Assembly (NCBI GenBank): GCA_018436925.1
Contig: JAHDKI010000003.1
Coordinates: 1-64,000, forward strand
Reading direction: 5' to 3'
DNA from: Syntrophaceae bacterium
GTDB lineage: Bacteria > Desulfobacterota > Syntrophia > Syntrophales > Smithellaceae
Length of the DNA stretch: 64,000 bases
Both the position numbers and the translations under genes were made by a program. Numbering within the stretch: position 1 is the first letter of the stretch; each line of letters begins with the position of its first letter. The notes under the pieces are model-generated. The model saw nothing but the letters and a program-made list of their open reading frames with translations. It made no database searches and was not told where the DNA came from. Positions 1 through 64,000 of the stretch are shown one piece after another.

Positions 1-131
1 GGGCTGATTTCAAAGATCTCGCTCAGTTCCTTCACCGTTGGAGGGAAGCCCTTGGCATCGACAAAACGACATATCGCTTCGAGCGTTTTCCGCTGCAACG
101 GCGTTATCTCATCCGTCTTCGCTTTGCCCAT
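1..131 (-). CDS. lexA: LexA-like repressor, N-terminal fragment (cut by window edge)
   Basis: The first 43 codons of a LexA-type SOS repressor are visible; the rest lies left of the window. After MGKAKTDEITPLQRKTLE comes the winged-helix DNA-binding region with the family's typical GFPPTVKELSEIF stretch. The ATG at 131 follows a GGAG ribosome binding site. The dimerisation and Ser/Lys protease part cannot be checked. It is transcribed away from the recombinase cassette, and its upstream region holds a palindrome that could be its operator. Being beside a site-specific recombinase, it may be the element's own SOS-type regulator and not the chromosomal lexA. The family call is good; which copy it is remains open. 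Confidence 0.75.
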   Translation of the reverse strand, partial: MGKAKTDEITPLQRKTLEAICRFVDAKGFPPTVKELSEIFEIS

Positions 132-194
132 GGCGTCTCCATTTCTGTTGAAAGACAAAAAGGCGCAATGCGCCAGCAAACCCTAACAATATAA

Positions 195-212
195 ACCTGA
201 TGCATATCAGGT
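195..212. promoter_or_regulatory. Putative LexA-type operator palindrome
   Basis: ACCTGAT-GCAT-ATCAGGT is a perfect 7-bp inverted repeat with a 4-bp spacer, about 65 bp upstream of the lexA-like start and in the divergent region facing the recombinase cassette. A half site (ACCTGAT) recurs at 229-235. LexA proteins usually repress themselves through such palindromes, and deltaproteobacterial boxes vary in sequence, so a cognate site is plausible. The binding protein is inferred from position only. Confidence 0.5.
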
Positions 213-432
213 CAAGAAATAATTTCACACCTGATTTCCGACACTTCCACGAGCCCCTCGGTAGGTAAGGCTTGAAGAATGCCGGTTTGAAACCGGACGA
301 GCAGTTAGAAACCAGATAACCGACCAGAGGCGGAGCTGAGGCGGTTGTGGGTGCCATCGAACGCGCATCCCGACCGCCACCGTTTTCTGGCATCCACACC
401 ATCCAGTCCCCCGGTCCCACCGGAGGTGTTCG

Positions 433-675
433 ATGTTGGATGTACAGGAAATGAATGATGGGCCGGGGACGGATGACCTTGGCGAAAACGGCAAACCCGG
501 CCGCCTGTCGGGTGAGGCGAGGCTCCAGTCAGCCGCCTCTATTCTGGCCACGGCGATCCTGCGCCGAAAGGCAAAAAACGCATGTGTGGGCAATGAGTTA
601 GAGGTTTTCGAAGATTCTTCCCCTGTGCTCGGAGAAGGACTTGATTCATTGCCGGAACAGAGCATTCATTCATGA
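433..675 (+). CDS. Small protein of the recombinase cassette, unknown function
   Basis: An 80-residue protein with no motif I can name. A good GGAGG lies six bases before the ATG, and the gene has the same direction as the DUF2924 and recombinase genes, starting 34 bp before the former. The centre (about residues 30-50) has an Ala/Leu/Arg-rich helical stretch, EARLQSAASILATAILRRKA; the C terminus is acidic. Small ORFs of this kind often precede DUF2924-recombinase pairs, which supports it being real, but no function can be given. The opposite strand is also open over much of this stretch, so coding evidence rests on the ribosome binding site and gene order. Confidence 0.55.
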   Translation: MLDVQEMNDGPGTDDLGENGKPGRLSGEARLQSAASILATAILRRKAKNACVGNELEVFEDSSPVLGEGLDSLPEQSIHS

Positions 676-709
676 CAACTCGTCCGGAAACCAAAACAAG
701 GAGTTGAAA

Positions 710-1234
710 ATGAATGAGTTACAGAACGCCGCCACCGGCGGCAAGAATCAGGACCGAACCCGAAACTCGGTCCTCCGGCAGATGGCCCTGCTGCAATCCA
801 TGTCCCTGGAGCAGCTCCGGGAAAAATGGCTCGACCTCTACGGCGAAGAGCCGCCCCAGTACAAAAAGCAATTCCTCATCAAGCGGCTGGCCTATCGCAT
901 CCAGGAGCTTTTCTACGGCGGGCTGTCCGAGCAGGCCAAGGTCCATCTCCAGCAGGCCGCCAAGGAGGACCCGGTAGCCACTGTCAATCGACGCATCCCA
1001 GAAGAACGGAAATCGAACGAGGCGCTCCTGCCCGGGACCAGACTGGTGCGGGTCTGGAACGACCGGCGCTATGAGGTGATCGTCCTTGCCGATGGCTACG
1101 AGTTCGAAGGTCGCACCTTCCGGTCGCTCAGCGCGGTGGCCAGGGAGATCACCGGGACGCGCTGGAACGGCAAGGTCTTTTTCGGGCTGAAGAAGGTTTA
1201 CGGCAGAAAAGCCGAGGGAGGTTCGGATGCTTGA
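710..1234 (+). CDS. DUF2924 domain protein
   Basis: A 174-residue protein of the DUF2924 family, which accompanies large serine recombinases in phage-like and mobile elements. Seen: an N-terminal helical part (LRQMALLQSMSLEQLREKW, about residues 20-38), the conserved LIKRLAYRIQEL segment, and a C-terminal basic domain with GTRLVRVW and YEFEGRTFRSLSAVAREITG, which resembles a small DNA-binding fold. The start at 710 has AAGGAG at 698-703; a longer frame from 641 lacks a ribosome binding site. The 3' end overlaps the recombinase start by 8 bp, so translation is probably coupled. The molecular role is unknown; an accessory factor for recombination is an inference from linkage. Confidence 0.85.
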   Translation: MNELQNAATGGKNQDRTRNSVLRQMALLQSMSLEQLREKWLDLYGEEPPQYKKQFLIKRLAYRIQELFYGGLSEQAKVHLQQAAKEDPVATVNRRIPEERKSNEALLPGTRLVRVWNDRRYEVIVLADGYEFEGRTFRSLSAVAREITGTRWNGKVFFGLKKVYGRKAEGGSDA

Positions 1235-2813
1235 TAACAGCAATGTCGCGCCGGGCAAGAACAAGACCCTGCGCTGTGCCATCTACACCCGCAAGAGCCA
1301 CGAGGAAGGTCTCGAACAGGAGTTCAACTCGTTGGATGCCCAACGGGAGTCGGCGGAACACTATATCGAGAGCCAACGGATGCGGGGCTGGACGGCCCTG
1401 CCGGATCGCTACGACGATGGTGGTTTCTCGGGTGGGAACATGGAGCGCCCGGGGCTGCGCCGCCTGCTGGCGGACATCGACGCCGGGAAGATTGACGTGA
1501 TCGTGGTCTACAAGGTCGACCGGCTGTCCCGCTCGCTGCTGGACTTCATGAAGATGATCGACCTCTTCAACGAAAAGGGCGTCAGCTTCGTTTCGGTCAC
1601 TCAGCACTTCAGTACGACCGACCCTACCGGCCGAATGTTTCTCGGCATCCTGATCACCTTCGCCCAGTACGAGCGGGAGGTCATCGCCGAGCGCATCCGG
1701 GACAAGGTGGCGGCCGCCAAGCGCCGGGGGAAATACTGCGGCGGCGTACCCATTCTCGGATACGACGTCGACCGGGAGAACAAGAAGCTGCTGGTCAATC
1801 CTGATGAAGCCAGAACGGTGCAGTACATCTTCCGCCGCTTCATCCAGATCGGATCGGCCAAGAAACTGGGCCAGGAGCTGAACGAACAGGGATATCGCAC
1901 CAAGGCCTGGACCACCAAGAAAGGCAAAGTGCGCGAGGGCTCAGAATGGAATACAGGCCACATCTACCGGCTGCTGAACAACCGGATCTATATCGGCGAG
2001 ATCGCCCACAAGGATCGCAGTTACCCCGGTGAGCAGGATGGGATCATCGACCGGGCGACCTGGGACAAGGTTCAGGCCATCCTGGAGGACAACAAACCGG
2101 TCAAGGTATCGATGGCCAGAACCAAAATGGTCGCCCCGCTGAAGGGCGTCATCCGCTGCGGCCACTGCGGATGCTCGATGGGACCGACCTACGCCCGCAA
2201 GAACGGCCGCCACTACACCTATTACATCTGTCAGAAGGACAGCAAGCGGACCGTGAGCCGGTGCCCCCTCAAACGGATTCCCGCCGGGGACATCGAGCAG
2301 GCGGTAATCGAGCAATTGAGCGCGGTGTTCCGCACGCCGACACTGGTAGCCAAAACCTACTTCGCGGCCCGGGACATAGAGCAGGCGGAGCGGGAGCGGC
2401 TGTTCAAGCAGAAAGCCCAACTCGAGATGGAGCTGTCGCAGGCGCGGGAGCAGGCACTCGAACTGATGAAACCTGGCAGCGATCATCCGGGCAAGGCCGA
2501 GATGCTGACGACGGTCAACCGCCAGGCAGTCGAGCTCTCGAAACAACTGACCCATGTGAGCGAGCGCTGCAGAGCTTACCAGGGGAACAGCATCACGGAA
2601 CAGGATGTGTCGGAGGCCTTCCAGAATGTCGAGGGCTTCTGGGAAGACCTTTTCCCGGTGGAGCGGAATCGCCTCATCCGCCTCCTGGTGGACAAGGTGG
2701 AGATCCGCGAGACCGGAATCGATATGGAGCTGCGCACCAACGGGCTGACAACACTCATCGCCGAGCTGGCTGGTCTGGCATGCGAAGTCACCGAACGGAG
2801 GGTAAGCCGATGA
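1227..2813 (+). CDS. Large serine recombinase (resolvase/integrase)
   Basis: A 528-residue site-specific recombinase that would cut and join DNA through a serine-DNA intermediate. The N-terminal resolvase domain (about 15-165) has the nucleophile Ser24 in AIYTRKS and the conserved VVYKVDRLSRS and GRMFLGILITFAQYERE stretches. The Recombinase domain follows (about 180-290), then a zinc ribbon with CGHCGCSMG and a later CPLK cysteine, and a coiled-coil tail. Length and domain order fit phage-type large serine integrases. GGAGG precedes the ATG. It overlaps DUF2924 upstream by 8 bp and the HTH gene downstream by 4 bp (ATGA). All visible catalytic landmarks are intact, so it may be active. Confidence 0.93.
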   Translation: MLDNSNVAPGKNKTLRCAIYTRKSHEEGLEQEFNSLDAQRESAEHYIESQRMRGWTALPDRYDDGGFSGGNMERPGLRRLLADIDAGKIDVIVVYKVDRLSRSLLDFMKMIDLFNEKGVSFVSVTQHFSTTDPTGRMFLGILITFAQYEREVIAERIRDKVAAAKRRGKYCGGVPILGYDVDRENKKLLVNPDEARTVQYIFRRFIQIGSAKKLGQELNEQGYRTKAWTTKKGKVREGSEWNTGHIYRLLNNRIYIGEIAHKDRSYPGEQDGIIDRATWDKVQAILEDNKPVKVSMARTKMVAPLKGVIRCGHCGCSMGPTYARKNGRHYTYYICQKDSKRTVSRCPLKRIPAGDIEQAVIEQLSAVFRTPTLVAKTYFAARDIEQAERERLFKQKAQLEMELSQAREQALELMKPGSDHPGKAEMLTTVNRQAVELSKQLTHVSERCRAYQGNSITEQDVSEAFQNVEGFWEDLFPVERNRLIRLLVDKVEIRETGIDMELRTNGLTTLIAELAGLACEVTERRVSR

Positions 2814-3232
2814 AAATGAAGCCGACCATTACCGTAGCCGACAACGGCAACCTGCAGATCCACATCCCGATGCTGATCCGGCGCATGCGCGGCCGCAAGA
2901 CGGTCATCGCTCCCCAGGCCCTGGATGGAGATATCCCCGGGGCGCAGGAGCCGGTACAGTCCGCCGTCCTCCAGGCTCTGGCAAGGGCCTTTTCCTGGGC
3001 CGACATCCTCGAATCCGGCCAGATCAAGTCCATCAGCGAGCTTGCCCGTACCCTCGACGTCGATGGCTCGTATGTGGCCCGCATCCTCAAGCTGACGACT
3101 CTGGCCCCCGACATCGTCGAAGCCCTGATCAACGGTGAGGAACCCAACGGGCTCTCGCTGGCCAAGCTGACCCAGACCTTTCCCGAGGACTGGGCCGAGC
3201 AGCGCCGCCAGTTCGGCTTCACCACCGACTGA
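2810..3232 (+). CDS. HTH protein of the recombinase cassette
   Basis: A 140-residue protein starting at the ATGA overlap with the recombinase stop. After a basic N terminus (RRMRGRKTVIAP), residues about 50-95 form a helix-turn-helix resembling the ParB/KorB type: SISELARTLDVDGSYVARILKLTTLAPDIV (quoted here in parts: SISELARTLDVD, SYVARILKLTTL, APDIVEALI). The end, FPEDWAEQRRQFGF, is typical of small proteins found right after serine recombinases. It may regulate the element or act as a directionality factor; both are inference from linkage. A hairpin terminator follows within 30 bp, closing the cassette. Confidence 0.75.
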   Translation: MKMKPTITVADNGNLQIHIPMLIRRMRGRKTVIAPQALDGDIPGAQEPVQSAVLQALARAFSWADILESGQIKSISELARTLDVDGSYVARILKLTTLAPDIVEALINGEEPNGLSLAKLTQTFPEDWAEQRRQFGFTTD

Positions 3233-3258
3233 CGACCGGACCGGAGACCACCCCAGAG

Positions 3259-3284
3259 AGCCGACCATCAGCGTCGGCTTTTCT
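3259..3284 (+). terminator. Rho-independent terminator of the recombinase cassette
   Basis: A 7-bp stem AGCCGAC/GTCGGCT (3259-3265 with 3273-3279) and a 7-base loop are followed by TTTTCT. It lies 27 bp after the HTH gene stop in the right orientation. Confidence 0.7.
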
Positions 3285-3586
3285 ACTTTGGGGTCAGGAA
3301 ACCGGAGTTGACCACACTTCTTTTCACGGCCGATGCAGGTGATTTCGAAAAAAACGTCCGGTTGCGGCGTCGAACGATGACCTAAGACAACCGCCCAAAA
3401 TGGCAATCAGCCGCAAACCCATATCAATCAAGGATGTAGATTTCCGGACGAGCTTCGGACTTGGTCCGGAGAAAACAGAGAATCAGGGGCCAAACAGAGA
3501 AAGAAAGGCTCGAGGATGGGGAGAATCGATGGTGCGGAGAGGTGCTTCGGAAAGATGTGAAACGGGCGCAAACCCTTTAGAAACAA
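3285..3586. other. Gene-free stretch between mobile element and ssrA
   Basis: No convincing gene is seen. The open frame that runs from 3400 through ssrA to 3816 is the well-known artefact of reading antisense to tmRNA. The stretch probably holds the right end of the mobile element. Imperfect copies of CCGGAGAnnnnCCCCAGAGAG lie just outside it, at 3241-3260 and 3610-3630, and could be related to the integration site. Confidence 0.5.
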
Positions 3587-3588
3587 GG

Positions 3589-3638
3589 GGAAAAAGAAAA
3601 CCCGTCACCCCGGAGAATGACCCCAGAGAGACGGGTTT
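3589..3638 (-). terminator. Terminator of ssrA
   Basis: On the reverse strand a 9-bp stem AAACCCGTC/GACGGGTTT (3630-3638 with 3598-3606) encloses a GC-rich loop and ends in TTTTCTTTTT. It begins 13 bp after the tmRNA 3' end. Confidence 0.75.
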
Positions 3639-3650
3639 GTCTTTTCTAAA

Positions 3651-4000
3651 TGGTGGAGGCGGCGGGAATCGAACCCGCGTCCGAAAACCTTCCGCTGCAG
3701 TTTCTACGTGTGTAGCCCTTGATTTGAATTCACGCCGGTTTGCTCCCTCAGGCCGGATCGCACCGCGCTATCCTGTAGAAATTCGCCGCCCTACCCCAGG
3801 AATGAAGATTGGCTAGCCTGTCTGAATGACGTTCCGGTACGGCCGGCAGGCGAGCCGAGCGAAACGTTAGCCGACTAAGCGGCTAATGCGTAATCGTAGT
3901 TGTCTGCGATTATATGTTTCCTACCTTTTTAACGAGGCCTGTAGGAACCTCGACACGCTGCTACAACTTCAAATGTCCCCGTCGAAACCAGTGCGCCCCC
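3651..4000 (-). ncRNA. ssrA: Transfer-messenger RNA (tmRNA)
   Basis: A 350-base one-piece tmRNA that rescues stalled ribosomes together with SmpB. The 3' end (low coordinates) carries an encoded CCA, the T arm GCGGG-TTCGATT-CCCGC and the acceptor strand CGCCTCC. The 5' end at 4000 has the matching GGGGGCG, including the G3-U70 pair needed for alanylation. The tag frame runs from the resume codon GCA at 3907 to TAG at 3875 and encodes ADNYDYALAA, ending in the usual protease-recognised LAA. smpB lies 0.7 kb away in the same direction. The mobile element to the left ends close to its 3' end, a common integration neighbourhood, but ssrA itself is intact. Confidence 0.97.
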
Positions 4001-4020
4001 TTTCTTTAAAATACGGCTTT

Positions 4021-4049
4021 AATATAATGACCAAACGGGAGTTTGTCAA
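4021..4049 (-). promoter_or_regulatory. Sigma-70 promoter of ssrA
   Basis: On the reverse strand a perfect TTGACA (4044-4049), a 17-base spacer and TATATT (4021-4026) end 20 bases before the mature tmRNA 5' end. This leaves room for a short leader removed by RNase P. Confidence 0.8.
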
Positions 4050-4078
4050 AGAAAACCCTTTTGCGGAAGAAGGGCCTT

Positions 4079-4579
4079 TCAGCAAAAGTCTTTTCCTTCA
4101 TGTTTGGCCTTTTCTTTTTTCTTCTCCGCCAGGCGCATCTGGCGGCGCTCAGCCGCCTCCTGGTTTCTGTGCTTCTCTTGCTCTGTTTCGACAATCAGAG
4201 GTGGCAAAAGCATCGGCCGTTTGTTGGCGTCAAGGGCGACAAAAGTCAGATAGGCCGAGCCGGTGTGTCTTTTTTCGCCGGTGATCGGGTTTTCCGCCTC
4301 GACCCGGACGCCCACCTCCATGGACTTTTTCCCGACATAGTTGACGGAGGCTTTCAAAATCAGTAAATCTCCCACATAGACCGGGTGATGAAAATCCATC
4401 CGGTCTATCGAAGCGGTGACCACATGCCCCCTGGCATGCCGGGTGGCCGCCACGCCGCAAGCCGTGTCGATGAGTTTCATGATATCGCCGCCGTGCACAT
4501 TGCCCGCCGGATTGGCGTTTTCCGGATTCATGACCTGCCCCATAATCACCCGGCTTTCAGAAATTTTTTTGCCTTCCAT
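4079..4579 (-). CDS. Acyl-CoA thioesterase, hotdog fold
   Basis: A 166-residue cytosolic thioesterase that would hydrolyse acyl-CoA to free acid and CoA. The hotdog core covers residues about 8-125. Landmarks are NPAGNVHGGDIMKLIDTACG, in which the family's catalytic acidic residue lies, then VTASIDRMDFHHPVYVGD and EAENPITGEKRHTGSAYLTFVA (given in two pieces: EAENPITGEKRH and TGSAYLTFVA). This places it in the YciA/BFIT-like group. The C terminus (126-166) is a highly charged Lys/Glu helix not needed by the core fold. The substrate chain length cannot be read. It lies between smpB and ssrA in the same direction; a link to ribosome rescue is not suggested. Confidence 0.88.
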   Translation of the reverse strand: MEGKKISESRVIMGQVMNPENANPAGNVHGGDIMKLIDTACGVAATRHARGHVVTASIDRMDFHHPVYVGDLLILKASVNYVGKKSMEVGVRVEAENPITGEKRHTGSAYLTFVALDANKRPMLLPPLIVETEQEKHRNQEAAERRQMRLAEKKKEKAKHEGKDFC

Positions 4580-4628
4580 TGTCCACCTCTTTATCCTTGC
4601 ACACCAACCGACCTCTGCCCTCTGCCCC

Positions 4629-4664
4629 CTGATCTCTGATCTCTGACCTCTGATCTCTGACCTC
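4629..4664. repeat. 14-bp tandem repeat
   Basis: The unit TGATCTCTGACCTC occurs twice without mismatch at 4637-4650 and 4651-4664, preceded by a partial copy. It fills much of the gap between smpB and the thioesterase gene. No function is evident; slippage-prone simple repeat. Confidence 0.8.
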
Positions 4665-4676
4665 TTGCCTTATCCC

Positions 4677-5153
4677 TCACACCTTGATCCGCTTGGATTT
4701 GAAATCCCTCTCAATGGATCGGCGCTCTTCGCGCTGTTTGATGTCCTGGCGACGGTCATGAATTTTTTTGCCCCTGCCCACACCGAGTTCCACCTTGACC
4801 ATCCCGTTTTTAAAATAAAGGCGGGTCGGAATAAGCGACAGCCCCTTTTCCCGGGTTTTGCCATACAGTCTTCGGATTTCGCGTTTGTGCAGCAGCAGTT
4901 TACGCGAGCGGGTCGGCTCGTGGTTGGAGCGGTTGCCGTGGTCATAGTGACTGATGTGCAGATCTTTGAGGTACACTTCCCCGTCTTTGACCATGGCATA
5001 GCTGTCGGACAGGTTGGCCTTTCCGGCCCGCAGCGCTTTCACTTCGGTGCCGGATAGCACCATGCCCGCTTCGTAGGTGTCGTCAATGTCGTAGTTTACC
5101 CGCGCGAATTTGTTGGTCGCGATCAGTTTGTGTCCGGTTTTTTCTTTCGTCAT
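4677..5153 (-). CDS. smpB: SsrA-binding protein SmpB
   Basis: A 158-residue tmRNA-binding protein required for trans-translation. It brings alanyl-tmRNA to the ribosome and its tail mimics an anticodon stem. The OB-fold body shows the family signatures [40 protein letters not shown] and [22 protein letters not shown] (the last quoted as [12 protein letters not shown] and [10 protein letters not shown]). The C-terminal basic tail [20 protein letters not shown] is intact. Length is normal. The gene is in the same direction as ssrA with one thioesterase gene and a small tandem repeat between them. Confidence 0.97.
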
Positions 5154-5184
5154 GGCGTGATTTTACCTGAAATATAAATGAAAG

Positions 5185-5955
5185 CTATGATTTTTTCGGC
5201 TTCGGCAGCAGATAGTCCGGTTTGACGTGGCTCATCGCCGCGAAGATGTTGTGGCGTATGTCGGGGTTCTCCCGTTCAAGGTCGTTGAGAAGCTTTTTGA
5301 TGTAGATTCGTTTTGAACTTTCGCTGGTGGGACAGAGATTTTTGAAAACCGGAAATTGTCTCTCCCGGCTGTATTTTTTGACCAGTTCTTCTTTCACATA
5401 CGCCAGCGGCCGGATAATGTGCAGTTTGCCGCCGAAGATGCTTTGATTGGGCGACATGGTGCTGATTTCGCGGCCGTAAAACAGGTTGATAAGCAGCGTT
5501 TCAATGATGTCGTCGCGGTGATGCGCAAAGGCGATTTTGTTGCACCCTTTTTGCTCGGCCATTTCAAAGATCCGACGCCGCCGAAGACGCGAGCATAAAA
5601 AGCAGGGGTTTTTCCGGTTGACTTCGCTGTGGGCAAGCGGGCCGATATCCGTTTTCTCAATCACGTAATCATAACCACGCTCGCCGAAGTAGCGCGCCAT
5701 TTCCTTCGCGGCGGTCTCATCGGGATCGAAACCCATGTCAATATGCACGGCGACGAAGGAAAACGAGGGAACAAAGACCATGTGGGAATCCAGAAGATCC
5801 AGAAGGGCGAAGCTGTCCGCCCCGCCGGAAACGCCGACAAGCAGGCGGTCTCCCTTGTCAATCATGCCGAAGTCGCAGCAGGCGCGCTCCAGCCACTTTT
5901 TGACGTGCAAAAAGAGTTTGGTGTTTTTTCCAGGTTTTGAGTTGTTGCCGTCCAC
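5185..5955 (-). CDS. ttcA: TtcA-like tRNA 2-thiocytidine synthetase
   Basis: An ATP-pyrophosphatase of the TtcA family, which thiolates cytidine 32 in tRNA using an iron-sulfur cluster. Visible are the PP-loop SGGADS, the CFLCSRLRRRRIF cysteine pair, AFAHHRDDIIETLL, and a third cysteine in NLCPTSESS. These correspond to the three cluster ligands of E. coli TtcA. Start choice: GTG at 5955 gives the usual roughly 30 residues before CDFGMIDKGDRLL. A TTG at 6027 would extend the frame by 24 residues without homology to the family. The neighbour eno is divergent. Specificity for C32 rather than another thiolated base is inferred from family similarity. Confidence 0.85.
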   Translation of the reverse strand: MDGNNSKPGKNTKLFLHVKKWLERACCDFGMIDKGDRLLVGVSGGADSFALLDLLDSHMVFVPSFSFVAVHIDMGFDPDETAAKEMARYFGERGYDYVIEKTDIGPLAHSEVNRKNPCFLCSRLRRRRIFEMAEQKGCNKIAFAHHRDDIIETLLINLFYGREISTMSPNQSIFGGKLHIIRPLAYVKEELVKKYSRERQFPVFKNLCPTSESSKRIYIKKLLNDLERENPDIRHNIFAAMSHVKPDYLLPKPKKS

Positions 5956-6045
5956 GTTTCTAGATTTCCCGCTCTGAAATGCGCCTATTCTATACGGACT
6001 TGTATCCGACTTTGGCCCATTGGGCAAGCCTCTTTGAATATCGCC

Positions 6046-6073
6046 TTGAAATCGGAACAGGTCTTTGTTATAG
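6046..6073 (+). promoter_or_regulatory. Putative sigma-70 promoter of eno
   Basis: TTGAAA (6046-6051), a 16-base spacer and TTATAG (6068-6073) lie about 45 bp before the enolase start, in the gap separating it from the divergent ttcA. Confidence 0.55.
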
Positions 6074-7432
<1,359 letters not shown>

Positions 7433-7456
7433 CCCTAAGAAATTTCAGCACTCTCA

Positions 7457-7500
7457 AACGCCGCGCTTTCCCGATCCGGAAGGCGCGGCGTTCTTTTTTT
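7457..7500 (+). terminator. Rho-independent terminator of eno
   Basis: A 10-bp GC-rich stem AACGCCGCGC/GCGCGGCGTT (7457-7466 with 7483-7492) is followed by a run of T, 25 bp after the eno stop. Confidence 0.9.
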
Positions 7501-7593
7501 GAGCCGTCCTGCGGGAAAACGACTTTTTGTGCCGGATGTCACAGATGGAAACGCTTCTTTTGCCTATAGTCATTTCAAAGAGGAAATCGTGTT

Positions 7594-8247
7594 ATGACAA
7601 AGACGCAAGCTTATATCTTCCGAACATCTCTTACGGCCCTGGGGGTGTTTTTCATCGTGTTTTCGGCCTTCTGCCCAGCCGAGGGTGCCGATGCGCGGTC
7701 GGCTTATTCTTCGTTGGGCGCGGGCATGTCCAACCCACATCGGTCTATTTGGAAGATGACGGCGCACGCCTCGGTTTCTCTTTTTGAGAACATCAGTAAA
7801 TCCGATTACTTCATGCCTTTCTGGCGACGGAAAGTCACCGCGGGCGATCTGTATCGCATCATGCTGCCGGGACTGAGCCGCCCCGTGGACTGGAACGGAC
7901 GGTTGGAGATCACGGCCCTTTCCACCCGCGCTGATTCGCGGGTTAACCAAAGAGAAAGGGAGCTGCCCTCCGCGTCGATTCCGGCCGTCAATCCCGCATC
8001 GGCCGGACCGCTGGCCGCCGCCAACGAGGAAGAACGACCTATTTTTGTCCCCGCCAGCCATAAGCAGTATTACGGCAGCCTGATTTCGCTGTCCGTGCCG
8101 GTTTTTGAAACCGCCTCCGTCTGCGTCAAACCGACTGTGTCCTACTCATTTGCTCCGGACGACGCCGCCAGGCGGGCGATTCAGAAACGCGGACTCTCAC
8201 CGGATTCTTTTGTTTATGGCGGCCTTCACGTTTTTTTCAGCTTCTGA
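7594..8247 (+). CDS. Exported protein of unknown function
   Basis: A 217-residue protein with a clear signal peptide: basic start, hydrophobic SLTALGVFFIVFSAF, and likely cleavage after AEGA near residue 32. I recognise no family. The mature part has alternating short hydrophobic and polar segments, a Pro/Ala-rich linker around 125-150 and an ending FVYGGLHVFFSF. A C-terminal phenylalanine after an amphipathic strand is the pattern of outer-membrane barrel proteins, but too few strands can be counted to claim a barrel. AGAGGAAA precedes the ATG. It stands alone, convergent with plsB, 17 bp between the stops. Confidence 0.7.
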   Translation: MTKTQAYIFRTSLTALGVFFIVFSAFCPAEGADARSAYSSLGAGMSNPHRSIWKMTAHASVSLFENISKSDYFMPFWRRKVTAGDLYRIMLPGLSRPVDWNGRLEITALSTRADSRVNQRERELPSASIPAVNPASAGPLAAANEEERPIFVPASHKQYYGSLISLSVPVFETASVCVKPTVSYSFAPDDAARRAIQKRGLSPDSFVYGGLHVFFSF

Positions 8248-8263
8248 AGAAAAAAACCGGAGT

Positions 8264-10897
8264 CTAGAGGAATTTAAAAAGGCGTCGACGCAGAACTTCC
8301 ATCTGCGCCCGGTTCTCGGTCAACCGGTAGGTGAGCTCGGTTTTCCCGCTTTTTTCCGTCCGGGCACTGGAGGTAACGAGCTCCGCATCTTCGAGAAATT
8401 TAATGGCATTGATATAATTGGCGTGAGACAGGGCTTCGGCCCGCAGGACTTCGCCTTTGCGATACATCCGGTCGCCCAGAGGCCGGATCTTGGCCAGCCA
8501 TTCGCGCTGGGTGAGCGGTCGTTTCTTGAGATAAACGAGCCCCCGAATCAAAATCCAGGCCGATTCGAGATAATTGTGGATCAGGCCGACAAACGGTTTG
8601 AGTTTGGCGTCGCCCCGGCTTTTGACTTCGATCCAGACCTCACCGTCGCGCTCGGCGGTCACGATCAGTGAACGGGCATGCAGGTAGGCCAGCACTTCGT
8701 TGACTTCGTCCACATCGTCCCGGCGTTCGTCGAATATGAACTCGTTCCAAAGCAGCCATTTGAGAAACTTATAGTCCCCCATCACTTTGGCGAGCGATAC
8801 CGTGTCTTCGCTGTTTTTGACCATGGAGGTCGCCACAAAGCAAATCGGCACGAAAAAGTGCAGAATGTTGTTTTTGTAATACTCCAGGTTGAGCCTTTTG
8901 GCGTCATCCAGAGAATAAACAACCTCCTGAAGCTCTTCTTCCTCTTCTTCGGCTTCTATTTTGGAGACGATGTCCGTGTCGTTGAAAAGGTTAAGCGCAT
9001 CCGTGATCGCCTTGTCGCGATTGGCAAACGTGGCCGCAAATTTCACATTGCAGGTGGAAAGATACTCCATAAACTCGTTGAGAATGCCGCTTAATTCATC
9101 GTGCGAGATGCCGCGGCGGTCATGGCTCAGCAGACCGCAGGCGACCAAAGCGAACGGCGTGACGACTGAAACCTTATTGATGGCCAGAACCGTCTCATAT
9201 CCGATTTTACGGTACAGACTCTGGCGTTCTTCAAGGGTCATATCGTTGATGTCTTTTTCTTGGGCTTCGAGGTAATCCTTCATGACGATCGGCTCGCCGA
9301 TATTGATGTAGACGCGTCCGTATCGTTTGCGGAGGATTTTCGTGCTCTTGATGATTTCAGCGGTGTTTTCCGGCACCTTGGGCGAGCCGGCCAGCTCGTG
9401 CAGATAGGATTTCTCTTCGATCACCCGGTCGTAGCCGATGTACACCGGCACGGCCGCCAGATTGTCGCAGTACTTTTCCTGATAGGCTTGGATGATCATC
9501 GACAAAAGACCGTATTTGGGCATGACCATTTTCCCCGTGCGGCTCCGGCCTCCTTCAATGAAAAATTCCAGAGGAAGGCCTTCTTGCAGGAGAATGGCCA
9601 TGTATTTGGCAAAGGCCTCGCCGTAGAGGTCGTTGCCCCGGAAGCTGCGCCGAAGAAAAAACGCGCCGGAACGGCGGAAAATCGGTCCGATGGGGAAAAA
9701 GGAAAGGTTATTGCCCGCGGCGATAAACGGCAGCTGAATGTTGTTTTTGTAAAACACATACGACAAAAGCAGATAATCAATATGGCTGCGGTGGCAGGAA
9801 ATGATCACAAAAGGCATTTTCTTGGATAAATTGCGGATTCTTGCAAGCCCTTCGGAATCGACCTGAAGGCCGTCGTAGACCGTGTTCCAAAGCCAGGTAA
9901 GCAGTTTCAGCCAGATCTCGATGAAGGTTTCCTGATAATCGGCGGCAATCTCGTAAAGATAGCGCTTCACTTCTTTTTTGACGGACTCGATGTCTCTTTT
10001 TGTTTTTCCGGCCTGCTCGGCGACGAAGGCATTAAGATTGTCATCGTGCATGACCATGCCGATCAATTCTTCCCGGGATTTGAGGGCGGGCCCGACGATG
10101 GCGGCCTTTTCTTCCTCAATCCGGTCGATCAGCTCGCCGCGCAGATCATGGATCCGCTCATCGCCTTGAAGATCGCGGTTGGCAGCCAGGTATTCAATCA
10201 GATTGACCGGCTCCGTGGGCAGAATAAAGGCCTGACGGGAATAGCGCATGAAGGTGATCAGTCGGCGCAGCGTGCCGGTATGCTCCATCTGGCCGAACAG
10301 GATGTTGATGAGGCTTTCATTTTCCTTTTCGCGTCGACGGCCATAGGCCACTAAAACGGGCACGATGAAAATCGGATAAGACACCTTGTCCTGAAGTTCG
10401 AAAAGCGTCGCCAGCGCATCCTGGGCCGACCGGCTTTCAATGAATTCGGATTCTCCAAGATGGATCACGATGCTTTGGCGGTCGTCCACCTGCCGGGCTA
10501 GATAGGCCAGCTTGTTGCGCCGCGTCACCCGATCGCGCCGGAAGCGGCGCAGAAAGGAGGAGAGGTAGAATTTGAACATTTTGGATAAAGGCTGCCAGAA
10601 GGACATGTTCATGCCGTGACAGTACACGGGACGGGGAAGTCCCGAACGGCCGGCAATCTCTGCAATTATCAGGCTGTTGAGTTTGCTTCTTTGTTTGATC
10701 GCGTAAACGATGACGCCCCGGCCGGACAAATCGCGAAGCTTCGCGACGTCGTCTTCGCTGATCGCCACCCTCGACAGATAGGCTTTCGCCGGCCGGTAAC
10801 GCCACAGGGCGTCGTTTTCATACAGACAGCCGGAGTAGTATTCTTCATCGGTTATGTTCTTTTCGTCGGACACGGTTCTCCTCATTGGCAATGGCAT
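8264..10897 (-). CDS. plsB: Glycerol-3-phosphate acyltransferase, PlsB type
   Basis: An 877-residue membrane-associated acyltransferase for the first step of phospholipid synthesis, acylating sn-glycerol 3-phosphate. The four PlsB motifs are in order: HRSHID (His369, Asp373), GAFFLRRSF, FIEGGRSRTGK and VPVYIGYD. The long N-terminal region and helical C-terminal domain match PlsB, not PlsY or PlsC. Start is uncertain: ATG at 10897 has no ribosome binding site, while GTG at 10873 follows AGGAG by four bases and would remove eight residues. It lies 44 bp after ptsI in the same direction, so it is probably the last gene of the EIID-HPr-EI transcript. That pairing of a phospholipid enzyme with PTS genes is unusual. 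Confidence 0.9.
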   Translation of the reverse strand: MPLPMRRTVSDEKNITDEEYYSGCLYENDALWRYRPAKAYLSRVAISEDDVAKLRDLSGRGVIVYAIKQRSKLNSLIIAEIAGRSGLPRPVYCHGMNMSFWQPLSKMFKFYLSSFLRRFRRDRVTRRNKLAYLARQVDDRQSIVIHLGESEFIESRSAQDALATLFELQDKVSYPIFIVPVLVAYGRRREKENESLINILFGQMEHTGTLRRLITFMRYSRQAFILPTEPVNLIEYLAANRDLQGDERIHDLRGELIDRIEEEKAAIVGPALKSREELIGMVMHDDNLNAFVAEQAGKTKRDIESVKKEVKRYLYEIAADYQETFIEIWLKLLTWLWNTVYDGLQVDSEGLARIRNLSKKMPFVIISCHRSHIDYLLLSYVFYKNNIQLPFIAAGNNLSFFPIGPIFRRSGAFFLRRSFRGNDLYGEAFAKYMAILLQEGLPLEFFIEGGRSRTGKMVMPKYGLLSMIIQAYQEKYCDNLAAVPVYIGYDRVIEEKSYLHELAGSPKVPENTAEIIKSTKILRKRYGRVYINIGEPIVMKDYLEAQEKDINDMTLEERQSLYRKIGYETVLAINKVSVVTPFALVACGLLSHDRRGISHDELSGILNEFMEYLSTCNVKFAATFANRDKAITDALNLFNDTDIVSKIEAEEEEEELQEVVYSLDDAKRLNLEYYKNNILHFFVPICFVATSMVKNSEDTVSLAKVMGDYKFLKWLLWNEFIFDERRDDVDEVNEVLAYLHARSLIVTAERDGEVWIEVKSRGDAKLKPFVGLIHNYLESAWILIRGLVYLKKRPLTQREWLAKIRPLGDRMYRKGEVLRAEALSHANYINAIKFLEDAELVTSSARTEKSGKTELTYRLTENRAQMEVLRRRLFKFL

Positions 10898-10940
10898 TCA
10901 TCAGACGGGCTCAAGACCGTATTCGTGCTGAAAGGCGGAG

Positions 10941-12737
10941 TCATTCCTCCTTCTTCTGAAATTCATCGGGAAAACGGCGGAACATGTAGTCCTGCACATA
11001 AGCTCTGACATCCTCGGCATTATTGAAGGTCATTGCTTTTTCCATCAACTCCTTGGCCTCCGCCAGCGTGGATTGCTGGATGATGCGCTTGATGCGGGGA
11101 ATGGCCAGGTGATTCATGCTGAACTCGTCGAGCTGCATGCCCAAAAGGATCAGGCTGAACATGGGATCGCCGGCCATCTCGCCGCACATCGCCACCCGGA
11201 TGCCGGCCTCATGCGCCGTATCGACGATCTTTTTGATCAGCCTTAATACGGCGGGGTGCAGCGGTTCATATAAATACGTCACGCGTTCATTGGACCGGTC
11301 AATCGCCAGGGCATACTGGATGAGGTCGTTGGTGCCGATACTGAAATAATCGACTTCGCGCGCCAATTGATCCGCGATCATGGCGGCCGCGGGAACTTCT
11401 ATCATAATGCCGATCTCCATCGAATCGGCGATTTTCTGGCCTTCCGCCAGAAGCTCCCGGCGGGTTTCTTCCAATAGCCTTTTGGCTTCGCGGATTTCCT
11501 CGATACAGGAAATCATGGGAAACAGAATCTTCACCTTGCCGACGGCGCCGGCCCGCCAGATCGCGCGCAACTGCGTCTTGAAAAGCTCGACCTCCTTCAG
11601 ACAGAAGCGAATGGCGCGCAATCCCATCTGCGGGTTGAGCTCTTTGGCCTGCTTTTGATAGTTGGGAAACTTATCGCCGCCAAGATCGAAAGTGCGAATC
11701 GTGGCCCACTCCAGGCTCTTTTCCGTCAGCACCTGGCAATAGTTGTTGTAATGGTCTTCCTCCGAGGGAAGATCCTCCCGGTAGATATAGATGAACTCCG
11801 TGCGGTACAAACCGATGTGTTCGGCGCCATGCAGAATCGCCGAGGGAATCTCTTCGATAAACTCGATGTTGGATCCGATGCGGATGCGGTATTGATCCAG
11901 CGTGGTGGCCGGCAGTTTCGCATATTTGAGGTATTCATCCTTGGCCGCATCCAGATGGCGCCTTTTTTCCTCGTAGCGTTTGAGCATGTCCGGATAGGGA
12001 TTGATCACCACCAGTCCGGAGTTGCCGTCCACGATAATTTCATCTCCCGTGCGGACAAAACGCGTCACACTGTCCAGACCGACCACGGCGGGCAATTCCA
12101 TCGATCTTGCGACAATCGCGGTATGGGACGTACGCCCCCCGCTGTCGGTGGCAAAACCGATGACCTTGTCGAGCTTCATCTGGGCCGTATCGGCCGGCGA
12201 CAGATCATGCGACACGATGACGACGCCGTCATGCCCGACCTCCCAGACGATCTCGCCTTTCTCGCCGGTCAGATTACGCAGCACCCGCTGGCTGACATAC
12301 TGAACATCGCTGATTCGCCCGCGGATGTAAGGATCTTCGACATCTTCAAAGATCTGCTTGTAGTGGTCAAGCGTCATCCGCACCGCCCATTCCGCGTTGA
12401 CGCCCAAACGTTGGATATATTTGATCGTGCGGTTGACGAACTTCTTGTCCGACAAGATCAGGATGTGAACATCGATAATATAAAGCGGCTCTGTGACCTT
12501 TGTCTTTTTGAGTTTTTCCTGAATTTCCAGAAGCTGACGGGTTGATTCCTTCAGCGCTTTTTTGAATCGTTCAATTTCAGCGGGAATCAAAGACGCATCA
12601 TGAAGCTTATAGAAAGAAATCTGAGCGTCCAGCGGATCAAAACGGTAAACCTTTCCGATCACGACGCCCGGCGAAACGCCGATGCCTTTCAACACGAACG
12701 TCTTCTTCCCTTGGTCTGCCGTGGCTTCGTTTTTCAT
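10941..12737 (-). CDS. ptsI: PTS enzyme I (phosphoenolpyruvate-protein phosphotransferase)
   Basis: A 598-residue cytosolic enzyme that takes phosphate from PEP and passes it to HPr. The N-terminal HPr-binding helical part is followed by the swivelling domain with the phospho-acceptor His205 in GGRTSHTAIVARS. The C-terminal PEP-binding barrel has LYRTEF, ATIRTFDLGGDK, the metal-site GTNDLIQYAL and the catalytic Cys in VAMCGEMAGD. No GAF domain precedes it, so it is ptsI and not the nitrogen-type ptsP. The start overlaps the HPr stop by ATGA. With only EIID visible as a transport subunit it may serve a regulatory relay. Confidence 0.95.
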   Translation of the reverse strand: MKNEATADQGKKTFVLKGIGVSPGVVIGKVYRFDPLDAQISFYKLHDASLIPAEIERFKKALKESTRQLLEIQEKLKKTKVTEPLYIIDVHILILSDKKFVNRTIKYIQRLGVNAEWAVRMTLDHYKQIFEDVEDPYIRGRISDVQYVSQRVLRNLTGEKGEIVWEVGHDGVVIVSHDLSPADTAQMKLDKVIGFATDSGGRTSHTAIVARSMELPAVVGLDSVTRFVRTGDEIIVDGNSGLVVINPYPDMLKRYEEKRRHLDAAKDEYLKYAKLPATTLDQYRIRIGSNIEFIEEIPSAILHGAEHIGLYRTEFIYIYREDLPSEEDHYNNYCQVLTEKSLEWATIRTFDLGGDKFPNYQKQAKELNPQMGLRAIRFCLKEVELFKTQLRAIWRAGAVGKVKILFPMISCIEEIREAKRLLEETRRELLAEGQKIADSMEIGIMIEVPAAAMIADQLAREVDYFSIGTNDLIQYALAIDRSNERVTYLYEPLHPAVLRLIKKIVDTAHEAGIRVAMCGEMAGDPMFSLILLGMQLDEFSMNHLAIPRIKRIIQQSTLAEAKELMEKAMTFNNAEDVRAYVQDYMFRRFPDEFQKKEE

Positions 12738-13000
12738 TCTTCTCCGAATTTGTTCTCGATGAGGGTTTCGATTTCGGCCATCGCTTCGAAAGCGTCAGGA
12801 CCGTCGGCCCTGACTGTTATCATAGAGCCCATCGGGCAGGCAAGCGTCAATATCCCCAGAATGCTTTTTCCGCTCACGGTTTCACCGCCGCGTTCAATAA
12901 AAATCTCCGACTGAAATTGCCTGGCAACCCGGACAAAAGACGCGGCCGCCCTTGCATGCAATCCCAGCTTGTTTTTCAATTCAAAGGTTTTAAGACCCAT
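12734..13000 (-). CDS. ptsH: Phosphocarrier protein HPr
   Basis: An 88-residue HPr. The phospho-acceptor His15 lies in KLGLHARAAASF. Ser46 lies in VSGKSILGILTLA, the site that HPr kinase modifies in organisms that have one. The ATG at 13000 overlaps the EIID stop by one base (TGATG); a longer frame upstream would run through EIID and is not credible. The 3' end overlaps ptsI by four bases, giving a tightly coupled EIID-HPr-EI set. The kinase gene hprK is not in this window. Confidence 0.95.
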   Translation of the reverse strand: MGLKTFELKNKLGLHARAAASFVRVARQFQSEIFIERGGETVSGKSILGILTLACPMGSMITVRADGPDAFEAMAEIETLIENKFGEE

Positions 13001-13755
13001 CACATCACATATTCTTTCATGGATAGAATCAAAAAAAACACCACCGCAATATACAGAATATAGGTTTGCGAAATCCCTTTGCGGATCATCAAAACACACG
13101 CAAGAATCACGGCCAGAGCCGCCGCGTGAATGACGATCGCCCGGACGTTGATCAGCGCGGCATAATCGGCCGGACGGAAAAGCCAGACGCAGGACCCTGC
13201 CAGAAGCCCGACCGACATCCAGCGAATCCAGACGCCCAACCGGGGCAAGTTCAGTTTACGGATGAACTCAATGCCCAATTTTCCCTTGCGATATCCTTCA
13301 ATGAATCCCCCCACCCGTATCCACGCGTGAAAAGGCGTATACACCAGCAAAAAAATCAAAGGCGCGACGATCCACCCCTGAAACGCCGCCACGGCGGCTG
13401 CAATGCCCGCACAGGGCCGGAGCGCTCCCCAAAAAAAAGTGTCCCCGATCGCGGCATACGGCCCCATAAGACCCTGTTTCACGGAAAGGACGGCTTTGGC
13501 GTCCTGGCCGAAGGCCGACGCCTCTTCCATGCTGACCACAGAACCGATAACCGGAGCGGTTAAGTACGGATGCGTATTGAACATCTGCAAATGACGGGTC
13601 ATCACGGCACTTGCGGATTCCGGATCCAGTTTGCTTCCTTTGACCAGAGGAATCATCGTGAAGGCGAATCCCAGGTTCTGCATTCGCCGGAAATTGAGCG
13701 CCGCATGAATGAGCAACGATCTCATAAATATTTGAATCAATTTGTTTTTATTCAT
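13000..13755 (-). CDS. PTS mannose-family EIID component
   Basis: A 251-residue membrane subunit of a mannose-type PTS permease. The N-terminal half has the family pattern (RSLLIHAALNFRRMQNLGFAF, LKGSK-like loop, HPYLTAPVIGSVVSMEE, QGLMGPYAAIGDTFFWGALRP quoted in part). The C-terminal third holds three or four hydrophobic segments (about 125-145, 175-195, 205-250). It normally pairs with EIIC in the membrane and with EIIA and EIIB in the cytosol. None of these is visible upstream, where about 480 bp are gene-free. In deltaproteobacteria such modules are often regulatory. The sugar, if any, is unknown. Confidence 0.88.
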   Translation of the reverse strand: MNKNKLIQIFMRSLLIHAALNFRRMQNLGFAFTMIPLVKGSKLDPESASAVMTRHLQMFNTHPYLTAPVIGSVVSMEEASAFGQDAKAVLSVKQGLMGPYAAIGDTFFWGALRPCAGIAAAVAAFQGWIVAPLIFLLVYTPFHAWIRVGGFIEGYRKGKLGIEFIRKLNLPRLGVWIRWMSVGLLAGSCVWLFRPADYAALINVRAIVIHAAALAVILACVLMIRKGISQTYILYIAVVFFLILSMKEYVM

Positions 13756-13815
13756 TGTATTTGCGGCGCCAAGTCCTCAATGTTGATGCGCAAAGAGCCG
13801 TTTTGTGTGGCAAGG

Positions 13816-13843
13816 AACTAACACAATTGAACGGTGAAGTCAA
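13816..13843 (-). promoter_or_regulatory. Putative promoter of the EIID-HPr-EI-plsB operon
   Basis: On the reverse strand TTGACT (13838-13843), a 16-base spacer and TTAGTT (13816-13821) lie about 60 bp before the EIID start. The match is moderate. Confidence 0.4.
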
Positions 13844-14237
13844 TTCAATCGACTCTCAACTCTTTGATTATCATTCATTAATCTTTCATTCAATTTATCC
13901 TGTACTCTGCGCGTCTCCCGATAACCTTTTGCGATGTCGGCCTTTCTTGTCCGATCCCGGATCCAAGCGCCCGGCCCGGGCTTTCGCTTCTGCTCATCCC
14001 GTAATCGGCAAAGGCGGCGCGATCGGTCAAGGCCGCGGACCTCTGGCCATCACAAAAATACATTTTCCGTGTTGTATCGGGAAGTTGTTTAGCATGGCCC
14101 GTCTGTTTTTTCTTGACAGGTCGTTTTTTTGCTGTTAAGGACACAGCGCCTCAGGGCTCGAGGCGACGGTCGGGTTCAATCCGCTTCGTCATCTGGAAAG
14201 AAATTTTCGAAGTATCCATGTAAGGGGGATCAATACA
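13844..14237. other. Gene-free divergent region
   Basis: Between the EIID operon and the PxxKW gene I see no supported gene. The two open frames here lack ribosome binding sites and overlap on opposite strands. A perfect TTGACA at 14113-14118 with a weak TAAGGA 17 bases later may drive the PxxKW gene. A hairpin CGCCTC/GAGGCG lies at 14147-14165 in its presumed leader. Confidence 0.4.
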
Positions 14238-14519
14238 ATGCTGTGTGAAACGGTCAAAAAGGGCGTGGATTGCGCTTTCATGAGCAAAAAAGGCTGCGGA
14301 TTCATCGGCGGCAGTTGCCAGCCCGTTGTTGAGAAATGCGAAGGGTGCAATAAGATTTTCGAGTACGAAACAGGAAAGTACTGTAAAGTTTATCCGGATC
14401 CGAAAAGCAAGTGGCTTCGGGGCAACTGCCCGAGCGCATCCCATGTGAAACTGGTTATCAAAGAAGCGCAGAAGATCAATCCGCTGAAAGCCTCCAAGCG
14501 CGCCAGTAAAAAGAAGTAA
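14238..14519 (+). CDS. PxxKW family cysteine-rich protein
   Basis: A 93-residue protein of the PxxKW family, small cysteine-rich proteins known mainly from anaerobic deltaproteobacteria. It has the naming motif in PDPKSKW and eight cysteines, including CGFIGGSCQPVVEKCEGC and YCKVYPDP, arranged as expected for metal or Fe-S binding. The C terminus is lysine-rich (KASKRASKKK). AAGGGGGAT precedes the ATG. No function is established for the family. It stands alone between a gene-free region and a bidirectional terminator. Confidence 0.85.
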   Translation: MLCETVKKGVDCAFMSKKGCGFIGGSCQPVVEKCEGCNKIFEYETGKYCKVYPDPKSKWLRGNCPSASHVKLVIKEAQKINPLKASKRASKKK

Positions 14520-14559
14520 AAAAACCTCGAAAGTTTCGGCAATCGTTTTTTGAAAAAAG

Positions 14560-14594
14560 ATAAGCCGGCAGTTGATTCAAGACTGCCGGCTTAT
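14560..14594. terminator. Bidirectional terminator
   Basis: A perfect 13-bp stem ATAAGCCGGCAGT/ACTGCCGGCTTAT with a 9-base loop lies between the convergent PxxKW gene and merR. T-rich flanks occur on both strands, so it can serve both. Confidence 0.9.
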
Positions 14595-14595
14595 T

Positions 14596-14937
14596 TTAGT
14601 TTCCGCGAATCATGTCCCGGATCTGCAGAAGTTCTTTCTTGACCTGTACCAGTCGGTCTTCCGCCGTACGGTCGGGCAGGTCTGCTTTGTCACGCAGCTT
14701 TTCAATCTGCCTTTTGGCCCCGTCGATCGTAAAACGCTGACGGTAAAGCAAATCCCGGATCAGAAGCAGAGCTTCGACATCTTTTTTTCTGTAGAGCCGT
14801 TGCGCTGTCTGTGTCCGGACCGGTTTGACGGTTTTGAACTCCGTTTCCCAGTATCGGATGACGTAAGGCTCAACCGCAAGGATCTTGCTGACCTCGCCAA
14901 TACGGAAATAAGCCTTATCAGGAATGACCGTATCCAT
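14596..14937 (-). CDS. MerR-family transcriptional regulator
   Basis: A 113-residue regulator. The N-terminal winged HTH is clear: YFRIGEVSKILAVEPYVIRYWE, then RLYRKKDVEALLLIRDLLY (both typical MerR helices, quoted in pieces of under 20 residues: YFRIGEVSKILAVEP, VIRYWETEF, RLYRKKDVEALLLIRDLL). A short dimerisation helix follows, and there is no effector domain and no cysteine for metal binding. This small MerR type sits after ihfA in many proteobacteria. Its target is unknown. It is the last gene of the thrS-to-ihfA series, 138 bp after ihfA. Confidence 0.88.
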   Translation of the reverse strand: MDTVIPDKAYFRIGEVSKILAVEPYVIRYWETEFKTVKPVRTQTAQRLYRKKDVEALLLIRDLLYRQRFTIDGAKRQIEKLRDKADLPDRTAEDRLVQVKKELLQIRDMIRGN

Positions 14938-15075
14938 AACAAACGTCCTAAAGACAGTGGGTTTCTGATCGACGAAGGCCGGCAGGACATTCCGGATGCT
15001 CAGATCCGGGGGAGAATGCTTTTTTCATCACCCCGGATCCTTTCGGAATCAATAGATACAGGCTTACGACTTGCG

Positions 15076-15351
15076 TTAATCGTTTAGCGCTTTTCTTAAG
15101 ACCTGGGAGGATTTGAACGTCAGAACCCGGCGGGCGGTAATGGAAATTTCTTCGCCGGTTTGGGGATTGCGCCCGCGTCGGGAGCGTTTGTCTTTAACCA
15201 CAAAATTTCCGAAACCGGAAATCTTTACTCTTTCGCCCTGAGCCAGGCAATCTTTAATGATGTCAAAGACGGCTTCGACGATATCCGCTGATTCTTTTTT
15301 GGAAAAACCGAGTTTTTCATAAACGTTCTGGATGATGTCAATCTTCGTCAT
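15076..15351 (-). CDS. ihfA: Integration host factor subunit alpha
   Basis: A 91-residue HU/IHF-family DNA-bending protein. It has the family core GERVKISGFGNFVVKDKRSR and the beta-arm GRNPQTGEEISI, where the proline that intercalates into DNA lies. Position directly after pheT is the classical ihfA location and separates it from HU. IHF helps sigma-54 promoters and site-specific recombination, both relevant here: a sigma-54 site lies before the minor pilins and a recombinase lies at the left end. The gene follows pheT by 31 bp. Confidence 0.93.
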   Translation of the reverse strand: MTKIDIIQNVYEKLGFSKKESADIVEAVFDIIKDCLAQGERVKISGFGNFVVKDKRSRRGRNPQTGEEISITARRVLTFKSSQVLRKALND

Positions 15352-15382
15352 TTTTTCCTCCGTTTTTAGCGTCAGATTGCTG

Positions 15383-17788
15383 TCAGGATCTTATTGTAGC
15401 ACCCGTCATTTCGAGGGTTTTATCCAAAATTCGCTGATGGGCGCTTTGAACTTCCATATCCGTCAGGGTTCTTTCTGCGGATCGATAGGAAAACCGGAGT
15501 CCAAGACTTTTTGTCCCTTCTTCCAAGCCCTTACCGGCGTATATATCAAAAATTGCGACATTTTCAAGTAATTCTTCGCTCTGATTCAAAACAATATCCA
15601 GCATCCGCTGCGACTCCATCGACTCGTTGACGACAAAGGCCACATCCCTTGTGATCGCGGGGAAACGGGATACCTCCGTATAACAAATCCGACCGGAATG
15701 GAGCGAATCGAGAATATCCAAATTTATTTCAAATACATAAGCCTTATTCCGGAGATCCATTCGTTCCAGCACGTCCGGATGAACCGCTCCCAGGATTCCC
15801 AGAGGTTGATCGTTTACGTAAACACGACAGGATTGGCCGGGATGCAAAAACGGCTCGGCAGCTTCCGCCCTGACACGGGCGCCTTCAAGCTTCAGGTCAT
15901 GCAGCAGGTTCTCCAGACATCCTTTAAGATCATAGAAATCAACAGGAATCTTTGCTCCCCAGTGTTGATCGCTTTGCATCCCCGTCAACAGGCAGGCCAT
16001 GATATTTTTCTCAACAGGCAGATCTCCGGCGCCGCGACTGAAGAAAGCCCGGCCGATCTCGAACACTTTGAGATTGGTGGAGCCGTTGTTGGCATTTTTC
16101 TTCATGGTTTCAAGCAGGCCGTAAACGAGCGTCGTGCGCATGACGGACTGGTCTTCTGAAAGCGGGTTTTTGATCTGAACTACGGCGCGCCTCTCATCGT
16201 TTGCCTCCAGAAGCAGATGATCGGCAAAAACAGGCGAGGTGAAGCTGTAATTGATGATCTCCGAGTAGCCGCTGCCGAGCATCAATCCTCTCAGGCGTTC
16301 TTCCAGATCCTGACGGGAAACGACACTCAATTCGGTTAGAGACGCCGAAGGCAGGGTCACCGGAATGCGGTCATAACCGTAGAGCCGAATGATCTCTTCA
16401 ATCAGGTCGATCTCCCGGGTGATATCGACGCGGAAACTCGGCGGAATCACTATCATATTTTTGCCGCTGCGTCTTAAGGTCATCCCCAGGCGCTTGAGCA
16501 TCCGGGAAATGTCGGGCCCGGGAATGTCCGCTCCGATGATTTGGCGAATCCGCTCAGAGCGCAAAAGGATTTCTCCGGCGGTTTGCACTTTTTGAGGATA
16601 CTCGTCGATCGCCCCTTTGCAGACCCGCCCGCCGGACGTTTCGGCAATCAACTGGGCCGCGCGGTCCAGCGCGCAGAGAACGCCTTCGGGATCAATGCCG
16701 CGTTCAAACCGATAGGCGGCGTCTGTCGGCATGCCCAGTTTTCTCGCGGAACGGCGGATGGAAGAAGGCTGAAAATAGGCGCTTTCCAGAAATATTGTTT
16801 GCGTATCGTCTTTCACTTCCGAATTGAGGCCGCCCATAATGCCGCCGATGGCGACCGGCTTTTTGCCGTCGCAGATCAGCAGCGTATCGTCAGGCAAAAC
16901 ACGCGCTTTTTCATCCAAAGAGACAAATGATTCGCCGGCTCTGGAGCGGCGCACGACAATGCGCTGCTCCTCCAAGAAACGGAAATCGAAGGCATGCAGA
17001 GGCTGGCCCATTTCCAGCATAACGAAGTTCGTCACATCGACAACGTTGTTGATGGCCCGCATTCCCGCCGCTTCAAGACGGGATTTCAGCCACACCGGCG
17101 AGGGCCCGACCTTCACATTCTGGATGATGCGCGCCGTATAACGGGGGCAAAGATCCGGCGCCTCGATCCGGATTGACGTCAAAGACCGGACATCGACCTG
17201 AGACTCGCGGATTCGGGTACGCGGTTTTTTCAACTGGCCTGCCGTAATTGCCGCGACTTCCCGCGCGATGCCGATCACGCTCAGACAATCGGAACGGTTG
17301 GGTGTGACACTGATATCCAACACGGTGTCATTTAAATCCAGCGCCTCGTCAAGGGGCCGCCCTAGGGGCAGATCGGCTGAAAGCTGAAGGATTCCAGATG
17401 CATCGTCTCCGATTTCGAGTTCGGCCTCCGAGCACAGCATGCCGCTGGAGGGCTGTCCCCTCAAAAGGGTTTCCTTGATGACATAGCCACCGGGGATGAC
17501 GGCGCCGGCTTTCGCCAGCGGAACCACGTCGCCGGTTTTGATGTTCTTCGCGCCGCAGACGATGGGATAACGATCCGCGCCATCCGTCACTTCGCAAACG
17601 GACAGACGGTCGGCGGAGGGATGGGGCGCGACGGACAGGATCCGGGCAACCACGACCGAGCTGAAAGAAGGCTTGATGGTCTTGATCTCATCGACCTCCA
17701 GGCCGGCCATCGTCAACTTGTCGGCCAGCGCCTGCGCGTCTAAGGAAATATCGACATAGTCTTTGAGCCATTTCAGACTGATCAGCAT
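15383..17788 (-). CDS. pheT: Phenylalanyl-tRNA synthetase beta subunit
   Basis: An 801-residue beta chain of the alpha2-beta2 enzyme that charges tRNA-Phe. In order: tRNA-binding EMAP-like domain (about 40-155), B1/B5 domains, the B3/B4 editing region that removes mischarged tyrosine, a degenerate catalytic-like core, and the C-terminal ferredoxin-fold anticodon-binding domain (RFPAITRDVAFVV). Length and order are normal for the long bacterial form. It starts 16 bp after pheS and is translated in the same operon. Confidence 0.97.
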   Translation of the reverse strand: MLISLKWLKDYVDISLDAQALADKLTMAGLEVDEIKTIKPSFSSVVVARILSVAPHPSADRLSVCEVTDGADRYPIVCGAKNIKTGDVVPLAKAGAVIPGGYVIKETLLRGQPSSGMLCSEAELEIGDDASGILQLSADLPLGRPLDEALDLNDTVLDISVTPNRSDCLSVIGIAREVAAITAGQLKKPRTRIRESQVDVRSLTSIRIEAPDLCPRYTARIIQNVKVGPSPVWLKSRLEAAGMRAINNVVDVTNFVMLEMGQPLHAFDFRFLEEQRIVVRRSRAGESFVSLDEKARVLPDDTLLICDGKKPVAIGGIMGGLNSEVKDDTQTIFLESAYFQPSSIRRSARKLGMPTDAAYRFERGIDPEGVLCALDRAAQLIAETSGGRVCKGAIDEYPQKVQTAGEILLRSERIRQIIGADIPGPDISRMLKRLGMTLRRSGKNMIVIPPSFRVDITREIDLIEEIIRLYGYDRIPVTLPSASLTELSVVSRQDLEERLRGLMLGSGYSEIINYSFTSPVFADHLLLEANDERRAVVQIKNPLSEDQSVMRTTLVYGLLETMKKNANNGSTNLKVFEIGRAFFSRGAGDLPVEKNIMACLLTGMQSDQHWGAKIPVDFYDLKGCLENLLHDLKLEGARVRAEAAEPFLHPGQSCRVYVNDQPLGILGAVHPDVLERMDLRNKAYVFEINLDILDSLHSGRICYTEVSRFPAITRDVAFVVNESMESQRMLDIVLNQSEELLENVAIFDIYAGKGLEEGTKSLGLRFSYRSAERTLTDMEVQSAHQRILDKTLEMTGATIRS

Positions 17789-17803
17789 AAAACCAAGAAA
17801 CTC

Positions 17804-18820
17804 CTAAAATTGACGAATAAAACGGCTGTCGTTTTCAAAAAACAGGCGCAGATCCGATACGCCGTACTTGAGCATGGCAATGCGTTCCAACCCCAGTCCG
17901 AAGGCAAAACCGGTGTACTTTTCGGAGTCGTAGCCGACATTTTCAAAAACGGCCGGATCGACCATGCCGGATCCCAGAATTTCCAGCCAGCCGCTCTGAC
18001 CGCAGACACGGCAGCCTCGGCCCGCGCAGATGACACAGCGGATATCCACTTCCGCCGACGGCTCGGTAAAGGGGAAAAAACTCGGACGGAAACGCAAGGT
18101 GGTGTCTTCGCCGAAAACTCGTTTGAGGAAAGCGGTCAGAATGCCCTTGAGATCGCCGAAGGTCACGCCTTCGTCCACCAGCAGTCCTTCGATCTGGTGA
18201 AACATCGGCGTATGAGAAACGTCGGAGTCACGCCGATAGACGCGCCCGGGCGATAAAATCCGCACCGGGGGCTTGATCTTTTCCATGACTCTGACCTGAA
18301 CCGGCGAGGTATGCGTCCGCAGGACAATGTTTTCATCCACGTAGAACGTGTCTTGCATGTCGCGGGCGGGATGGTCTTTGGGAATATTGAGCGCTTCGAA
18401 GTTGTAATAGTCCAGTTCGATTTCCGGACCTTCGACGATGGAGAAACCGAAAGCCGTGAAGATGTCGCAGATTTCCCGGCGGATGCGGATAACCGGATGC
18501 AGTCTGCCGGCGCGGATTCCCCGCCCCGGAAGCGTGACATCTATGGCTTCACGCCGGAGACTGGCGAGTTTTTTTCCTCCCGCGCTGCGCGCCAGAGCTG
18601 CGTCGATTTGGGCGGAAAGTTTTTCCTTGGCTTCGTTGCAACGCTTGCCGAAAAGCGGTTTTTCTTCCTCCGGAACGGAGACGATATTGCGCAAAAAACC
18701 GGTCAGCAGGCCTTTGCGGCCGAGATATTTTGTTCGAACAGTCTGGATCGCGTCTTCGGTTTGCGCTGCGGCCAGTTCGACCTGCGCCTCCTCCTCCAGC
18801 TGCTGAAGCTTGGTGATCAT
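17804..18820 (-). CDS. pheS: Phenylalanyl-tRNA synthetase alpha subunit
   Basis: A 338-residue catalytic chain of PheRS. After the N-terminal coiled coil come class II motifs: motif 1 around [14 protein letters not shown], motif 2 in [19 protein letters not shown], and motif 3 in [15 protein letters not shown] cysteine-rich insert [17 protein letters not shown] is typical of the bacterial protein. The start overlaps the rplT stop by four bases. Alanine in GFAFGLG is in the position that limits para-substituted analogues in the family. Confidence 0.97.
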
Positions 18821-19176
18821 GCCGCCTGCTCGCCCCTGGCCGTCGCGACGAGTTTAGCGAATCCCTGAGGATCGTTGACCGCCAAATCCGCCATAATCTT
18901 CCGGTCGAGTTCGATTCCCGCTTTCTTCATGCCGTCGATCAAGCGGCTGTAAGTGATGTCGTTGAGACGCGCCGCGGCGCTGATGCGGGCGATCCACAGA
19001 CGCCGGAAGTCCCTTTTCTTGGATCGACGATCACGGTAAGCGTAGGCCATCGCCTTGTTGACGGCTTCGGTCGCCGTCCGCAACAAACGGCTGCGCGCGC
19101 CGAAAAAGCCTTTGGCCATCTTTAAAATTTTTCTTCTTTTTTTACGGGCGGTCACGCCCCTTTTAATTCTCGCCAT
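18817..19176 (-). CDS. rplT: 50S ribosomal protein L20
   Basis: A 119-residue L20, essential for early 50S assembly. The highly basic N-terminal arm ([20 protein letters not shown]) and the globular end with [18 protein letters not shown] are intact. L20 commonly represses its own operon by binding the mRNA near rpmI; no such site was modelled here. The gene lies between rpmI and pheS, the standard order. Confidence 0.98.
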
Positions 19177-19215
19177 TTTTCATTACTCCCCCGGCCCGAA
19201 AGCCTGAAATGTCAT

Positions 19216-19413
19216 CTAGAGATAAGGAACCAGTCTTTTGATGGCGCTTTCATTGGCTGAATGCACCAACGCCGACTTCCTTAAGCTTCGTTTTCTTTTC
19301 GTCGTTTTCTTTGTGAGGATGTGGCTGGCAAAAGCCTTGCTTCTCTTCACCTTGCCGCTGGCGGTCACGGAAAAGCGTTTGGCCGCCCCTCGATGTGTTT
19401 TCAGTTTTGGCAT
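19216..19413 (-). CDS. rpmI: 50S ribosomal protein L35
   Basis: A 65-residue L35 with the normal signature [20 protein letters not shown] and a basic C-terminal half. AGGAGA lies before the ATG. It sits between infC and rplT, as in most bacteria. Confidence 0.98.
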
Positions 19414-19459
19414 ATGCTCACTCTCCTTCAGAGTTTTTCTTTGTCCTGCGTTTTTTACT

Positions 19460-19969
19460 TTACTTTTTCGGGGACACGATCATGACCATGTGACGCCCCT
19501 CGAGGCGCGGCTCCTGATCGACGATGCAGTCTTCAGCCAAACGGCTGCGGATATCTTCCATAATCCTGCGACCGATGTCGGTGAATGCGATTTCCCTTCC
19601 CCGAAACATCATGGATATTTTAACTTTATTGTGCTGATCCAAAAACTTCTTGATGTGCTTGAGCTTGACTTGCACATCGTGCTCTTCTGTTTTTGGACGC
19701 AGTCGAATTTCCTTTACATGAATCACCGTCTGGCTTTTTTTGGCGTCATGGATTTTTTTGCTTTGCTTGTAGCGGAACTTGCCATAGTCCATGATCTTGC
19801 AGACGGGCGGATTGGCGGTGGGCGAAACCTCCACCAGATCCAAGCCGACTCTTTCAGCGTGCGCCAGCGCGTCTTCAAGTGTGATCACTCCCAACTGCGC
19901 GCCTTCATCGCTGATGGCTCTCACCGTGGGCGACTTGATCTCCCGGTTGATTCTCAAATCCTTAGTTAT
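19460..19969 (-). CDS. infC: Translation initiation factor IF-3, probable AUA start
   Basis: IF-3, about 169 residues, which checks start-codon pairing on the 30S subunit. Landmarks are [20 protein letters not shown] and the C-terminal domain with [18 protein letters not shown]. Start choice: AGGAGG lies six bases before an in-frame ATA at 19969-19967, whose translation (I)[10 protein letters not shown] aligns with the AUU-started (I)SKDFIINE of other bacteria. The next candidate, TTG at 19957, is 18 bases from the ribosome binding site, too far. infC classically uses a rare start codon so that IF-3 limits its own synthesis, and an AUA start would do this. Confidence 0.9.
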
Positions 19970-20001
19970 ACGCCACCTCCTCTTTTGCGGGGTTATTCGG
20001 T

Positions 20002-21918
20002 CTAGCGGGCCCTGTTTTCACACATTTCCCGGACTAAAGCAACAAATTGTTCAACACTCATCGCGCCGAGGTTCCGGCCGTCGCGGGCGCGGGGCGCAAC
20101 GGTTTGCGACTCCGCTTCCTTGTCGCCGACCACCAGCATGAAGGGAATTTTCTGCATCTGGGCCTGGCGGATTTTGTAGCCGAGTTTTTCATTGTCGAAA
20201 AAGGTCTCGGACCGGATGCCGGACGCCAGAAGCGCTTCGTGGACGGTCTGCGCATAAGGAATGTGCTTTTCCGTCACCGTCAGAATAGTGGCCTGAACCG
20301 GAGACAACCACACGGGAAATGCGCCGGCGTAATGTTCGATGAGCACGCCCATGAACCGTTCGATGGCTCCCAGGATGACCCGGTGGAGCATGACGGGACG
20401 ATGCTTTTCTCCATCGGGCCCGATATAGCTCAAATCGAAACGCTCCGGCAGCGTGAAGTCGCACTGAATGGTGGCGCACTGCCATTTTCTTTTGATGGCG
20501 TCTTTGAGTTTGAAGTCGATCTTCGGACCGTAAAAAGCGCCGTCTCCTTCGTTGACTTCATAGGGAATCGCATTGTCTTTCAAAGCGTTTTCAAGCGCCC
20601 GGGTCGCCAGTTCCCAATCGGCGTCCGAGCCGATGGAATGCGCGGGCCGCGTGCTCAATTCGACTTCATATTCAAATCCGAAAACACCCATGGCGTAATT
20701 GACGAAATCGGCTATGGCGCGAATTTCCGAGTTGAGCTGTTCGGGCATGCACAGAATATGCGCGTCGTCCTGCGTAAACTGGCGAACCCGCAAAAGCCCG
20801 TGCAGAACGCCGGTTTTCTCGTGGCGATGAACGGTTCCAAGCTCGAAGTAGCGCAGCGGCAGATCCCGGTAGCTGCGGATTTTGGACTTGTAGATCAGCA
20901 TGTGCGACAGGCAGTTCATGGGCTTGATGCCGTAGGTCTGCTCGTCCACTTCCGTAAAGTACATATTTTCGCGGTAATGATCGAAATGGCCGGATTTCTT
21001 CCACAGATCCACCTTGAGGATCTGCGGCCCCATGACCATATCGTACCCGCGCTTGATGTGCTCTTGCCTTTCCCATTCCTCGATCAGATAGCGCAGCATC
21101 ATTCCCTTGGGATGGAAGATGATCAACCCCGCGCCGGCTTCATCATTGGTTTGGAACAAATCCAGTTCGCGGCCCAGCCGGCGGTGATCCCTTTTTTTGG
21201 CTTCTTCAATCAGATCCAGATATTCTTGAAGCGCTTCCGGATCGGCAAAGCCGGTGCCGTAAATACGCTGAAGCATTTTGTTGCGCTCGTCACCCCGCCA
21301 GTAGGCGCCCGCCACGCTCAAAAGCTTGAAGGCTTTGATCTTCCCGGTGGACGGAATATGAGGGCCGCGACAAAGGTCCACATAGTCGCCGTCTTTGTAA
21401 AGGCTGACCACGGAGACGTCGGCGGGCAGGTCGTTGATCAGCTCCACTTTGTAGGTTTCGTTGCGATCGGCAAACAGGCGGATTGCGTCCTCACGGGACA
21501 GCTCCTCGCGGACAAACGGATGGTCGGCATCGACAATCTCCTGCATCCGCTTTTCGATTTTCGGAAAATCATCAACCGTAAAGGTCGTATCGCAGTCGAA
21601 GTCATAATAGAAGCCGTCTTCAATGGAGGGCCCGATGGTGACTTTGGCCTCCGCAAAAACGTCCTGAACGGCGTGGGCCATGACATGGGAAATACTGTGA
21701 CGCAAAACGGCAAGACCGTCGGCGGAATGCATGTCGATCAGGTCCAGCGCCCCATCCGCCTGAAGCGGGGCGCCCAGATCTACCGACACGCCGTTGACGC
21801 GAGCCGCCACGGCGCCGTCGAGGGCCTTTGAGTTCCAAGCCTGCGCGGCCTGGGCTACCGTTGTGCCCTCAGGGAAATCCAACTGCTGTTTATCCGCAAA
21901 AACAATCTTCACGCTCAT
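20002..21918 (-). CDS. thrS: Threonyl-tRNA synthetase
   Basis: A 638-residue class II synthetase charging tRNA-Thr. It has the full set of domains: TGS (1-61), the N2 editing domain with [11 protein letters not shown] and [10 protein letters not shown] that removes mischarged serine, the catalytic core with zinc ligands in [10 protein letters not shown], motif 2 [15 protein letters not shown], motif 3 [15 protein letters not shown], and the anticodon-binding end. It heads the thrS-infC-rpmI-rplT-pheST set and follows tRNA-Val and its terminator. Confidence 0.98.
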
Positions 21919-21941
21919 AACGTCTCGAGTCTAATCATTTT

Positions 21942-21974
21942 AAAAGGGCATCACCGTTCTGCTGATGCCCTTTT
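21942..21974 (-). terminator. Terminator between tRNA-Val and thrS
   Basis: A 12-bp stem AAAAGGGCATCA/TGATGCCCTTTT with a 9-base loop. On the reverse strand it follows tRNA-Val by 45 bp and lies just before thrS, so it ends the tRNA transcript. It could also act in the thrS leader, but no competing structure was found. Confidence 0.75.
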
Positions 21975-22019
21975 TCCGATCGGCATTAATGGCACATGCG
22001 CGTCATTATCAAAAAAAAA

Positions 22020-22094
22020 TGGTAGGCAAGCAGGGATTTGAACCCTGGACATCCACCGCGTCAGGATGGCGCTCTCCCCCTGAGCTACTTGCCT
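22020..22094 (-). tRNA. tRNA-Val (anticodon GAC)
   Basis: A 75-base tRNA with encoded CCA. Acceptor AGGCAAG/CTTGCCT, D arm GCTC...GAGC, anticodon arm CCATC-CTGACGC-GGTGG giving GAC (reads GUC/GUU), and T arm CAGGG-TTCAAAT-CCCTG all pair. It stands alone between pgsA and thrS. Confidence 0.96.
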
Positions 22095-22121
22095 GTAAAT
22101 CATAGAACTTTCGAAAAAGGG

Positions 22122-22150
22122 GAACTAGCAGCAAAATACCGATCTGTCAA
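22122..22150 (-). promoter_or_regulatory. Putative promoter of tRNA-Val
   Basis: On the reverse strand TTGACA (22145-22150), a 17-base spacer and TAGTTC (22122-22127) lie 28 bases before the mature tRNA. The -35 is perfect, the -10 weak. Confidence 0.5.
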
Positions 22151-22167
22151 GCAATTATCTTGCTTTT

Positions 22168-22719
22168 TTACTCTTTTTGGGGGTTGGCCCGATTGAGAAA
22201 GCCGATTCCGCGGAAGATATAGACCAGGCCCGAAACGATTGTAAAAACGGCCGTCGCCCAGAAAAAACCCAGAAGCCAGGTCTCATCGCATTTCAGCGCC
22301 ATGGCCTTATACAGCAAAACCAGAAAAATGGTTCCCACCTGAAGGACTGTGGTCAATTTGCTGACAATCGCAGGGCTTATTTCATAGGGAACAGCCAGCA
22401 AGGTCAAAATCATCAGCCCCAGAAGAATAATCATATCGCGGCTAATGACAATGACCGTCAACCACGCCGGAATAATGCCGAAAACCGACAGGGAAACAAA
22501 GCTCGTGACCAAAAGCAGTTTATCGGCAATCGGATCCAGATAGGCGCCGAGCTTGGTCTGCGCTTTGAGGATCCGCGCCAGCGCGCCGTCTAGCGCGTCG
22601 GTCAGGCCGGCTGCGGTAAAGACCAAAAGCGCGCTCAGATAGCGTTCCTGAATGATGAAGATCACGAAAACAGGAACCAGGATAATTCTCATCAGAGACA
22701 AAAAATTCGGTATATTCAT
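22168..22719 (-). CDS. pgsA: CDP-diacylglycerol-glycerol-3-phosphate 3-phosphatidyltransferase
   Basis: A 183-residue inner-membrane enzyme making phosphatidylglycerol phosphate. The CDP-alcohol phosphatidyltransferase motif is complete: DG-x2-AR-x8-G-x3-D-x3-D within DGALARILKAQ...GAYLDPIADK. Several hydrophobic segments flank it. The ATG at 22719 overlaps the FecR-protein stop (ATGA), which decides against the longer frame from 22782. Coupling to a FecR-like gene is odd for pgsA. Specificity for glycerol-3-phosphate is inferred from the closest family. Confidence 0.9.
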   Translation of the reverse strand: MNIPNFLSLMRIILVPVFVIFIIQERYLSALLVFTAAGLTDALDGALARILKAQTKLGAYLDPIADKLLLVTSFVSLSVFGIIPAWLTVIVISRDMIILLGLMILTLLAVPYEISPAIVSKLTTVLQVGTIFLVLLYKAMALKCDETWLLGFFWATAVFTIVSGLVYIFRGIGFLNRANPQKE

Positions 22720-23498
22720 GGGCTTACGACACCTTGAGAGGATCTTAACGTCCGATCTCGATGACGGTTCCAGTCGAGCCAATCATCCGCGTCCGGCGCA
22801 TCGGCAAATGTTTCGGGAAGACCGGCCCTGCCGTCGGCGGAAATGGCGATCTGCTGTTTTGCGGCGACGATGAAAGACCATTTTTCCAGACTGACCGGTT
22901 CGGGGCCGGGCACCGCCCGGGGTCCCTCAATCGGCGCCGGTTGCGCCTGCGACGCGGCCGGAGGCTGAACCTTCAAAGGCGACGAAACCCAAACTGCGCC
23001 TTCGAAAACCTTGACGACAGCCGACTGATCCTGAAACACAGCCACCTGATAAACAGTTCCCCGAACGCCGGCCACTGCGTTTTGACAGGATACGTCGAAC
23101 CGATCCGGTTTGCCTATCGCTCTTCGGACAAACGACCAGATCTTACCGGTCTGGAGCCGCAGCCGGACATCTCTTGGTCCGCTTGCGCTTCCTTCGGCCG
23201 AAATCAAAACAAAGGTTGTTTTTTCGGCAAAACGAATAACGCTCCTGTCGGGAAGGACGAGTTCCAGTCGGCTTGACGGACCGGTTGCAATTTCACAGGC
23301 CGTCTTCACCGGATCGCCTTTGCTCAGCGCGACCGCCGACGCGTCTTCCGGACACAAGATGGTGGCTTCACCGGAAATCAACGAAACGGTTGTTCCGGCA
23401 GGAATGGCGATGGACGCGATGCGCTCGCCGGCCGCAGCATTTCCAGCCAACACCATAAACGCCAATAAAAGAGTCGGGAAGGATAATGTTTTTGCCAT
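22716..23498 (-). CDS. Exported FecR-domain protein
   Basis: A 260-residue exported protein: signal peptide (hydrophobic LLLAFMVLAGNAAAG, cleavage near residue 23), then a FecR-type beta domain (about 35-170). This has the pattern DRSVIRFAEKTTFVL, LRLQTGKIWSFVRR and FDVSCQNAVAGVRGTVYQV, the last being the family's strongest signature. The C-terminal 90 residues are Pro/Ala-rich and then charged. There is no membrane anchor or sigma/anti-sigma partner nearby, so it is unlikely to act in iron signalling. Stand-alone FecR proteins with lipoproteins are usually envelope-associated. Its stop overlaps pgsA. Confidence 0.82.
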   Translation of the reverse strand: MAKTLSFPTLLLAFMVLAGNAAAGERIASIAIPAGTTVSLISGEATILCPEDASAVALSKGDPVKTACEIATGPSSRLELVLPDRSVIRFAEKTTFVLISAEGSASGPRDVRLRLQTGKIWSFVRRAIGKPDRFDVSCQNAVAGVRGTVYQVAVFQDQSAVVKVFEGAVWVSSPLKVQPPAASQAQPAPIEGPRAVPGPEPVSLEKWSFIVAAKQQIAISADGRAGLPETFADAPDADDWLDWNRHRDRTLRSSQGVVSP

Positions 23499-23557
23499 GA
23501 ACGCTTTTTGCCGCTCCTTAAAATAACAGCAAAAGAAACCGTCGCCCCTGGAGACGC

Positions 23558-24151
23558 TTAGCCCTTAAGCTCCGGTCCGTAAGGCAGAGTTTCCAAAACG
23601 TCCGCGACCAGCTCATCAATGGCGGCTTCAAATCCGCCGTAGGATTTCATTTTGACGCGTGCGGGCGTGATATCAAAGCTCCGGTGGGTGGCCCGGCAGG
23701 ATTTGCTCCACAAAACTTCGCCGGAAACCATGTCCCACAGCTCACAGCGCACGGCAATGTGCACGGGCGCATAAAACAGACGAACCGACACGGAGCTTTC
23801 CGTCAGTTCGCAGCGCATGGCGCTGTCCGCCCCGAGGGCGCTTCGAATCCGACCGGCATTGAACGCGTCGTTTAGCGTCTTGTCCGGCGCTTGTCCGAGC
23901 GTGCGATCCACCGTCTCCGGCGCCAATTTCTTGTATCCCCGGAAATACAGTTCGTCGAGCAGCCTCTCGCGCAGGATCTGCGGCGCCACCTCGTCGGTTG
24001 TCTGATTGGCAACCGGAAGCACCGCGATGACCAGGGGCTGCCTGGGAGCGGGCTGCTCCTGTTTGACCCCCAAAGCGCCGACTTTGGGACCACAGCCGGC
24101 CAGCAGAAAAAAAAGACCTATCACCAGAATCATTCGACCGGACGCAATCAT
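23558..24151 (-). CDS. Lipoprotein, GNA1162/DUF799-like
   Basis: A 197-residue lipoprotein. The signal peptide MILVIGLFFLLAGC carries a lipobox LAGC, with the lipidated Cys at about residue 20. The mature part, with LVIAVLPVANQTTDEVAPQILRE and YKKLAPETVDRTLG, resembles the GNA1162 (DUF799) lipoprotein group, which has a periplasmic binding-protein-like fold related to TolB N-terminal domains. The start overlaps the stop of the next upstream gene by four bases. Residue +2 is Gly, which does not retain it in the inner membrane, so outer-membrane placement is likely. Its role is unknown. Confidence 0.75.
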   Translation of the reverse strand: MIASGRMILVIGLFFLLAGCGPKVGALGVKQEQPAPRQPLVIAVLPVANQTTDEVAPQILRERLLDELYFRGYKKLAPETVDRTLGQAPDKTLNDAFNAGRIRSALGADSAMRCELTESSVSVRLFYAPVHIAVRCELWDMVSGEVLWSKSCRATHRSFDITPARVKMKSYGGFEAAIDELVADVLETLPYGPELKG

Positions 24152-24825
24152 TTAACCCCCTCCTTGTCCTCTAGGAATATTTCCATAATCCGATCCTCTT
24201 TGCGGCTGACATCAACCCGGTAGCGGCCGGTCTGGGCGAGCTCGTTTGCCAACGCGGCGGGATCGCCGAAGACCTGCACTTCAAAAACAGCCTGACGCCA
24301 TTCCAAACGCCAGGGCCGCAGTTGTTTAACCAAACGGGAACGACTCTGCAAATATTTGCAAAAGGCTTCATAGCGGGAATATGTTTCGAGGTTCCGATGA
24401 AAGACGCGGACGGTTGTCACCCCCAAGCCTTCCCCGGAAAGCACGCCAAGCCCGGCAAGATCCGTCTTCAAAAGCGACATCAGCACAACGGCGTTGATCG
24501 AAACGGAGTAATCCTCCGCGCCCCTGTTTTCCGACAACAGACGGTAGTGGTTGATATATTTATCCGACGAACCGATAACGACGCTTCTGACGGCCTGATA
24601 TCTTTCTTGCGCGGCCTGATCGTCTAAAACCTTATCCACCGCCTGGGAAATGGCCTTTTCCAACGCGTTTCGAACCGCCTGCTCGCGGGCCTCGGCAACA
24701 TCGCTGTTCTGGATCGGCGCGGCGCCATCAACGTTTATCCCCAAAAGAGCGGTCTGAGCAATCGCTCCGGCGGGCGCCCAAAGCAGAAAAACCGTTAGCA
24801 GGATCTGTGCGCAGCATTTTTTCAT
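24148..24825 (-). CDS. Exported protein with FlgT-N-like domain
   Basis: A 225-residue exported protein: signal peptide CCAQILLTVFLLWAPAGAIA, cleavage near 24. The region about 30-130 (AEAREQAVRNALEKAISQAV, then SDKYINHYRLLSENRG and YSVSINAVVLM) has the arrangement of FlgT N-terminal/LPP20-type domains found in flagellar outer rings and other envelope proteins. The rest is unrecognised. The start at 24825 is set by GGAAGGAAA; the longer frame lacks a signal peptide at its end. No flagellar genes are nearby, so a general envelope role is as likely. It overlaps the lipoprotein gene (ATGA). Confidence 0.65.
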   Translation of the reverse strand: MKKCCAQILLTVFLLWAPAGAIAQTALLGINVDGAAPIQNSDVAEAREQAVRNALEKAISQAVDKVLDDQAAQERYQAVRSVVIGSSDKYINHYRLLSENRGAEDYSVSINAVVLMSLLKTDLAGLGVLSGEGLGVTTVRVFHRNLETYSRYEAFCKYLQSRSRLVKQLRPWRLEWRQAVFEVQVFGDPAALANELAQTGRYRVDVSRKEDRIMEIFLEDKEGVK

Positions 24826-24850
24826 GAAAACGTTTCCTTCCGGCGCCGCA

Positions 24851-25180
24851 TCATTTTCTGAGTTTTTCAATTTCCTCTCGAACAACGCGCTCGACGATCC
24901 CGGGAACCAACTCCCTGGCAATCCTCTCCGCGGTTTCCCGCACCTGGCGGATAACGGCGTCCTGGACATCGGAAGCCGTCACGCGCTCCTCAATGACGTC
25001 CGTTAAATCATAGAGCACGGCGCTCGATACGTTGACTTTTTCGTAAACGCGGCCGTCGATGACAACCAGATTGCCGCCGGTTTTGGCCCCAGTCTGTGTT
25101 GGAGACACGCCTGCGGACTTTTCTTCGTAGACTTCCGTCAACTCGAAAACTTTTTTGCGATCGCCTGGCTTTTCGGGCAT
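24851..25180 (-). CDS. Small helical protein, unknown function
   Basis: A 109-residue soluble protein. I do not recognise a family. It has an acidic N-terminal stretch KKVFELTEVYEEK, a middle part with VVIDGRVYEKVNVSSAVLYDLTD, and a C-terminal amphipathic helix (ARELVPGIVERVVREEIEKL). Start at 25180 follows a GGAG; the longer frame upstream has none. It is 26 bp before the FlgT-N-like gene, so it heads the envelope cluster. The repeated LTxVxEE motif on both sides of the centre hints at internal duplication or a docking peptide. Uncertain. Confidence 0.6.
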   Translation of the reverse strand: MPEKPGDRKKVFELTEVYEEKSAGVSPTQTGAKTGGNLVVIDGRVYEKVNVSSAVLYDLTDVIEERVTASDVQDAVIRQVRETAERIARELVPGIVERVVREEIEKLRK

Positions 25181-25297
25181 TTCAAACACTCCACACGTCC
25201 TTGCGCCGGGGCTTCGGCCGTTTTCTGTGCGATGTTGCATGGACCTACCATAGTGAATGCAACTGTTCAAGCAATATGTGAAATCGCCCGAAACCCT

Positions 25298-26152
25298 CTA
25301 AGTTCTGAGCTTTACGGCGACACTGTAGACCCTTTTTCTTGACGCGCCCGTCTGACGGCTCACCTGATCGGCCGCATCCCGAACGGAACAGTCTTCCGCG
25401 GCAAACAGCCTTTTGAGCGCCTCTTCAATGTCCTCATCGGTAGCAACGCACTTTGGGGCTTCTTCCGCGCGGACAACGATGACAAATTCACCTTTTTCCG
25501 CGCCGAGAATCCGGTTTTCGAGAAACTCCGAAATTCGCGCGCGGCGGATTTCTTCATGCACCTTGGTCATTTCCCGTCCGACGACGATCTCGCGGTCTCC
25601 CAGGGTCTGCTTCATCCGGGTCAGAGTATCGGCAAAGCGTCCCGGCGCTTCATAAAAAATCAGCGTTTGCCGGCAGGCTTTGAGATTGGCGAGCTCGCGC
25701 TCTTTAGCCGCCGGTTTGGCCGGTAAAAACCCGTAAAAAAGAAAAGAGTCCGAGGAAAATCCCGAAACACCGAGCGCAGCAACCGCGGCACAAGGACCGG
25801 GAACCGGAACGACCCGGATGCCCGCTGCGTGCGCCGCTTCCACAAGCGACTGCCCCGGGTCGGAGATGCCCGGCGTTCCGGCATCGGACACGTAGGCCAC
25901 ATTCAATCCTGAGGCCAGCTGTCCGATCAGGAAGGCGCTTTTCTTTTTTTCGTTGTGCTCGTGCAGGCTGATCAACCGCGTGGCAATCGAGCAGGCGGAA
26001 AGAAGCTTCCGGGTATGCCGCGTGTCTTCAGCGGCGATGAGATCGACCTCTCTGAGAATCCTCAACGACCGGAGTGTGATGTCCTCCAGGTTGCCGATGG
26101 GCGTCGCGACGATATAAAGCGCGCCGCTTTGCGCTTGTGGGTTGTCCTGCAT
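25298..26152 (-). CDS. rsmI: 16S rRNA 2'-O-ribose C1402 methyltransferase
   Basis: A 284-residue SAM-dependent methyltransferase modifying C1402 in the decoding centre. N-terminal ATPIGNLEDITLRSLRIL and AAEDTRHTRKLL, then YVSDAGTPGISDPG and VPVPGPCAAVAALGVSG are signatures of the tetrapyrrole-methylase fold of RsmI. The end has a small helix-turn-helix (RDAADQVSRQTGASRKRVY) seen in many RsmI proteins. It is divergent from uxs and upstream of the small helical protein. Confidence 0.95.
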   Translation of the reverse strand: MQDNPQAQSGALYIVATPIGNLEDITLRSLRILREVDLIAAEDTRHTRKLLSACSIATRLISLHEHNEKKKSAFLIGQLASGLNVAYVSDAGTPGISDPGQSLVEAAHAAGIRVVPVPGPCAAVAALGVSGFSSDSFLFYGFLPAKPAAKERELANLKACRQTLIFYEAPGRFADTLTRMKQTLGDREIVVGREMTKVHEEIRRARISEFLENRILGAEKGEFVIVVRAEEAPKCVATDEDIEEALKRLFAAEDCSVRDAADQVSRQTGASRKRVYSVAVKLRT

Positions 26153-26253
26153 AGAGCCGTCCGCCTTAAAGTTTTTGAGTTGACATCGGAGGCGCGTTTG
26201 GGCATTAATAGCAAAGCAAAAAATAAAATGCCACCAGGAAAAGACGATCCAGC

Positions 26254-27195
26254 ATGACCAAACGCATCCTGATTACCGGAGGCGCCGGATTTCTAGGGTC
26301 GCACCTTTGCGAGCGACTGCTTTCGGACGGCCACGAAATCTTATGCCTCGACAACTTCTTTACCGGCAGCAAACAAAACGTCGTTCATCTGCTGGGTCAT
26401 TCCCGCTTCGAACTGATCCGGCACGACATTACGAATCCCATCTACCTGGAAGTCGATGAAATCTACAACCTGGCCTGCCCCGCCTCGCCGATTCACTATC
26501 AGTACAATCCCATCAAAACCATCAAAACCAACGTGATGGGCGCAATCAACGTCCTGGGCATCGCCCGGCGAACGCGGGCCAAAGTGCTTCAAGCCTCGAC
26601 CTCCGAAGTGTACGGCGATCCCGAAGTCCATCCACAGAAAGAAGACTACTGGGGTCATGTCAATCCGATCGGAATCCGCAGCTGCTACGATGAGGGCAAG
26701 CGGGCGGCGGAATGCCTGATGATGGACTACCGCCGGCAAAACGGCGTCAACGCAAAGATCGCACGCATTTTCAACACCTACGGTCCGCGCATGGCCGTGA
26801 ACGACGGCCGTGTGGTCAGCAACTTCATCATTCAGGCTCTGGAGGGCCGGGACATCACGGTTTACGGAGACGGATTGCAAACCCGCTCTTTTTGCTACTG
26901 CACGGATCTCATCGACGGTTTGATCAGAACCATGGACGCCGGCGATGATTTTTTCGGCCCGGTCAATCTGGGCAATCCCGGCGAATTCACGATTTTGGAC
27001 CTCGCAAAAACCGTCATCGGGATGATCGGCAGTCCATCGAAAATCGTCTTTCAGTCCAGACCCGCCGATGATCCGACGCAGCGAAAACCGGATATTTCGC
27101 TGGCGCAAAGATCCCTGGGCTGGTCGCCCGGCATCGCTCTCGAAGACGGCCTGATCCGCACCATTGATGATTTCAGAAAACGTCTCAATATCTAA
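26254..27195 (+). CDS. uxs: UDP-glucuronate decarboxylase (UDP-xylose synthase)
   Basis: A 313-residue extended short-chain dehydrogenase that decarboxylates UDP-glucuronate to UDP-xylose using bound NAD. It has the [10 protein letters not shown] nucleotide motif, [21 protein letters not shown] (quoted in part), the substrate-specific [13 protein letters not shown] and the catalytic Tyr-x3-Lys in [21 protein letters not shown] and [11 protein letters not shown] follow. The next gene makes UDP-glucuronate, so the two form a UDP-Glc to UDP-Xyl route. Both are divergent from rsmI. No glycosyltransferase is near. Confidence 0.93.
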
Positions 27196-27220
27196 CTCTT
27201 TTCCGGAGGCAACCAGGCCC

Positions 27221-28630
27221 ATGATGAAGCGGCAACTGAAAAAAAACATTCTATGCATCGGCGCCGGATATGTCGGCGCGCCCACCATGGCCATGATTGC
27301 GGAAAAATGTCCCGACTACAAAGTCACCGTAGTGGATATCAACCCGGTGAAGATTGACGCGTGGAACTCCGACCGGCTGCCGATTTACGAACCGGGACTC
27401 GAAGAGATCATCCGCAGGAACCGGGGTCGAAACCTGTTTTTCTCCAAGGATATCGAAGACGCCATCCGCCGAAACGATATCATTTTTGTCAGCGTGAACA
27501 CACCGACCAAAACGTTCGGAACCGGCGCCGGCATGGCGGCGGATCTGCAGTTTGTCGAGAAAACGGCCAGACAGATTCTGAAATGCGCCGAAAGCTCGAA
27601 AATCGTCATTGAAAAAAGCACGCTGCCGGTTAAAACCGCCCAGGCCATGGAACGCATTTTGGCCTCCGGTAAAGACAATGTGACTTTCGAGGTGTTGTCC
27701 AATCCGGAATTTATGGCTGAAGGCACAGCCATAAGCGATCTGGAGAATCCCGACCGGGTCCTCATCGGTTCGCGCGAAACGCCCGGCGGCCTTGCCGCCC
27801 GGCGTGAGCTGGTCCGGATTTACAACCGCTGGGTTCCCCCAGAGCGGATCATCACGTCGAATCTGTGGAGTTCCGAGTTGTCCAAGCTGGTGGCCAACGC
27901 CTTTCTGGCGCAGCGGGTGTCGTCGATCAATTCCATCTCGGCGCTTTGCGAGAAAACGGACGCGGACATCTCCGAAGTGGCCAAAGCCGTCGGCATGGAC
28001 AGCCGCATCGGCGCAAAGTTTCTTAAAGCGGGCGTCGGATTCGGCGGATCGTGTTTTAAAAAGGATATCCTGAATCTTGTTTACCTGTGCCGATACTACG
28101 GATTGCCGGAAGTGGCCGATTACTGGGAAAACGTCGTCCGGATCAACACGTATCAACAAGACCGGTTTCTTGCGACCATTTTAAGCGCCATGTTCAATAC
28201 TCTGGCGGGAAAAAGAATCTGTCTTTTGGGTTTTGCTTTCAAGGCGGACACAGGCGACACACGGGAAAGTCCGGCCATCAGCATCGCCGGGAAGCTTCTG
28301 GCGGAGCAAGCCGAGGTTGTCATCTCGGACCCCAAAGCGCTGGGAAATGCCGCTGTGGATCTTGCCGATTTCGCCGGACGGGTCCGGTATGTCGAGGACC
28401 CCTACCTGGCGGCCAAAGGCTGTCACGCACTGGTGATCATGACGGATTGGGATCTTTACCGGCGCCTGGATTACCGGAAGCTCTACCGGTCTATGGTCCG
28501 CCCGGCGTTTTTGTTCGACGGACGCAACGTCGCAGACCACGCCAAATGCTTCGCCCTCGGGTTCAATGTCTACCCCATCGGCAAGCCGGCGCTGAGCCAT
28601 TTTCAGCCCCCCTCCGCTGTCAGGGGATAA
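27221..28630 (+). CDS. ugd: UDP-glucose 6-dehydrogenase
   Basis: A 469-residue NAD-dependent enzyme oxidising UDP-glucose to UDP-glucuronate. N-terminal CIGAGYVGAPTMAMIAEKCP resembles the longer eukaryote-like subgroup more than the short bacterial form. The catalytic Cys lies in GFGGSCFKKDI, and FAFKADTGDTRESPAI opens the UDP-binding domain. GGAGG at 27204-27208 decides for the ATG at 27221; the longer frame starts within uxs. The 3' end overlaps yraN by 11 bp on the opposite strand. It supplies the substrate for uxs. Confidence 0.95.
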   Translation: MMKRQLKKNILCIGAGYVGAPTMAMIAEKCPDYKVTVVDINPVKIDAWNSDRLPIYEPGLEEIIRRNRGRNLFFSKDIEDAIRRNDIIFVSVNTPTKTFGTGAGMAADLQFVEKTARQILKCAESSKIVIEKSTLPVKTAQAMERILASGKDNVTFEVLSNPEFMAEGTAISDLENPDRVLIGSRETPGGLAARRELVRIYNRWVPPERIITSNLWSSELSKLVANAFLAQRVSSINSISALCEKTDADISEVAKAVGMDSRIGAKFLKAGVGFGGSCFKKDILNLVYLCRYYGLPEVADYWENVVRINTYQQDRFLATILSAMFNTLAGKRICLLGFAFKADTGDTRESPAISIAGKLLAEQAEVVISDPKALGNAAVDLADFAGRVRYVEDPYLAAKGCHALVIMTDWDLYRRLDYRKLYRSMVRPAFLFDGRNVADHAKCFALGFNVYPIGKPALSHFQPPSAVRG

Positions 28631-29000
28631 AGTCGAAAGCGTTTCGAATTAAACGGATTTGCGGCCCATCGGCAAGAAGGGTCACGGCAACCACGTCGAA
28701 TCTCGCCGGCCGGTCCAGCAGTTGGTGTTCCTGAAGATACCAAAGCGCCAGTTGCGACATTTTCTTTTGCTTTCTGAAACCCACGGCCTGCTCGGGATAC
28801 CCGCGAACGTGAGATTTTCTGGCTTTGACCTCGACAAACACAATTTCTTTTTTTTCCCGCGCCACAATATCCAACTCGCCCGCTGGACATCGGTAATTCC
28901 TGGACAGAATCGTATAGCCGTTTTTCAGGAGATAATCCGCCGCCGCTTTCTCGCCCGCCCGTCCGGCGGTAATCTTTTCGTTTTCTCTGTCCGGAATCAT
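28620..29000 (-). CDS. yraN: YraN/UPF0102 family nuclease-like protein
   Basis: A 126-residue protein of UPF0102, with a restriction-endonuclease-like core. The triad-like pattern is visible: Glu in GRAGEKAAADYL, Asp in AGELDIVAREK, and Glu-x-Lys in VFVEVKAR. The ATG at 29000 overlaps the rnhB stop by four bases (ATGA) and has GGAG at proper distance, deciding against a GTG at 29009. The family usually sits after rnhB. Its role, probably Holliday-junction or branched-DNA processing, is not settled. Confidence 0.92.
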   Translation of the reverse strand: MIPDRENEKITAGRAGEKAAADYLLKNGYTILSRNYRCPAGELDIVAREKKEIVFVEVKARKSHVRGYPEQAVGFRKQKKMSQLALWYLQEHQLLDRPARFDVVAVTLLADGPQIRLIRNAFDFIP

Positions 29001-29620
29001 GACGGCCACTCCAAACAGACCTGATCATCGGCGCCGGCTTTGACGACAAACGTGCGGCGGTGAATTTTGCACAAACCGATCCGGGCGATGATTTTGCGGT
29101 GTTCGGCCGTGGGATAGCCCTTGTTGGATAGGAAATTATACTGGGGAAACTGACGGTGATACATTTCCATGATACGGTCCCTCGACACCTTGGCGACAAT
29201 CGACGCCGCGGCAATCGACAGGCTTCGCCCGTCGCCTTTCACAAGCGGCTTCTGCGGCAGATCCACGGGGACAGGATACAATCCGTCAACCAGAAGATAA
29301 TCCGGAGGCACACAAAGTTCGCCCACGGCCTCCCGCATGGCCTGCAGGGACGCCCGGAGAATGTTGATTTGGTCGATGACACCGGCATCCGCCGCGCCGA
29401 TGCCGACGGCCAGGGCGTCTTGAAATATGACGCCAAACAGCGTCTCGCGTTTTCGCGCGCTTAATTTTTTGGAATCGTTGATTTGATGGTTGATGTACCC
29501 GGGTGGAAAAATCACCGCGGCGGCCACCACCGGACCGGCCAGCGGTCCGCGGCCCGCTTCATCGACGCCCGCCACATGGCGGTAGCCTTCGGCGTGAGCG
29601 ATTTTTTCGTAGGTATCCAT
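28997..29620 (-). CDS. rnhB: Ribonuclease HII
   Basis: A 207-residue RNase HII that cuts RNA at RNA-DNA junctions and removes misincorporated ribonucleotides. The metal-binding acids are seen in GVDEAGRGPLAGPVVAA and YLLVDGL, with GDGRSLSIAAASIVAKVSRD typical of the family. The gene lies just after the rplS terminator and is coupled to yraN. Confidence 0.96.
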   Translation of the reverse strand: MDTYEKIAHAEGYRHVAGVDEAGRGPLAGPVVAAAVIFPPGYINHQINDSKKLSARKRETLFGVIFQDALAVGIGAADAGVIDQINILRASLQAMREAVGELCVPPDYLLVDGLYPVPVDLPQKPLVKGDGRSLSIAAASIVAKVSRDRIMEMYHRQFPQYNFLSNKGYPTAEHRKIIARIGLCKIHRRTFVVKAGADDQVCLEWPS

Positions 29621-29710
29621 CGATCAGAACCGGATGAATAACGCCTTTCGCTTGTATGCCGGAAATTCGGACAACACCCGGCAACCGTTTTTTCCGCCGT
29701 CGGGTGACGC

Positions 29711-29747
29711 AAAAAAAATCAGCGCGGCTCGTGTTGTCCGCGCTGAT
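29711..29747 (-). terminator. Terminator after rplS
   Basis: On the reverse strand a 10-bp stem ATCAGCGCGG/CCGCGCTGAT with a 10-base loop ends in eight T. It lies 18 bp after rplS and separates the long argS-to-rplS run from rnhB. Confidence 0.9.
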
Positions 29748-29764
29748 CCGTTGGAAAAGATGCT

Positions 29765-30112
29765 TTAGTTGTGCGCGGCTTCCTTGATTCGCGCTTTTTT
29801 GCCCCGCAGGCTTCTTAAGTAGTACAGGCGTGAGCGACGCACCAGCCCCTTGCTGACGACTTCAATCCGGTCGATCACCGGCGAATGCAGGGGAAAGGTT
29901 CTTTCAACACCGACGCCGTAAGAGACCTTGCGAACGGTGAAGTTCGCCCGGCTGTTGCCGCGCCGCCGTCGGATGACGACGCCTTCAAAAGCCTGAATTC
30001 TCTGCTTCTGGCCTTCAACGATGCGGACGTAAACCTTTACCGTGTCTCCCGTCTTGAACTCGGGAATATCCGCTCTCATTTGTTCTTTTTCAATGATTTC
30101 CATCACGTTCAT
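29765..30112 (-). CDS. rplS: 50S ribosomal protein L19
   Basis: A 115-residue L19, located at the 30S-50S interface. It has [31 protein letters not shown] and [27 protein letters not shown] lies eight bases before the ATG. It is last in its operon, followed by a strong terminator. Confidence 0.98.
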
Positions 30113-30149
30113 TTTATGTTCCCTCCCGCATGTTTCGCGTCTTTAATAA

Positions 30150-30701
30150 TCATATCCCTGCGATTCTGTCCAGAATGACGGCGACGGCGGAACGCACCGC
30201 CAGATGATTGTAGCCGCCTGCGCCGCGAATCGGTTCCAGGCGGTAATCCGCCTGATTCACGACCTCGCGGGCAATGCCCGACCCTGTACCAAAAATCAAA
30301 AGATAAGGCAAATCATTCCTCTCGAGCCTTTCCCGCATCTGCCTGCACGTCAGACACGGCCCCGAAAAACCGGCGCTTGTCACAACCGTCGCCGGGCTGT
30401 GCCTGTGCGCCTTCTCAAGATCGGTTCGGACCTCCTCCAAGGAGGCTGCCAGACGAATTCGACCAAAGGCTTCTTGCCTGAGCGGATTGAAGGACGCCCC
30501 GTATCCCTCGCGCCAGTGGCTGATGATTTTTTCGGCCAGACTGCGCTGGGCCTCGTGGGGATTGACGATGTAAAAGCCTTTTACATCGTAAGTCCTCGCG
30601 CATCTGGCGATGTCGTGGATGTCCATATTGGCGATCGCCGTGGTGACGATCCTGCCTTCTTTATTGTAGACCGGGTAATGTAAAAGAGCGATATAAAGCA
30701 T
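30150..30701 (-). CDS. SpoU-type RNA methyltransferase associated with trmD
   Basis: A 183-residue protein of the small RNA-methyltransferase group found between trmD and rplS in deltaproteobacteria. It starts LYIALLHYPVYNKEGRIVTT, then has the SPOUT-fold pattern DIARCARTYDVKGFYIVNP, LLIFGTGSGIAREV and the knot-forming IRGAGGYNHLAVRSAVAVI. SAM-dependent 2'-O- or base methylation is likely; the RNA target is unknown. It is about 100 bp after trmD and 38 bp before rplS. Confidence 0.85.
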   Translation of the reverse strand: MLYIALLHYPVYNKEGRIVTTAIANMDIHDIARCARTYDVKGFYIVNPHEAQRSLAEKIISHWREGYGASFNPLRQEAFGRIRLAASLEEVRTDLEKAHRHSPATVVTSAGFSGPCLTCRQMRERLERNDLPYLLIFGTGSGIAREVVNQADYRLEPIRGAGGYNHLAVRSAVAVILDRIAGI

Positions 30702-30801
30702 CGACGCTTTCCGAATATCTGTGTTGCCGGCCCGGTCTCTCGCTTCTCCCCGACGTAAAAAGACGGCTTTCTTACCTTAAACGCGCCTGAAAATCAAGGT
30801 T

Positions 30802-31539
30802 TTAAATGTCGCCGAGTTTGATTTTTTCCAGGATATGGCGATCCGCCGCCGTTAAGTTCAGCTTTTCGATGAGATCCGGTCGGCGCCGCCAAGTCCGCCG
30901 AAGGGCCTCCACCCGTTTCCAATGCTCGATTTGCGCGTGATTGCCGGAAATCAGAACGTCCGGAACGGACCACCCCTTGTAGGAAGCGGGCCTTGTGTAC
31001 TGCGGATATTCCAGAAGTCCGCGGGAAAACGATTCCGCCTCCAGTGAAACGTCGTTCCCCAAGACACCGGGAATCAGACGGGAAACCGCATCGATCACGA
31101 CCAGGGCGGAAAGCTCTCCGCCCGTTAGAATGTAGTCCCCGATTGATATTTCGCGGTCGGCAAGATGAAGCCGGATGCGCTCATCGAATCCTTCGTAGCG
31201 GCCGCATACCAGAATCACTTGCTGAAAGTTGGCCAAATCCATCGCCGTCTGCTGGACAAAAGGCTCTCCCTGGGGCGTCATCAGAACGACGACGGAAGAG
31301 CGATCGGGATCGCGAATTTCCGAAAGCGCCCGCTCAATCGGTTCCACTTTCATAACCATGCCGCAGCCGCCGCCGTATGGGGCGTCGTCGGTCATTTTGT
31401 GTTTGTCTTTTGTCCAGTCCCGGATGTTGTGCAAAAGAATCTGCAAAAGCCCGCGATCCTGGGCCTTCTTCAAAAGGCTGTAGTTCAGGGGGGAGGAAAA
31501 CATTTCCGGAAATATGGACAAAACATCAAACCGGATCAC
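30802..31539 (-). CDS. trmD: tRNA (guanine-37-N1)-methyltransferase
   Basis: A 245-residue TrmD that methylates G37 next to the anticodon and prevents frameshifting. It has [41 protein letters not shown]-like [33 protein letters not shown] and the interdomain ending. The trefoil-knot core is complete. It begins two bases after the rimM stop. Confidence 0.97.
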
Positions 31540-31541
31540 GA

Positions 31542-32042
31542 TTAAAGCCCTTCCGGCATTTTCACGGTCATGGTCCCTTCGTTCAGATCGACATGAAGAA
31601 CAACCCCGTCGATGGCGGGAATCAATACTTCATCGTTTTCGTTGCGGCAAACAAAGACATCATTGCTGCCGGTGGGGAAAATGGATTCAATGCGCCCCAA
31701 GGCCTTGCCCGCCTCGTCTGTGACCCAAAGACCGATGAGATCCTGCCAGTAATATTCTCCGTCGGGAAGAGCCTCAAGAAGGTCTCTGGGGAGAAACACC
31801 TTGCGCCCGACAAGTTTCTGCGCAGCGTCAATATCGGAAATGCCTTCGAACTGCGCAAAGATAAACCGGCCCGAGCGGTCGGCTTTCCGCAATGGATACG
31901 GCACGGGCCGATCGAACTTGTCGGCCACGTAAATCAATTCGATTCCTTCGAAAATGTCCGGAGATTGAAGAAAAGATAAAATCTTTACGCATCCTCGGAG
32001 ACCGCGGGTTTTGACGATCTCCCCTGCTTCAAAAAACTTCAT
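31542..32042 (-). CDS. rimM: Ribosome maturation factor RimM
   Basis: A 166-residue factor for 30S maturation that binds S19. It has the N-terminal beta-barrel ([39 protein letters not shown]) and the PRC-barrel ([34 protein letters not shown]). Placed between khpA and trmD, the standard position. Confidence 0.95.
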
Positions 32043-32045
32043 GGC

Positions 32046-32276
32046 CTATTCGATAATTTCCAAAACGGCCCGTTTATGCACTTTCGCCGACGTAGCGCTT
32101 AAGATCGTCCGAATCGCCTTGGCCGTCCGGCCCTGCTTTCCGATGACTTTTCCCAAATCTTCTTTCGCCACGCGCAGCTCAATCACAGACGTTTGTTCAC
32201 CAATGACTTCGGTCACTTCCACCTGGTCCGGATGATCGACTAATGCCTGAGAAATGTACTTTATCAATTCCTTCAT
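32046..32276 (-). CDS. khpA: KH-domain RNA-binding protein KhpA
   Basis: A 76-residue single KH-domain protein with the GxxG loop in [24 protein letters not shown] seven bases before the ATG at 32276 decides against two earlier ATG codons. In this family it forms an RNA-binding dimer, often with KhpB. It lies between rpsP and rimM, three bases before the latter. Confidence 0.93.
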
Positions 32277-32421
32277 CGCCATGACCTCCACTGATTACGG
32301 TTAATCAATCTGGACACGCACTTCAACATCAGGACTTTCTTATTTAAACGCTGTGTATAGTTAAAAAAGATTTGCTCTGTGTTTTTTTAAATCGATATCA
32401 TCCGGCGCCGGCAATCAGGCG

Positions 32422-32676
32422 CTATTTCCCAGCTGATTCAATTCCTTTTGTCTTCAACAAGTTGGCAACGGTCAGCGTCGGCTTGGCCCCTTTGGACAGC
32501 CAGTCGCGCACGCGGTCTTCTTTCACGGAGACTTCCGCCGGATTCTTCTTTGGATCGTAACTGCCCAGTATTTCAAGAAATCTCCCGTCACGGGGATATT
32601 CGTTTTCTGCTGCGACAATTCGGTAATACGGTTTGCTTTTTGCGCCCATACGGGTGAGTCGAATTTTGACTGCCAT
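32422..32676 (-). CDS. rpsP: 30S ribosomal protein S16
   Basis: An 84-residue S16 with the signature VKIRLTRMGAKSKPYYRIVA and ILGSYDPKKNP. It follows ffh by 68 bp in the usual ffh-rpsP-khpA-rimM-trmD-rplS order. It supports early folding of the 16S 5' domain. Confidence 0.98.
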   Translation of the reverse strand: MAVKIRLTRMGAKSKPYYRIVAAENEYPRDGRFLEILGSYDPKKNPAEVSVKEDRVRDWLSKGAKPTLTVANLLKTKGIESAGK

Positions 32677-32744
32677 GTATTTTTTTTCAAGCCTCCTTCA
32701 AAGGATAATAAAAGTTGCGTTTTTTTATCATAATTTATTGGCTT

Positions 32745-34073
32745 TTAAAAGGGGAAATTCCGCATCATCGCCCGAATGCCGCCTTTTTGATTCATTTTTT
32801 TCATCATCTTACGGATCTCGACATAGTTTTTCAACAGGCGGTTGACATCCTGGACGGTCGTTCCGCTGCCCAGCGCGATTCTTTTGCGCCTGCGACCGTC
32901 AATAATCAGATAGTTGCTGCGCTCTTTTTTTGTCATGGAATCGATGATGGCGGTAATCTTCACCAACTCGCTTTCATCCGGCTCCATGCCTTTTAGCGCC
33001 TTCATTTTCCCCATGCCGGGAACCATGCCCAGAATATCCTTCATCGACCCCATTTTGCGGACCTGCGCAAGCTGGTTTCGAAAATCTTCCAGCGTAAAAT
33101 CCTTCTTGCGCAGGCTTTCCGCCATGCGGCGCGCTTCTTTTTCATCGATGGCGGCCTGCGCTTTTTCAACCAGCGAGACGATGTCGCCCATCCCCAGAAT
33201 GCGCGAAGCCATTCTTTCAGGGTGGAAAACCTCCAGCGCGTCAATTTTTTCGCCGATTCCGACGAATTTGAGCGGCTTGCCCACCACCGCCTTGAGCGAC
33301 AACGCGGCGCCGCCGCGGGCATCGCCATCCATTTTGGTCATGATCACGCCGTCGATGCCGATACGCTCATTAAACGTCGAGCCGACATTCACGGCATCCT
33401 GACCGGTCATCGCGTCTGCAACGTAGAGGATCTCGGCCGGATGGACCTGGTCTTTAATTCGCCTAAGCTCGTCCATCAACTGATCATCAATATGCAGTCG
33501 TCCCGCGGTGTCGATGATCACCACTTCATAGCCTTCGCGGCGCGCCTGCTCGACGGCGTTGGCGCAGATGCGCACAGGATCCCGAAGCTCTCCGGCGTCA
33601 AAAACACCCGCAGAGATCTGCCGGCCTAAAACGGCCAGCTGATCCATCGCCGCAGGACGATAGACGTCGGCCGAAACGAGATAGACCCTTTTATCCTTGG
33701 ACAACAGGCGGGCGAGTTTCGCCGCCGTCGTCGTTTTGCCGCAACCCTGCAAACCCACCAGCATGATGGGCGCGGGGATTTTCGCGCCGAACTTGATCAG
33801 AGAACTTGTTCCGCCCATCAATTCCACCAGCCGGTCGTGAACAATTTTAACCACCTGCTGGCCGGGCGTGATGCTGTCGAGCACCTCTTTTCCGACGGCG
33901 CGCACACGCACATCCTCGATGAAATCCCGCACCACTTTGAAATTCACGTCCGCTTCCAAAAGCGCCATGCGGATTTCTTTGAGCGCGGCATGGACATTCT
34001 CTTCGTTGAGAACGCCCCGTCCTTTGAGCTTTTTAAAAATCCCTTCCAGTTTTTCCGACAATGACTCAAACAT
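32745..34073 (-). CDS. ffh: Signal recognition particle protein Ffh
   Basis: A 442-residue SRP54 protein for cotranslational targeting of membrane proteins. N domain (1-85), then the SRP GTPase G domain with GLQGCGKTTTAAKLA, DVYRPAAMDQL, DTAGRLHID, TKMDGDARGGAAL, and the methionine-rich M domain (about 300-430) ending PGMGKMKALKG and RRKRIALGSGTTVQDVN. The start at 34073 (MFESLSEKLEG) is the family's normal one; the frame upstream extends into the SPOR gene. The 4.5S RNA gene is not seen in this window. Confidence 0.97.
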   Translation of the reverse strand: MFESLSEKLEGIFKKLKGRGVLNEENVHAALKEIRMALLEADVNFKVVRDFIEDVRVRAVGKEVLDSITPGQQVVKIVHDRLVELMGGTSSLIKFGAKIPAPIMLVGLQGCGKTTTAAKLARLLSKDKRVYLVSADVYRPAAMDQLAVLGRQISAGVFDAGELRDPVRICANAVEQARREGYEVVIIDTAGRLHIDDQLMDELRRIKDQVHPAEILYVADAMTGQDAVNVGSTFNERIGIDGVIMTKMDGDARGGAALSLKAVVGKPLKFVGIGEKIDALEVFHPERMASRILGMGDIVSLVEKAQAAIDEKEARRMAESLRKKDFTLEDFRNQLAQVRKMGSMKDILGMVPGMGKMKALKGMEPDESELVKITAIIDSMTKKERSNYLIIDGRRRKRIALGSGTTVQDVNRLLKNYVEIRKMMKKMNQKGGIRAMMRNFPF

Positions 34074-34111
34074 AAATAGATCAATCCTAAAGAGTGAGGC
34101 TTCTTTTTTTT

Positions 34112-34858
34112 TCAGTCGCGCTGAGTCTGCCTGACAATGCATTTCGCCCGGACTTTCGGGGAAATTTTGTTCGCGGCCGCCTGCGCCTTATCTTTCGAGC
34201 TGAATCCCGGCACCATGATGCGATACCAGATTCCCTTGCCCGACACATTGGCCCGAATCACCCGCGCGGAGGGATATCCCATGGCGGCGACGGTCTTGTG
34301 CACCTGAAGCGCTTTTTCCCGGTCTTTGAGCGAAGCCACATGAACAACATATTCCGTTTTCCCCGCCGGAGCCGTCTCGGGCGCGGGCGCCTTCCGGGAA
34401 GATGCCGGCTGCGGCTTCGGCTCGGCCGCTAAAGCGGGCGGTTTCGTCTTTTCCCCTTTTTGTGTTTCGCCAGACGGCGCCTCAGACATGGCGGTGATTT
34501 CCGCGTAGGAGCGTTCCGGAGCCTTTTCCTCGGCGGGCTGCGCCTGGGCGGTCTGGCCTTTTTTACCCGTCAAAGTGTTGTAAAAAGTCAGGTCGATATT
34601 TTCCGGATCTTCCGCAGAGGCGATTTCCTTTGGATTCGCAGGGGTGCTCACCGCCTTGGCTCGGGCGGGTTTCCACACCAGGGCGAGGGCCTTCCGGGGG
34701 AGCGACGAAATCTTTTCGGGATGCGTATCCAGATCCCGGCCCATGTGGACGCCGAACAAGAAAGATCCGCACAGAAGCGCCGCCATGCCCGCCACGACAA
34801 TCATCATGCCTGCGCGACCCAACTTCAGTTCAAATTTTTTGACGTTTCCGGAAGCCAT
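34112..34858 (-). CDS. SPOR-domain membrane protein
   Basis: A 248-residue inner-membrane protein: short cytosolic part, one membrane segment (MMIVVAGMAALLCGSFLFG, about 18-36), a long Pro/Ala/Lys-rich periplasmic linker (about 60-160) and a C-terminal SPOR domain (165-245) with YVVHVASLKDREKALQVHK and WYRIMVPGFSSKDKAQAAA. SPOR domains bind denuded septal peptidoglycan, so a cell-division location is likely. It lies between argS and ffh with small gaps, so is co-transcribed. Confidence 0.9.
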   Translation of the reverse strand: MASGNVKKFELKLGRAGMMIVVAGMAALLCGSFLFGVHMGRDLDTHPEKISSLPRKALALVWKPARAKAVSTPANPKEIASAEDPENIDLTFYNTLTGKKGQTAQAQPAEEKAPERSYAEITAMSEAPSGETQKGEKTKPPALAAEPKPQPASSRKAPAPETAPAGKTEYVVHVASLKDREKALQVHKTVAAMGYPSARVIRANVSGKGIWYRIMVPGFSSKDKAQAAANKISPKVRAKCIVRQTQRD

Positions 34859-34904
34859 CTGTCTTCACCTGCCGTAAAACCGGTCCTGAAGCGTTGTTAT
34901 GAAA

Positions 34905-36569
34905 CTACATTTTTTCCGGCGCGTCCACGCCCAGAATACAAAGCGCATTGGCCAGCACGACGCGAACCGCCTGCATCAGAACCAGCCTGGCCGCCGTGAG
35001 CCCGGCGTCGTCCGTGATGACCTTGTATTTGTTGTAGTAGCCGTGCAGAAGCCCGGCCAGTTCATTTAAGTAAAACGTCACCCGATGAACTTCGAGCGAT
35101 AAAACCGCGCCTTCGAGCATTTCCGGATAGCGCGCCATCATCTTGATGAGCGTTCGCTCTTCCGGCTCGGACAGCAAACCGGTGTCCGTTTGACGAGGAT
35201 CCGGAAGCTGCACGCCGCGTTCGGCGGCCATGCGCATAATGCTGCAAATGCGCGCATGCGCATACTGAACATAATAAACCGGATTTTCGTTGGACTGTTT
35301 TTTGGCCACCTCCAGATCGAAATCCAGATGGGAATCCGACCGCCGCATCAGAAAATTATATCTGGCCGCGTCTTTGCCCACTTCATCGAGCACTTCCCGC
35401 AAGGTGACAAACTCGCCGGATCGCGTGGACATGGCAACCGGTTCGCCCGCCCGCAGCAGATTGACCAACTGCACCAGGACGATCCGCAAGTCGTCCTTAT
35501 TGTGCCCCAGGGCCTGCACGGCCGCCCACAGGCGCGCCATATACCCGTGATGATCGGCGCCCCAGATGTCCACAAGCAGATCAAATCCACGGGAAAATTT
35601 GTTTTGATGATAGGCGATATCCGCCGCAAAATACGTCGGATCGCCGTTTTTCCGGATCACGACGCGGTCTTTTTCATCGCCGAAATCGGTGGTTTTAAAC
35701 CACAGCGTCTCGCCGTCGGAATAGATAAAGCCCTGTTTCCGCAGTTGGTCCAGAAGCGATAAAACGCCGTTATTCTCATACAGGGTCTTTTCGCTGAAAT
35801 ACTCGTCGAAGACGACGCCGAAGTCCTTGAGGTCTTGCTTGATTTCTTCGAGGATGATGCCGCCGGCCAGCGCGTTGAACGCCTGGATGGTTTCGTCCTC
35901 ATTGGCGGTCAAATACCGGTTGCCGTCCTTTTTGACGATATCCGCGGCAATGTCCCGGATGTAGTCGCCCCGGTAACCGTTTTCCGGAAACGCAATCGTT
36001 TCCCCCAGCAATTCCCGATAGCGGCACAGCACCGACCGGCCCAGATTGTTCATCTGATTGCCCGCGTCGTTAATGTAGTATTCCTTTGACACGGCAAAGC
36101 CCGCCGTTTGAAGCAAATTCGACAACGCATCGCCCACCACGGCGCCGCGCGCGTGCCCGATATGCAAAGGGCCGGTCGGGTTGGCGCTGACGAATTCCAC
36201 CTGTACTTTTTTGCCCCGCCCCACTGAAAGCTTGCCGAAATCCGCACCGGCTTCGAGAATGTCTTGAAGGATCTGGAGCCAGAACCGGTTGGAAATGACA
36301 AAATTCATAAAACCCGGACCGGCGATTGAAATGGAGGCCACCAGGCCCTCCGGGTCATGGAAATGCCGCTGCAGCGCCTCGGCGATTTTGCGCGGGTTTT
36401 GTTTGGCTTCGCGAGCAAGCGCCATGGCGGCGTTGGTCGCATAATCGCCGTGATCGGGGTTGGCCGGCACTTCAACCTCGATTCGCGAGGTGTCAACCGG
36501 TGGAATCAAACCGTTTTCGACGCATTTCCGGACGGAACTGCAAATCAGAGCGAGCAATCGGGATTTCAT
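34905..36569 (-). CDS. argS: Arginyl-tRNA synthetase
   Basis: A 554-residue class I synthetase charging tRNA-Arg. N-terminal Add-1 domain, the HIGH-type motif in [39 protein letters not shown], the loop [14 protein letters not shown] that replaces KMSKS in many ArgRS, and the DALR anticodon-binding domain at the end. Length is normal. It is the first gene of a run ending at rplS. Confidence 0.97.
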
Positions 36570-36594
36570 GATTTCGTAAAAACTTAGGCCCTTT

Positions 36595-36638
36595 CCAAAA
36601 AAAATGACAAGCGGCTTTTATCATTAGCCGCTTGTCAT
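36595..36638 (-). terminator. Terminator after pilY1
   Basis: A 13-bp stem ATGACAAGCGGCT/AGCCGCTTGTCAT (36604-36616 with 36626-36638) and, on the reverse strand, a run of eight T. It follows pilY1 by about 95 bp and precedes argS. Confidence 0.88.
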
Positions 36639-36733
36639 GGCAAGCTGAAGTATTCAAATGAAGAGATCGGGCGGGCCGGTCGGCCGTTTTTACTTCAAAA
36701 TACACGCAAGCGCGGCCCGATCGGCGGAAATCA

Positions 36734-39700
36734 TCACTCCGTATTCAGACGCAGATCCCTCCAGAACATCAGGTTGGTGCGGTTTAAATCAGCGATGTCC
36801 GGCGTTTGCAATTTTTTCGTGTGAGACTCTCCGCCCGATGAGCTGGTTGATGCATAAATATCCGTACCCCCGCCAGGACGAAGAGATACGATGGGAGAAG
36901 TCGGAAGGCCGGCGCCTATTTCCTGTGCTCTTATAGGTTCTCCGGTTTCTTTATTCGTGAACTTTCCCGCCCCCGTTACGTAATTCACCGCATAGAGCAT
37001 CGCTTTTCCTGATTTTTCACATAGCGAGGTGGATTGATCCGGCACATAGGTCGTAAAATAAACCACGCCCCGGAACACGGTCGGATCGGCAAGCATCTTC
37101 TCGCCGGACCCCGTATTGAGCGTAATGACCCAACCGTTGTCGGTGGGATCGTAAACGCTGCTTTCGGAGGACAAAGTGGTCAGATCGCTGGCCGTCCACG
37201 TTGTATCCCGGTCGTTGTCTTTGATGGCAAAGAAGTAGTCCGTAGCGGTAGCCTGCCTCGGATTCATAATGTCGCCGGTTCCGAAGTACACCCAGAGGTT
37301 ACCCGCCTTGTCTTTCGCGACGGTGGGGGATGTATAGATCGATCCTTTCACCGTTGAAGAGGCGTTAAACAGCTTCTTCCCCGTCCACGACACGCTGGCG
37401 GTGGCGGCGTTATAATCAAACCGGAACCGCCACATATTCCCTCCTAAATCTCCCGCATAGACGGTATCGATAAACCCGTCGTTGTTCGTATCCACGATGG
37501 CAGGCGGGCCCGCCAGGTCGGTGGTCATGCCCGTGTCATTGGCATAGGTGAATCGCCACAGAATATTGCCGGTTTTCATGTCGATCACAAAAAACCCCTT
37601 GCCTATGGTGTTGCTTACCGCTGGCGGTTTATGCTCGATGCCGGAATAACCGCCGCCGATAAAGCCCACCCAGATCTCATGCCCGGAAGCATTTTGAATG
37701 CGGCCGATGCCCATCCTGCTCCAAGGCTCGCCGAAATAGGGTCCGTCCGTCGAGGACAACCCTGTCAGGGTTTTCCCCTGAATGCCCCATTTATAGGCGG
37801 GATTGAGCGTATCGGTAATATCGAGCGCATAATAGCCGCAATAATAGGGATTGGTCGCGCTGTAGGTTGAAGAAAATCCGGATTCGCAGGTGGAAGATGA
37901 GCTCCACAAGGTATTGCGTCCGCCTTGCCGGAGAGCGAAAACCATATACGTGTACCAATCCGCGGCATCTTTATCCGTTCCGTTCGACGCGGTAACAGGC
38001 AGCCAGACGTCACTTGCCGAAATCGGCCCGTCCACAAACGGCGTATGCTCCAGGCCCGACGGAATCGGGCTGTGCGTGTTATGAGCGAACTTTTTGAGAT
38101 TCGGCAGGAGATTCGGCGGAATAAAGCTCCAGACCTCGGCTCCGTCCGTGGTGCGGAAAGCGTGCATCTGGCCGTCGTTGGCGCCGATCACGACAATTCT
38201 TTTGCCATATCCTGCGCCTTCCGTCGTTGTGCGAAGATGATTCGCGCGGAACGTCTCGTAGGCTCTCGTCGGATTGGCAACTGTGGTGACCTCCACCTGA
38301 TCGGTGTAATCGTAGGAAGGCGTGCCGATCGTTCGAGGCGAAGAATGGAAAATATCGCCCAACTTCCAGCCTTTATTGACATAATCGGTGTCCAGCTCTC
38401 CGTTGCGGATGAAATTGACCACCAGATCCCGATGCGTGTCGTCGGCGACGTCTAAATCCGTTGCTGTAATGTTGGTGGTGTTAAAGTCCGTTTTGGCGCC
38501 GCTTTTGAGTGTCCAGATCGTCCGGGAGGCGGTTCTGGCCTGCAGAATCTTGCCCGCATCCCAGTTGTAGCTTAGCGCCACATTGCCGTCTTCTTCGATG
38601 GTAAATTGCCGCAGATAGCCCAGCCAGAAAGGTTCCATCGTACTTTCGGGATAAGGCAGAAAGGACGCTTCATAAAGGTAGTTTTCATCCTTCACACGGG
38701 AGGCGGAAACCGACGCCGTGGAAAAAGTAAAAGACCGGTTCATCATGCTTTCAAAAACGTCGTTCAACGCCTTCTTGAGCTCATCGAGATCATTGGCATA
38801 GTAGGCTTTTCCGTCAACAGCCGTGCCGCCCGCAACCGCCAGAGCGTCCAGATAGGGGCGAGCGTTTTCCGTCATGGACAGACCAATGACATAGGTCTGA
38901 ATATCAAAGGTGTGATTCGTTCCTTCGATTTTATATGTCACATCCCGCAGTTCCTGAATGCGGGTTTTTGCTGTTTCAATTAATGTTTCAGCCGATCCGG
39001 CGCTGCCGTTTTCGTCGGTGCTGGGCAATCCGTCCGTCACATAGACGATGAAATTCTTCTGGCACCAGTCCTGGATGGGGCTTGTATTGCTGGTTCCGCT
39101 TTTGTAGTCTTTTTCTCCCAGATAATAATTTTTCGCCGACCGCAGTGTGCCGGGCATGGGCGTCAAGCCGGCGTTGAGAATATGCGAGCAGGAATTGCCT
39201 GAACCGGAAGCGCAGGTCATGTATCCCGACTCGTCGCCTTCCTTGGTCGCTAATTTTGCGAGCAAATTCGACTTGTGCGAGCTGTTCTTCGGGTAATCCA
39301 GGCATTCAAGATGCCGATACCCTCCGCCCGGCGATGAATTGGCAAACCAGGTTTGGCCGCTATAATACCATTGCATACGTCTGCCGTAGTCATAAAATCC
39401 CAGCGCAAAGTCTTCATCGGTCGGTTCGAAAGGGCCTGACAGTCCAGGAATACTATATCCTGTGCCGTCATCTAATGAATTCGTTTTTGAATAATAGCAA
39501 TTATAAGAATCCCATGTCTTCCCCTCATTTGGGCTATATGTTTCGGAGTAGCAAAATTGATTGCCAAAAGATGATGAGGCATAAAAGGTTCCTGGTACTT
39601 TATAGTAAAAATAGTTTCCCGAATTAGTAACGTTTTCGAGACGATTCACCTTAGGATAAATTAAATTGCAGTATCGACTTCTTTGTTCACTCCCAACAGC

Positions 39701-40219
39701 ATAATTAGTGATAATAGAATCCCTATACGTAGCATCAAAATTGGGGTTTAAGCTCTCGCAGCCGCTTTGGCATATTGCCTGTGATGCCACACTACCAGTG
39801 GCACAATAATCCTGACAGGCCTCAAGAATTTCCGCATCATCGGTTGGACAGTAGGATTTAAGTTCATAAGAAATAAAATAATTGGCCGCATGCAATCTGT
39901 ATTTGCTGACACTTGGCAATCTGTAGGTCATCAGGCCGATGCGCATGTAATTGACATACCGTTCAATCACATCCTGGGCCGCTTTGCGGCCGATGACGGA
40001 GCGGCTCTGCGGCGAAAAAGATCCCACGGCATTGCCTGAATCATCTTGGTCCATACTGTTGGAGTTATCGAGAATGAACAAAACGTTCGGGTTGACTTTA
40101 ACAAAAAGGTCCTCTTCACCGGCCGCCTGCGCTGAGCCGACCGGCAAAAGCACAGTGACAAGCGCGATCAATCCGGCAACCTGCAATGCTTTCCATTTGG
40201 ATATACGACACATAAGCAC
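36734..40219 (-). CDS. pilY1: PilY1-like type IV pilus adhesin/assembly protein
   Basis: A 1161-residue exported protein. Signal peptide (hydrophobic GLIALVTVLLPVGSAQA, cleavage near 32). The N-terminal von Willebrand A-like part has a degenerate metal site NVLFILDNSNSMDQDDSG, with cysteine-rich inserts (about 120-190). The C-terminal half is the PilY1 beta-propeller: GKRIVVIGANDGQMHAFRTT, EVWSFIPPNLLPNL, and the calcium loop DTNNDGFID within VDTNNDGFIDTVYAGDLGG. PilY1 primes the pilus with minor pilins and may act as tip adhesin. It is the last gene of the minor-pilin operon. The terminator follows. Confidence 0.93.
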   Translation of the reverse strand: MLMCRISKWKALQVAGLIALVTVLLPVGSAQAAGEEDLFVKVNPNVLFILDNSNSMDQDDSGNAVGSFSPQSRSVIGRKAAQDVIERYVNYMRIGLMTYRLPSVSKYRLHAANYFISYELKSYCPTDDAEILEACQDYCATGSVASQAICQSGCESLNPNFDATYRDSIITNYAVGSEQRSRYCNLIYPKVNRLENVTNSGNYFYYKVPGTFYASSSFGNQFCYSETYSPNEGKTWDSYNCYYSKTNSLDDGTGYSIPGLSGPFEPTDEDFALGFYDYGRRMQWYYSGQTWFANSSPGGGYRHLECLDYPKNSSHKSNLLAKLATKEGDESGYMTCASGSGNSCSHILNAGLTPMPGTLRSAKNYYLGEKDYKSGTSNTSPIQDWCQKNFIVYVTDGLPSTDENGSAGSAETLIETAKTRIQELRDVTYKIEGTNHTFDIQTYVIGLSMTENARPYLDALAVAGGTAVDGKAYYANDLDELKKALNDVFESMMNRSFTFSTASVSASRVKDENYLYEASFLPYPESTMEPFWLGYLRQFTIEEDGNVALSYNWDAGKILQARTASRTIWTLKSGAKTDFNTTNITATDLDVADDTHRDLVVNFIRNGELDTDYVNKGWKLGDIFHSSPRTIGTPSYDYTDQVEVTTVANPTRAYETFRANHLRTTTEGAGYGKRIVVIGANDGQMHAFRTTDGAEVWSFIPPNLLPNLKKFAHNTHSPIPSGLEHTPFVDGPISASDVWLPVTASNGTDKDAADWYTYMVFALRQGGRNTLWSSSSTCESGFSSTYSATNPYYCGYYALDITDTLNPAYKWGIQGKTLTGLSSTDGPYFGEPWSRMGIGRIQNASGHEIWVGFIGGGYSGIEHKPPAVSNTIGKGFFVIDMKTGNILWRFTYANDTGMTTDLAGPPAIVDTNNDGFIDTVYAGDLGGNMWRFRFDYNAATASVSWTGKKLFNASSTVKGSIYTSPTVAKDKAGNLWVYFGTGDIMNPRQATATDYFFAIKDNDRDTTWTASDLTTLSSESSVYDPTDNGWVITLNTGSGEKMLADPTVFRGVVYFTTYVPDQSTSLCEKSGKAMLYAVNYVTGAGKFTNKETGEPIRAQEIGAGLPTSPIVSLRPGGGTDIYASTSSSGGESHTKKLQTPDIADLNRTNLMFWRDLRLNTE

Positions 40220-40244
40220 ACCTCTAATATGCGATCAAACAATC

Positions 40245-40679
40245 TTAACGCAAACGAAAGACGACTTCCGTCAATCGGCCGTCCACAAACGTCATTTCCG
40301 CGATTCGAATTCCCAGGCGCTTGGATTTTTCCTTTTCCTTAGCCTTCGCTCGCAACTTTTTCTTTTTCGTCAAATCGACAACATGAACTCCCGCAAGGGA
40401 ATATTTTTCGCCGCTTGTCAGAATCAAGGTTTTCCCGTCGAAAGCTTTCACGCCGGCGGTAATGCTCTGAACCGCCGCGCCGGAGGAGCTCGCTCCTGAG
40501 CCACTCGTTTCGCCCACCGCGGTAAGAGCGAGCGCCCTGGACCAATCCGGAACGGCCGGCGACGAGGGTTGATCATAAGATCTTCCCTGCCCGCTTGAGG
40601 CCTGGACGGCTGAGATGAAAAACAATCCTCCTGAAAACAGAATCGTCCCGAAAACGACCATCAAAACCGCTTTTTTCAT
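40245..40679 (-). CDS. Exported protein of the minor-pilin operon, unknown
   Basis: A 144-residue protein with a signal peptide (KKAVLMVVFGTILFSGGLFF, cleavage near 27). The rest is a Ser/Gly-rich linker, then a small beta-rich part VKAFDGKTLILTSGEKYSLAGVHVVDLT (quoted for position: about 75-102), a lysine-rich stretch (KKKKLRAKAKEKEKSKR) and a last strand MTFVDGRLTEVVF. I do not recognise the family. AGGAGG nine bases before the ATG at 40679 sets the start. It sits 25 bp upstream of pilY1, between it and the PilX-like gene, where a PilE-type or calcium-related helper is found in other species. A helper for PilY1 is inference. Confidence 0.75.
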   Translation of the reverse strand: MKKAVLMVVFGTILFSGGLFFISAVQASSGQGRSYDQPSSPAVPDWSRALALTAVGETSGSGASSSGAAVQSITAGVKAFDGKTLILTSGEKYSLAGVHVVDLTKKKKLRAKAKEKEKSKRLGIRIAEMTFVDGRLTEVVFRLR

Positions 40680-40756
40680 TTTTAATGCCTCCTGCCGCGT
40701 GGTGCGGCAATGTCTGATCGATTCAAAATCGATCATTTTCCTCATGCATGAAATAA

Positions 40757-41233
40757 TTACTGGTAAGACGGCGTGCTGGGCACTTCTCCATGCCGCAGAC
40801 CGACATCCAACCGAACCAGGGATCCGTGGCTTGCATCGCGCCCCGTCACCACGGAGTTGAATACGTTAAACGACCAACTTTTGCCGCCTTCAATGCTGGA
40901 ACCGGTGGCGGAAACCGACGGAATGTTCGGATCCGACACCGGCTTGGTCACAGAATAGGTCATTTTCGGATCGTTGGCTGCGTCAATTTTCACATTCGTC
41001 AAGGCATTCATCGACGTGTCAAAAACGAGGCATAAGTCATGAACTCCGGCCTCCGCGGCGGAAAGCGCCTTTCTTTCTCCATACAGCCGCGACGTGATTT
41101 TCAGATCATCCGACGTGACGGTGAGAGCAAAAAAGCCCACAGCCATTAAAATCATCATCGCGATCAAAGCTGCGATCAAGACAAATCCCTTTTCGGAGCT
41201 CGCACCTGTTTTTTTCTTACGGACTAAGCACAT
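40757..41233 (-). CDS. pilX: Minor pilin assembly protein, PilX-like
   Basis: A 158-residue protein with the PilX N terminus: short basic lead, then SEKGFVLIAALIAMMILMAVGFF, where cleavage would follow the Gly (EKG|F), and LSAAEAGVHD at about 60, a typical PilX feature. The remaining globular domain is short. It overlaps the PilW-like gene by 17 bp. Prepilin peptidase PilD, encoded 1.8 kb upstream, would process it. Confidence 0.85.
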   Translation of the reverse strand: MCLVRKKKTGASSEKGFVLIAALIAMMILMAVGFFALTVTSDDLKITSRLYGERKALSAAEAGVHDLCLVFDTSMNALTNVKIDAANDPKMTYSVTKPVSDPNIPSVSATGSSIEGGKSWSFNVFNSVVTGRDASHGSLVRLDVGLRHGEVPSTPSYQ

Positions 41234-41942
41234 GATTTTTCACCAAAACATCGGTTGTGTACGTTATCGGACTGACTTCAAATTGACTGCCCTGCTTTTC
41301 AACTTTCGCGACAATCGTAATGCGAATGCGCCGAATCAGCGGAATATTCGTATTGGGGGCGGATTTGACCACCGCCGAAATGTCCTGGTCCGCTTCGTTG
41401 TAATAGGTAAACATCGGCGACGTTGACGGATTGACGACCAGCGTAGACGACCCGGCGCCGCCTAGAATAGTCTGATTGCCGCCGCAATTGACATTACGGA
41501 TAATTCCCTGGTTGTTCAGATTGTAGTAAATATACTCGTTGGCGGCGGCTTTCGTCGGATCGGCCGGGTCCGGGCCGATGATATTGTCCGCATTTAAGTC
41601 CATGGCAATGAGGATCTCGTTATCCCCCGCCAGTTGAATGCCTTTCCGGGCCGTGACCGCCGCCGCAAGCCCCATCTGGGTGCAGGCGGGAACGGACGCC
41701 GCCGATGGGACAGTCGCCCACACAGCGCTATTGTTTCTTCGGTTGAAGGAGGCCATCCGTATTTCCATCGCCATCAGATTCATAACGGCGCGGGTGTCCT
41801 GCTGAGTCAGCGTCTTGCGGTCGATGCTGGAGGAGGATTGCTGGGCTGTATTCATAACGCCGTAAACGGCAGCCATAATGATCAACCCCACCGCAATGGC
41901 GATAAGCAGTTCAACCAGTGTAAAGCCTTTACTTTTCATCAC
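41217..41942 (-). CDS. pilW: Minor pilin, PilW-like
   Basis: A 241-residue prepilin. Leader MMKSKG with cleavage before FTLVELLIAIAVGLIIMAAV, which carries the conserved Glu5. The following QQDTRAVMNLMAMEIRMASF matches PilW. The large C-terminal domain with Asn/Asp-rich parts is normal for the family. It overlaps pilV by four bases. Confidence 0.88.
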   Translation of the reverse strand: MMKSKGFTLVELLIAIAVGLIIMAAVYGVMNTAQQSSSSIDRKTLTQQDTRAVMNLMAMEIRMASFNRRNNSAVWATVPSAASVPACTQMGLAAAVTARKGIQLAGDNEILIAMDLNADNIIGPDPADPTKAAANEYIYYNLNNQGIIRNVNCGGNQTILGGAGSSTLVVNPSTSPMFTYYNEADQDISAVVKSAPNTNIPLIRRIRITIVAKVEKQGSQFEVSPITYTTDVLVKNHVLSP

Positions 41943-42337
41943 AGGTTATCCTCGCTGTTAAAACCCATCTGACGCGTCACGATCATGCTGCTGGAGACCC
42001 CCCGGCTATTTCTCGGCCAGGTTACCCGCACATTCACCAGCCATTTGTTGGTTGACACTTCGGCCTGGGTTGTCGTCACGAAGTATGAAAACGATCCGGA
42101 CGACACTTCTTCGTTCGTTTTTGCGGTGGGTTCTTGTCCCCGCATGATGGTATTCTCCAGCGATTCCAACTCCGTTTGAAGGATCCCGATCGCTCTGCCC
42201 ATGCTATCGGACTTGCCTGCCGACTGCCAGGAAACGGATTGCATGGTCATCAACCCGACGATGACGGCCACCGTCAGAAAAGCCGCGATCATGGATTCGA
42301 CGAGCGTGATGCCTTTTTCATCCCGTATAATCAACAC
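41939..42337 (-). CDS. pilV: Minor pilin, PilV-like
   Basis: A 132-residue prepilin. Cleavage site EKG|ITLVESMIAAFLTVAVIVG with Glu5 in VES, as in PilV. The globular part is short. It overlaps fimT by 20 bp and pilW by four bases, so translation is coupled along the operon. Confidence 0.87.
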   Translation of the reverse strand: MLIIRDEKGITLVESMIAAFLTVAVIVGLMTMQSVSWQSAGKSDSMGRAIGILQTELESLENTIMRGQEPTAKTNEEVSSGSFSYFVTTTQAEVSTNKWLVNVRVTWPRNSRGVSSSMIVTRQMGFNSEDNL

Positions 42338-42791
42338 GAACCCTCCCCGTTATGGTCACTGTGATGGTTGCCACTCTGGGGGTTTTCGAATGGCCAAGAA
42401 CCAGCGCCCCCGCCGCCGTCGTCGTCCCGCGAGGCAGAAATGTCAACGCAGGAGGACTTCCGGAAAAAGTAGTCGATGAAAAGCTGATCAGAGAGCTCCC
42501 TCCGCCAAGCTTCCCTGTGGAAACGTTTTGCCATGTGGCGGAACCCAGAGGAAGCCTGGAGACCGTGTACTGACTTCCCGCAAAGTTAAATGAAATCCGG
42601 TACTGAATATTTTCAGCAATCGCCCTCTGACGGCATAAATTCATTTCCGCACTGATGTCGCGCGCCGCCTCACGCAAATTGACATTATGCCGGTACTGAA
42701 ATAAATTCGGCCCCGCGATCCCCAGCACGATGCCCAGAATCGCAATGACGATGAGAAGCTCAATTAAACTGAATCCGTTTTTTTTGACCAT
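42318..42791 (-). CDS. fimT: Minor pilin, FimT/GspH-like
   Basis: A 157-residue prepilin heading the operon. Leader VKKNG with cleavage before FSLIELLIVIAILGIVLGIA; then AARDISAEMNLCRQRAIAEN, the typical GspH/FimT helix end. Of the group it is the one most likely to bind DNA in competent bacteria, but this is not shown here. A sigma-54 site is found 47-62 bp upstream. Confidence 0.88.
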   Translation of the reverse strand: MVKKNGFSLIELLIVIAILGIVLGIAGPNLFQYRHNVNLREAARDISAEMNLCRQRAIAENIQYRISFNFAGSQYTVSRLPLGSATWQNVSTGKLGGGSSLISFSSTTFSGSPPALTFLPRGTTTAAGALVLGHSKTPRVATITVTITGRVRVDYTG

Positions 42792-42837
42792 TTTTACTGC
42801 CTGTCCAAAATTTTCACTAAACCATTGAATTTCTTAA

Positions 42838-42853
42838 AGCAAACCTCATGCCA
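42838..42853 (-). promoter_or_regulatory. Sigma-54 promoter of the minor-pilin operon
   Basis: On the reverse strand TGGCATG-AGGT-TTGCT matches the consensus TGGCACG-N4-TTGCW with one mismatch and has exact GG/GC (-24/-12) spacing. A start of transcription near 42828 would give a 37-base leader before fimT. Type IV pilus genes are classical sigma-54 targets. No enhancer-binding protein gene is in the window. Confidence 0.75.
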
Positions 42854-43027
42854 GAGAAATCGTCATTTTCCGACGCGCCCCCGGAAATCGTTTTTCTCCG
42901 GAATTTTTAAATATTTTCAGGGCCGCCGCCTTTTTTACCGCACTTGCGCGGCTTTTCTATTCCCGGCGTTGCGCCGCTCCGAACCGGTCATTTCGACCCA
43001 ATACCTGTTCCTTTTGGCAGGCTCCCC

Positions 43028-43789
43028 CTAGGGCCCCAAAAGCCAAAGCCGCATGAACGCGTCTCCCAGAAAAATGTAGGCAACCGCCGCGATGGACAAA
43101 AACGGGCCGAAGGGAACCGCGTACTTCATGTCCTGCTTTTTGACGATCATAGCGAGAATCCCAATGATTGCGCCGGTAAACGAACTGACGAGCAGAATGA
43201 AAATGAGCGCTTTCCAGCCGAAAAAACCGCCGATCATAGCCAGAAGTTTCACATCGCCTCCGCCCATGCCTTCGCGCTTCGTCACAAACTCATAAATAAA
43301 GGCAATCAACCATAAAATACCGCCGCCGATCAGCAAACCGATGAGCGCCTCAAGCCAGGGCACTTTCACGATGAACACCGCCGCGAGAAAGAAAATCGGG
43401 ATGCCCGGCAGCGACAGAACATCGGGAATGATCTGATGATCGATATCGATAAAGGTAATGGTGATTAAAACGGCGGTGAAAAGAAAGAAAACGGCAAATT
43501 CAAGCGTCAAGCCGAATTGGATGAACAAAAGCAGGGTCAGGATCGCTGTAATGAGTTCGACAAGTGGATAGCGCCAGGAAATGGCGCCGCCGCAGTCCCG
43601 GCATTTCGCGCGCAGGATCAAAAAACTGAAAATGGGAATGTTGTCGTAAAAGCGGATCGGGTGCTGGCAGTGGGGGCATCTCGAAAGCGGCTTCACGATG
43701 GATTCTTTTGCCGGAATGCGAAAGATGCAGACGTTCAAGAAACTGCCGACGGCAGCCCCGAAAATAAAAGCCAACACATAGAGGAGCAT
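43028..43789 (-). CDS. pilD: Prepilin peptidase / N-methyltransferase
   Basis: A 253-residue inner-membrane aspartyl protease that cuts and methylates prepilins. It has the N-terminal methylase-associated cysteine pairs CPHCQHPI and CRDCGG, the two catalytic aspartates in TFIDIDHQIIPD and GGGDVKLLAMIGG, and about eight hydrophobic segments. All signatures are intact. It lies just upstream of the minor pilins it should process, but is separately controlled by the promoter and riboswitch at 43860-43992. Confidence 0.95.
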   Translation of the reverse strand: MLLYVLAFIFGAAVGSFLNVCIFRIPAKESIVKPLSRCPHCQHPIRFYDNIPIFSFLILRAKCRDCGGAISWRYPLVELITAILTLLLFIQFGLTLEFAVFFLFTAVLITITFIDIDHQIIPDVLSLPGIPIFFLAAVFIVKVPWLEALIGLLIGGGILWLIAFIYEFVTKREGMGGGDVKLLAMIGGFFGWKALIFILLVSSFTGAIIGILAMIVKKQDMKYAVPFGPFLSIAAVAYIFLGDAFMRLWLLGP

Positions 43790-43859
43790 TTCCGGTTCTC
43801 TTTCGCTTCTGAAATATTGTTTTCCGGCGGTATTTTTTAGGATTGCTGGACTTTCTTTT

Positions 43860-43958
43860 GACCGCCCGGCAGTCCTGCCGCCCTATCTTGTCTCAAGACT
43901 TAGGCCAGTAACTTTGCGTCCCGCCCTTTCAGACGGTTTGCCCTGAATCGTGCTTTGA
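43860..43958 (-). promoter_or_regulatory. Cyclic di-GMP-I (GEMM) riboswitch before pilD
   Basis: On the reverse strand the conserved blocks of the GEMM-I aptamer occur in order: GCACGATTC, AGGGCAAACC (43935-43944), GAAA tetraloop in CTGAAAGGGC, GGGACGCAAAG (inside 43912-43930), GGCCTAA (43899-43906), and the second stem GGCAGGACTGCC (43862-43879). This is the binding site of the bacterial second messenger c-di-GMP, flanked by a promoter on one side and pilD 70 bp on the other. A later ACCGCC can pair with GGCGGT of the aptamer 3' side, a possible switch. Whether it prefers c-di-GMP or cGAMP cannot be proved by eye. Confidence 0.88.
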
Positions 43959-43964
43959 GGCGAA

Positions 43965-43992
43965 ATTCTACTCTTTTTTCGTCAGAAGTCAA
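43965..43992 (-). promoter_or_regulatory. Sigma-70 promoter of riboswitch-pilD
   Basis: On the reverse strand TTGACT (43987-43992), a 16-base spacer and TAGAAT (43965-43970). The predicted transcription start, about 43958, falls exactly at the beginning of the GEMM aptamer. Confidence 0.75.
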
Positions 43993-44288
43993 TAAACATA
44001 TTGTGATTTCCGTCACCATTCAGACGGAACGAAATGTCCGGCAGGCATTTGTTCGGCAATTCCGGAGCTTCTTTATTTATCCATCGGATGTTCGGTTTGG
44101 ATTCTTTACTGCATAAAAGTTTCCATGAGATCCGATTCAAATAGCCCGCGCGTCGTAAAAAACGACATACTGTGGTCAGCCATCTCCAAAAAATGAAGAA
44201 CAGACGCCCGCTGAAGCGACAATCGCGATTCGGGGACATTATCAAAACTCTGTTCACAATTATTTTGCATCCGTTTTGGCTATAGGGT
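43993..44288. other. Gene-free region between pilD promoter and ribD
   Basis: The only open frame here (reverse strand, GTG at 44257) has no ribosome binding site and cuts into the pilD promoter, so it is not called. A weak TATAGG at 44281-44286 lies too close to ribD to be trusted. I see nothing else. Confidence 0.4.
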
Positions 44289-45386
44289 ATGAAAGCGTCT
44301 ATGGAAGATAAAGATTACATGCAGATGGCCTTGAAACTGGCGGCAAAAGGACAAGGCTATGCCAGCCCCAATCCGATGGTCGGGGCCGTTTTGGTCAAAG
44401 ACGGTCAAATCATCGGCCAAGGCTATCACCAGTGTTGCGGGCAAAGCCACGCGGAGGTCAATGCGATCGCCGACGCGAAAGAAAGCGTAGCAGGATCGAC
44501 GCTTTATGTCACGCTGGAGCCCTGCTGCCATCATGGCAAAACGCCGCCGTGCACGGACCGGATCATTGAACAAGGCATCGCGCGCGTCGTCATTGGAACG
44601 ACCGACGCAAACCCGAAAGTGTCGTGTCGGGGCGTTTCGCTGCTTCAGGCGGCAGGCATTGACGTCCAAACCGGTCTTCTGGAAGCGCAATGCCGCGAGC
44701 TCAACGAGGTTTTCTTTCATTTTATGGAAACGGGCCTGCCTTTTGTGACGCTCAAATTCGCCCAGACGCTCGACGGCCGGATCGCCACGGCGCAGGGGCG
44801 CTCTCAGTGGATCAGCTCTCCGGCCTCGCTGAAACTGGTCCATCGTCTGCGCGCCCGGCATGACGCGATTTTAGTCGGCATCGGAACCGTTTTACACGAT
44901 GACCCGGAACTGACCGTGCGCCTTGTCCGCGGACGTAATCCGCTGCGCGTGGTCGTGGACTCACATCTGAAAATTCCTGAAACGTCCAAACTGGTTGCGA
45001 CCGCGTCCGCCACGCCGACCTTTATTGCCACAACCCGACACCCCGACCATGACCGGGCGCGACTGCTTGCATCCCGCGGCGTAAACATTCTGTCCATCGA
45101 CGCGGACCCCAATGGCCGGGTCGATTTGCGAAAACTCCTGAAACGTCTCGCTAAGGAAAACATTTCTTCCGTCATGGTGGAAGGCGGCTCCCAAATCATC
45201 ACGTCGTTTTTATCTCAACATCTCGCCCAGCGGATTGTGGCGGTCATTGCGCCCAAGATTCTGGGACAGGGCACCCAGACGGTGGGGGATTTGCAAATTA
45301 CAGATCTGGATCAGGCTCAAAAAATTTCGATTAAGCGGATCTCGCGACTGGGAGCGGATCTTGTGATCGACGGCCGCCTAAGATAG
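44289..45386 (+). CDS. ribD: Riboflavin biosynthesis protein RibD
   Basis: A 365-residue bifunctional enzyme for two early riboflavin steps: pyrimidine deaminase, then NADPH reductase. The deaminase half (1-145) has zinc ligands in HAEVNAI and PCCHHGKTPPCTD. The reductase half (150-365) has TLKFAQTLDGRIATAQGRSQ-like VTLKFAQTLDGRIAT and VMVEGGSQIITSFL. Start uncertain: ATG at 44301 would give the usual MEDKDYMQMALKLA; neither has a good ribosome binding site. It is convergent with the FAD protein (9-bp overlap) and not with other rib genes. Confidence 0.93.
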   Translation: MKASMEDKDYMQMALKLAAKGQGYASPNPMVGAVLVKDGQIIGQGYHQCCGQSHAEVNAIADAKESVAGSTLYVTLEPCCHHGKTPPCTDRIIEQGIARVVIGTTDANPKVSCRGVSLLQAAGIDVQTGLLEAQCRELNEVFFHFMETGLPFVTLKFAQTLDGRIATAQGRSQWISSPASLKLVHRLRARHDAILVGIGTVLHDDPELTVRLVRGRNPLRVVVDSHLKIPETSKLVATASATPTFIATTRHPDHDRARLLASRGVNILSIDADPNGRVDLRKLLKRLAKENISSVMVEGGSQIITSFLSQHLAQRIVAVIAPKILGQGTQTVGDLQITDLDQAQKISIKRISRLGADLVIDGRLR

Positions 45387-46976
45387 CGTTGCCAAAACGC
45401 GGCGCGCAGCGGTCATGCCGTCGATGGCGGAGCTGATGATGCCGCCCGCATAACCCGCGCCTTCTCCGCAGGGATAAAGACCCGACACGCTTTCACTCTG
45501 CCCGTCGGGGCGCCGGCACAGACGAAGCGGCGACGATGTCCGGGTTTCCACACCGATCAAATGGGCTTCAGAGGTCGCAAAGCCGGGCATTTTCCGGTCG
45601 ATGCGCCGAAGGCCCAGGCGCAGGGCCTCAGCCACGAAATCAGGCACAACCTCCGCCAAATCAGCCGACGTCACGCCCGGCAAAAACGTTGTGCGGCCGA
45701 TGCGGTTCGATATCGTTCCGGCGATAAAATCCATCATGTTTTGCGCGGGCGCGAAATACCCGCCGCCTCCGGCTTCGAAGGCTTTTTGTTCCCACCGCCG
45801 GCGAAATTCCAGCCCGGCCAGGGGATGCCCTTCAGGGCTGAAATCCTCAACGCGCACATTGACCACCACGGCGGCGTTGGCAAAACCTCCCTGACGATCT
45901 CTGGAACTCATGCCGTTGGTGATGACCGCGCCGGGACAGGCGGCGCATCCGATCACCTCGCCTCCGGGACACATGCAAAAGGTATAGACGGAGCGGTTCA
46001 ACTCGGGGAGGGAGGCCGAAACAAAATAGTCCGCGGGCGGCAGCTTCGGATGCCCAAACCATTGGCCGTACTGGATTCGATTGATGAGCTCCTGCGGATG
46101 TTCGGCGCGCAGCCCCATGGCAAAGGGCTTGGCCGTCATGGCCACCCCCCGGTCGTGCAGCATGGCATACGTATCGTCGGCACTCTGGCCGATCGCCAAA
46201 ATGACCGCCCCGGTTTGAATCTCCTGGCCGCTTGCAACCCGAACGGCGCGCACGCGCCCGTGATGAACCTCCAAATCCGAAACGGCGGCTTCAAACCGGA
46301 TCCGGCAGCCCATCTCGATAAGCTTCCGTCTGAAGTTGACCACGACTTTCCGAAGAAGATCCGTGCCGATGTGCGGTTTCGCGTCCGTCAGGATGTCATC
46401 CGGCGCGCCCAGACTCACCAGAAGCTCTCGAACCCGGGACGCCAGGGGGCTTTTGGTCCGACTGGTCAGTTTGCCGTCGGAAAATGTCCCCGCCCCGCCT
46501 TCGCCGAACAGCACATTGCTCTGAGTATCAAGCATGCCCTGCCGCCAAAAAAGTTCCACATCCCCGACGCGCTGTTCTATCGGCCGGCCGCGTTCACAAA
46601 GCAACACGGGCGCCCCCGCCGCTGCAAGCTCGTAGGCGGCAAACAGGCCGGCCGGCCCGGCGCCGACAACCACGACCGGGCTGTCCGGCTGCCGCATTGC
46701 CGCCGGTTGTTCATCCGGTTGCCGGGGCCTTTCTTCATGAACCGATACCCCCGGCTGCAGACCCGAAGGCACAGGGATCTCTCCGTCAATCTGAACTCGC
46801 AGAACGTAGCTCCATCGCGGCGGCCGGTTGCGGCGCGCATCGACGGCCTTCTTGACGATCTCAATCCGCCGTAAAACGCTTTCGGGCAAAGATAACACCC
46901 GGGCCGTCACTTTCGGCAAAAGCGTCGCGTCGTCGTCGAGATTCAAGGTTATGCCGCTGATCCGCCAGGTCTTCAC
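45378..46976 (-). CDS. FAD-dependent oxidoreductase (COG2509-like)
   Basis: A 532-residue flavoprotein of the COG2509 group. After an N-terminal domain of about 100 residues with RPPRWSYVLRVQ comes the Rossmann motif VVVGAGPAGLFAAYELA, ERGRPIEQR, GEGGAGTFSDGKLTSRTKSP, and near the end GLYPCGEGAGYAGGIISSAIDGM, where FAD binding closes. The family is widespread but without a proved reaction. It is divergent from the NusG paralogue and ends over ribD. Confidence 0.88.
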   Translation of the reverse strand: MKTWRISGITLNLDDDATLLPKVTARVLSLPESVLRRIEIVKKAVDARRNRPPRWSYVLRVQIDGEIPVPSGLQPGVSVHEERPRQPDEQPAAMRQPDSPVVVVGAGPAGLFAAYELAAAGAPVLLCERGRPIEQRVGDVELFWRQGMLDTQSNVLFGEGGAGTFSDGKLTSRTKSPLASRVRELLVSLGAPDDILTDAKPHIGTDLLRKVVVNFRRKLIEMGCRIRFEAAVSDLEVHHGRVRAVRVASGQEIQTGAVILAIGQSADDTYAMLHDRGVAMTAKPFAMGLRAEHPQELINRIQYGQWFGHPKLPPADYFVSASLPELNRSVYTFCMCPGGEVIGCAACPGAVITNGMSSRDRQGGFANAAVVVNVRVEDFSPEGHPLAGLEFRRRWEQKAFEAGGGGYFAPAQNMMDFIAGTISNRIGRTTFLPGVTSADLAEVVPDFVAEALRLGLRRIDRKMPGFATSEAHLIGVETRTSSPLRLCRRPDGQSESVSGLYPCGEGAGYAGGIISSAIDGMTAARRVLATLS

Positions 46977-47071
46977 GATTTCTCCGTTGCAAATTGCCTA
47001 TACATATTATAGATGGATTCGGGCCGTCGCCGGTCCGCGATCTGCGTGAAAACTTAGAGGTGGTCACACAA

Positions 47072-47575
47072 ATGCCGTGGTACGCCGTTCACACCAAGAG
47101 CCGCCATGAATACAAAGCCCGGACAAGCCTTCTCCAGAAAAGCCTGACGGCTTATCTACCTGAGATGGAAGTGTGGAGCAAGCGAAAAGACCGGCGCAAA
47201 AAAATCACCGTCCCCCTTTTTCCCGGTTATCTTTTCGTTGAGGTTGACGCGCTCGACAATCATGTGAAGCTCGCGATTCTCAAAACAGTCGGCGTGGTGA
47301 AGATCCTGGGCAAAAAGGAAAACGCCGAACCCATCGCGGTTCCAGACGACAAGATTGAAGCCATCCGGCGTCTTCTGGAAAAGAAGGCGGAGGTTTTCAC
47401 CTTCCAGTACCCGAAAGAGGGCCAGGCAGCTAAAATCATCAACGGTCCTTTCGCCGGCATTGAGGGCACGGTCGTCAAGTGCGACGTGGAGAAGGAAATT
47501 TTTGTGGTTTCGATCGACCTGCTGCAGCGCTCCGTCGCCATTAAGCTCGAAGGCTTTCAGATCAGCAAAATCTAG
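47072..47575 (+). CDS. NusG paralogue (UpxY/LoaP/RfaH-like antiterminator)
   Basis: A 167-residue NusG-family protein. The NGN domain (1-105) has WYAVHTKSRHEYKARTSL and VPLFPGYLFVEVD; a KOW domain follows with AAKIINGPFAGIEGTVV. It is shorter and more divergent than housekeeping NusG and is not next to secE/rplK, so it is a specialised paralogue of the kind that aids transcription of long operons such as polysaccharide clusters. The start at 47072 is set by AGAGGTGG. Its target is unknown; polysaccharide-precursor genes occur at 26 and 54-57 kb. Confidence 0.83.
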   Translation: MPWYAVHTKSRHEYKARTSLLQKSLTAYLPEMEVWSKRKDRRKKITVPLFPGYLFVEVDALDNHVKLAILKTVGVVKILGKKENAEPIAVPDDKIEAIRRLLEKKAEVFTFQYPKEGQAAKIINGPFAGIEGTVVKCDVEKEIFVVSIDLLQRSVAIKLEGFQISKI

Positions 47576-47624
47576 GGTCAACAGCCGCGGCAAAGCGGTT
47601 TTTCGCTGCTGGGACGAAAAAATC

Positions 47625-47653
47625 TTGACATTCTAAACGTTATGCGCAAGATA
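47625..47653 (+). promoter_or_regulatory. Putative promoter of korDABC
   Basis: A perfect TTGACA (47625-47630) is followed after 17 bases by AAGATA (47648-47653), 55 bp before korD. The -10 is poor. Confidence 0.4.
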
Positions 47654-47708
47654 GCAGTCGCCGAAAGCGACCTCTCGCCGAGGCTTAATATGATCGCAGG
47701 AAAAAATT

Positions 47709-47918
47709 GTGAAAGGCTCTATCAAAATCAACAGGGAATTGTGCAAGGAATGCCACCTGTGCATCCATTTCTGCCCCAAGGCGCATATCGTTCCCACCAA
47801 GGAATATAACTCGCAGGGATACCGGCCGGTCGCCGTCAATGAAGATTCGGAATGCACGGGTTGCGGAATCTGTGCGACCATGTGTCCGGATGTAGCCATC
47901 GAGGTGTACCGTGAATAA
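47709..47918 (+). CDS. korD: 2-oxoacid:ferredoxin oxidoreductase, ferredoxin-like delta subunit
   Basis: A 69-residue protein with two [4Fe-4S] motifs: CKECHLCIHFCP and CTGCGICATMCP. It starts with GTG after AGGA and overlaps korA by 8 bp. As the delta subunit it carries electrons between KorB and free ferredoxin. Confidence 0.92.
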   Translation: MKGSIKINRELCKECHLCIHFCPKAHIVPTKEYNSQGYRPVAVNEDSECTGCGICATMCPDVAIEVYRE

Positions 47919-48981
47919 ATTCCTGATGTCCGGAAATTTTATTATTGGGGAAGCGGCGATCCGCGCCGGCTGCCGTTTTTACGCGGGGTATCCGATCACA
48001 CCGCAAAATGAACTGACCGAATACATGGCCGAGCATATGCGCAGAGCCGAAGGCGGCGTTTTCCTTCAGTCCGAAAGCGAAGTGGCCGCCATCAACATGA
48101 TCGCCGGCGCCAGCGCCGCCGGGGCTCGCGTGATGACCTCATCGTCGAGTCCGGGAATCTCGCTCAAACAGGAAGGCATTTCCTCCATGGCGGCCTGCGA
48201 ACTGCCGGGCGTCATCGTCAACATCATGCGCGGCGGCCCTGGACTGGGCAACATCCGGCCGTCTCAAGGCGATTACTTCCAGGCCACCCGCGGAGGCGGA
48301 CACGGAGACTACCGGACGATGGTTTTCGCTCCCGCCACCTGCCAGGAACTGGCGGATCTGACCATGGACGCGTTCGACTATGCCGATAAGTACCGCACGC
48401 CGGTGATGATTCTGGCCGACGGAATGATGGGGCAGATGATGGAGCCGGTGATTTTCAAGAAACCCAAACCCCGTCAGTATCCGGAAAAATTCATGCTTCG
48501 CGGCGCCGGAGACGGCAAAAGCAAATTCATCCGAGGGTTGCTGCTCGATCCGATCGATTCCGAAGAGCACAACTGGAAGCTGGCCCGCAAGTATGAAGTC
48601 ATCGTCGAAAATGAAACGCGCCACGAAGAACATCTGTGCGACGACGCGGATCTGGCCATCGTCGCCTACGGCACGGCGGCGCGCATCGCCAAAGGCGCCA
48701 TCAAGCGGCTGCAAGATTCCGGCATGAAGGTGGGGCTCTTCCGCCCCATCACCTTGTGGCCGTTTCCGGAGATGAAGCTGCGGGCGCTTTCTGAAAAGGT
48801 GAAACGCTTTCTGGTCTTCGAGATGAGCACCGGACAAATGCTCGACGATGTCCGGCTTGCGCTGCAGGGCTATGCCCAGATCGACTTTCACGGACGTCCG
48901 GGCGGCGCCGTCCCGACGCCCGCAGAACTGGCCAATGTGGTGGCAAGAGTATACAGCAAAAAGGCGCAGACGGTATATTAA
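47911..48981 (+). CDS. korA: 2-oxoglutarate:ferredoxin oxidoreductase, alpha subunit
   Basis: A 356-residue subunit of a CoA-dependent 2-oxoacid:ferredoxin oxidoreductase. It has the pyrimidine-binding TPP domain GYPITPQNELTEYMAEHM and QSESEVAAINMIAGASAAGA, then SSPGISLKQEGISSMAACEL, and the C-terminal transketolase-like domain. Order D-A-B-C and lack of a fused gamma domain fit the four-subunit Kor/Vor type. In syntrophs it runs in the reductive direction to make 2-oxoglutarate, or degrades branched 2-oxoacids; the substrate is open. Start GTG overlaps korD. Confidence 0.92.
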   Translation: MNKFLMSGNFIIGEAAIRAGCRFYAGYPITPQNELTEYMAEHMRRAEGGVFLQSESEVAAINMIAGASAAGARVMTSSSSPGISLKQEGISSMAACELPGVIVNIMRGGPGLGNIRPSQGDYFQATRGGGHGDYRTMVFAPATCQELADLTMDAFDYADKYRTPVMILADGMMGQMMEPVIFKKPKPRQYPEKFMLRGAGDGKSKFIRGLLLDPIDSEEHNWKLARKYEVIVENETRHEEHLCDDADLAIVAYGTAARIAKGAIKRLQDSGMKVGLFRPITLWPFPEMKLRALSEKVKRFLVFEMSTGQMLDDVRLALQGYAQIDFHGRPGGAVPTPAELANVVARVYSKKAQTVY

Positions 48982-48991
48982 GGAACAGGAC

Positions 48992-49759
48992 ATGGTAAAA
49001 ATTGTCAGTCAAAGGCCGAAAAGCTTAAAGGATAAAATCTTTCACTACTGCCCCGGATGCGGTCACAGCATCGTTCACCGGATCATGTGTGAAGTCATCG
49101 ATGAAATGGACATTCGCGGCATCACCATCGGCGTCCCGCCGGCGGGCTGCGCCGTGCTGGCTTATAATTATTTTGATGTGGATATGATCGAAGCCCCGCA
49201 CGGACGAGGCCCGGCCATGGCCTCGGGGATTAAACGGGCTCTCCCCGACCGGATTGTGTTTTCCTACCAGGGAGACGGAGATCTGGCCGCCATCGGGATT
49301 GCGGAAAGCTTTCACGCCGCCAACCGAGGCGAAAACATCACCGTTATTTTCATCAACAACGCCGTTTACGGGATGACGGGCGGGCAAATGGCGCCTACCA
49401 CCATGCTTAACCAGAGAACAACGACCAGTCCCGACGGCCGCAAGCAGTCCCTCGACGGGTATCCGGTCAAAGTCAGTGAAATCTTCTCTCAGCTGCCCGG
49501 CACAACGTATATCGAACGCTGCATGGTGAATTCACCGGCCGGCGTCAACAAAACCAAAAAGGCGATCCGCAAGGCGTTTCAATGCCAGCGCGACGGGCTG
49601 GGCTTTTCATTGGTGGAGATTCTTTCGCCCTGTCCGACCAACTGGAAGATGAATACCATCGACTCTTGCAAATGGATCGACGACGTGATGAGCAACGTCT
49701 TCCCTCCGGGTGTCTTTAAAGACGACATAAAGGCCCGGGCCACGGAGGCGGCCGTATGA
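48992..49759 (+). CDS. korB: 2-oxoglutarate:ferredoxin oxidoreductase, beta subunit
   Basis: A 255-residue TPP- and Fe-S-containing subunit. YCPGCGHSIVHRI with cluster cysteines near the start, GDGDLAAIGIAE as the TPP/magnesium site and NNAVYGMTGGQMAPTT after it. AAGGA precedes the ATG at 48992; a longer frame lies within korA. It overlaps korC by four bases. Confidence 0.94.
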   Translation: MVKIVSQRPKSLKDKIFHYCPGCGHSIVHRIMCEVIDEMDIRGITIGVPPAGCAVLAYNYFDVDMIEAPHGRGPAMASGIKRALPDRIVFSYQGDGDLAAIGIAESFHAANRGENITVIFINNAVYGMTGGQMAPTTMLNQRTTTSPDGRKQSLDGYPVKVSEIFSQLPGTTYIERCMVNSPAGVNKTKKAIRKAFQCQRDGLGFSLVEILSPCPTNWKMNTIDSCKWIDDVMSNVFPPGVFKDDIKARATEAAV

Positions 49760-50295
49760 TCACCAAAGTCATTTTTTCGGGATTCGGCGGCCAGGGCGTG
49801 CTGATGATGGGCACCAGCCTCGCTCACAGCGCGATGAACCAGGGATTTCATGTGACGTATCTGCCCGCCTATGGGGCGGAAATGCGCGGAGGCACCGCCA
49901 ATTGTACGGTCGCGGTCGCGGATGAAGAAATCGCCTCCCCGGTGGCGTCCGAACCGGATTATCTTATCGTCATGAACTCCCCGTCGCTCTTCAGTTTTCA
50001 GACCAAAGTCAGCGCTCGGGGAACCATCTTCCTGAATTCATCGATCATCAGCGAACGACCCAGCCGCCGCGATGTCGCCGTTTACGCGGTCCCCTGCGGC
50101 GAGATCGCCCAGGATCTGGGCAACACCCGCGTGGCCAACGTCATTATGATGGGCGCGTTTATCAAGAAATCCGGCATCGTGAAGGCCGACACCTACTTAA
50201 AAAGCCTTGAAACCATCATGGGAAGCAGGAAAAAAGGCGTCGCCGAAATCAACCGTAAAGCGTTTGCCGCCGGATTCGATTTCATCAAGGATTAA
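49756..50295 (+). CDS. korC: 2-oxoglutarate:ferredoxin oxidoreductase, gamma subunit
   Basis: A 179-residue gamma subunit, with the starting motif VIFSGFGGQGVLMMGTSLAH and TYLPAYGAEMRGGTANCTV, which bind CoA in related enzymes. It closes the korDABC set and is followed within six bases by an ACT-domain gene. Confidence 0.94.
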   Translation: MITKVIFSGFGGQGVLMMGTSLAHSAMNQGFHVTYLPAYGAEMRGGTANCTVAVADEEIASPVASEPDYLIVMNSPSLFSFQTKVSARGTIFLNSSIISERPSRRDVAVYAVPCGEIAQDLGNTRVANVIMMGAFIKKSGIVKADTYLKSLETIMGSRKKGVAEINRKAFAAGFDFIKD

Positions 50296-50300
50296 AAATC

Positions 50301-50732
50301 ATGGCAGTGAAGCAAATATCCGTCCTCCTGGGAAATGTTCCCGGATCCTTCGCGAAACTCACGCATATTCTGGATTCGGAAGACATCAGCACCAAGGCCG
50401 TGTCCGCGGCCAGCACCGCCAAGGACAGCATCGTTCGCATGGTCGTCAACGATCCGGACCGGGCGGCAACCCTTCTGGACAGCTACCATTTCAACTTCGA
50501 AGTCACGCCCGTCCTCGCGGTGGAAGTTCCGCTTCACGCCGGCGGCATGAACGCCATTTTAAAGCCGCTGTCGAAGGCCGACATCAACATTCACTACCTC
50601 TATACCACCATCAACCGCATCGGCAAGGAAACCATCGTCATCCTCGGCGTCGATAAAATCGAGGACGCTCGCAGCATTCTCCATGAAAACTGGATCACGC
50701 TGATTGACGAAGAAATTTATTCCATCCCATAG
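50301..50732 (+). CDS. Tandem ACT-domain protein
   Basis: A 143-residue protein formed by two ACT domains: residues 1-65 (KQISVLLGNVPGSFAKLTHIL) and 70-140 (AVEVPLHAGGMNAILKPLS, then DINIHYLYTT). ACT domains bind amino acids and regulate enzymes or transcription. It lies five bases after korC, so it is almost certainly co-transcribed and may tune the oxidoreductase to branched-chain or glutamate-family amino acids; this is inference. Confidence 0.88.
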   Translation: MAVKQISVLLGNVPGSFAKLTHILDSEDISTKAVSAASTAKDSIVRMVVNDPDRAATLLDSYHFNFEVTPVLAVEVPLHAGGMNAILKPLSKADINIHYLYTTINRIGKETIVILGVDKIEDARSILHENWITLIDEEIYSIP

Positions 50733-50749
50733 AAACGGCTTGTCGGAAT

Positions 50750-51157
50750 ATGCCGGTATCGTCCGAAAAAGAAAAAGCGCTGGCCTCCCGCATGGAGGCT
50801 CTGGGCGTTTCCGAACAGGATTTTGAAGAGACGTTCGTTCGATCCTCCGGTCCCGGCGGACAAAAAGTCAACAAGAGCTCTTCGTGCGTTCATCTGGTGC
50901 ACATTCCCACGGGACTTTCCGTCAAATGCCAACGGGAGAGGTCTCAGGCCCTCAATCGTTTTCTGGCGCGCCGGCTGCTTCTGGATAAAATCGAACGGCG
51001 GCAAAAAGGCTTTCTTGAAGCCGAAAAAGAAAAAATTGAAAAAATTCGCCGCCAGAAACGAAAACGCTCGCAACGGGCTAAAGAGAAAATACTCGAGGCA
51101 AAGCATCGGCGTTCGGAAACCAAAGGACTGCGCGGAAAAATTCAAACGGACGAATAA
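50750..51157 (+). CDS. GGQ release-factor-like ribosome-rescue protein
   Basis: A 135-residue protein with the peptidyl-tRNA-hydrolysing GGQ loop at residues 36-38 in RSSGPGGQKVNKSSSCV, and a long lysine/arginine-rich tail (about 85-130). There is no stop-codon-recognition domain, so it resembles ArfB/C12orf65-like proteins that free stalled ribosomes, with the tail entering the mRNA channel. It follows the ACT gene by 17 bp and ends just before the convergent atpE. It would be a second rescue system beside ssrA/smpB in this window. Confidence 0.85.
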   Translation: MPVSSEKEKALASRMEALGVSEQDFEETFVRSSGPGGQKVNKSSSCVHLVHIPTGLSVKCQRERSQALNRFLARRLLLDKIERRQKGFLEAEKEKIEKIRRQKRKRSQRAKEKILEAKHRRSETKGLRGKIQTDE

Positions 51158-51173
51158 GCGGTGAAGCAACAAA

Positions 51174-51211
51174 AAAGGGAGAGAAAGTCGATGTACGCTC
51201 CCCCTCCCTGT
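51174..51211 (-). terminator. Probable terminator of atpE
   Basis: On the reverse strand AGGGAG...CTCCCT pairs across a GC-rich loop and is followed by TTTTTTG, 23 bp after the atpE stop and close to the convergent release-factor gene. Confidence 0.55.
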
Positions 51212-51233
51212 TTATAATAACCTGATAATAAGA

Positions 51234-51611
51234 TTAGCCGCCGATCACAACCTTAACAAGGGGATTGGCGTACAGCACGATCAGCGCAACAACCAGCGCG
51301 TAGATCGCCAGAGATTCGATCATAGCCAGACCGACCATCATGGTGAGAAGAATTTTGCCCTGGGCTTCCGGATTGCGACCCACTGCGTTCGTGGCGCCGT
51401 TGAGACCCTGTCCCATACCGTTTCCAGTTCCGATCGCGCCGAAGCCGATGGCCAAACCGGCAGCCAACAGCGAGCAACCGACGACGATGGCGTTCGTGTA
51501 ATCCACCGCTCCGCCGGAGGCCTGAGCCGCTTCAGCAGACGCAAAAGCCAGAGGAGCACACACCATAACCAACACAATCGCTAAAACGGAATACATCGCA
51601 CTCTTTTTCAT
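51234..51611 (-). CDS. atpE: ATP synthase Fo subunit c, probably sodium-type
   Basis: A 125-residue c subunit with a cleavable-looking signal-like extension (1-29), which is long for the family. Two hairpin helices follow: about 40-78 with GTGNGMGQGL, and 88-120 with the ion-binding Glu99 in AMIESLAIYAL. Gln68 in helix 1 and Glu-Ser (99-100) in helix 2 are the side-chain ligands of sodium-binding rings such as Ilyobacter; the usual Thr after Ser is Leu here. A good AAGGAGG lies before the ATG. The gene is on the opposite strand and 5.5 kb from atpZIB. Confidence 0.92.
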   Translation of the reverse strand: MKKSAMYSVLAIVLVMVCAPLAFASAEAAQASGGAVDYTNAIVVGCSLLAAGLAIGFGAIGTGNGMGQGLNGATNAVGRNPEAQGKILLTMMVGLAMIESLAIYALVVALIVLYANPLVKVVIGG

Positions 51612-51627
51612 TTACAGCCTCCTTGAA

Positions 51628-51675
51628 TTATAATTGAATCGCTTGATCTGATCCGTGTCGCCCGAATCTGTTCAT
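51628..51675 (-). other. Possible leader ORF upstream of atpE
   Basis: On the reverse strand a perfect AGGAGG is followed after four bases by ATG and a 15-codon frame MNRFGRHGSDQAIQL. It ends 16 bp before the atpE start. An overlapping ATG two bases upstream gives a 23-codon frame that would end in the ATGA of atpE. One may be a leader peptide controlling atpE; or the site is a chance match. Confidence 0.35.
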
Positions 51676-51835
51676 GCATCCTCCTTTCCGTGAATTTGGC
51701 GACTACCGGTCATGTTTGCACATAACTAACGGTCAGCGGCGGCAAAGTCAAGACATTTTTTCTCCGCAACCCGATATTTTTGCAAAGGCAACGCATTCCT
51801 TGATTTTCTTGGCTTGTCAAGTTAAGCTTCCGGCC

Positions 51836-52303
51836 ATGCAAAAACTGACCGAGACGGAAATTTCATTGGCCAAACATCTGCAAGGCGATCTGCCGGTCGT
51901 CGCAAGGCCCTTTAGCGCGCTGGCCCGAGCAAGCGGCTTGACCGAAGCACAAGCGCTCGACGTTTTGCGGACGCTCCGGCAGGCAGGCGCAATCAGAAAG
52001 GTCGCCGCCATATTGCGGCATCAACGCGCCGGATACCGGCAAAACGCCCTGATCGTCTGGGCGGTCGGCCAGGGTGATTTGGATCGGGTGGGCGGTTGTT
52101 TTGCCTCGCTGCCCTTCGTGTCTCACTGCTATGCCAGGCAGCCGGCTTTTTTGGGCCGGTATACGCTTTTTACCATGGTGCATGCGCGCCATGAGGCCGT
52201 CGGCCGCATTCTTTCGGAAATGACCGCCGCCGCGCAGATGCAAGATTATCTGGTCATGGAGAGCCTTGAGGAATATAAAAAAACATCTCCGGAGTATTTC
52301 TGA
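51836..52303 (+). CDS. ahbB: Siroheme decarboxylase subunit AhbB
   Basis: A 155-residue AsnC/Lrp-family protein of the Ahb/NirDL type. It has N-terminal HTH (LARASGLTEAQALDVLRTL), the RKVAAILRHQRAGYRQNALIVW core and the C-terminal EEYKKTSPEYF close to the family's typical KKTSMRYF. With AhbA it decarboxylates siroheme to didecarboxysiroheme in the anaerobic heme route. Start at 51836 is the family's usual one although the ribosome binding site is weak. It overlaps hemL by one base. AhbA is not seen in the window. Confidence 0.85.
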   Translation: MQKLTETEISLAKHLQGDLPVVARPFSALARASGLTEAQALDVLRTLRQAGAIRKVAAILRHQRAGYRQNALIVWAVGQGDLDRVGGCFASLPFVSHCYARQPAFLGRYTLFTMVHARHEAVGRILSEMTAAAQMQDYLVMESLEEYKKTSPEYF

Positions 52304-53574
52304 TGACATTATCCGCATACTTTTCCGAAGCCCGCCAATACATCCCCGGCGGGGTGAACTCGCCGGTGCGCGCCTGGAAATCGGTGGGCGGCGATCCGGT
52401 CTTTGTTGCCAGAGCCAACGGCAGCAAAATTGTCGATGTCGCGGGCCGTTCCTATGTTGACTTTGTCCTGTCCTGGGGACCGATGATTCTGGGGCACGCT
52501 CATCCCGATGTGGTCGCGGCCATTTGCGCGGCCGCGCAAAATGGAACCAGTTTCGGCGCCCCCACCGAAGCGGAAACAAGGATGGCCCGACTGATTCATG
52601 AGGCGTTTCCATCGATGGAGCGCATCCGGATGACGTCTTCGGGCACCGAAGCGACAATGACGGCCGTACGTCTGGCCCGCGGATACACGGACCGGAAGAT
52701 GCTCATCAAATTCGACGGCTGTTATCACGGCCATGCCGACGCCCTTCTGGTCAAGGCGGGCTCCGGCGTCGCCACGTTGGGCATCCCCGGTTCGCCGGGA
52801 ATTCCAGCTGAATCGGCAAAACTGACGCTGAGCCTCCCCTACAACAACATCGAAGCTCTTGAAAACGCGGTGAATCAATACGCGACGGACATCGCCGCCG
52901 TTATTGTCGAGCCGGTAGCCGGCAATATGGGCGTGGTGTTGCCCGGCGAAAGCTTCCTGAAAACGCTTCGCGAGCTGACTCGTAAAAACGGCATCGTGCT
53001 GATTTTCGACGAAGTGATCACCGGATTCCGTTTCGGTTTCGGCGGATACCAAAATCAAATCGGCATTGCGCCGGACCTGACGTGCCTGGGCAAAATTATC
53101 GGCGGCGGTCTTCCTGTGGGCGCCGTCGGCGGGAAAAAGGAGATCATGGACCGCCTGGCCCCATCCGGCGATGTCTATCAGGCCGGCACGCTTTCAGGCA
53201 ATCCGCTGGCCATGCAGGCAGGTCTCGCGACACTTGATATCCTAAAGCAAAAAGATTACGGGCCGCTGGAGACGCTCGCGGAAAGTTTGTGCGATGAAAT
53301 GAAAATCCTGTTTTCCCGTAAAGGCATTCCGGTCTGCATCAATAAAACAGGGTCCATGTTCACCTTGTTCTTTCAGGAAGGACCGGTCACGGATTTTTCA
53401 AGCGCGCTTCGCTCGGATACGGCGCGTTTCGGGCGCTTTTTCCACGGCATGCTGGAAAACGGCGTCTGGCTGGCGCCGTCGCAGTTTGAAGCCGGGTTTG
53501 TGTCTTTTGCCCATAGCCGGACGGATTTGGAGCAGACGCTTTCAGCGGCGGAAAAAACGCTGCAAAATCTGTAA
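52303..53574 (+). CDS. hemL: Glutamate-1-semialdehyde 2,1-aminomutase
   Basis: A 423-residue PLP enzyme making 5-aminolevulinate in the C5 route. It has YIPGGVNSPVRAWKSVGG, TSSGTEATMTAVRLARG, LIFDEVITGFRFGFGG and the PLP lysine in TCLGKIIGGGLPVGAVGG. All signatures are complete. It is coupled to ahbB (TGATG), so early and late tetrapyrrole steps are made together. Confidence 0.96.
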   Translation: MTLSAYFSEARQYIPGGVNSPVRAWKSVGGDPVFVARANGSKIVDVAGRSYVDFVLSWGPMILGHAHPDVVAAICAAAQNGTSFGAPTEAETRMARLIHEAFPSMERIRMTSSGTEATMTAVRLARGYTDRKMLIKFDGCYHGHADALLVKAGSGVATLGIPGSPGIPAESAKLTLSLPYNNIEALENAVNQYATDIAAVIVEPVAGNMGVVLPGESFLKTLRELTRKNGIVLIFDEVITGFRFGFGGYQNQIGIAPDLTCLGKIIGGGLPVGAVGGKKEIMDRLAPSGDVYQAGTLSGNPLAMQAGLATLDILKQKDYGPLETLAESLCDEMKILFSRKGIPVCINKTGSMFTLFFQEGPVTDFSSALRSDTARFGRFFHGMLENGVWLAPSQFEAGFVSFAHSRTDLEQTLSAAEKTLQNL

Positions 53575-53582
53575 GCGGCCGA

Positions 53583-53611
53583 TTGACAACGCGCGCGCAA
53601 TACAGTAAATG
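53583..53611 (+). promoter_or_regulatory. Putative promoter of nucleotide-sugar genes
   Basis: TTGACA (53583-53588), a 17-base spacer and TAAATG (53606-53611), 50 bp before the dehydrogenase gene. The -35 is perfect, the -10 moderate. Confidence 0.5.
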
Positions 53612-53660
53612 AAAGCCCCCTGTTTTTGAAAGAAAAACATTCCATGAAGGATATTTCAAA

Positions 53661-54980
53661 ATGAAAAAACTCCTGACGGCTCAATCTTTTTACGCGGGTA
53701 AAAACAAAATTGCGATTGTCGGTCTGGGTTATGTCGGTTTGCCTCTGGCGGCGCATCTTTCGCGTCACTTTAAAGTGATCGGCTATGATGTCAGCGAAGC
53801 CACCATCGCCGAACTCAAGAAGGGCCACGACCGGACGATGGAGCTTTCCGACGATGAATTGAAAAAATCAAAGATTCACTTTACCGCGAAGCCTTCGGAT
53901 CTCGCCTCCTGCAAGCTCTTTATTGTCGCGGTGCCGACGCCGGTGGACAATTGCCATGTACCCGACCTTTCAGCCATGGAAAACGCTTCCGCCATTATCG
54001 GCAAACATTTGTCCGCCGGATCCTGCGTCGTGTATGAATCCACCGTTTATCCCGGCGTGACCGAAGAGGTCTGCGTTCCGATTCTCGAGCGCGAATCCAA
54101 ATTGAAGTTCGGCCGCGATTTTACGGTGGGCTATTCTCCGGAACGGATCAACCCAGGCGACAAAGTACATACGGTGGACAATACTATTAAAATCATCTCC
54201 GCTTCCGACGGCCCTACGCTGGATTTGCTCGACGGCATCTACAGCGCCGTTGTGAAAGTCGGACTGCACCGCGCCTCGTCCATTAAAGTCGCCGAGGCCG
54301 CAAAAGTCATCGAAAACACGCAGCGCGACATCAATATCGCCTTGATGAACGAATTGGCGATCATCTTTAATAAAATGAACATCGATACGCTCGAAGTGCT
54401 GGAGGCGGCGGGAACGAAATGGAACTTCCTCAATTTCCGGCCGGGGCTCGTCGGCGGCCACTGCATCGGCGTCGACCCCTACTATCTGACCTACAAGGCG
54501 GAAAGCATCGGTTATCATCCCGAAGTCATCCTGGCCGGACGCAGAATCAACGACAATATGGGCAAGTACGTCGCGGAACGAACCATCAAGATGCTGATCG
54601 CGGCGGACGTTCAGGTCAGCAAGGCGCGTGTGGCGGTTCTGGGGTTATCCTTCAAGGAAAATGTCCCCGACCTGCGAAACACCCGCGTGGTGGATATCAT
54701 CAACGAATTGAAAGATTACGGCGTGAGGGTTCTGGTGCACGATCCGCTGGCCATCCCAGAGGAGGCTCGCGAACATTACGCCATTGAGCTTTCGCCCCTC
54801 AAAGACATTAAAAATGTCGATGCCGTTGTTTTGTGTGTGGCGCACCGGGCCTATGTGGAAATGGGGCTTTCCGGAATGGCCGCACTGTGCCGCAAAGACA
54901 AACCGATTGTGCTGGACATCAAAGGCATATTCGATCCAAACGCCGCCAGTAAGGCCGTCGGCAGCTACTGGCGTCTTTAG
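53661..54980 (+). CDS. UDP-N-acetylhexosamine 6-dehydrogenase (TviB/WbpO-like)
   Basis: A 439-residue NAD-dependent nucleotide-sugar dehydrogenase. It has N-terminal [19 protein letters not shown], the [17 protein letters not shown] and [13 protein letters not shown] stretches, the catalytic Cys in [14 protein letters not shown] and [19 protein letters not shown]. These fit the UDP-GalNAc/GlcNAc subgroup (TviB/WbpO/WbpA) better than UDP-glucose dehydrogenase. AAGGATA precedes the ATG. It is followed by gmd and fcl, so the operon makes uronic-acid and GDP-fucose precursors. Confidence 0.9.
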
Positions 54981-55003
54981 AAAATTCAAGACGGGAAGGC
55001 ATT

Positions 55004-56038
55004 ATGAAAAAAGCTTTTTTAACGGGAATTACCGGCCAGGACGGATCTTATTTAACGGAATTTTTGCTGGCCAAGGGATACGAGGTCCACGGTTTGATCC
55101 GCCGGGCCAGCACATTTAACACCGACCGCATCGATCATCTCTACCGCGACTTTCACGATCCCAACGCAAGATTGTTTCTGCACTACGGAGATCTCAACGT
55201 GTCGGGGCAGTTGATGGACCTTTTAGCGTCGATCCGACCCGACGAAATCTATCATCTGGGCGCGCAAAGCCATGTCCGGGTCAGCTTCGACATGCCCGAA
55301 TACACGGCGGATGTCACCGGACTGGGAACGCTGCGCATGATCGAAGCCATCCGCAAAACCGGCATTTCCACAAGGTTTTATCAGGCATCCTCCAGTGAAA
55401 TGTTCGGAGCGGCCCCGCCGCCGCAAAACGAAAAAACCGTCTTTCAGCCGCGAAGCCCCTATGCCGCCGCAAAAGTCTTTTCCTACCACATCGTTCAGAA
55501 CTATCGGGACGCTTACGGGCTTTATCTGACCAACGGGATCCTGTTCAATCACGAATCGCCCCGCCGCGGCGAAACTTTTGTCACCCGGAAGATCACCCGC
55601 GCCGCAGCCCAAATCAAACTCGGCCTGAAAGAAACACTCTATCTGGGCAATCTCGACGCCAAACGCGACTGGGGGTTTGCCGGAGACTTCGTCGAGGCTA
55701 TGTGGCTGATGCTTCAGCAGGACCGGCCAGATGATTTCGTGATCGCAACAGGTGAAACGCACTCGGTGCGGGAATTCACCCAAAAAGTCTTCAGCAAGCT
55801 TGATCTGGACTATGAAAAACACGTGAAGGTCGATCCTCGCTATTTCCGGCCGACGGAAGTGGATGTCCTGCTGGGAGACGCCTCCAAAGCCAAAAATATT
55901 CTGGGCTGGGAGCCGAAAGTCTCTTTCGATCAACTCATCGATATGATGATCGATTCGGATTTGGAAATCGCCCGGAAGGAAAAAACGCTCACCGATGCCG
56001 GCTTTTCGGGTGTCGGCGGCGAAAGACTCGCTCAATAA
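55004..56038 (+). CDS. gmd: GDP-mannose 4,6-dehydratase
   Basis: A 344-residue short-chain dehydrogenase converting GDP-mannose to GDP-4-keto-6-deoxymannose. [15 protein letters not shown] is the nucleotide site, [15 protein letters not shown] and [14 protein letters not shown] hold the catalytic residues, and [16 protein letters not shown] is typical of the family. GGAAGG precedes the ATG. It lies 24 bp after the dehydrogenase. Confidence 0.97.
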
Positions 56039-57007
<969 letters not shown>

Positions 57008-57070
57008 TGAACGCCGGTCATGTTTTCAATTGACATCGACCGTATCCCATGTTAAAGGTTGCATCGCAAA

Positions 57071-57355
57071 ATGGATCAGGACACCAAAAAATATGCCATC
57101 CAGATGGGCCTGGCCAGTTCTTTGGGCATCGCGATGGTTCTGGCGATTTTTGGGTGCCTGTTGCTGGGAAGCTACCTCGACCGGAAATTCGATTCCGGCT
57201 ATGCCTTTACGGTGGTCTTCCTCATCATAGGGATCTCGGCCGGGTTTCGAAACATTTATGTTTTGATTAAAAAGAACTTTCAAGACGATGAACCGATTAT
57301 CAAGAGTTTGAAAAGTGAACCGCATCGACAAAGACCCGCTCCAAAAAAGAATTGA
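57071..57355 (+). CDS. atpZ: AtpZ/AtpI-like Fo assembly protein
   Basis: A 94-residue protein with two membrane segments (about 14-33 and 44-64; SSLGIAMVLAIFGCLLLGSY and FTVVFLIIGISAGFRNIY), typical of AtpZ (AtpI-like) before Fo genes. ATG at 57071 is preferred over a TTG at 57059. A TTGACA-17-TAAAGG pair at 57030-57058 is a possible promoter but gives a very short leader. It overlaps the next gene by 41 bp. AtpZ aids c-ring assembly and magnesium handling in related organisms. Confidence 0.83.
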   Translation: MDQDTKKYAIQMGLASSLGIAMVLAIFGCLLLGSYLDRKFDSGYAFTVVFLIIGISAGFRNIYVLIKKNFQDDEPIIKSLKSEPHRQRPAPKKN

Positions 57356-57707
57356 ACTGACCAACTGGATCATTCTTGCCGTCTTGTTTTTCCCGTCATT
57401 GTTTTTCGGATTTAAATTCGCTTTGGGCGTCCTTCTGGGCGGCTTTATCAGCATTGTCAATTTCTTCTGGATGGAACGCGGTCTGCAAGGCGTGATTTCT
57501 AGACAAACCGCCAACCCCAAAAGACCGGCGATGATCAAGTATTTTATCCGACTGGCTGCAACCGCCGTCGTGCTGTATTTCCTGATCGCCTATAAAACGG
57601 TCGACACGATCGGCCTGATTCTCGGACTTTCCGTAGTGGTCATCAATATCGTCGTTACGATGATCGCTATTATGGCAAAAAAAAACTTTAGTGAGGAGGT
57701 TCGTTGA
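57315..57707 (+). CDS. atpI: AtpI-like Fo protein
   Basis: A 130-residue membrane protein with four hydrophobic segments (about 15-32, 36-52, 75-92, 97-118) like the AtpI that helps build the c ring. Start is GTG at 57315 inside the end of atpZ. It is followed by atpB after three bases. Its presence beside atpB while atpE is distant is notable, since AtpI acts on the c ring. Confidence 0.82.
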   Translation: MNRIDKDPLQKRIELTNWIILAVLFFPSLFFGFKFALGVLLGGFISIVNFFWMERGLQGVISRQTANPKRPAMIKYFIRLAATAVVLYFLIAYKTVDTIGLILGLSVVVINIVVTMIAIMAKKNFSEEVR

Positions 57708-57710
57708 AGC

Positions 57711-58364
57711 ATGCACTCCATCTATTTTCTGGAAAACCCTTACATTCCCACGCACGTGACCTACGCCATTTTTCTGGTTCTGGTCTTTGCCGTGGTCTCG
57801 TTTCTGGCCACAAGGAAGCTCTCCGTCTATCCCGGTCCGCTGCAGAACATTATGGAAGTGATCATCGGCGGGTTTGACAACATTCTTAATGAAATCATGG
57901 GACATAACGGACGGAAATTCTTTCCTCTGATTACCACGCTGGGCTTGTTCATCTTCTTATCAAACCTCATGGGCGCAATTCCCGGATTCAAGTCTCCGAC
58001 CTCCGATATCAATACGCCGGCCGCGCTGGCCTTGGTCGTCTTCGTTTTGACGCATATTTTCGGCGTTAAAACGCACGGCTTCAAATACATCAAGCAGTTC
58101 ATGGGACCGGTCTGGTGGCTCACCCCGCTGATGCTGCCGATCGAAATCGTCAGCCATCTGTCAAGACCGTTATCGCTCACCTTCCGGCTTTTCGGCAATA
58201 TCAAGGGCGGCGATCTTGTTTTGTTGATTCTGCTCATCTTGGTGCCGCTGATTGTTCCGTTGCCGCTGATGGCGCTCAAACTTTTCGTCTATCTAGTGCA
58301 GACGCTCGTGTTTGTCCTTCTGGCAATGATGTACATCTCCAGCGCCATGGAAGAAGCGCATTAA
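57711..58364 (+). CDS. atpB: ATP synthase Fo subunit a
   Basis: A 217-residue subunit a that forms the half channels facing the c ring. The essential arginine lies in LSLTFRLFGN near residue 160; the last helices contain LPLMALKLFVYLVQTLVFVL. Five or six hydrophobic segments are seen. GAGGAGG lies 12-18 bases before the ATG. It ends the atpZ-atpI-atpB set, with a terminator where atpE usually follows. Confidence 0.95.
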   Translation: MHSIYFLENPYIPTHVTYAIFLVLVFAVVSFLATRKLSVYPGPLQNIMEVIIGGFDNILNEIMGHNGRKFFPLITTLGLFIFLSNLMGAIPGFKSPTSDINTPAALALVVFVLTHIFGVKTHGFKYIKQFMGPVWWLTPLMLPIEIVSHLSRPLSLTFRLFGNIKGGDLVLLILLILVPLIVPLPLMALKLFVYLVQTLVFVLLAMMYISSAMEEAH

Positions 58365-58388
58365 GTCATTGACTCAATAAACCTTCAC

Positions 58389-58423
58389 AAAGAGCCGGGA
58401 GCAAGCCTTCCGGCTCTTTTTTT
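58389..58423 (+). terminator. Terminator after atpB
   Basis: A 10-bp stem AAAGAGCCGG/CCGGCTCTTT followed by seven T, 25 bp after atpB. It confirms that no further Fo gene is transcribed with atpB. Confidence 0.9.
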
Positions 58424-58481
58424 GTCATCCTGCAAGCGACGGCATTTTCCTTTTTTTCTCTAAAAATTGTCGATTCCAGGC

Positions 58482-58510
58482 TTGACGATATCGCTCAATC
58501 GTAATATCTG
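58482..58510 (+). promoter_or_regulatory. Putative promoter of the activase gene
   Basis: TTGACG (58482-58487), 17-base spacer and TATCTG (58505-58510), 43 bp before the activase start. Confidence 0.4.
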
Positions 58511-58552
58511 TTGCACCGACAGACACGCGAGATCATAGGGAGCATATCGCTT

Positions 58553-61500
58553 ATGCACAGTTTGGGAATTAATATCGGATCATCCAACGTCAAAACCTCT
58601 CTTCTTTTCGAAGGGAAAATCGTATGGAGCGCGGTAGAACCGCACGAAGGAAACTTTTTAGGCACCCTGAGGAAACTCCTTGACCTCCACCCCGTCCCTG
58701 CACAAACCCGGCTTTTGGCAACCGGCACGGAGGGCCGCCATCTTCTCAATCTAAACAGTGTCATTGAGCCGCTCTGTATCGAAGAGGCGCTCAAACAGAT
58801 CGGCTATTCTGTTGACGCGCTCGTGTCGATGGGAGGCGAAGATCTTGTGGTCTATACTCTGGACAAACAAAACAAGATCATCACCAGCTTTTCCGGCAAT
58901 AAATGCGCGTCCGGCACGGGGGAATTCTTCAAGCAGCAACTGGCCCGGATGAATATGCGGCTTGGCGACATTTCACAAATCGACTCAACGAGCCGGGTTC
59001 TGAAGCTGTCGTCACGCTGCTCCGTTTTCATGAAAAGTGATTGCACGCATCGTCTGAATAAGGGCGAAGCGACAACCGGCGACATCGTCGTGTCGCTCAG
59101 CGACGTCATGGCCATCAAAGTCGTCGACTTTCTCAAGCGGGCCAGAATCGAACAGGGCAAGGTGCTGCTGGTCGGTGGCGTCACACAGAATCCCTACATC
59201 CTTCGCTTCATCCGAGAACGCATGCCGGCCATTGAATTCATTGTTCCCGAACAAGCACCTTACTTCGAAGCCTTCGGCGCGGCGCTTCTGGCCGGTAAAC
59301 TCGGCAGCGACATGCCGACGGATCAAGCCCTCTTCAAGCAAAGCCGGATTCAGTTCAAGCGCTTTAAAAGCCTGCAAAGCGCCGCAGGCCGAGTCAGCTA
59401 CCTGCCGTCGAAAAAGGGAAAAGTCGTTGCCGGACGCGACTACATTCTGGGCGTGGACGGCGGCTCCACCACCACAAAAGCCTGCCTGATCGATCGGGAA
59501 ACCAGTGAAATCACCGCCTCATTCTACGGGCGAACACATGGCGATCCGGTCAAAGCGCTCAAAAACTGCCTTCGGGAAATTCAAAAACAAATCCAGGCCG
59601 ACATCGGCGACGGGAAAATTCATATCTCCCTTGCCGCGACAACCGGTTCATCACGCGAGATTTTGGGAGTCTTTCTGGAAACACCGGCCGTTTACAATGA
59701 AATCATCGCCCATGCCGTCGGCACAACGTTTTACCGCGACGATATCGACACGATTTTCGAAATCGGCGGCCAGGATGCCAAGTATGTTTCCTTGAAAAAC
59801 AAAGTCCCCATTGATTATGCCATGAACGAGGCCTGCTCGGCGGGAACCGGCTCCTTCCTTGAGGAATCGGCGCAAGGCGACCTCAACATTCCCGAGGCCT
59901 CGATGATCGGCGACATCGCGCTTGCGGCCGCCGCCCCTCTGAAATTCGGGGAACATTGCTCGGCCTTCATCAATTCAGACATCCGAAACGCCGTGCAGCA
60001 GGGCGCCTCGCGGGAAGACATTACCGCCGGCATCGTCACATCCATCGTCTCCAATTACCTCAATCGCGTCGTGGGCAACCGCACCATCGGCAAAAGCATC
60101 GTCCTGCAAGGCGGCGTGGCGAAAAATAAAGCCGTGCCGCTGGCGTTCGCCATGCTTCTGGACAAGAATATTCTTGTCCCGCCCGACCCCGAACTGATGG
60201 GCTGTTTCGGCGTGGGTATTCTGGCCAAACAAAAAGCCGATGAAGGTTTTCTGACCGACACCTCCTATGACATCGATTCGATTCTCGCCACGGAAATCCT
60301 CTACGAAAAGGAATTCCAGTGCAAAGCCTGCGACAACTTCTGCCAGATCCGTGTTCTAAACGTCAACGGCCACAAATACATGTTCGGCGGCCGGTGTAAT
60401 AAATACGCCAATCTCCGGAAGAAGAAAGTCTTCAATGAAGACGGCGTTGTCGATTACATTGAAAAGCGAAATGAGATTCTTTTTAAGGAATGCGCGCCTG
60501 ATCCCGCGACCCTGATCCGGAAACGGGATTATGTCGTCGGCATTCCGCGCTGCTTCTCCATTTACACGCTGTGGCCACTCTATAGCTGGTTTTTTCATTT
60601 ACTGGGCGTGGAAACGTCGGTCTCCACCGACATTTCTCACGAAGGAACGGCGCGCGTGGAAAGCAGCTACTGTTTCCCGGCGGAAATCGCCCACGGGGCC
60701 GTCCAGGACATCCTCAACCGGAAGTTTCAATATATCTTTTTGCCGCACTTTCGGGATATGGAAAGCTATGAGAAAGACGGAACGGCGAATTTCTGTCCGA
60801 TCACGCAGAGCCTCCCCTATTATATTAAAAAGGCCTTTCCTGAAATTCAGGACACGCAATATCTGATGCCGGTCGTCAGTTTTATGCTCGGCGTGGACAA
60901 AGCGGCCGAACCGTTTGTCGCCATGGCGGCGCAGCTCGGCTTTGATGAAGTTGAAGCCAAAAAAGCTTTCCTTTTGGCCTATGATAAACAGATGGACTGT
61001 TTCCGTCGCTTTTCCGAACTCGGCAGGCAGGCGCTTGCCGAAGCGCGGCGAGCCGAGCGCCCGGTGATCGCCGTTTTGGGACGCCCCTATAATTCCTTCA
61101 CCGCGGACGCCAACATGGGCATTCCCAGAAAATACACCTCCCGCGGCCATTCGGTGATTCCCTTCGACATTCTTCCCTTCGCGGATGAGGCGATTTATCC
61201 CAATATGTACTGGTATTATGGCCAGCAGGATATGAAAGCCGGTGTTCTTTTGAAGGACGAGACCAATATTTTCGTCACCTTCATCTCGAATTTCTCCTGC
61301 GCACCCGACTCCTTCATGCTGCATTATCTGAAATGGATCATGGGTACGAAGCCATTTTTGATTCTGGAGCTCGATTCACACACGGCGGACGCCGGAGTCG
61401 ACACACGCATCGAAGCGTTTCTGGACATCATTGAAGGGTATCGCTCCAAGCTCGACGAAATTCGCGAAGAGCGTTACGACAACGGCCTGCGTTTCATTAA

Positions 61501-62866
61501 CAACCCAGGGGAAGATATCCATCTGCGAAATGTCGCGACAGGTGAAAAGATTCCGATTAAGAACAACCCCCGCGTTTCTCTTCTGCTGTCCAATATGGGA
61601 AGGCTTTCCGCCGAGCTCGTCGGGGCGACGCTTCGGGGTCTGGGCATCAACGCGCAGACCATGCCCGTGCCCGACGTTTACACGCTGCAACTTGCCCGCA
61701 ATCACGCCTCGGGAAAAGAATGCCTGCCTTCACACCTGGTATTGGGCAGCACCCTACAGTATCTGTCTTCCGAGAAGTATCGCAAGGATGAAATTTACAT
61801 TCTGTTTGTTCCCACCACGCACGGCCCCTGCCGAACCGGCCAGTATTTCGTATTCTACGAAAATCTTTTCAAGGACCTGCGTCTGGAAAACGTGGTGGTC
61901 TTTACGATGGACTCGGACAATTCTTATACCGAGCTGGGATCGGAATTCACCAAATATGCCTGGTGGTCGGCGGTTATCGCCGATTACATGAAGGACGTGG
62001 AAACGTCGCTTAGAACCTGTGCCGCCGATCCGACAAGCGCCATGCAGATTTATGATAACATCTGGCAGAAAATGATCAGCGTGGCCGAAAGCGACATCAC
62101 CAAAGTTCTTCCCGTCTTGAAAGAAATCGCCGATGAAATCGCCGGCATTCCTCTGGCCCGAAAAATGGAAGACTGTCCGAAAGTCTTAATTGTGGGTGAA
62201 ATCTATGTCCGGCGCGACGACTTTGCCGTCGATGAACTCATCTCGCAATTCAGCCGGCACGGCATCATCGGCAAGGTATCCAACGTCGCCGAATGGTTCT
62301 ACTACTGCGACTTCGTCCGCCACTACGAGCTTAAAAAGAAGCTCAGCATCGTGCCGTGGTATAAAAAACCTTTTTCTCCGGAATTCCGGGATATCATCGA
62401 CTGGCGAATCGAACACATCTACAAGAAGAACGTCGAAAGGAATGTTCGCAACACCCTGAGCTCAACAGGCCTGGTCCCAAAAACACCCCATGACATGAAG
62501 ACCATCATGCACAACACAGAAAAGCATTTTGTCAGCCATGAGTTGCATTCCGAAATCAGCATTTCCAGCGGCGTGGCAGCAACCGCCATGATGGACGGAT
62601 ATTCCGGCATCGTCAACATTTCTCCATTTGCCTGCCTGATCGGCCGCGTTATCGAAGGGCTTTTCACGCCCTGGGCGCGGGAAAGAAAGTATCCGACGAT
62701 TTCCATCGAAATCGACGGCAACCTGCTGCCGCCCAATGTGCTTTCCAAATTGGAAATCTTCATGCTCAACGTGAAACGATTCAAGGGCAAGGACGACATC
62801 TCCTCCATGGTCGAAGGCGAAGGGACGCAAACGACCGCCATCGACCGGAAAATTATCCGCCAATAA
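58553..62866 (+). CDS. Fused 2-hydroxyacyl-CoA dehydratase activase/reductase (BadF/BadG/HgdC-HgdB type)
   Basis: A 1437-residue cytosolic fusion. Two ASKHA ATPase domains: residues about 1-255 with the cluster Cys118 in NKCASGTGEFF, and about 297-560 with GVDGGSTTTKACL and Cys428 in NEACSAGTGSF. Next is a small Cys cluster (C590, C593, C597, C615), then a DUF2229 region (about 640-890) and a C-terminal HgdB-like part (to 1437) with ECLPSHLVLGST. Such fusions are thought to use ATP to push electrons into difficult CoA-ester or C-C reductions; the substrate is not known. AGGGAG before the ATG at 58553 sets the start. The gene is alone between terminators. Confidence 0.9.
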   Translation: MHSLGINIGSSNVKTSLLFEGKIVWSAVEPHEGNFLGTLRKLLDLHPVPAQTRLLATGTEGRHLLNLNSVIEPLCIEEALKQIGYSVDALVSMGGEDLVVYTLDKQNKIITSFSGNKCASGTGEFFKQQLARMNMRLGDISQIDSTSRVLKLSSRCSVFMKSDCTHRLNKGEATTGDIVVSLSDVMAIKVVDFLKRARIEQGKVLLVGGVTQNPYILRFIRERMPAIEFIVPEQAPYFEAFGAALLAGKLGSDMPTDQALFKQSRIQFKRFKSLQSAAGRVSYLPSKKGKVVAGRDYILGVDGGSTTTKACLIDRETSEITASFYGRTHGDPVKALKNCLREIQKQIQADIGDGKIHISLAATTGSSREILGVFLETPAVYNEIIAHAVGTTFYRDDIDTIFEIGGQDAKYVSLKNKVPIDYAMNEACSAGTGSFLEESAQGDLNIPEASMIGDIALAAAAPLKFGEHCSAFINSDIRNAVQQGASREDITAGIVTSIVSNYLNRVVGNRTIGKSIVLQGGVAKNKAVPLAFAMLLDKNILVPPDPELMGCFGVGILAKQKADEGFLTDTSYDIDSILATEILYEKEFQCKACDNFCQIRVLNVNGHKYMFGGRCNKYANLRKKKVFNEDGVVDYIEKRNEILFKECAPDPATLIRKRDYVVGIPRCFSIYTLWPLYSWFFHLLGVETSVSTDISHEGTARVESSYCFPAEIAHGAVQDILNRKFQYIFLPHFRDMESYEKDGTANFCPITQSLPYYIKKAFPEIQDTQYLMPVVSFMLGVDKAAEPFVAMAAQLGFDEVEAKKAFLLAYDKQMDCFRRFSELGRQALAEARRAERPVIAVLGRPYNSFTADANMGIPRKYTSRGHSVIPFDILPFADEAIYPNMYWYYGQQDMKAGVLLKDETNIFVTFISNFSCAPDSFMLHYLKWIMGTKPFLILELDSHTADAGVDTRIEAFLDIIEGYRSKLDEIREERYDNGLRFINNPGEDIHLRNVATGEKIPIKNNPRVSLLLSNMGRLSAELVGATLRGLGINAQTMPVPDVYTLQLARNHASGKECLPSHLVLGSTLQYLSSEKYRKDEIYILFVPTTHGPCRTGQYFVFYENLFKDLRLENVVVFTMDSDNSYTELGSEFTKYAWWSAVIADYMKDVETSLRTCAADPTSAMQIYDNIWQKMISVAESDITKVLPVLKEIADEIAGIPLARKMEDCPKVLIVGEIYVRRDDFAVDELISQFSRHGIIGKVSNVAEWFYYCDFVRHYELKKKLSIVPWYKKPFSPEFRDIIDWRIEHIYKKNVERNVRNTLSSTGLVPKTPHDMKTIMHNTEKHFVSHELHSEISISSGVAATAMMDGYSGIVNISPFACLIGRVIEGLFTPWARERKYPTISIEIDGNLLPPNVLSKLEIFMLNVKRFKGKDDISSMVEGEGTQTTAIDRKIIRQ

Positions 62867-62882
62867 ACGCTTGGACGACCAT

Positions 62883-62913
62883 AAAAAAAGCGGGCATCAT
62901 GCCCGCTTTTTTT
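62883..62913. terminator. Bidirectional terminator between activase and MFS gene
   Basis: A GCGGGC/GCCCGC stem with a 5-base loop is flanked by seven A and seven T, so the stem can extend and serve both convergent genes. Confidence 0.9.
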
Positions 62914-62930
62914 ATCAATCTTTTTTCTTT

Positions 62931-64000
62931 CTATGCCTTTTTGGGCGGCTTAAGAAGAACAAAAGCCAGTGCCATGGCTACAATCGCCAGCACCGCCGTC
63001 GGATAGAAGGCAACGGTATACGTTCCAAAGACATCCTTAGCCTGGCCGGAAATGATGCCGCCTACAATCGCGCCAAGGCCGTAGGCGAAAAAGACCACGC
63101 CGTAGTTGCGCGCGTAATTCTTCATGCCGAAGAACGCGGCGGTTGCGGTCGGCGCGATCGCCAGCCAGCCGCCTAGGCAAAGCCAGAAGCCGATGAAGCC
63201 CATCGTGTACAAACCGGTATCTCCTTCTTTGGCGATAATCATGATCACCGACACGACCAGAATCAAGAATAAATTGAGCAGCGCCGCATTACGGGGCATA
63301 ATCTTATCCGTGAGAAAACCGAAAAGGGGTCGCCCAAACGCATTGAAAATCGCGAAGATGCCGACCAATGTAGCGGCCGTCTCTCCGGTAATCTTGATGA
63401 TTTCACTGCCGACCGGCTTGGAGATACCGATCGCCATTAAGCCGGCGATGGATCCGATAAGGAAACAAAGAAAAAGCCCCCAGAACGTGGAGGTTTTGAC
63501 CATTTCACCGGGCGCGAAATCCGAAGCAACGACCGCGCCGGCTGCCGGTTTCCATCCGGCCGGCGCCCAGCCCGCGGAGGGAAACCGAAACGGCAGACTC
63601 AGCAGGAACAGGATGATTCCGAAGGCAATGCCGAAATACATAAATGTAGCGGCAAGCCCGACTGACGGCAACAATTCACTGGCTACTTTTCCCGTAATGA
63701 GCGCCGAACCGCCGAACCCCGCGAGGATCAGCCCTACTGCAAGACCTTTTTTGTCCGGAAACCACTTGGCGCCCATCGCCACCGGACAGCCGTAAACCAG
63801 ACCGACCCCGGAACCGGCAATGACGCCATAGGTCAGTGTCAGCGCCCAGATATTAGGCGCAAAAGCCGACAGAAGCCAACCCAACCCCACAATCACACCG
63901 CCGATGATGCTGAGTTTACGCGGCCCCAGCTTCTCCATGATCCGGCCCCCGAAAAACATCAGGATGGAAAAAAAAGCCAGAAAAACCATGAATGGCAGAT
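62931..64000 (-). CDS. MFS transporter, oxalate/formate antiporter family (5' end outside window)
   Basis: The C-terminal 356 residues of an inner-membrane carrier; the frame runs open through the window edge, and the first ATG inside is not the start. Ten to eleven hydrophobic segments are seen. GSGVGLVYGCPVAMGAKWFPDKKGLAVGL (quoted in part: GVGLVYGCPVA, KWFPDKKGLAVG) and NAFGRPLFGFLTDKI are typical of the OFA family, which moves oxalate, formate or other small carboxylates. The substrate here is not known. A strong terminator follows. Confidence 0.9.
   Translation of the reverse strand, partial: LPFMVFLAFFSILMFFGGRIMEKLGPRKLSIIGGVIVGLGWLLSAFAPNIWALTLTYGVIAGSGVGLVYGCPVAMGAKWFPDKKGLAVGLILAGFGGSALITGKVASELLPSVGLAATFMYFGIAFGIILFLLSLPFRFPSAGWAPAGWKPAAGAVVASDFAPGEMVKTSTFWGLFLCFLIGSIAGLMAIGISKPVGSEIIKITGETAATLVGIFAIFNAFGRPLFGFLTDKIMPRNAALLNLFLILVVSVIMIIAKEGDTGLYTMGFIGFWLCLGGWLAIAPTATAAFFGMKNYARNYGVVFFAYGLGAIVGGIISGQAKDVFGTYTVAFYPTAVLAIVAMALAFVLLKPPKKA

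Follow-up and report, generated by a model that had tools for sequence, protein, structure and literature searches.

Motors, PilZ-type proteins and pilin transcripts are known routes by which cyclic di-GMP affects pili, and the pili of syntrophic Smithella-like bacteria have been discussed in connection with cell contact and electron transfer. In G. sulfurreducens, 12 of the 17 GEMM-I/Ib riboswitches sense cGAMP, and among GGDEF proteins a serine marks the cGAMP synthases (PMC8835794). Structures of cGAMP aptamers carry an A (A14) where Vc2 has G20, a column equivalence taken here from our own alignment, and the G20A change lets a c-di-GMP aptamer accept cGAMP (PMC6274999, PMC7288161). The stretch analysed here, a 64,000-nucleotide contig segment of a Syntrophaceae bacterium of the Smithellaceae (hereafter the window), contains a genuine GEMM-I riboswitch, the aptamer of which is itself ordinary; the interest lies in its target, the prepilin peptidase gene pilD. 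Promoter, aptamer and pilD all lie on the minus strand, as follows:

43965..43992, minus strand: sigma-70-like promoter (-35 TTGACT at 43992-43987, 16-nt spacer, -10 TAGAAT at 43970-43965)
43865..43952, minus strand: c-di-GMP-I (GEMM-I) aptamer, RF01051, 73.5 bits
43839..43876, minus strand: conserved anti-aptamer hairpin AGGA-c-UGC-c-GGGC...GUCC-a-GCA-a-UCCU, from free folds, covariation and complementarity versus shuffles
43028..43789, minus strand: pilD, prepilin peptidase of 253 aa with CxxC...CxxC and GGGD (GxGD) motifs

An earlier note on this DNA had recognised the aptamer from its conserved blocks, which are indeed all present and in order (AGGGCAAACC, GGGACGCAAAG and GGCCTAA), and had proposed a search with the RF01051 covariance model. 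That search (cmscan) placed the aptamer at 43952-43865 on the minus strand with 73.5 bits (E 1.5e-12), above the gathering cut-off of 35 bits, and the match spans the full model (1-87) without broken pairs. No other GEMM-I was found when the 3.52 Mb genome was searched with RF01051. Consistent with membership in the c-di-GMP-I riboswitches, the aptamer lies between a promoter-like site and a protein-coding gene of the same strand, within the 5' leader of that gene. By comparison with GCUUG/CGGGC of relatives, P1 probably reaches G43953/C43864 as GCACG/CGGGC with one A.G mismatch, an assignment made by hand where the fold script chose GCCG/CGGC. The GNRA tetraloop and the ligand-contact bases G20, A47 and C92 are conserved, in Vc2 numbering as aligned by us to the window.

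Taken alone, the TTGACT-16-TAGAAT site, with 10 of 12 consensus matches, is at chance level (1 found versus 1.1 expected). TTGAC and a -10-like hexamer recur at this position in 31 of the 33 pilD-linked leaders, for which ~1.5 TTGAC words would be expected, and the conserved site ends 4-13 nt before the aptamer. Conservation thus supports the sigma-70 promoter of the earlier note but not its start exactly at the first base of the aptamer: in the window the aptamer begins 12 nt past the -10 hexamer, which puts the predicted transcript start ~2-6 nt upstream of it. Likewise, pilD does lie directly downstream, but at 75 nt rather than 70 bp after the aptamer; this spacing is usually 61-102 nt among the 33 leaders read. 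One leader (L033, 1862-2239) carries an insert of ~300 bp between aptamer and pilD, giving 378 nt instead of about 75.

PilD belongs to the A24 prepilin peptidases, with both the N-terminal (A24_N_bact, 125.7 bits) and the catalytic domain (Peptidase_A24, 86 bits) and GGGD in its translation; its nearest named relatives come from Smithella, Smithellaceae and Syntrophaceae genomes. No second A24 peptidase was detected in the genome, which encodes at least 14 N_methyl prepilin-like proteins, including the type II secretion (T2SS) protein GspG (103 bits versus a cut-off of 88.85, on the first 80 residues), located near a GspF-like frame. Prepilins, GspG among them, depend on an A24-type prepilin peptidase. 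If pilD is regulated by c-di-GMP, one signal would set the supply of every dependent filament and pseudopilus.

To follow the arrangement among relatives, the genome itself and one set of 58 relatives were searched for both GEMM-I aptamers and A24 peptidases, and the results were compared. A GEMM-I precedes pilD in 23 of the 30 same-family genomes with an A24 match and in none of the 21 genomes that belong to other Syntrophales families, so that the promoter-aptamer-pilD arrangement described earlier is conserved across the family, as is its promoter-like site. In the remaining 7 family genomes the peptidase is present and no GEMM-I was detected before its gene, and in 11 genomes the pilD-linked aptamer is the sole GEMM-I found. 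Among 148 genomes sampled from the phylum and compared by eye, the matches listed (150 GEMM-I) held no further GEMM-I-pilD case, and two Geobacter-related pilD loci (L084, L095) had no GEMM-I within the flanks read around both. No paper naming pilD together with GEMM was found in the literature searched; pilD is thus a lineage-conserved GEMM-I target and, as far as that literature shows, an undescribed one. G039 and G057, two genomes that belong to another family, have the aptamer downstream of pilD, and L030 has it ahead of fimT-pilV-pilW without an intervening pilD. The simplest reading of these sequences is that GEMM-I was linked to pilus genes earlier and that this link was extended to pilD in the Smithella family. 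Tandem GEMM-I, two or three in a row, were also seen (G014:C38:19004-19418, locus L010; G017:C166; G017:C179), and the tandem arrays of L010 and L005 precede genes for putative secreted proteins.

When 32 leaders are folded freely, the sequence GCAGRACUGCCGGGC at the aptamer's 3' end repeatedly pairs with a downstream GUCCAGCAAUYCUGC, forming a hairpin (GCAGGACUGCCGGGC...GUCCAGCAAUCCU) ~50 nt upstream of the pilD start codon that is mutually exclusive with P1 and the 3' strand of P3. In a sequence-only alignment, the hairpin pairs 75.6% of cells versus 33-49% when slid, and its complementarity beats that of shuffled downstream sequence (mean z -2.4). Its covariation score is 0.223 versus 0.176 +/- 0.012 in shuffles (0/500), which amounts to support and not proof, because related sequences can exceed such shuffles. 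The locus holds the kind of structure expected of an expression platform, one that excludes the aptamer, here with covariation. Without ligand, computed energies favour the hairpin fold over the aptamer-formed state by ~13 kcal/mol on average over the leaders, and by 20 kcal/mol in the window, on which the script imposed a poor P1; given this excess, switching would have to be kinetic. Similar strands also follow some GEMM-I at other genes (L008, L010), indicating that the platform is not specific to pilD. The leader of L066 (5902-5999) holds the anti-aptamer strand AAGTCGTCCAG in duplicate.

How the hairpin might act on pilD was judged from the same leaders. A transcription attenuator with an intrinsic terminator is rejected, since no U-tract follows the hairpin (0 of 20 tails with at least 5 U in 8) and no intrinsic terminator was found on the minus strand between aptamer and pilD. 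Alternatively, control could act on translation, if the ribosome binding site (RBS) were masked by the element ACCGCC or by the released downstream strand, a reading that we regard as rather unlikely. Sequence inspection does reveal CUGGA/UCCAG or GGGA/UCCC between the downstream strand and the RBS in a few relatives, and predicted RBS accessibility, free versus aptamer-formed, falls in 12 of 32 leaders; yet it rises in 6 (p 0.28), no conserved RBS masking was found in these 32, and complementarity between the RBS and the downstream strand is no better than in shuffled (mean z -0.33) or swapped leaders (-7.9 versus -8.1 kcal/mol). ACCGCC (43831-43826, minus strand), which the earlier note had proposed to pair with the 3' side of the aptamer as a switch near the RBS, can do so on paper, but it occurs in the window and not in the relatives' leaders, and the minimum-energy fold pairs the region otherwise; as a switch element it is rejected.

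The other questions to be weighed are which genes the riboswitch serves and which ligand it senses. Downstream of pilD, the window carries a set of minor-pilin genes, followed by argS after pilY1:

42839..42853, minus strand: sigma-54-like promoter TGGCATGAGGTTTGC upstream of fimT; rpoN present
42318..42791, minus strand: fimT/gspH-like minor pilin
41939..42337, minus strand: PilV-like minor pilin, from position and N-terminus, without family match
41217..41942, minus strand: PilW-like minor pilin, N_methyl
40757..41233, minus strand: PilX-like minor pilin, PilX_N slightly under the cut-off
40245..40745, minus strand: small secreted protein of the cluster, 166 aa, without family
36734..40219, minus strand: pilY1, type IV pilus tip adhesin-like protein, PF05567

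The riboswitch might head a long pilD-fimT-pilV-pilW-pilX-pilY1 operon in which minor pilins and tip adhesin are the main targets and pilD is a passenger. The gene order is conserved, and GEMM-I stands directly before minor pilins in the loci mentioned above (after pilD in G039 and G057, without pilD in L030); we regard this reading as less likely than not. Against it, the 236-nt pilD-fimT gap contains the sigma-54-type site TGGCATGAGGTTTGC, the genome has an RpoN gene, and such sites occur in 17 of 38 pilD-fimT gaps versus 0.014 expected from mononucleotide shuffles, a comparison in which the relatives are not independent. The sigma-54-like site is conserved in the gaps of L031-L074, and many relatives have in the gap an extra TTGACA...TAATAT site (TTGACA...CGTAATAT) as well, ~80-100 nt upstream of the sigma-54-like one; it is absent from the gap of the window. 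Since the minor pilins have their own sigma-54-like site, pilD looks separately controlled, and the sequence of the gap supports pilD as a target in its own right. Read-through from pilD into fimT is possible, and separate control and a shared operon may both be true. As to the ligand, the base of the window aptamer that corresponds to Vc2 position 20 is G and not the A20 of GEMM-Ib, which favours c-di-GMP over cGAMP, and its genome holds 13 GGDEF matches. That the aptamer is a GEMM-Ib sensing cGAMP, like many of those in Geobacter, is very improbable: two pilD-linked aptamers, and only these, carry A20 (L060/L022 and L043/L024), and one weak degenerate GGDEF encoded in the window's own genome shows the cGAMP-synthase serine, but the window has G20, and in the genomes of the A20 relatives the GGDEF matches carry the ordinary aspartate, with no Hypr-type serine. 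The cGAMP class was rejected for the window aptamer on these grounds. The degenerate GGDEF (L124, G000:C35:128156-128407) reads GS for GD, with a GGDDY motif, and resembles the cGAMP synthase GSU1937; the two A20 aptamers in genomes without a detectable Hypr GGDEF may reflect ligand drift.

We thus consider it highly probable that a c-di-GMP-I riboswitch in the pilD 5' leader, working through a competing hairpin, sets pilD output and with it pilin and pseudopilin maturation; ligand binding, regulation and the effect on pilins are inferred from sequence. Transcription would start a few bases before the aptamer, and c-di-GMP binding during synthesis of the leader would stabilise P1 and P3, whereas without ligand the downstream strand GUCCAGCAAUCCU would capture the 3' end of the aptamer in the anti-aptamer hairpin. 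The choice between the two would determine how much PilD, the one prepilin peptidase detected in the genome, is produced, and thereby how far type IV pilins and the pseudopilins of type II secretion mature. c-di-GMP promotes pilus functions elsewhere, and by this analogy activation of pilD is slightly favoured over repression. A bolder proposal, offered tentatively and as doubtful in its full form, is that in the Smithella family the sole prepilin peptidase is under a single c-di-GMP riboswitch, which so limits type IV pilin and T2SS pseudopilin maturation; its platform would use neither RBS masking nor intrinsic termination but some other route, such as RNA decay or Rho-dependent termination. 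Such control would offer a concrete, testable link from second messenger to pilus biogenesis in Smithella-like bacteria. Elsewhere in the window, a frame that looks NusG/RfaH-type (46994-47575, plus strand, TTG start) lies beside a divergent large oxidoreductase-like frame.

The closest known systems include the GEMM-I of L012, L030 and G057, which have the same aptamer and the same pilus gene set; unlike in the window, their aptamer lies after pilD or pilD is missing between aptamer and minor pilins. The GEMM-I/Ib riboswitches of Geobacter, numerous in that genus, share the aptamer fold but are mostly cGAMP sensors (PMC8835794). With Vc2 of Vibrio cholerae (RF01051) the window shares the full-length covariance match, the GAAA tetraloop, the G at position 20, the CGCAAAG block and the conserved C92-equivalent; it differs in its competing structure, an anti-aptamer hairpin without U-tract or clear RBS masking, and in its target gene, which is pilD.
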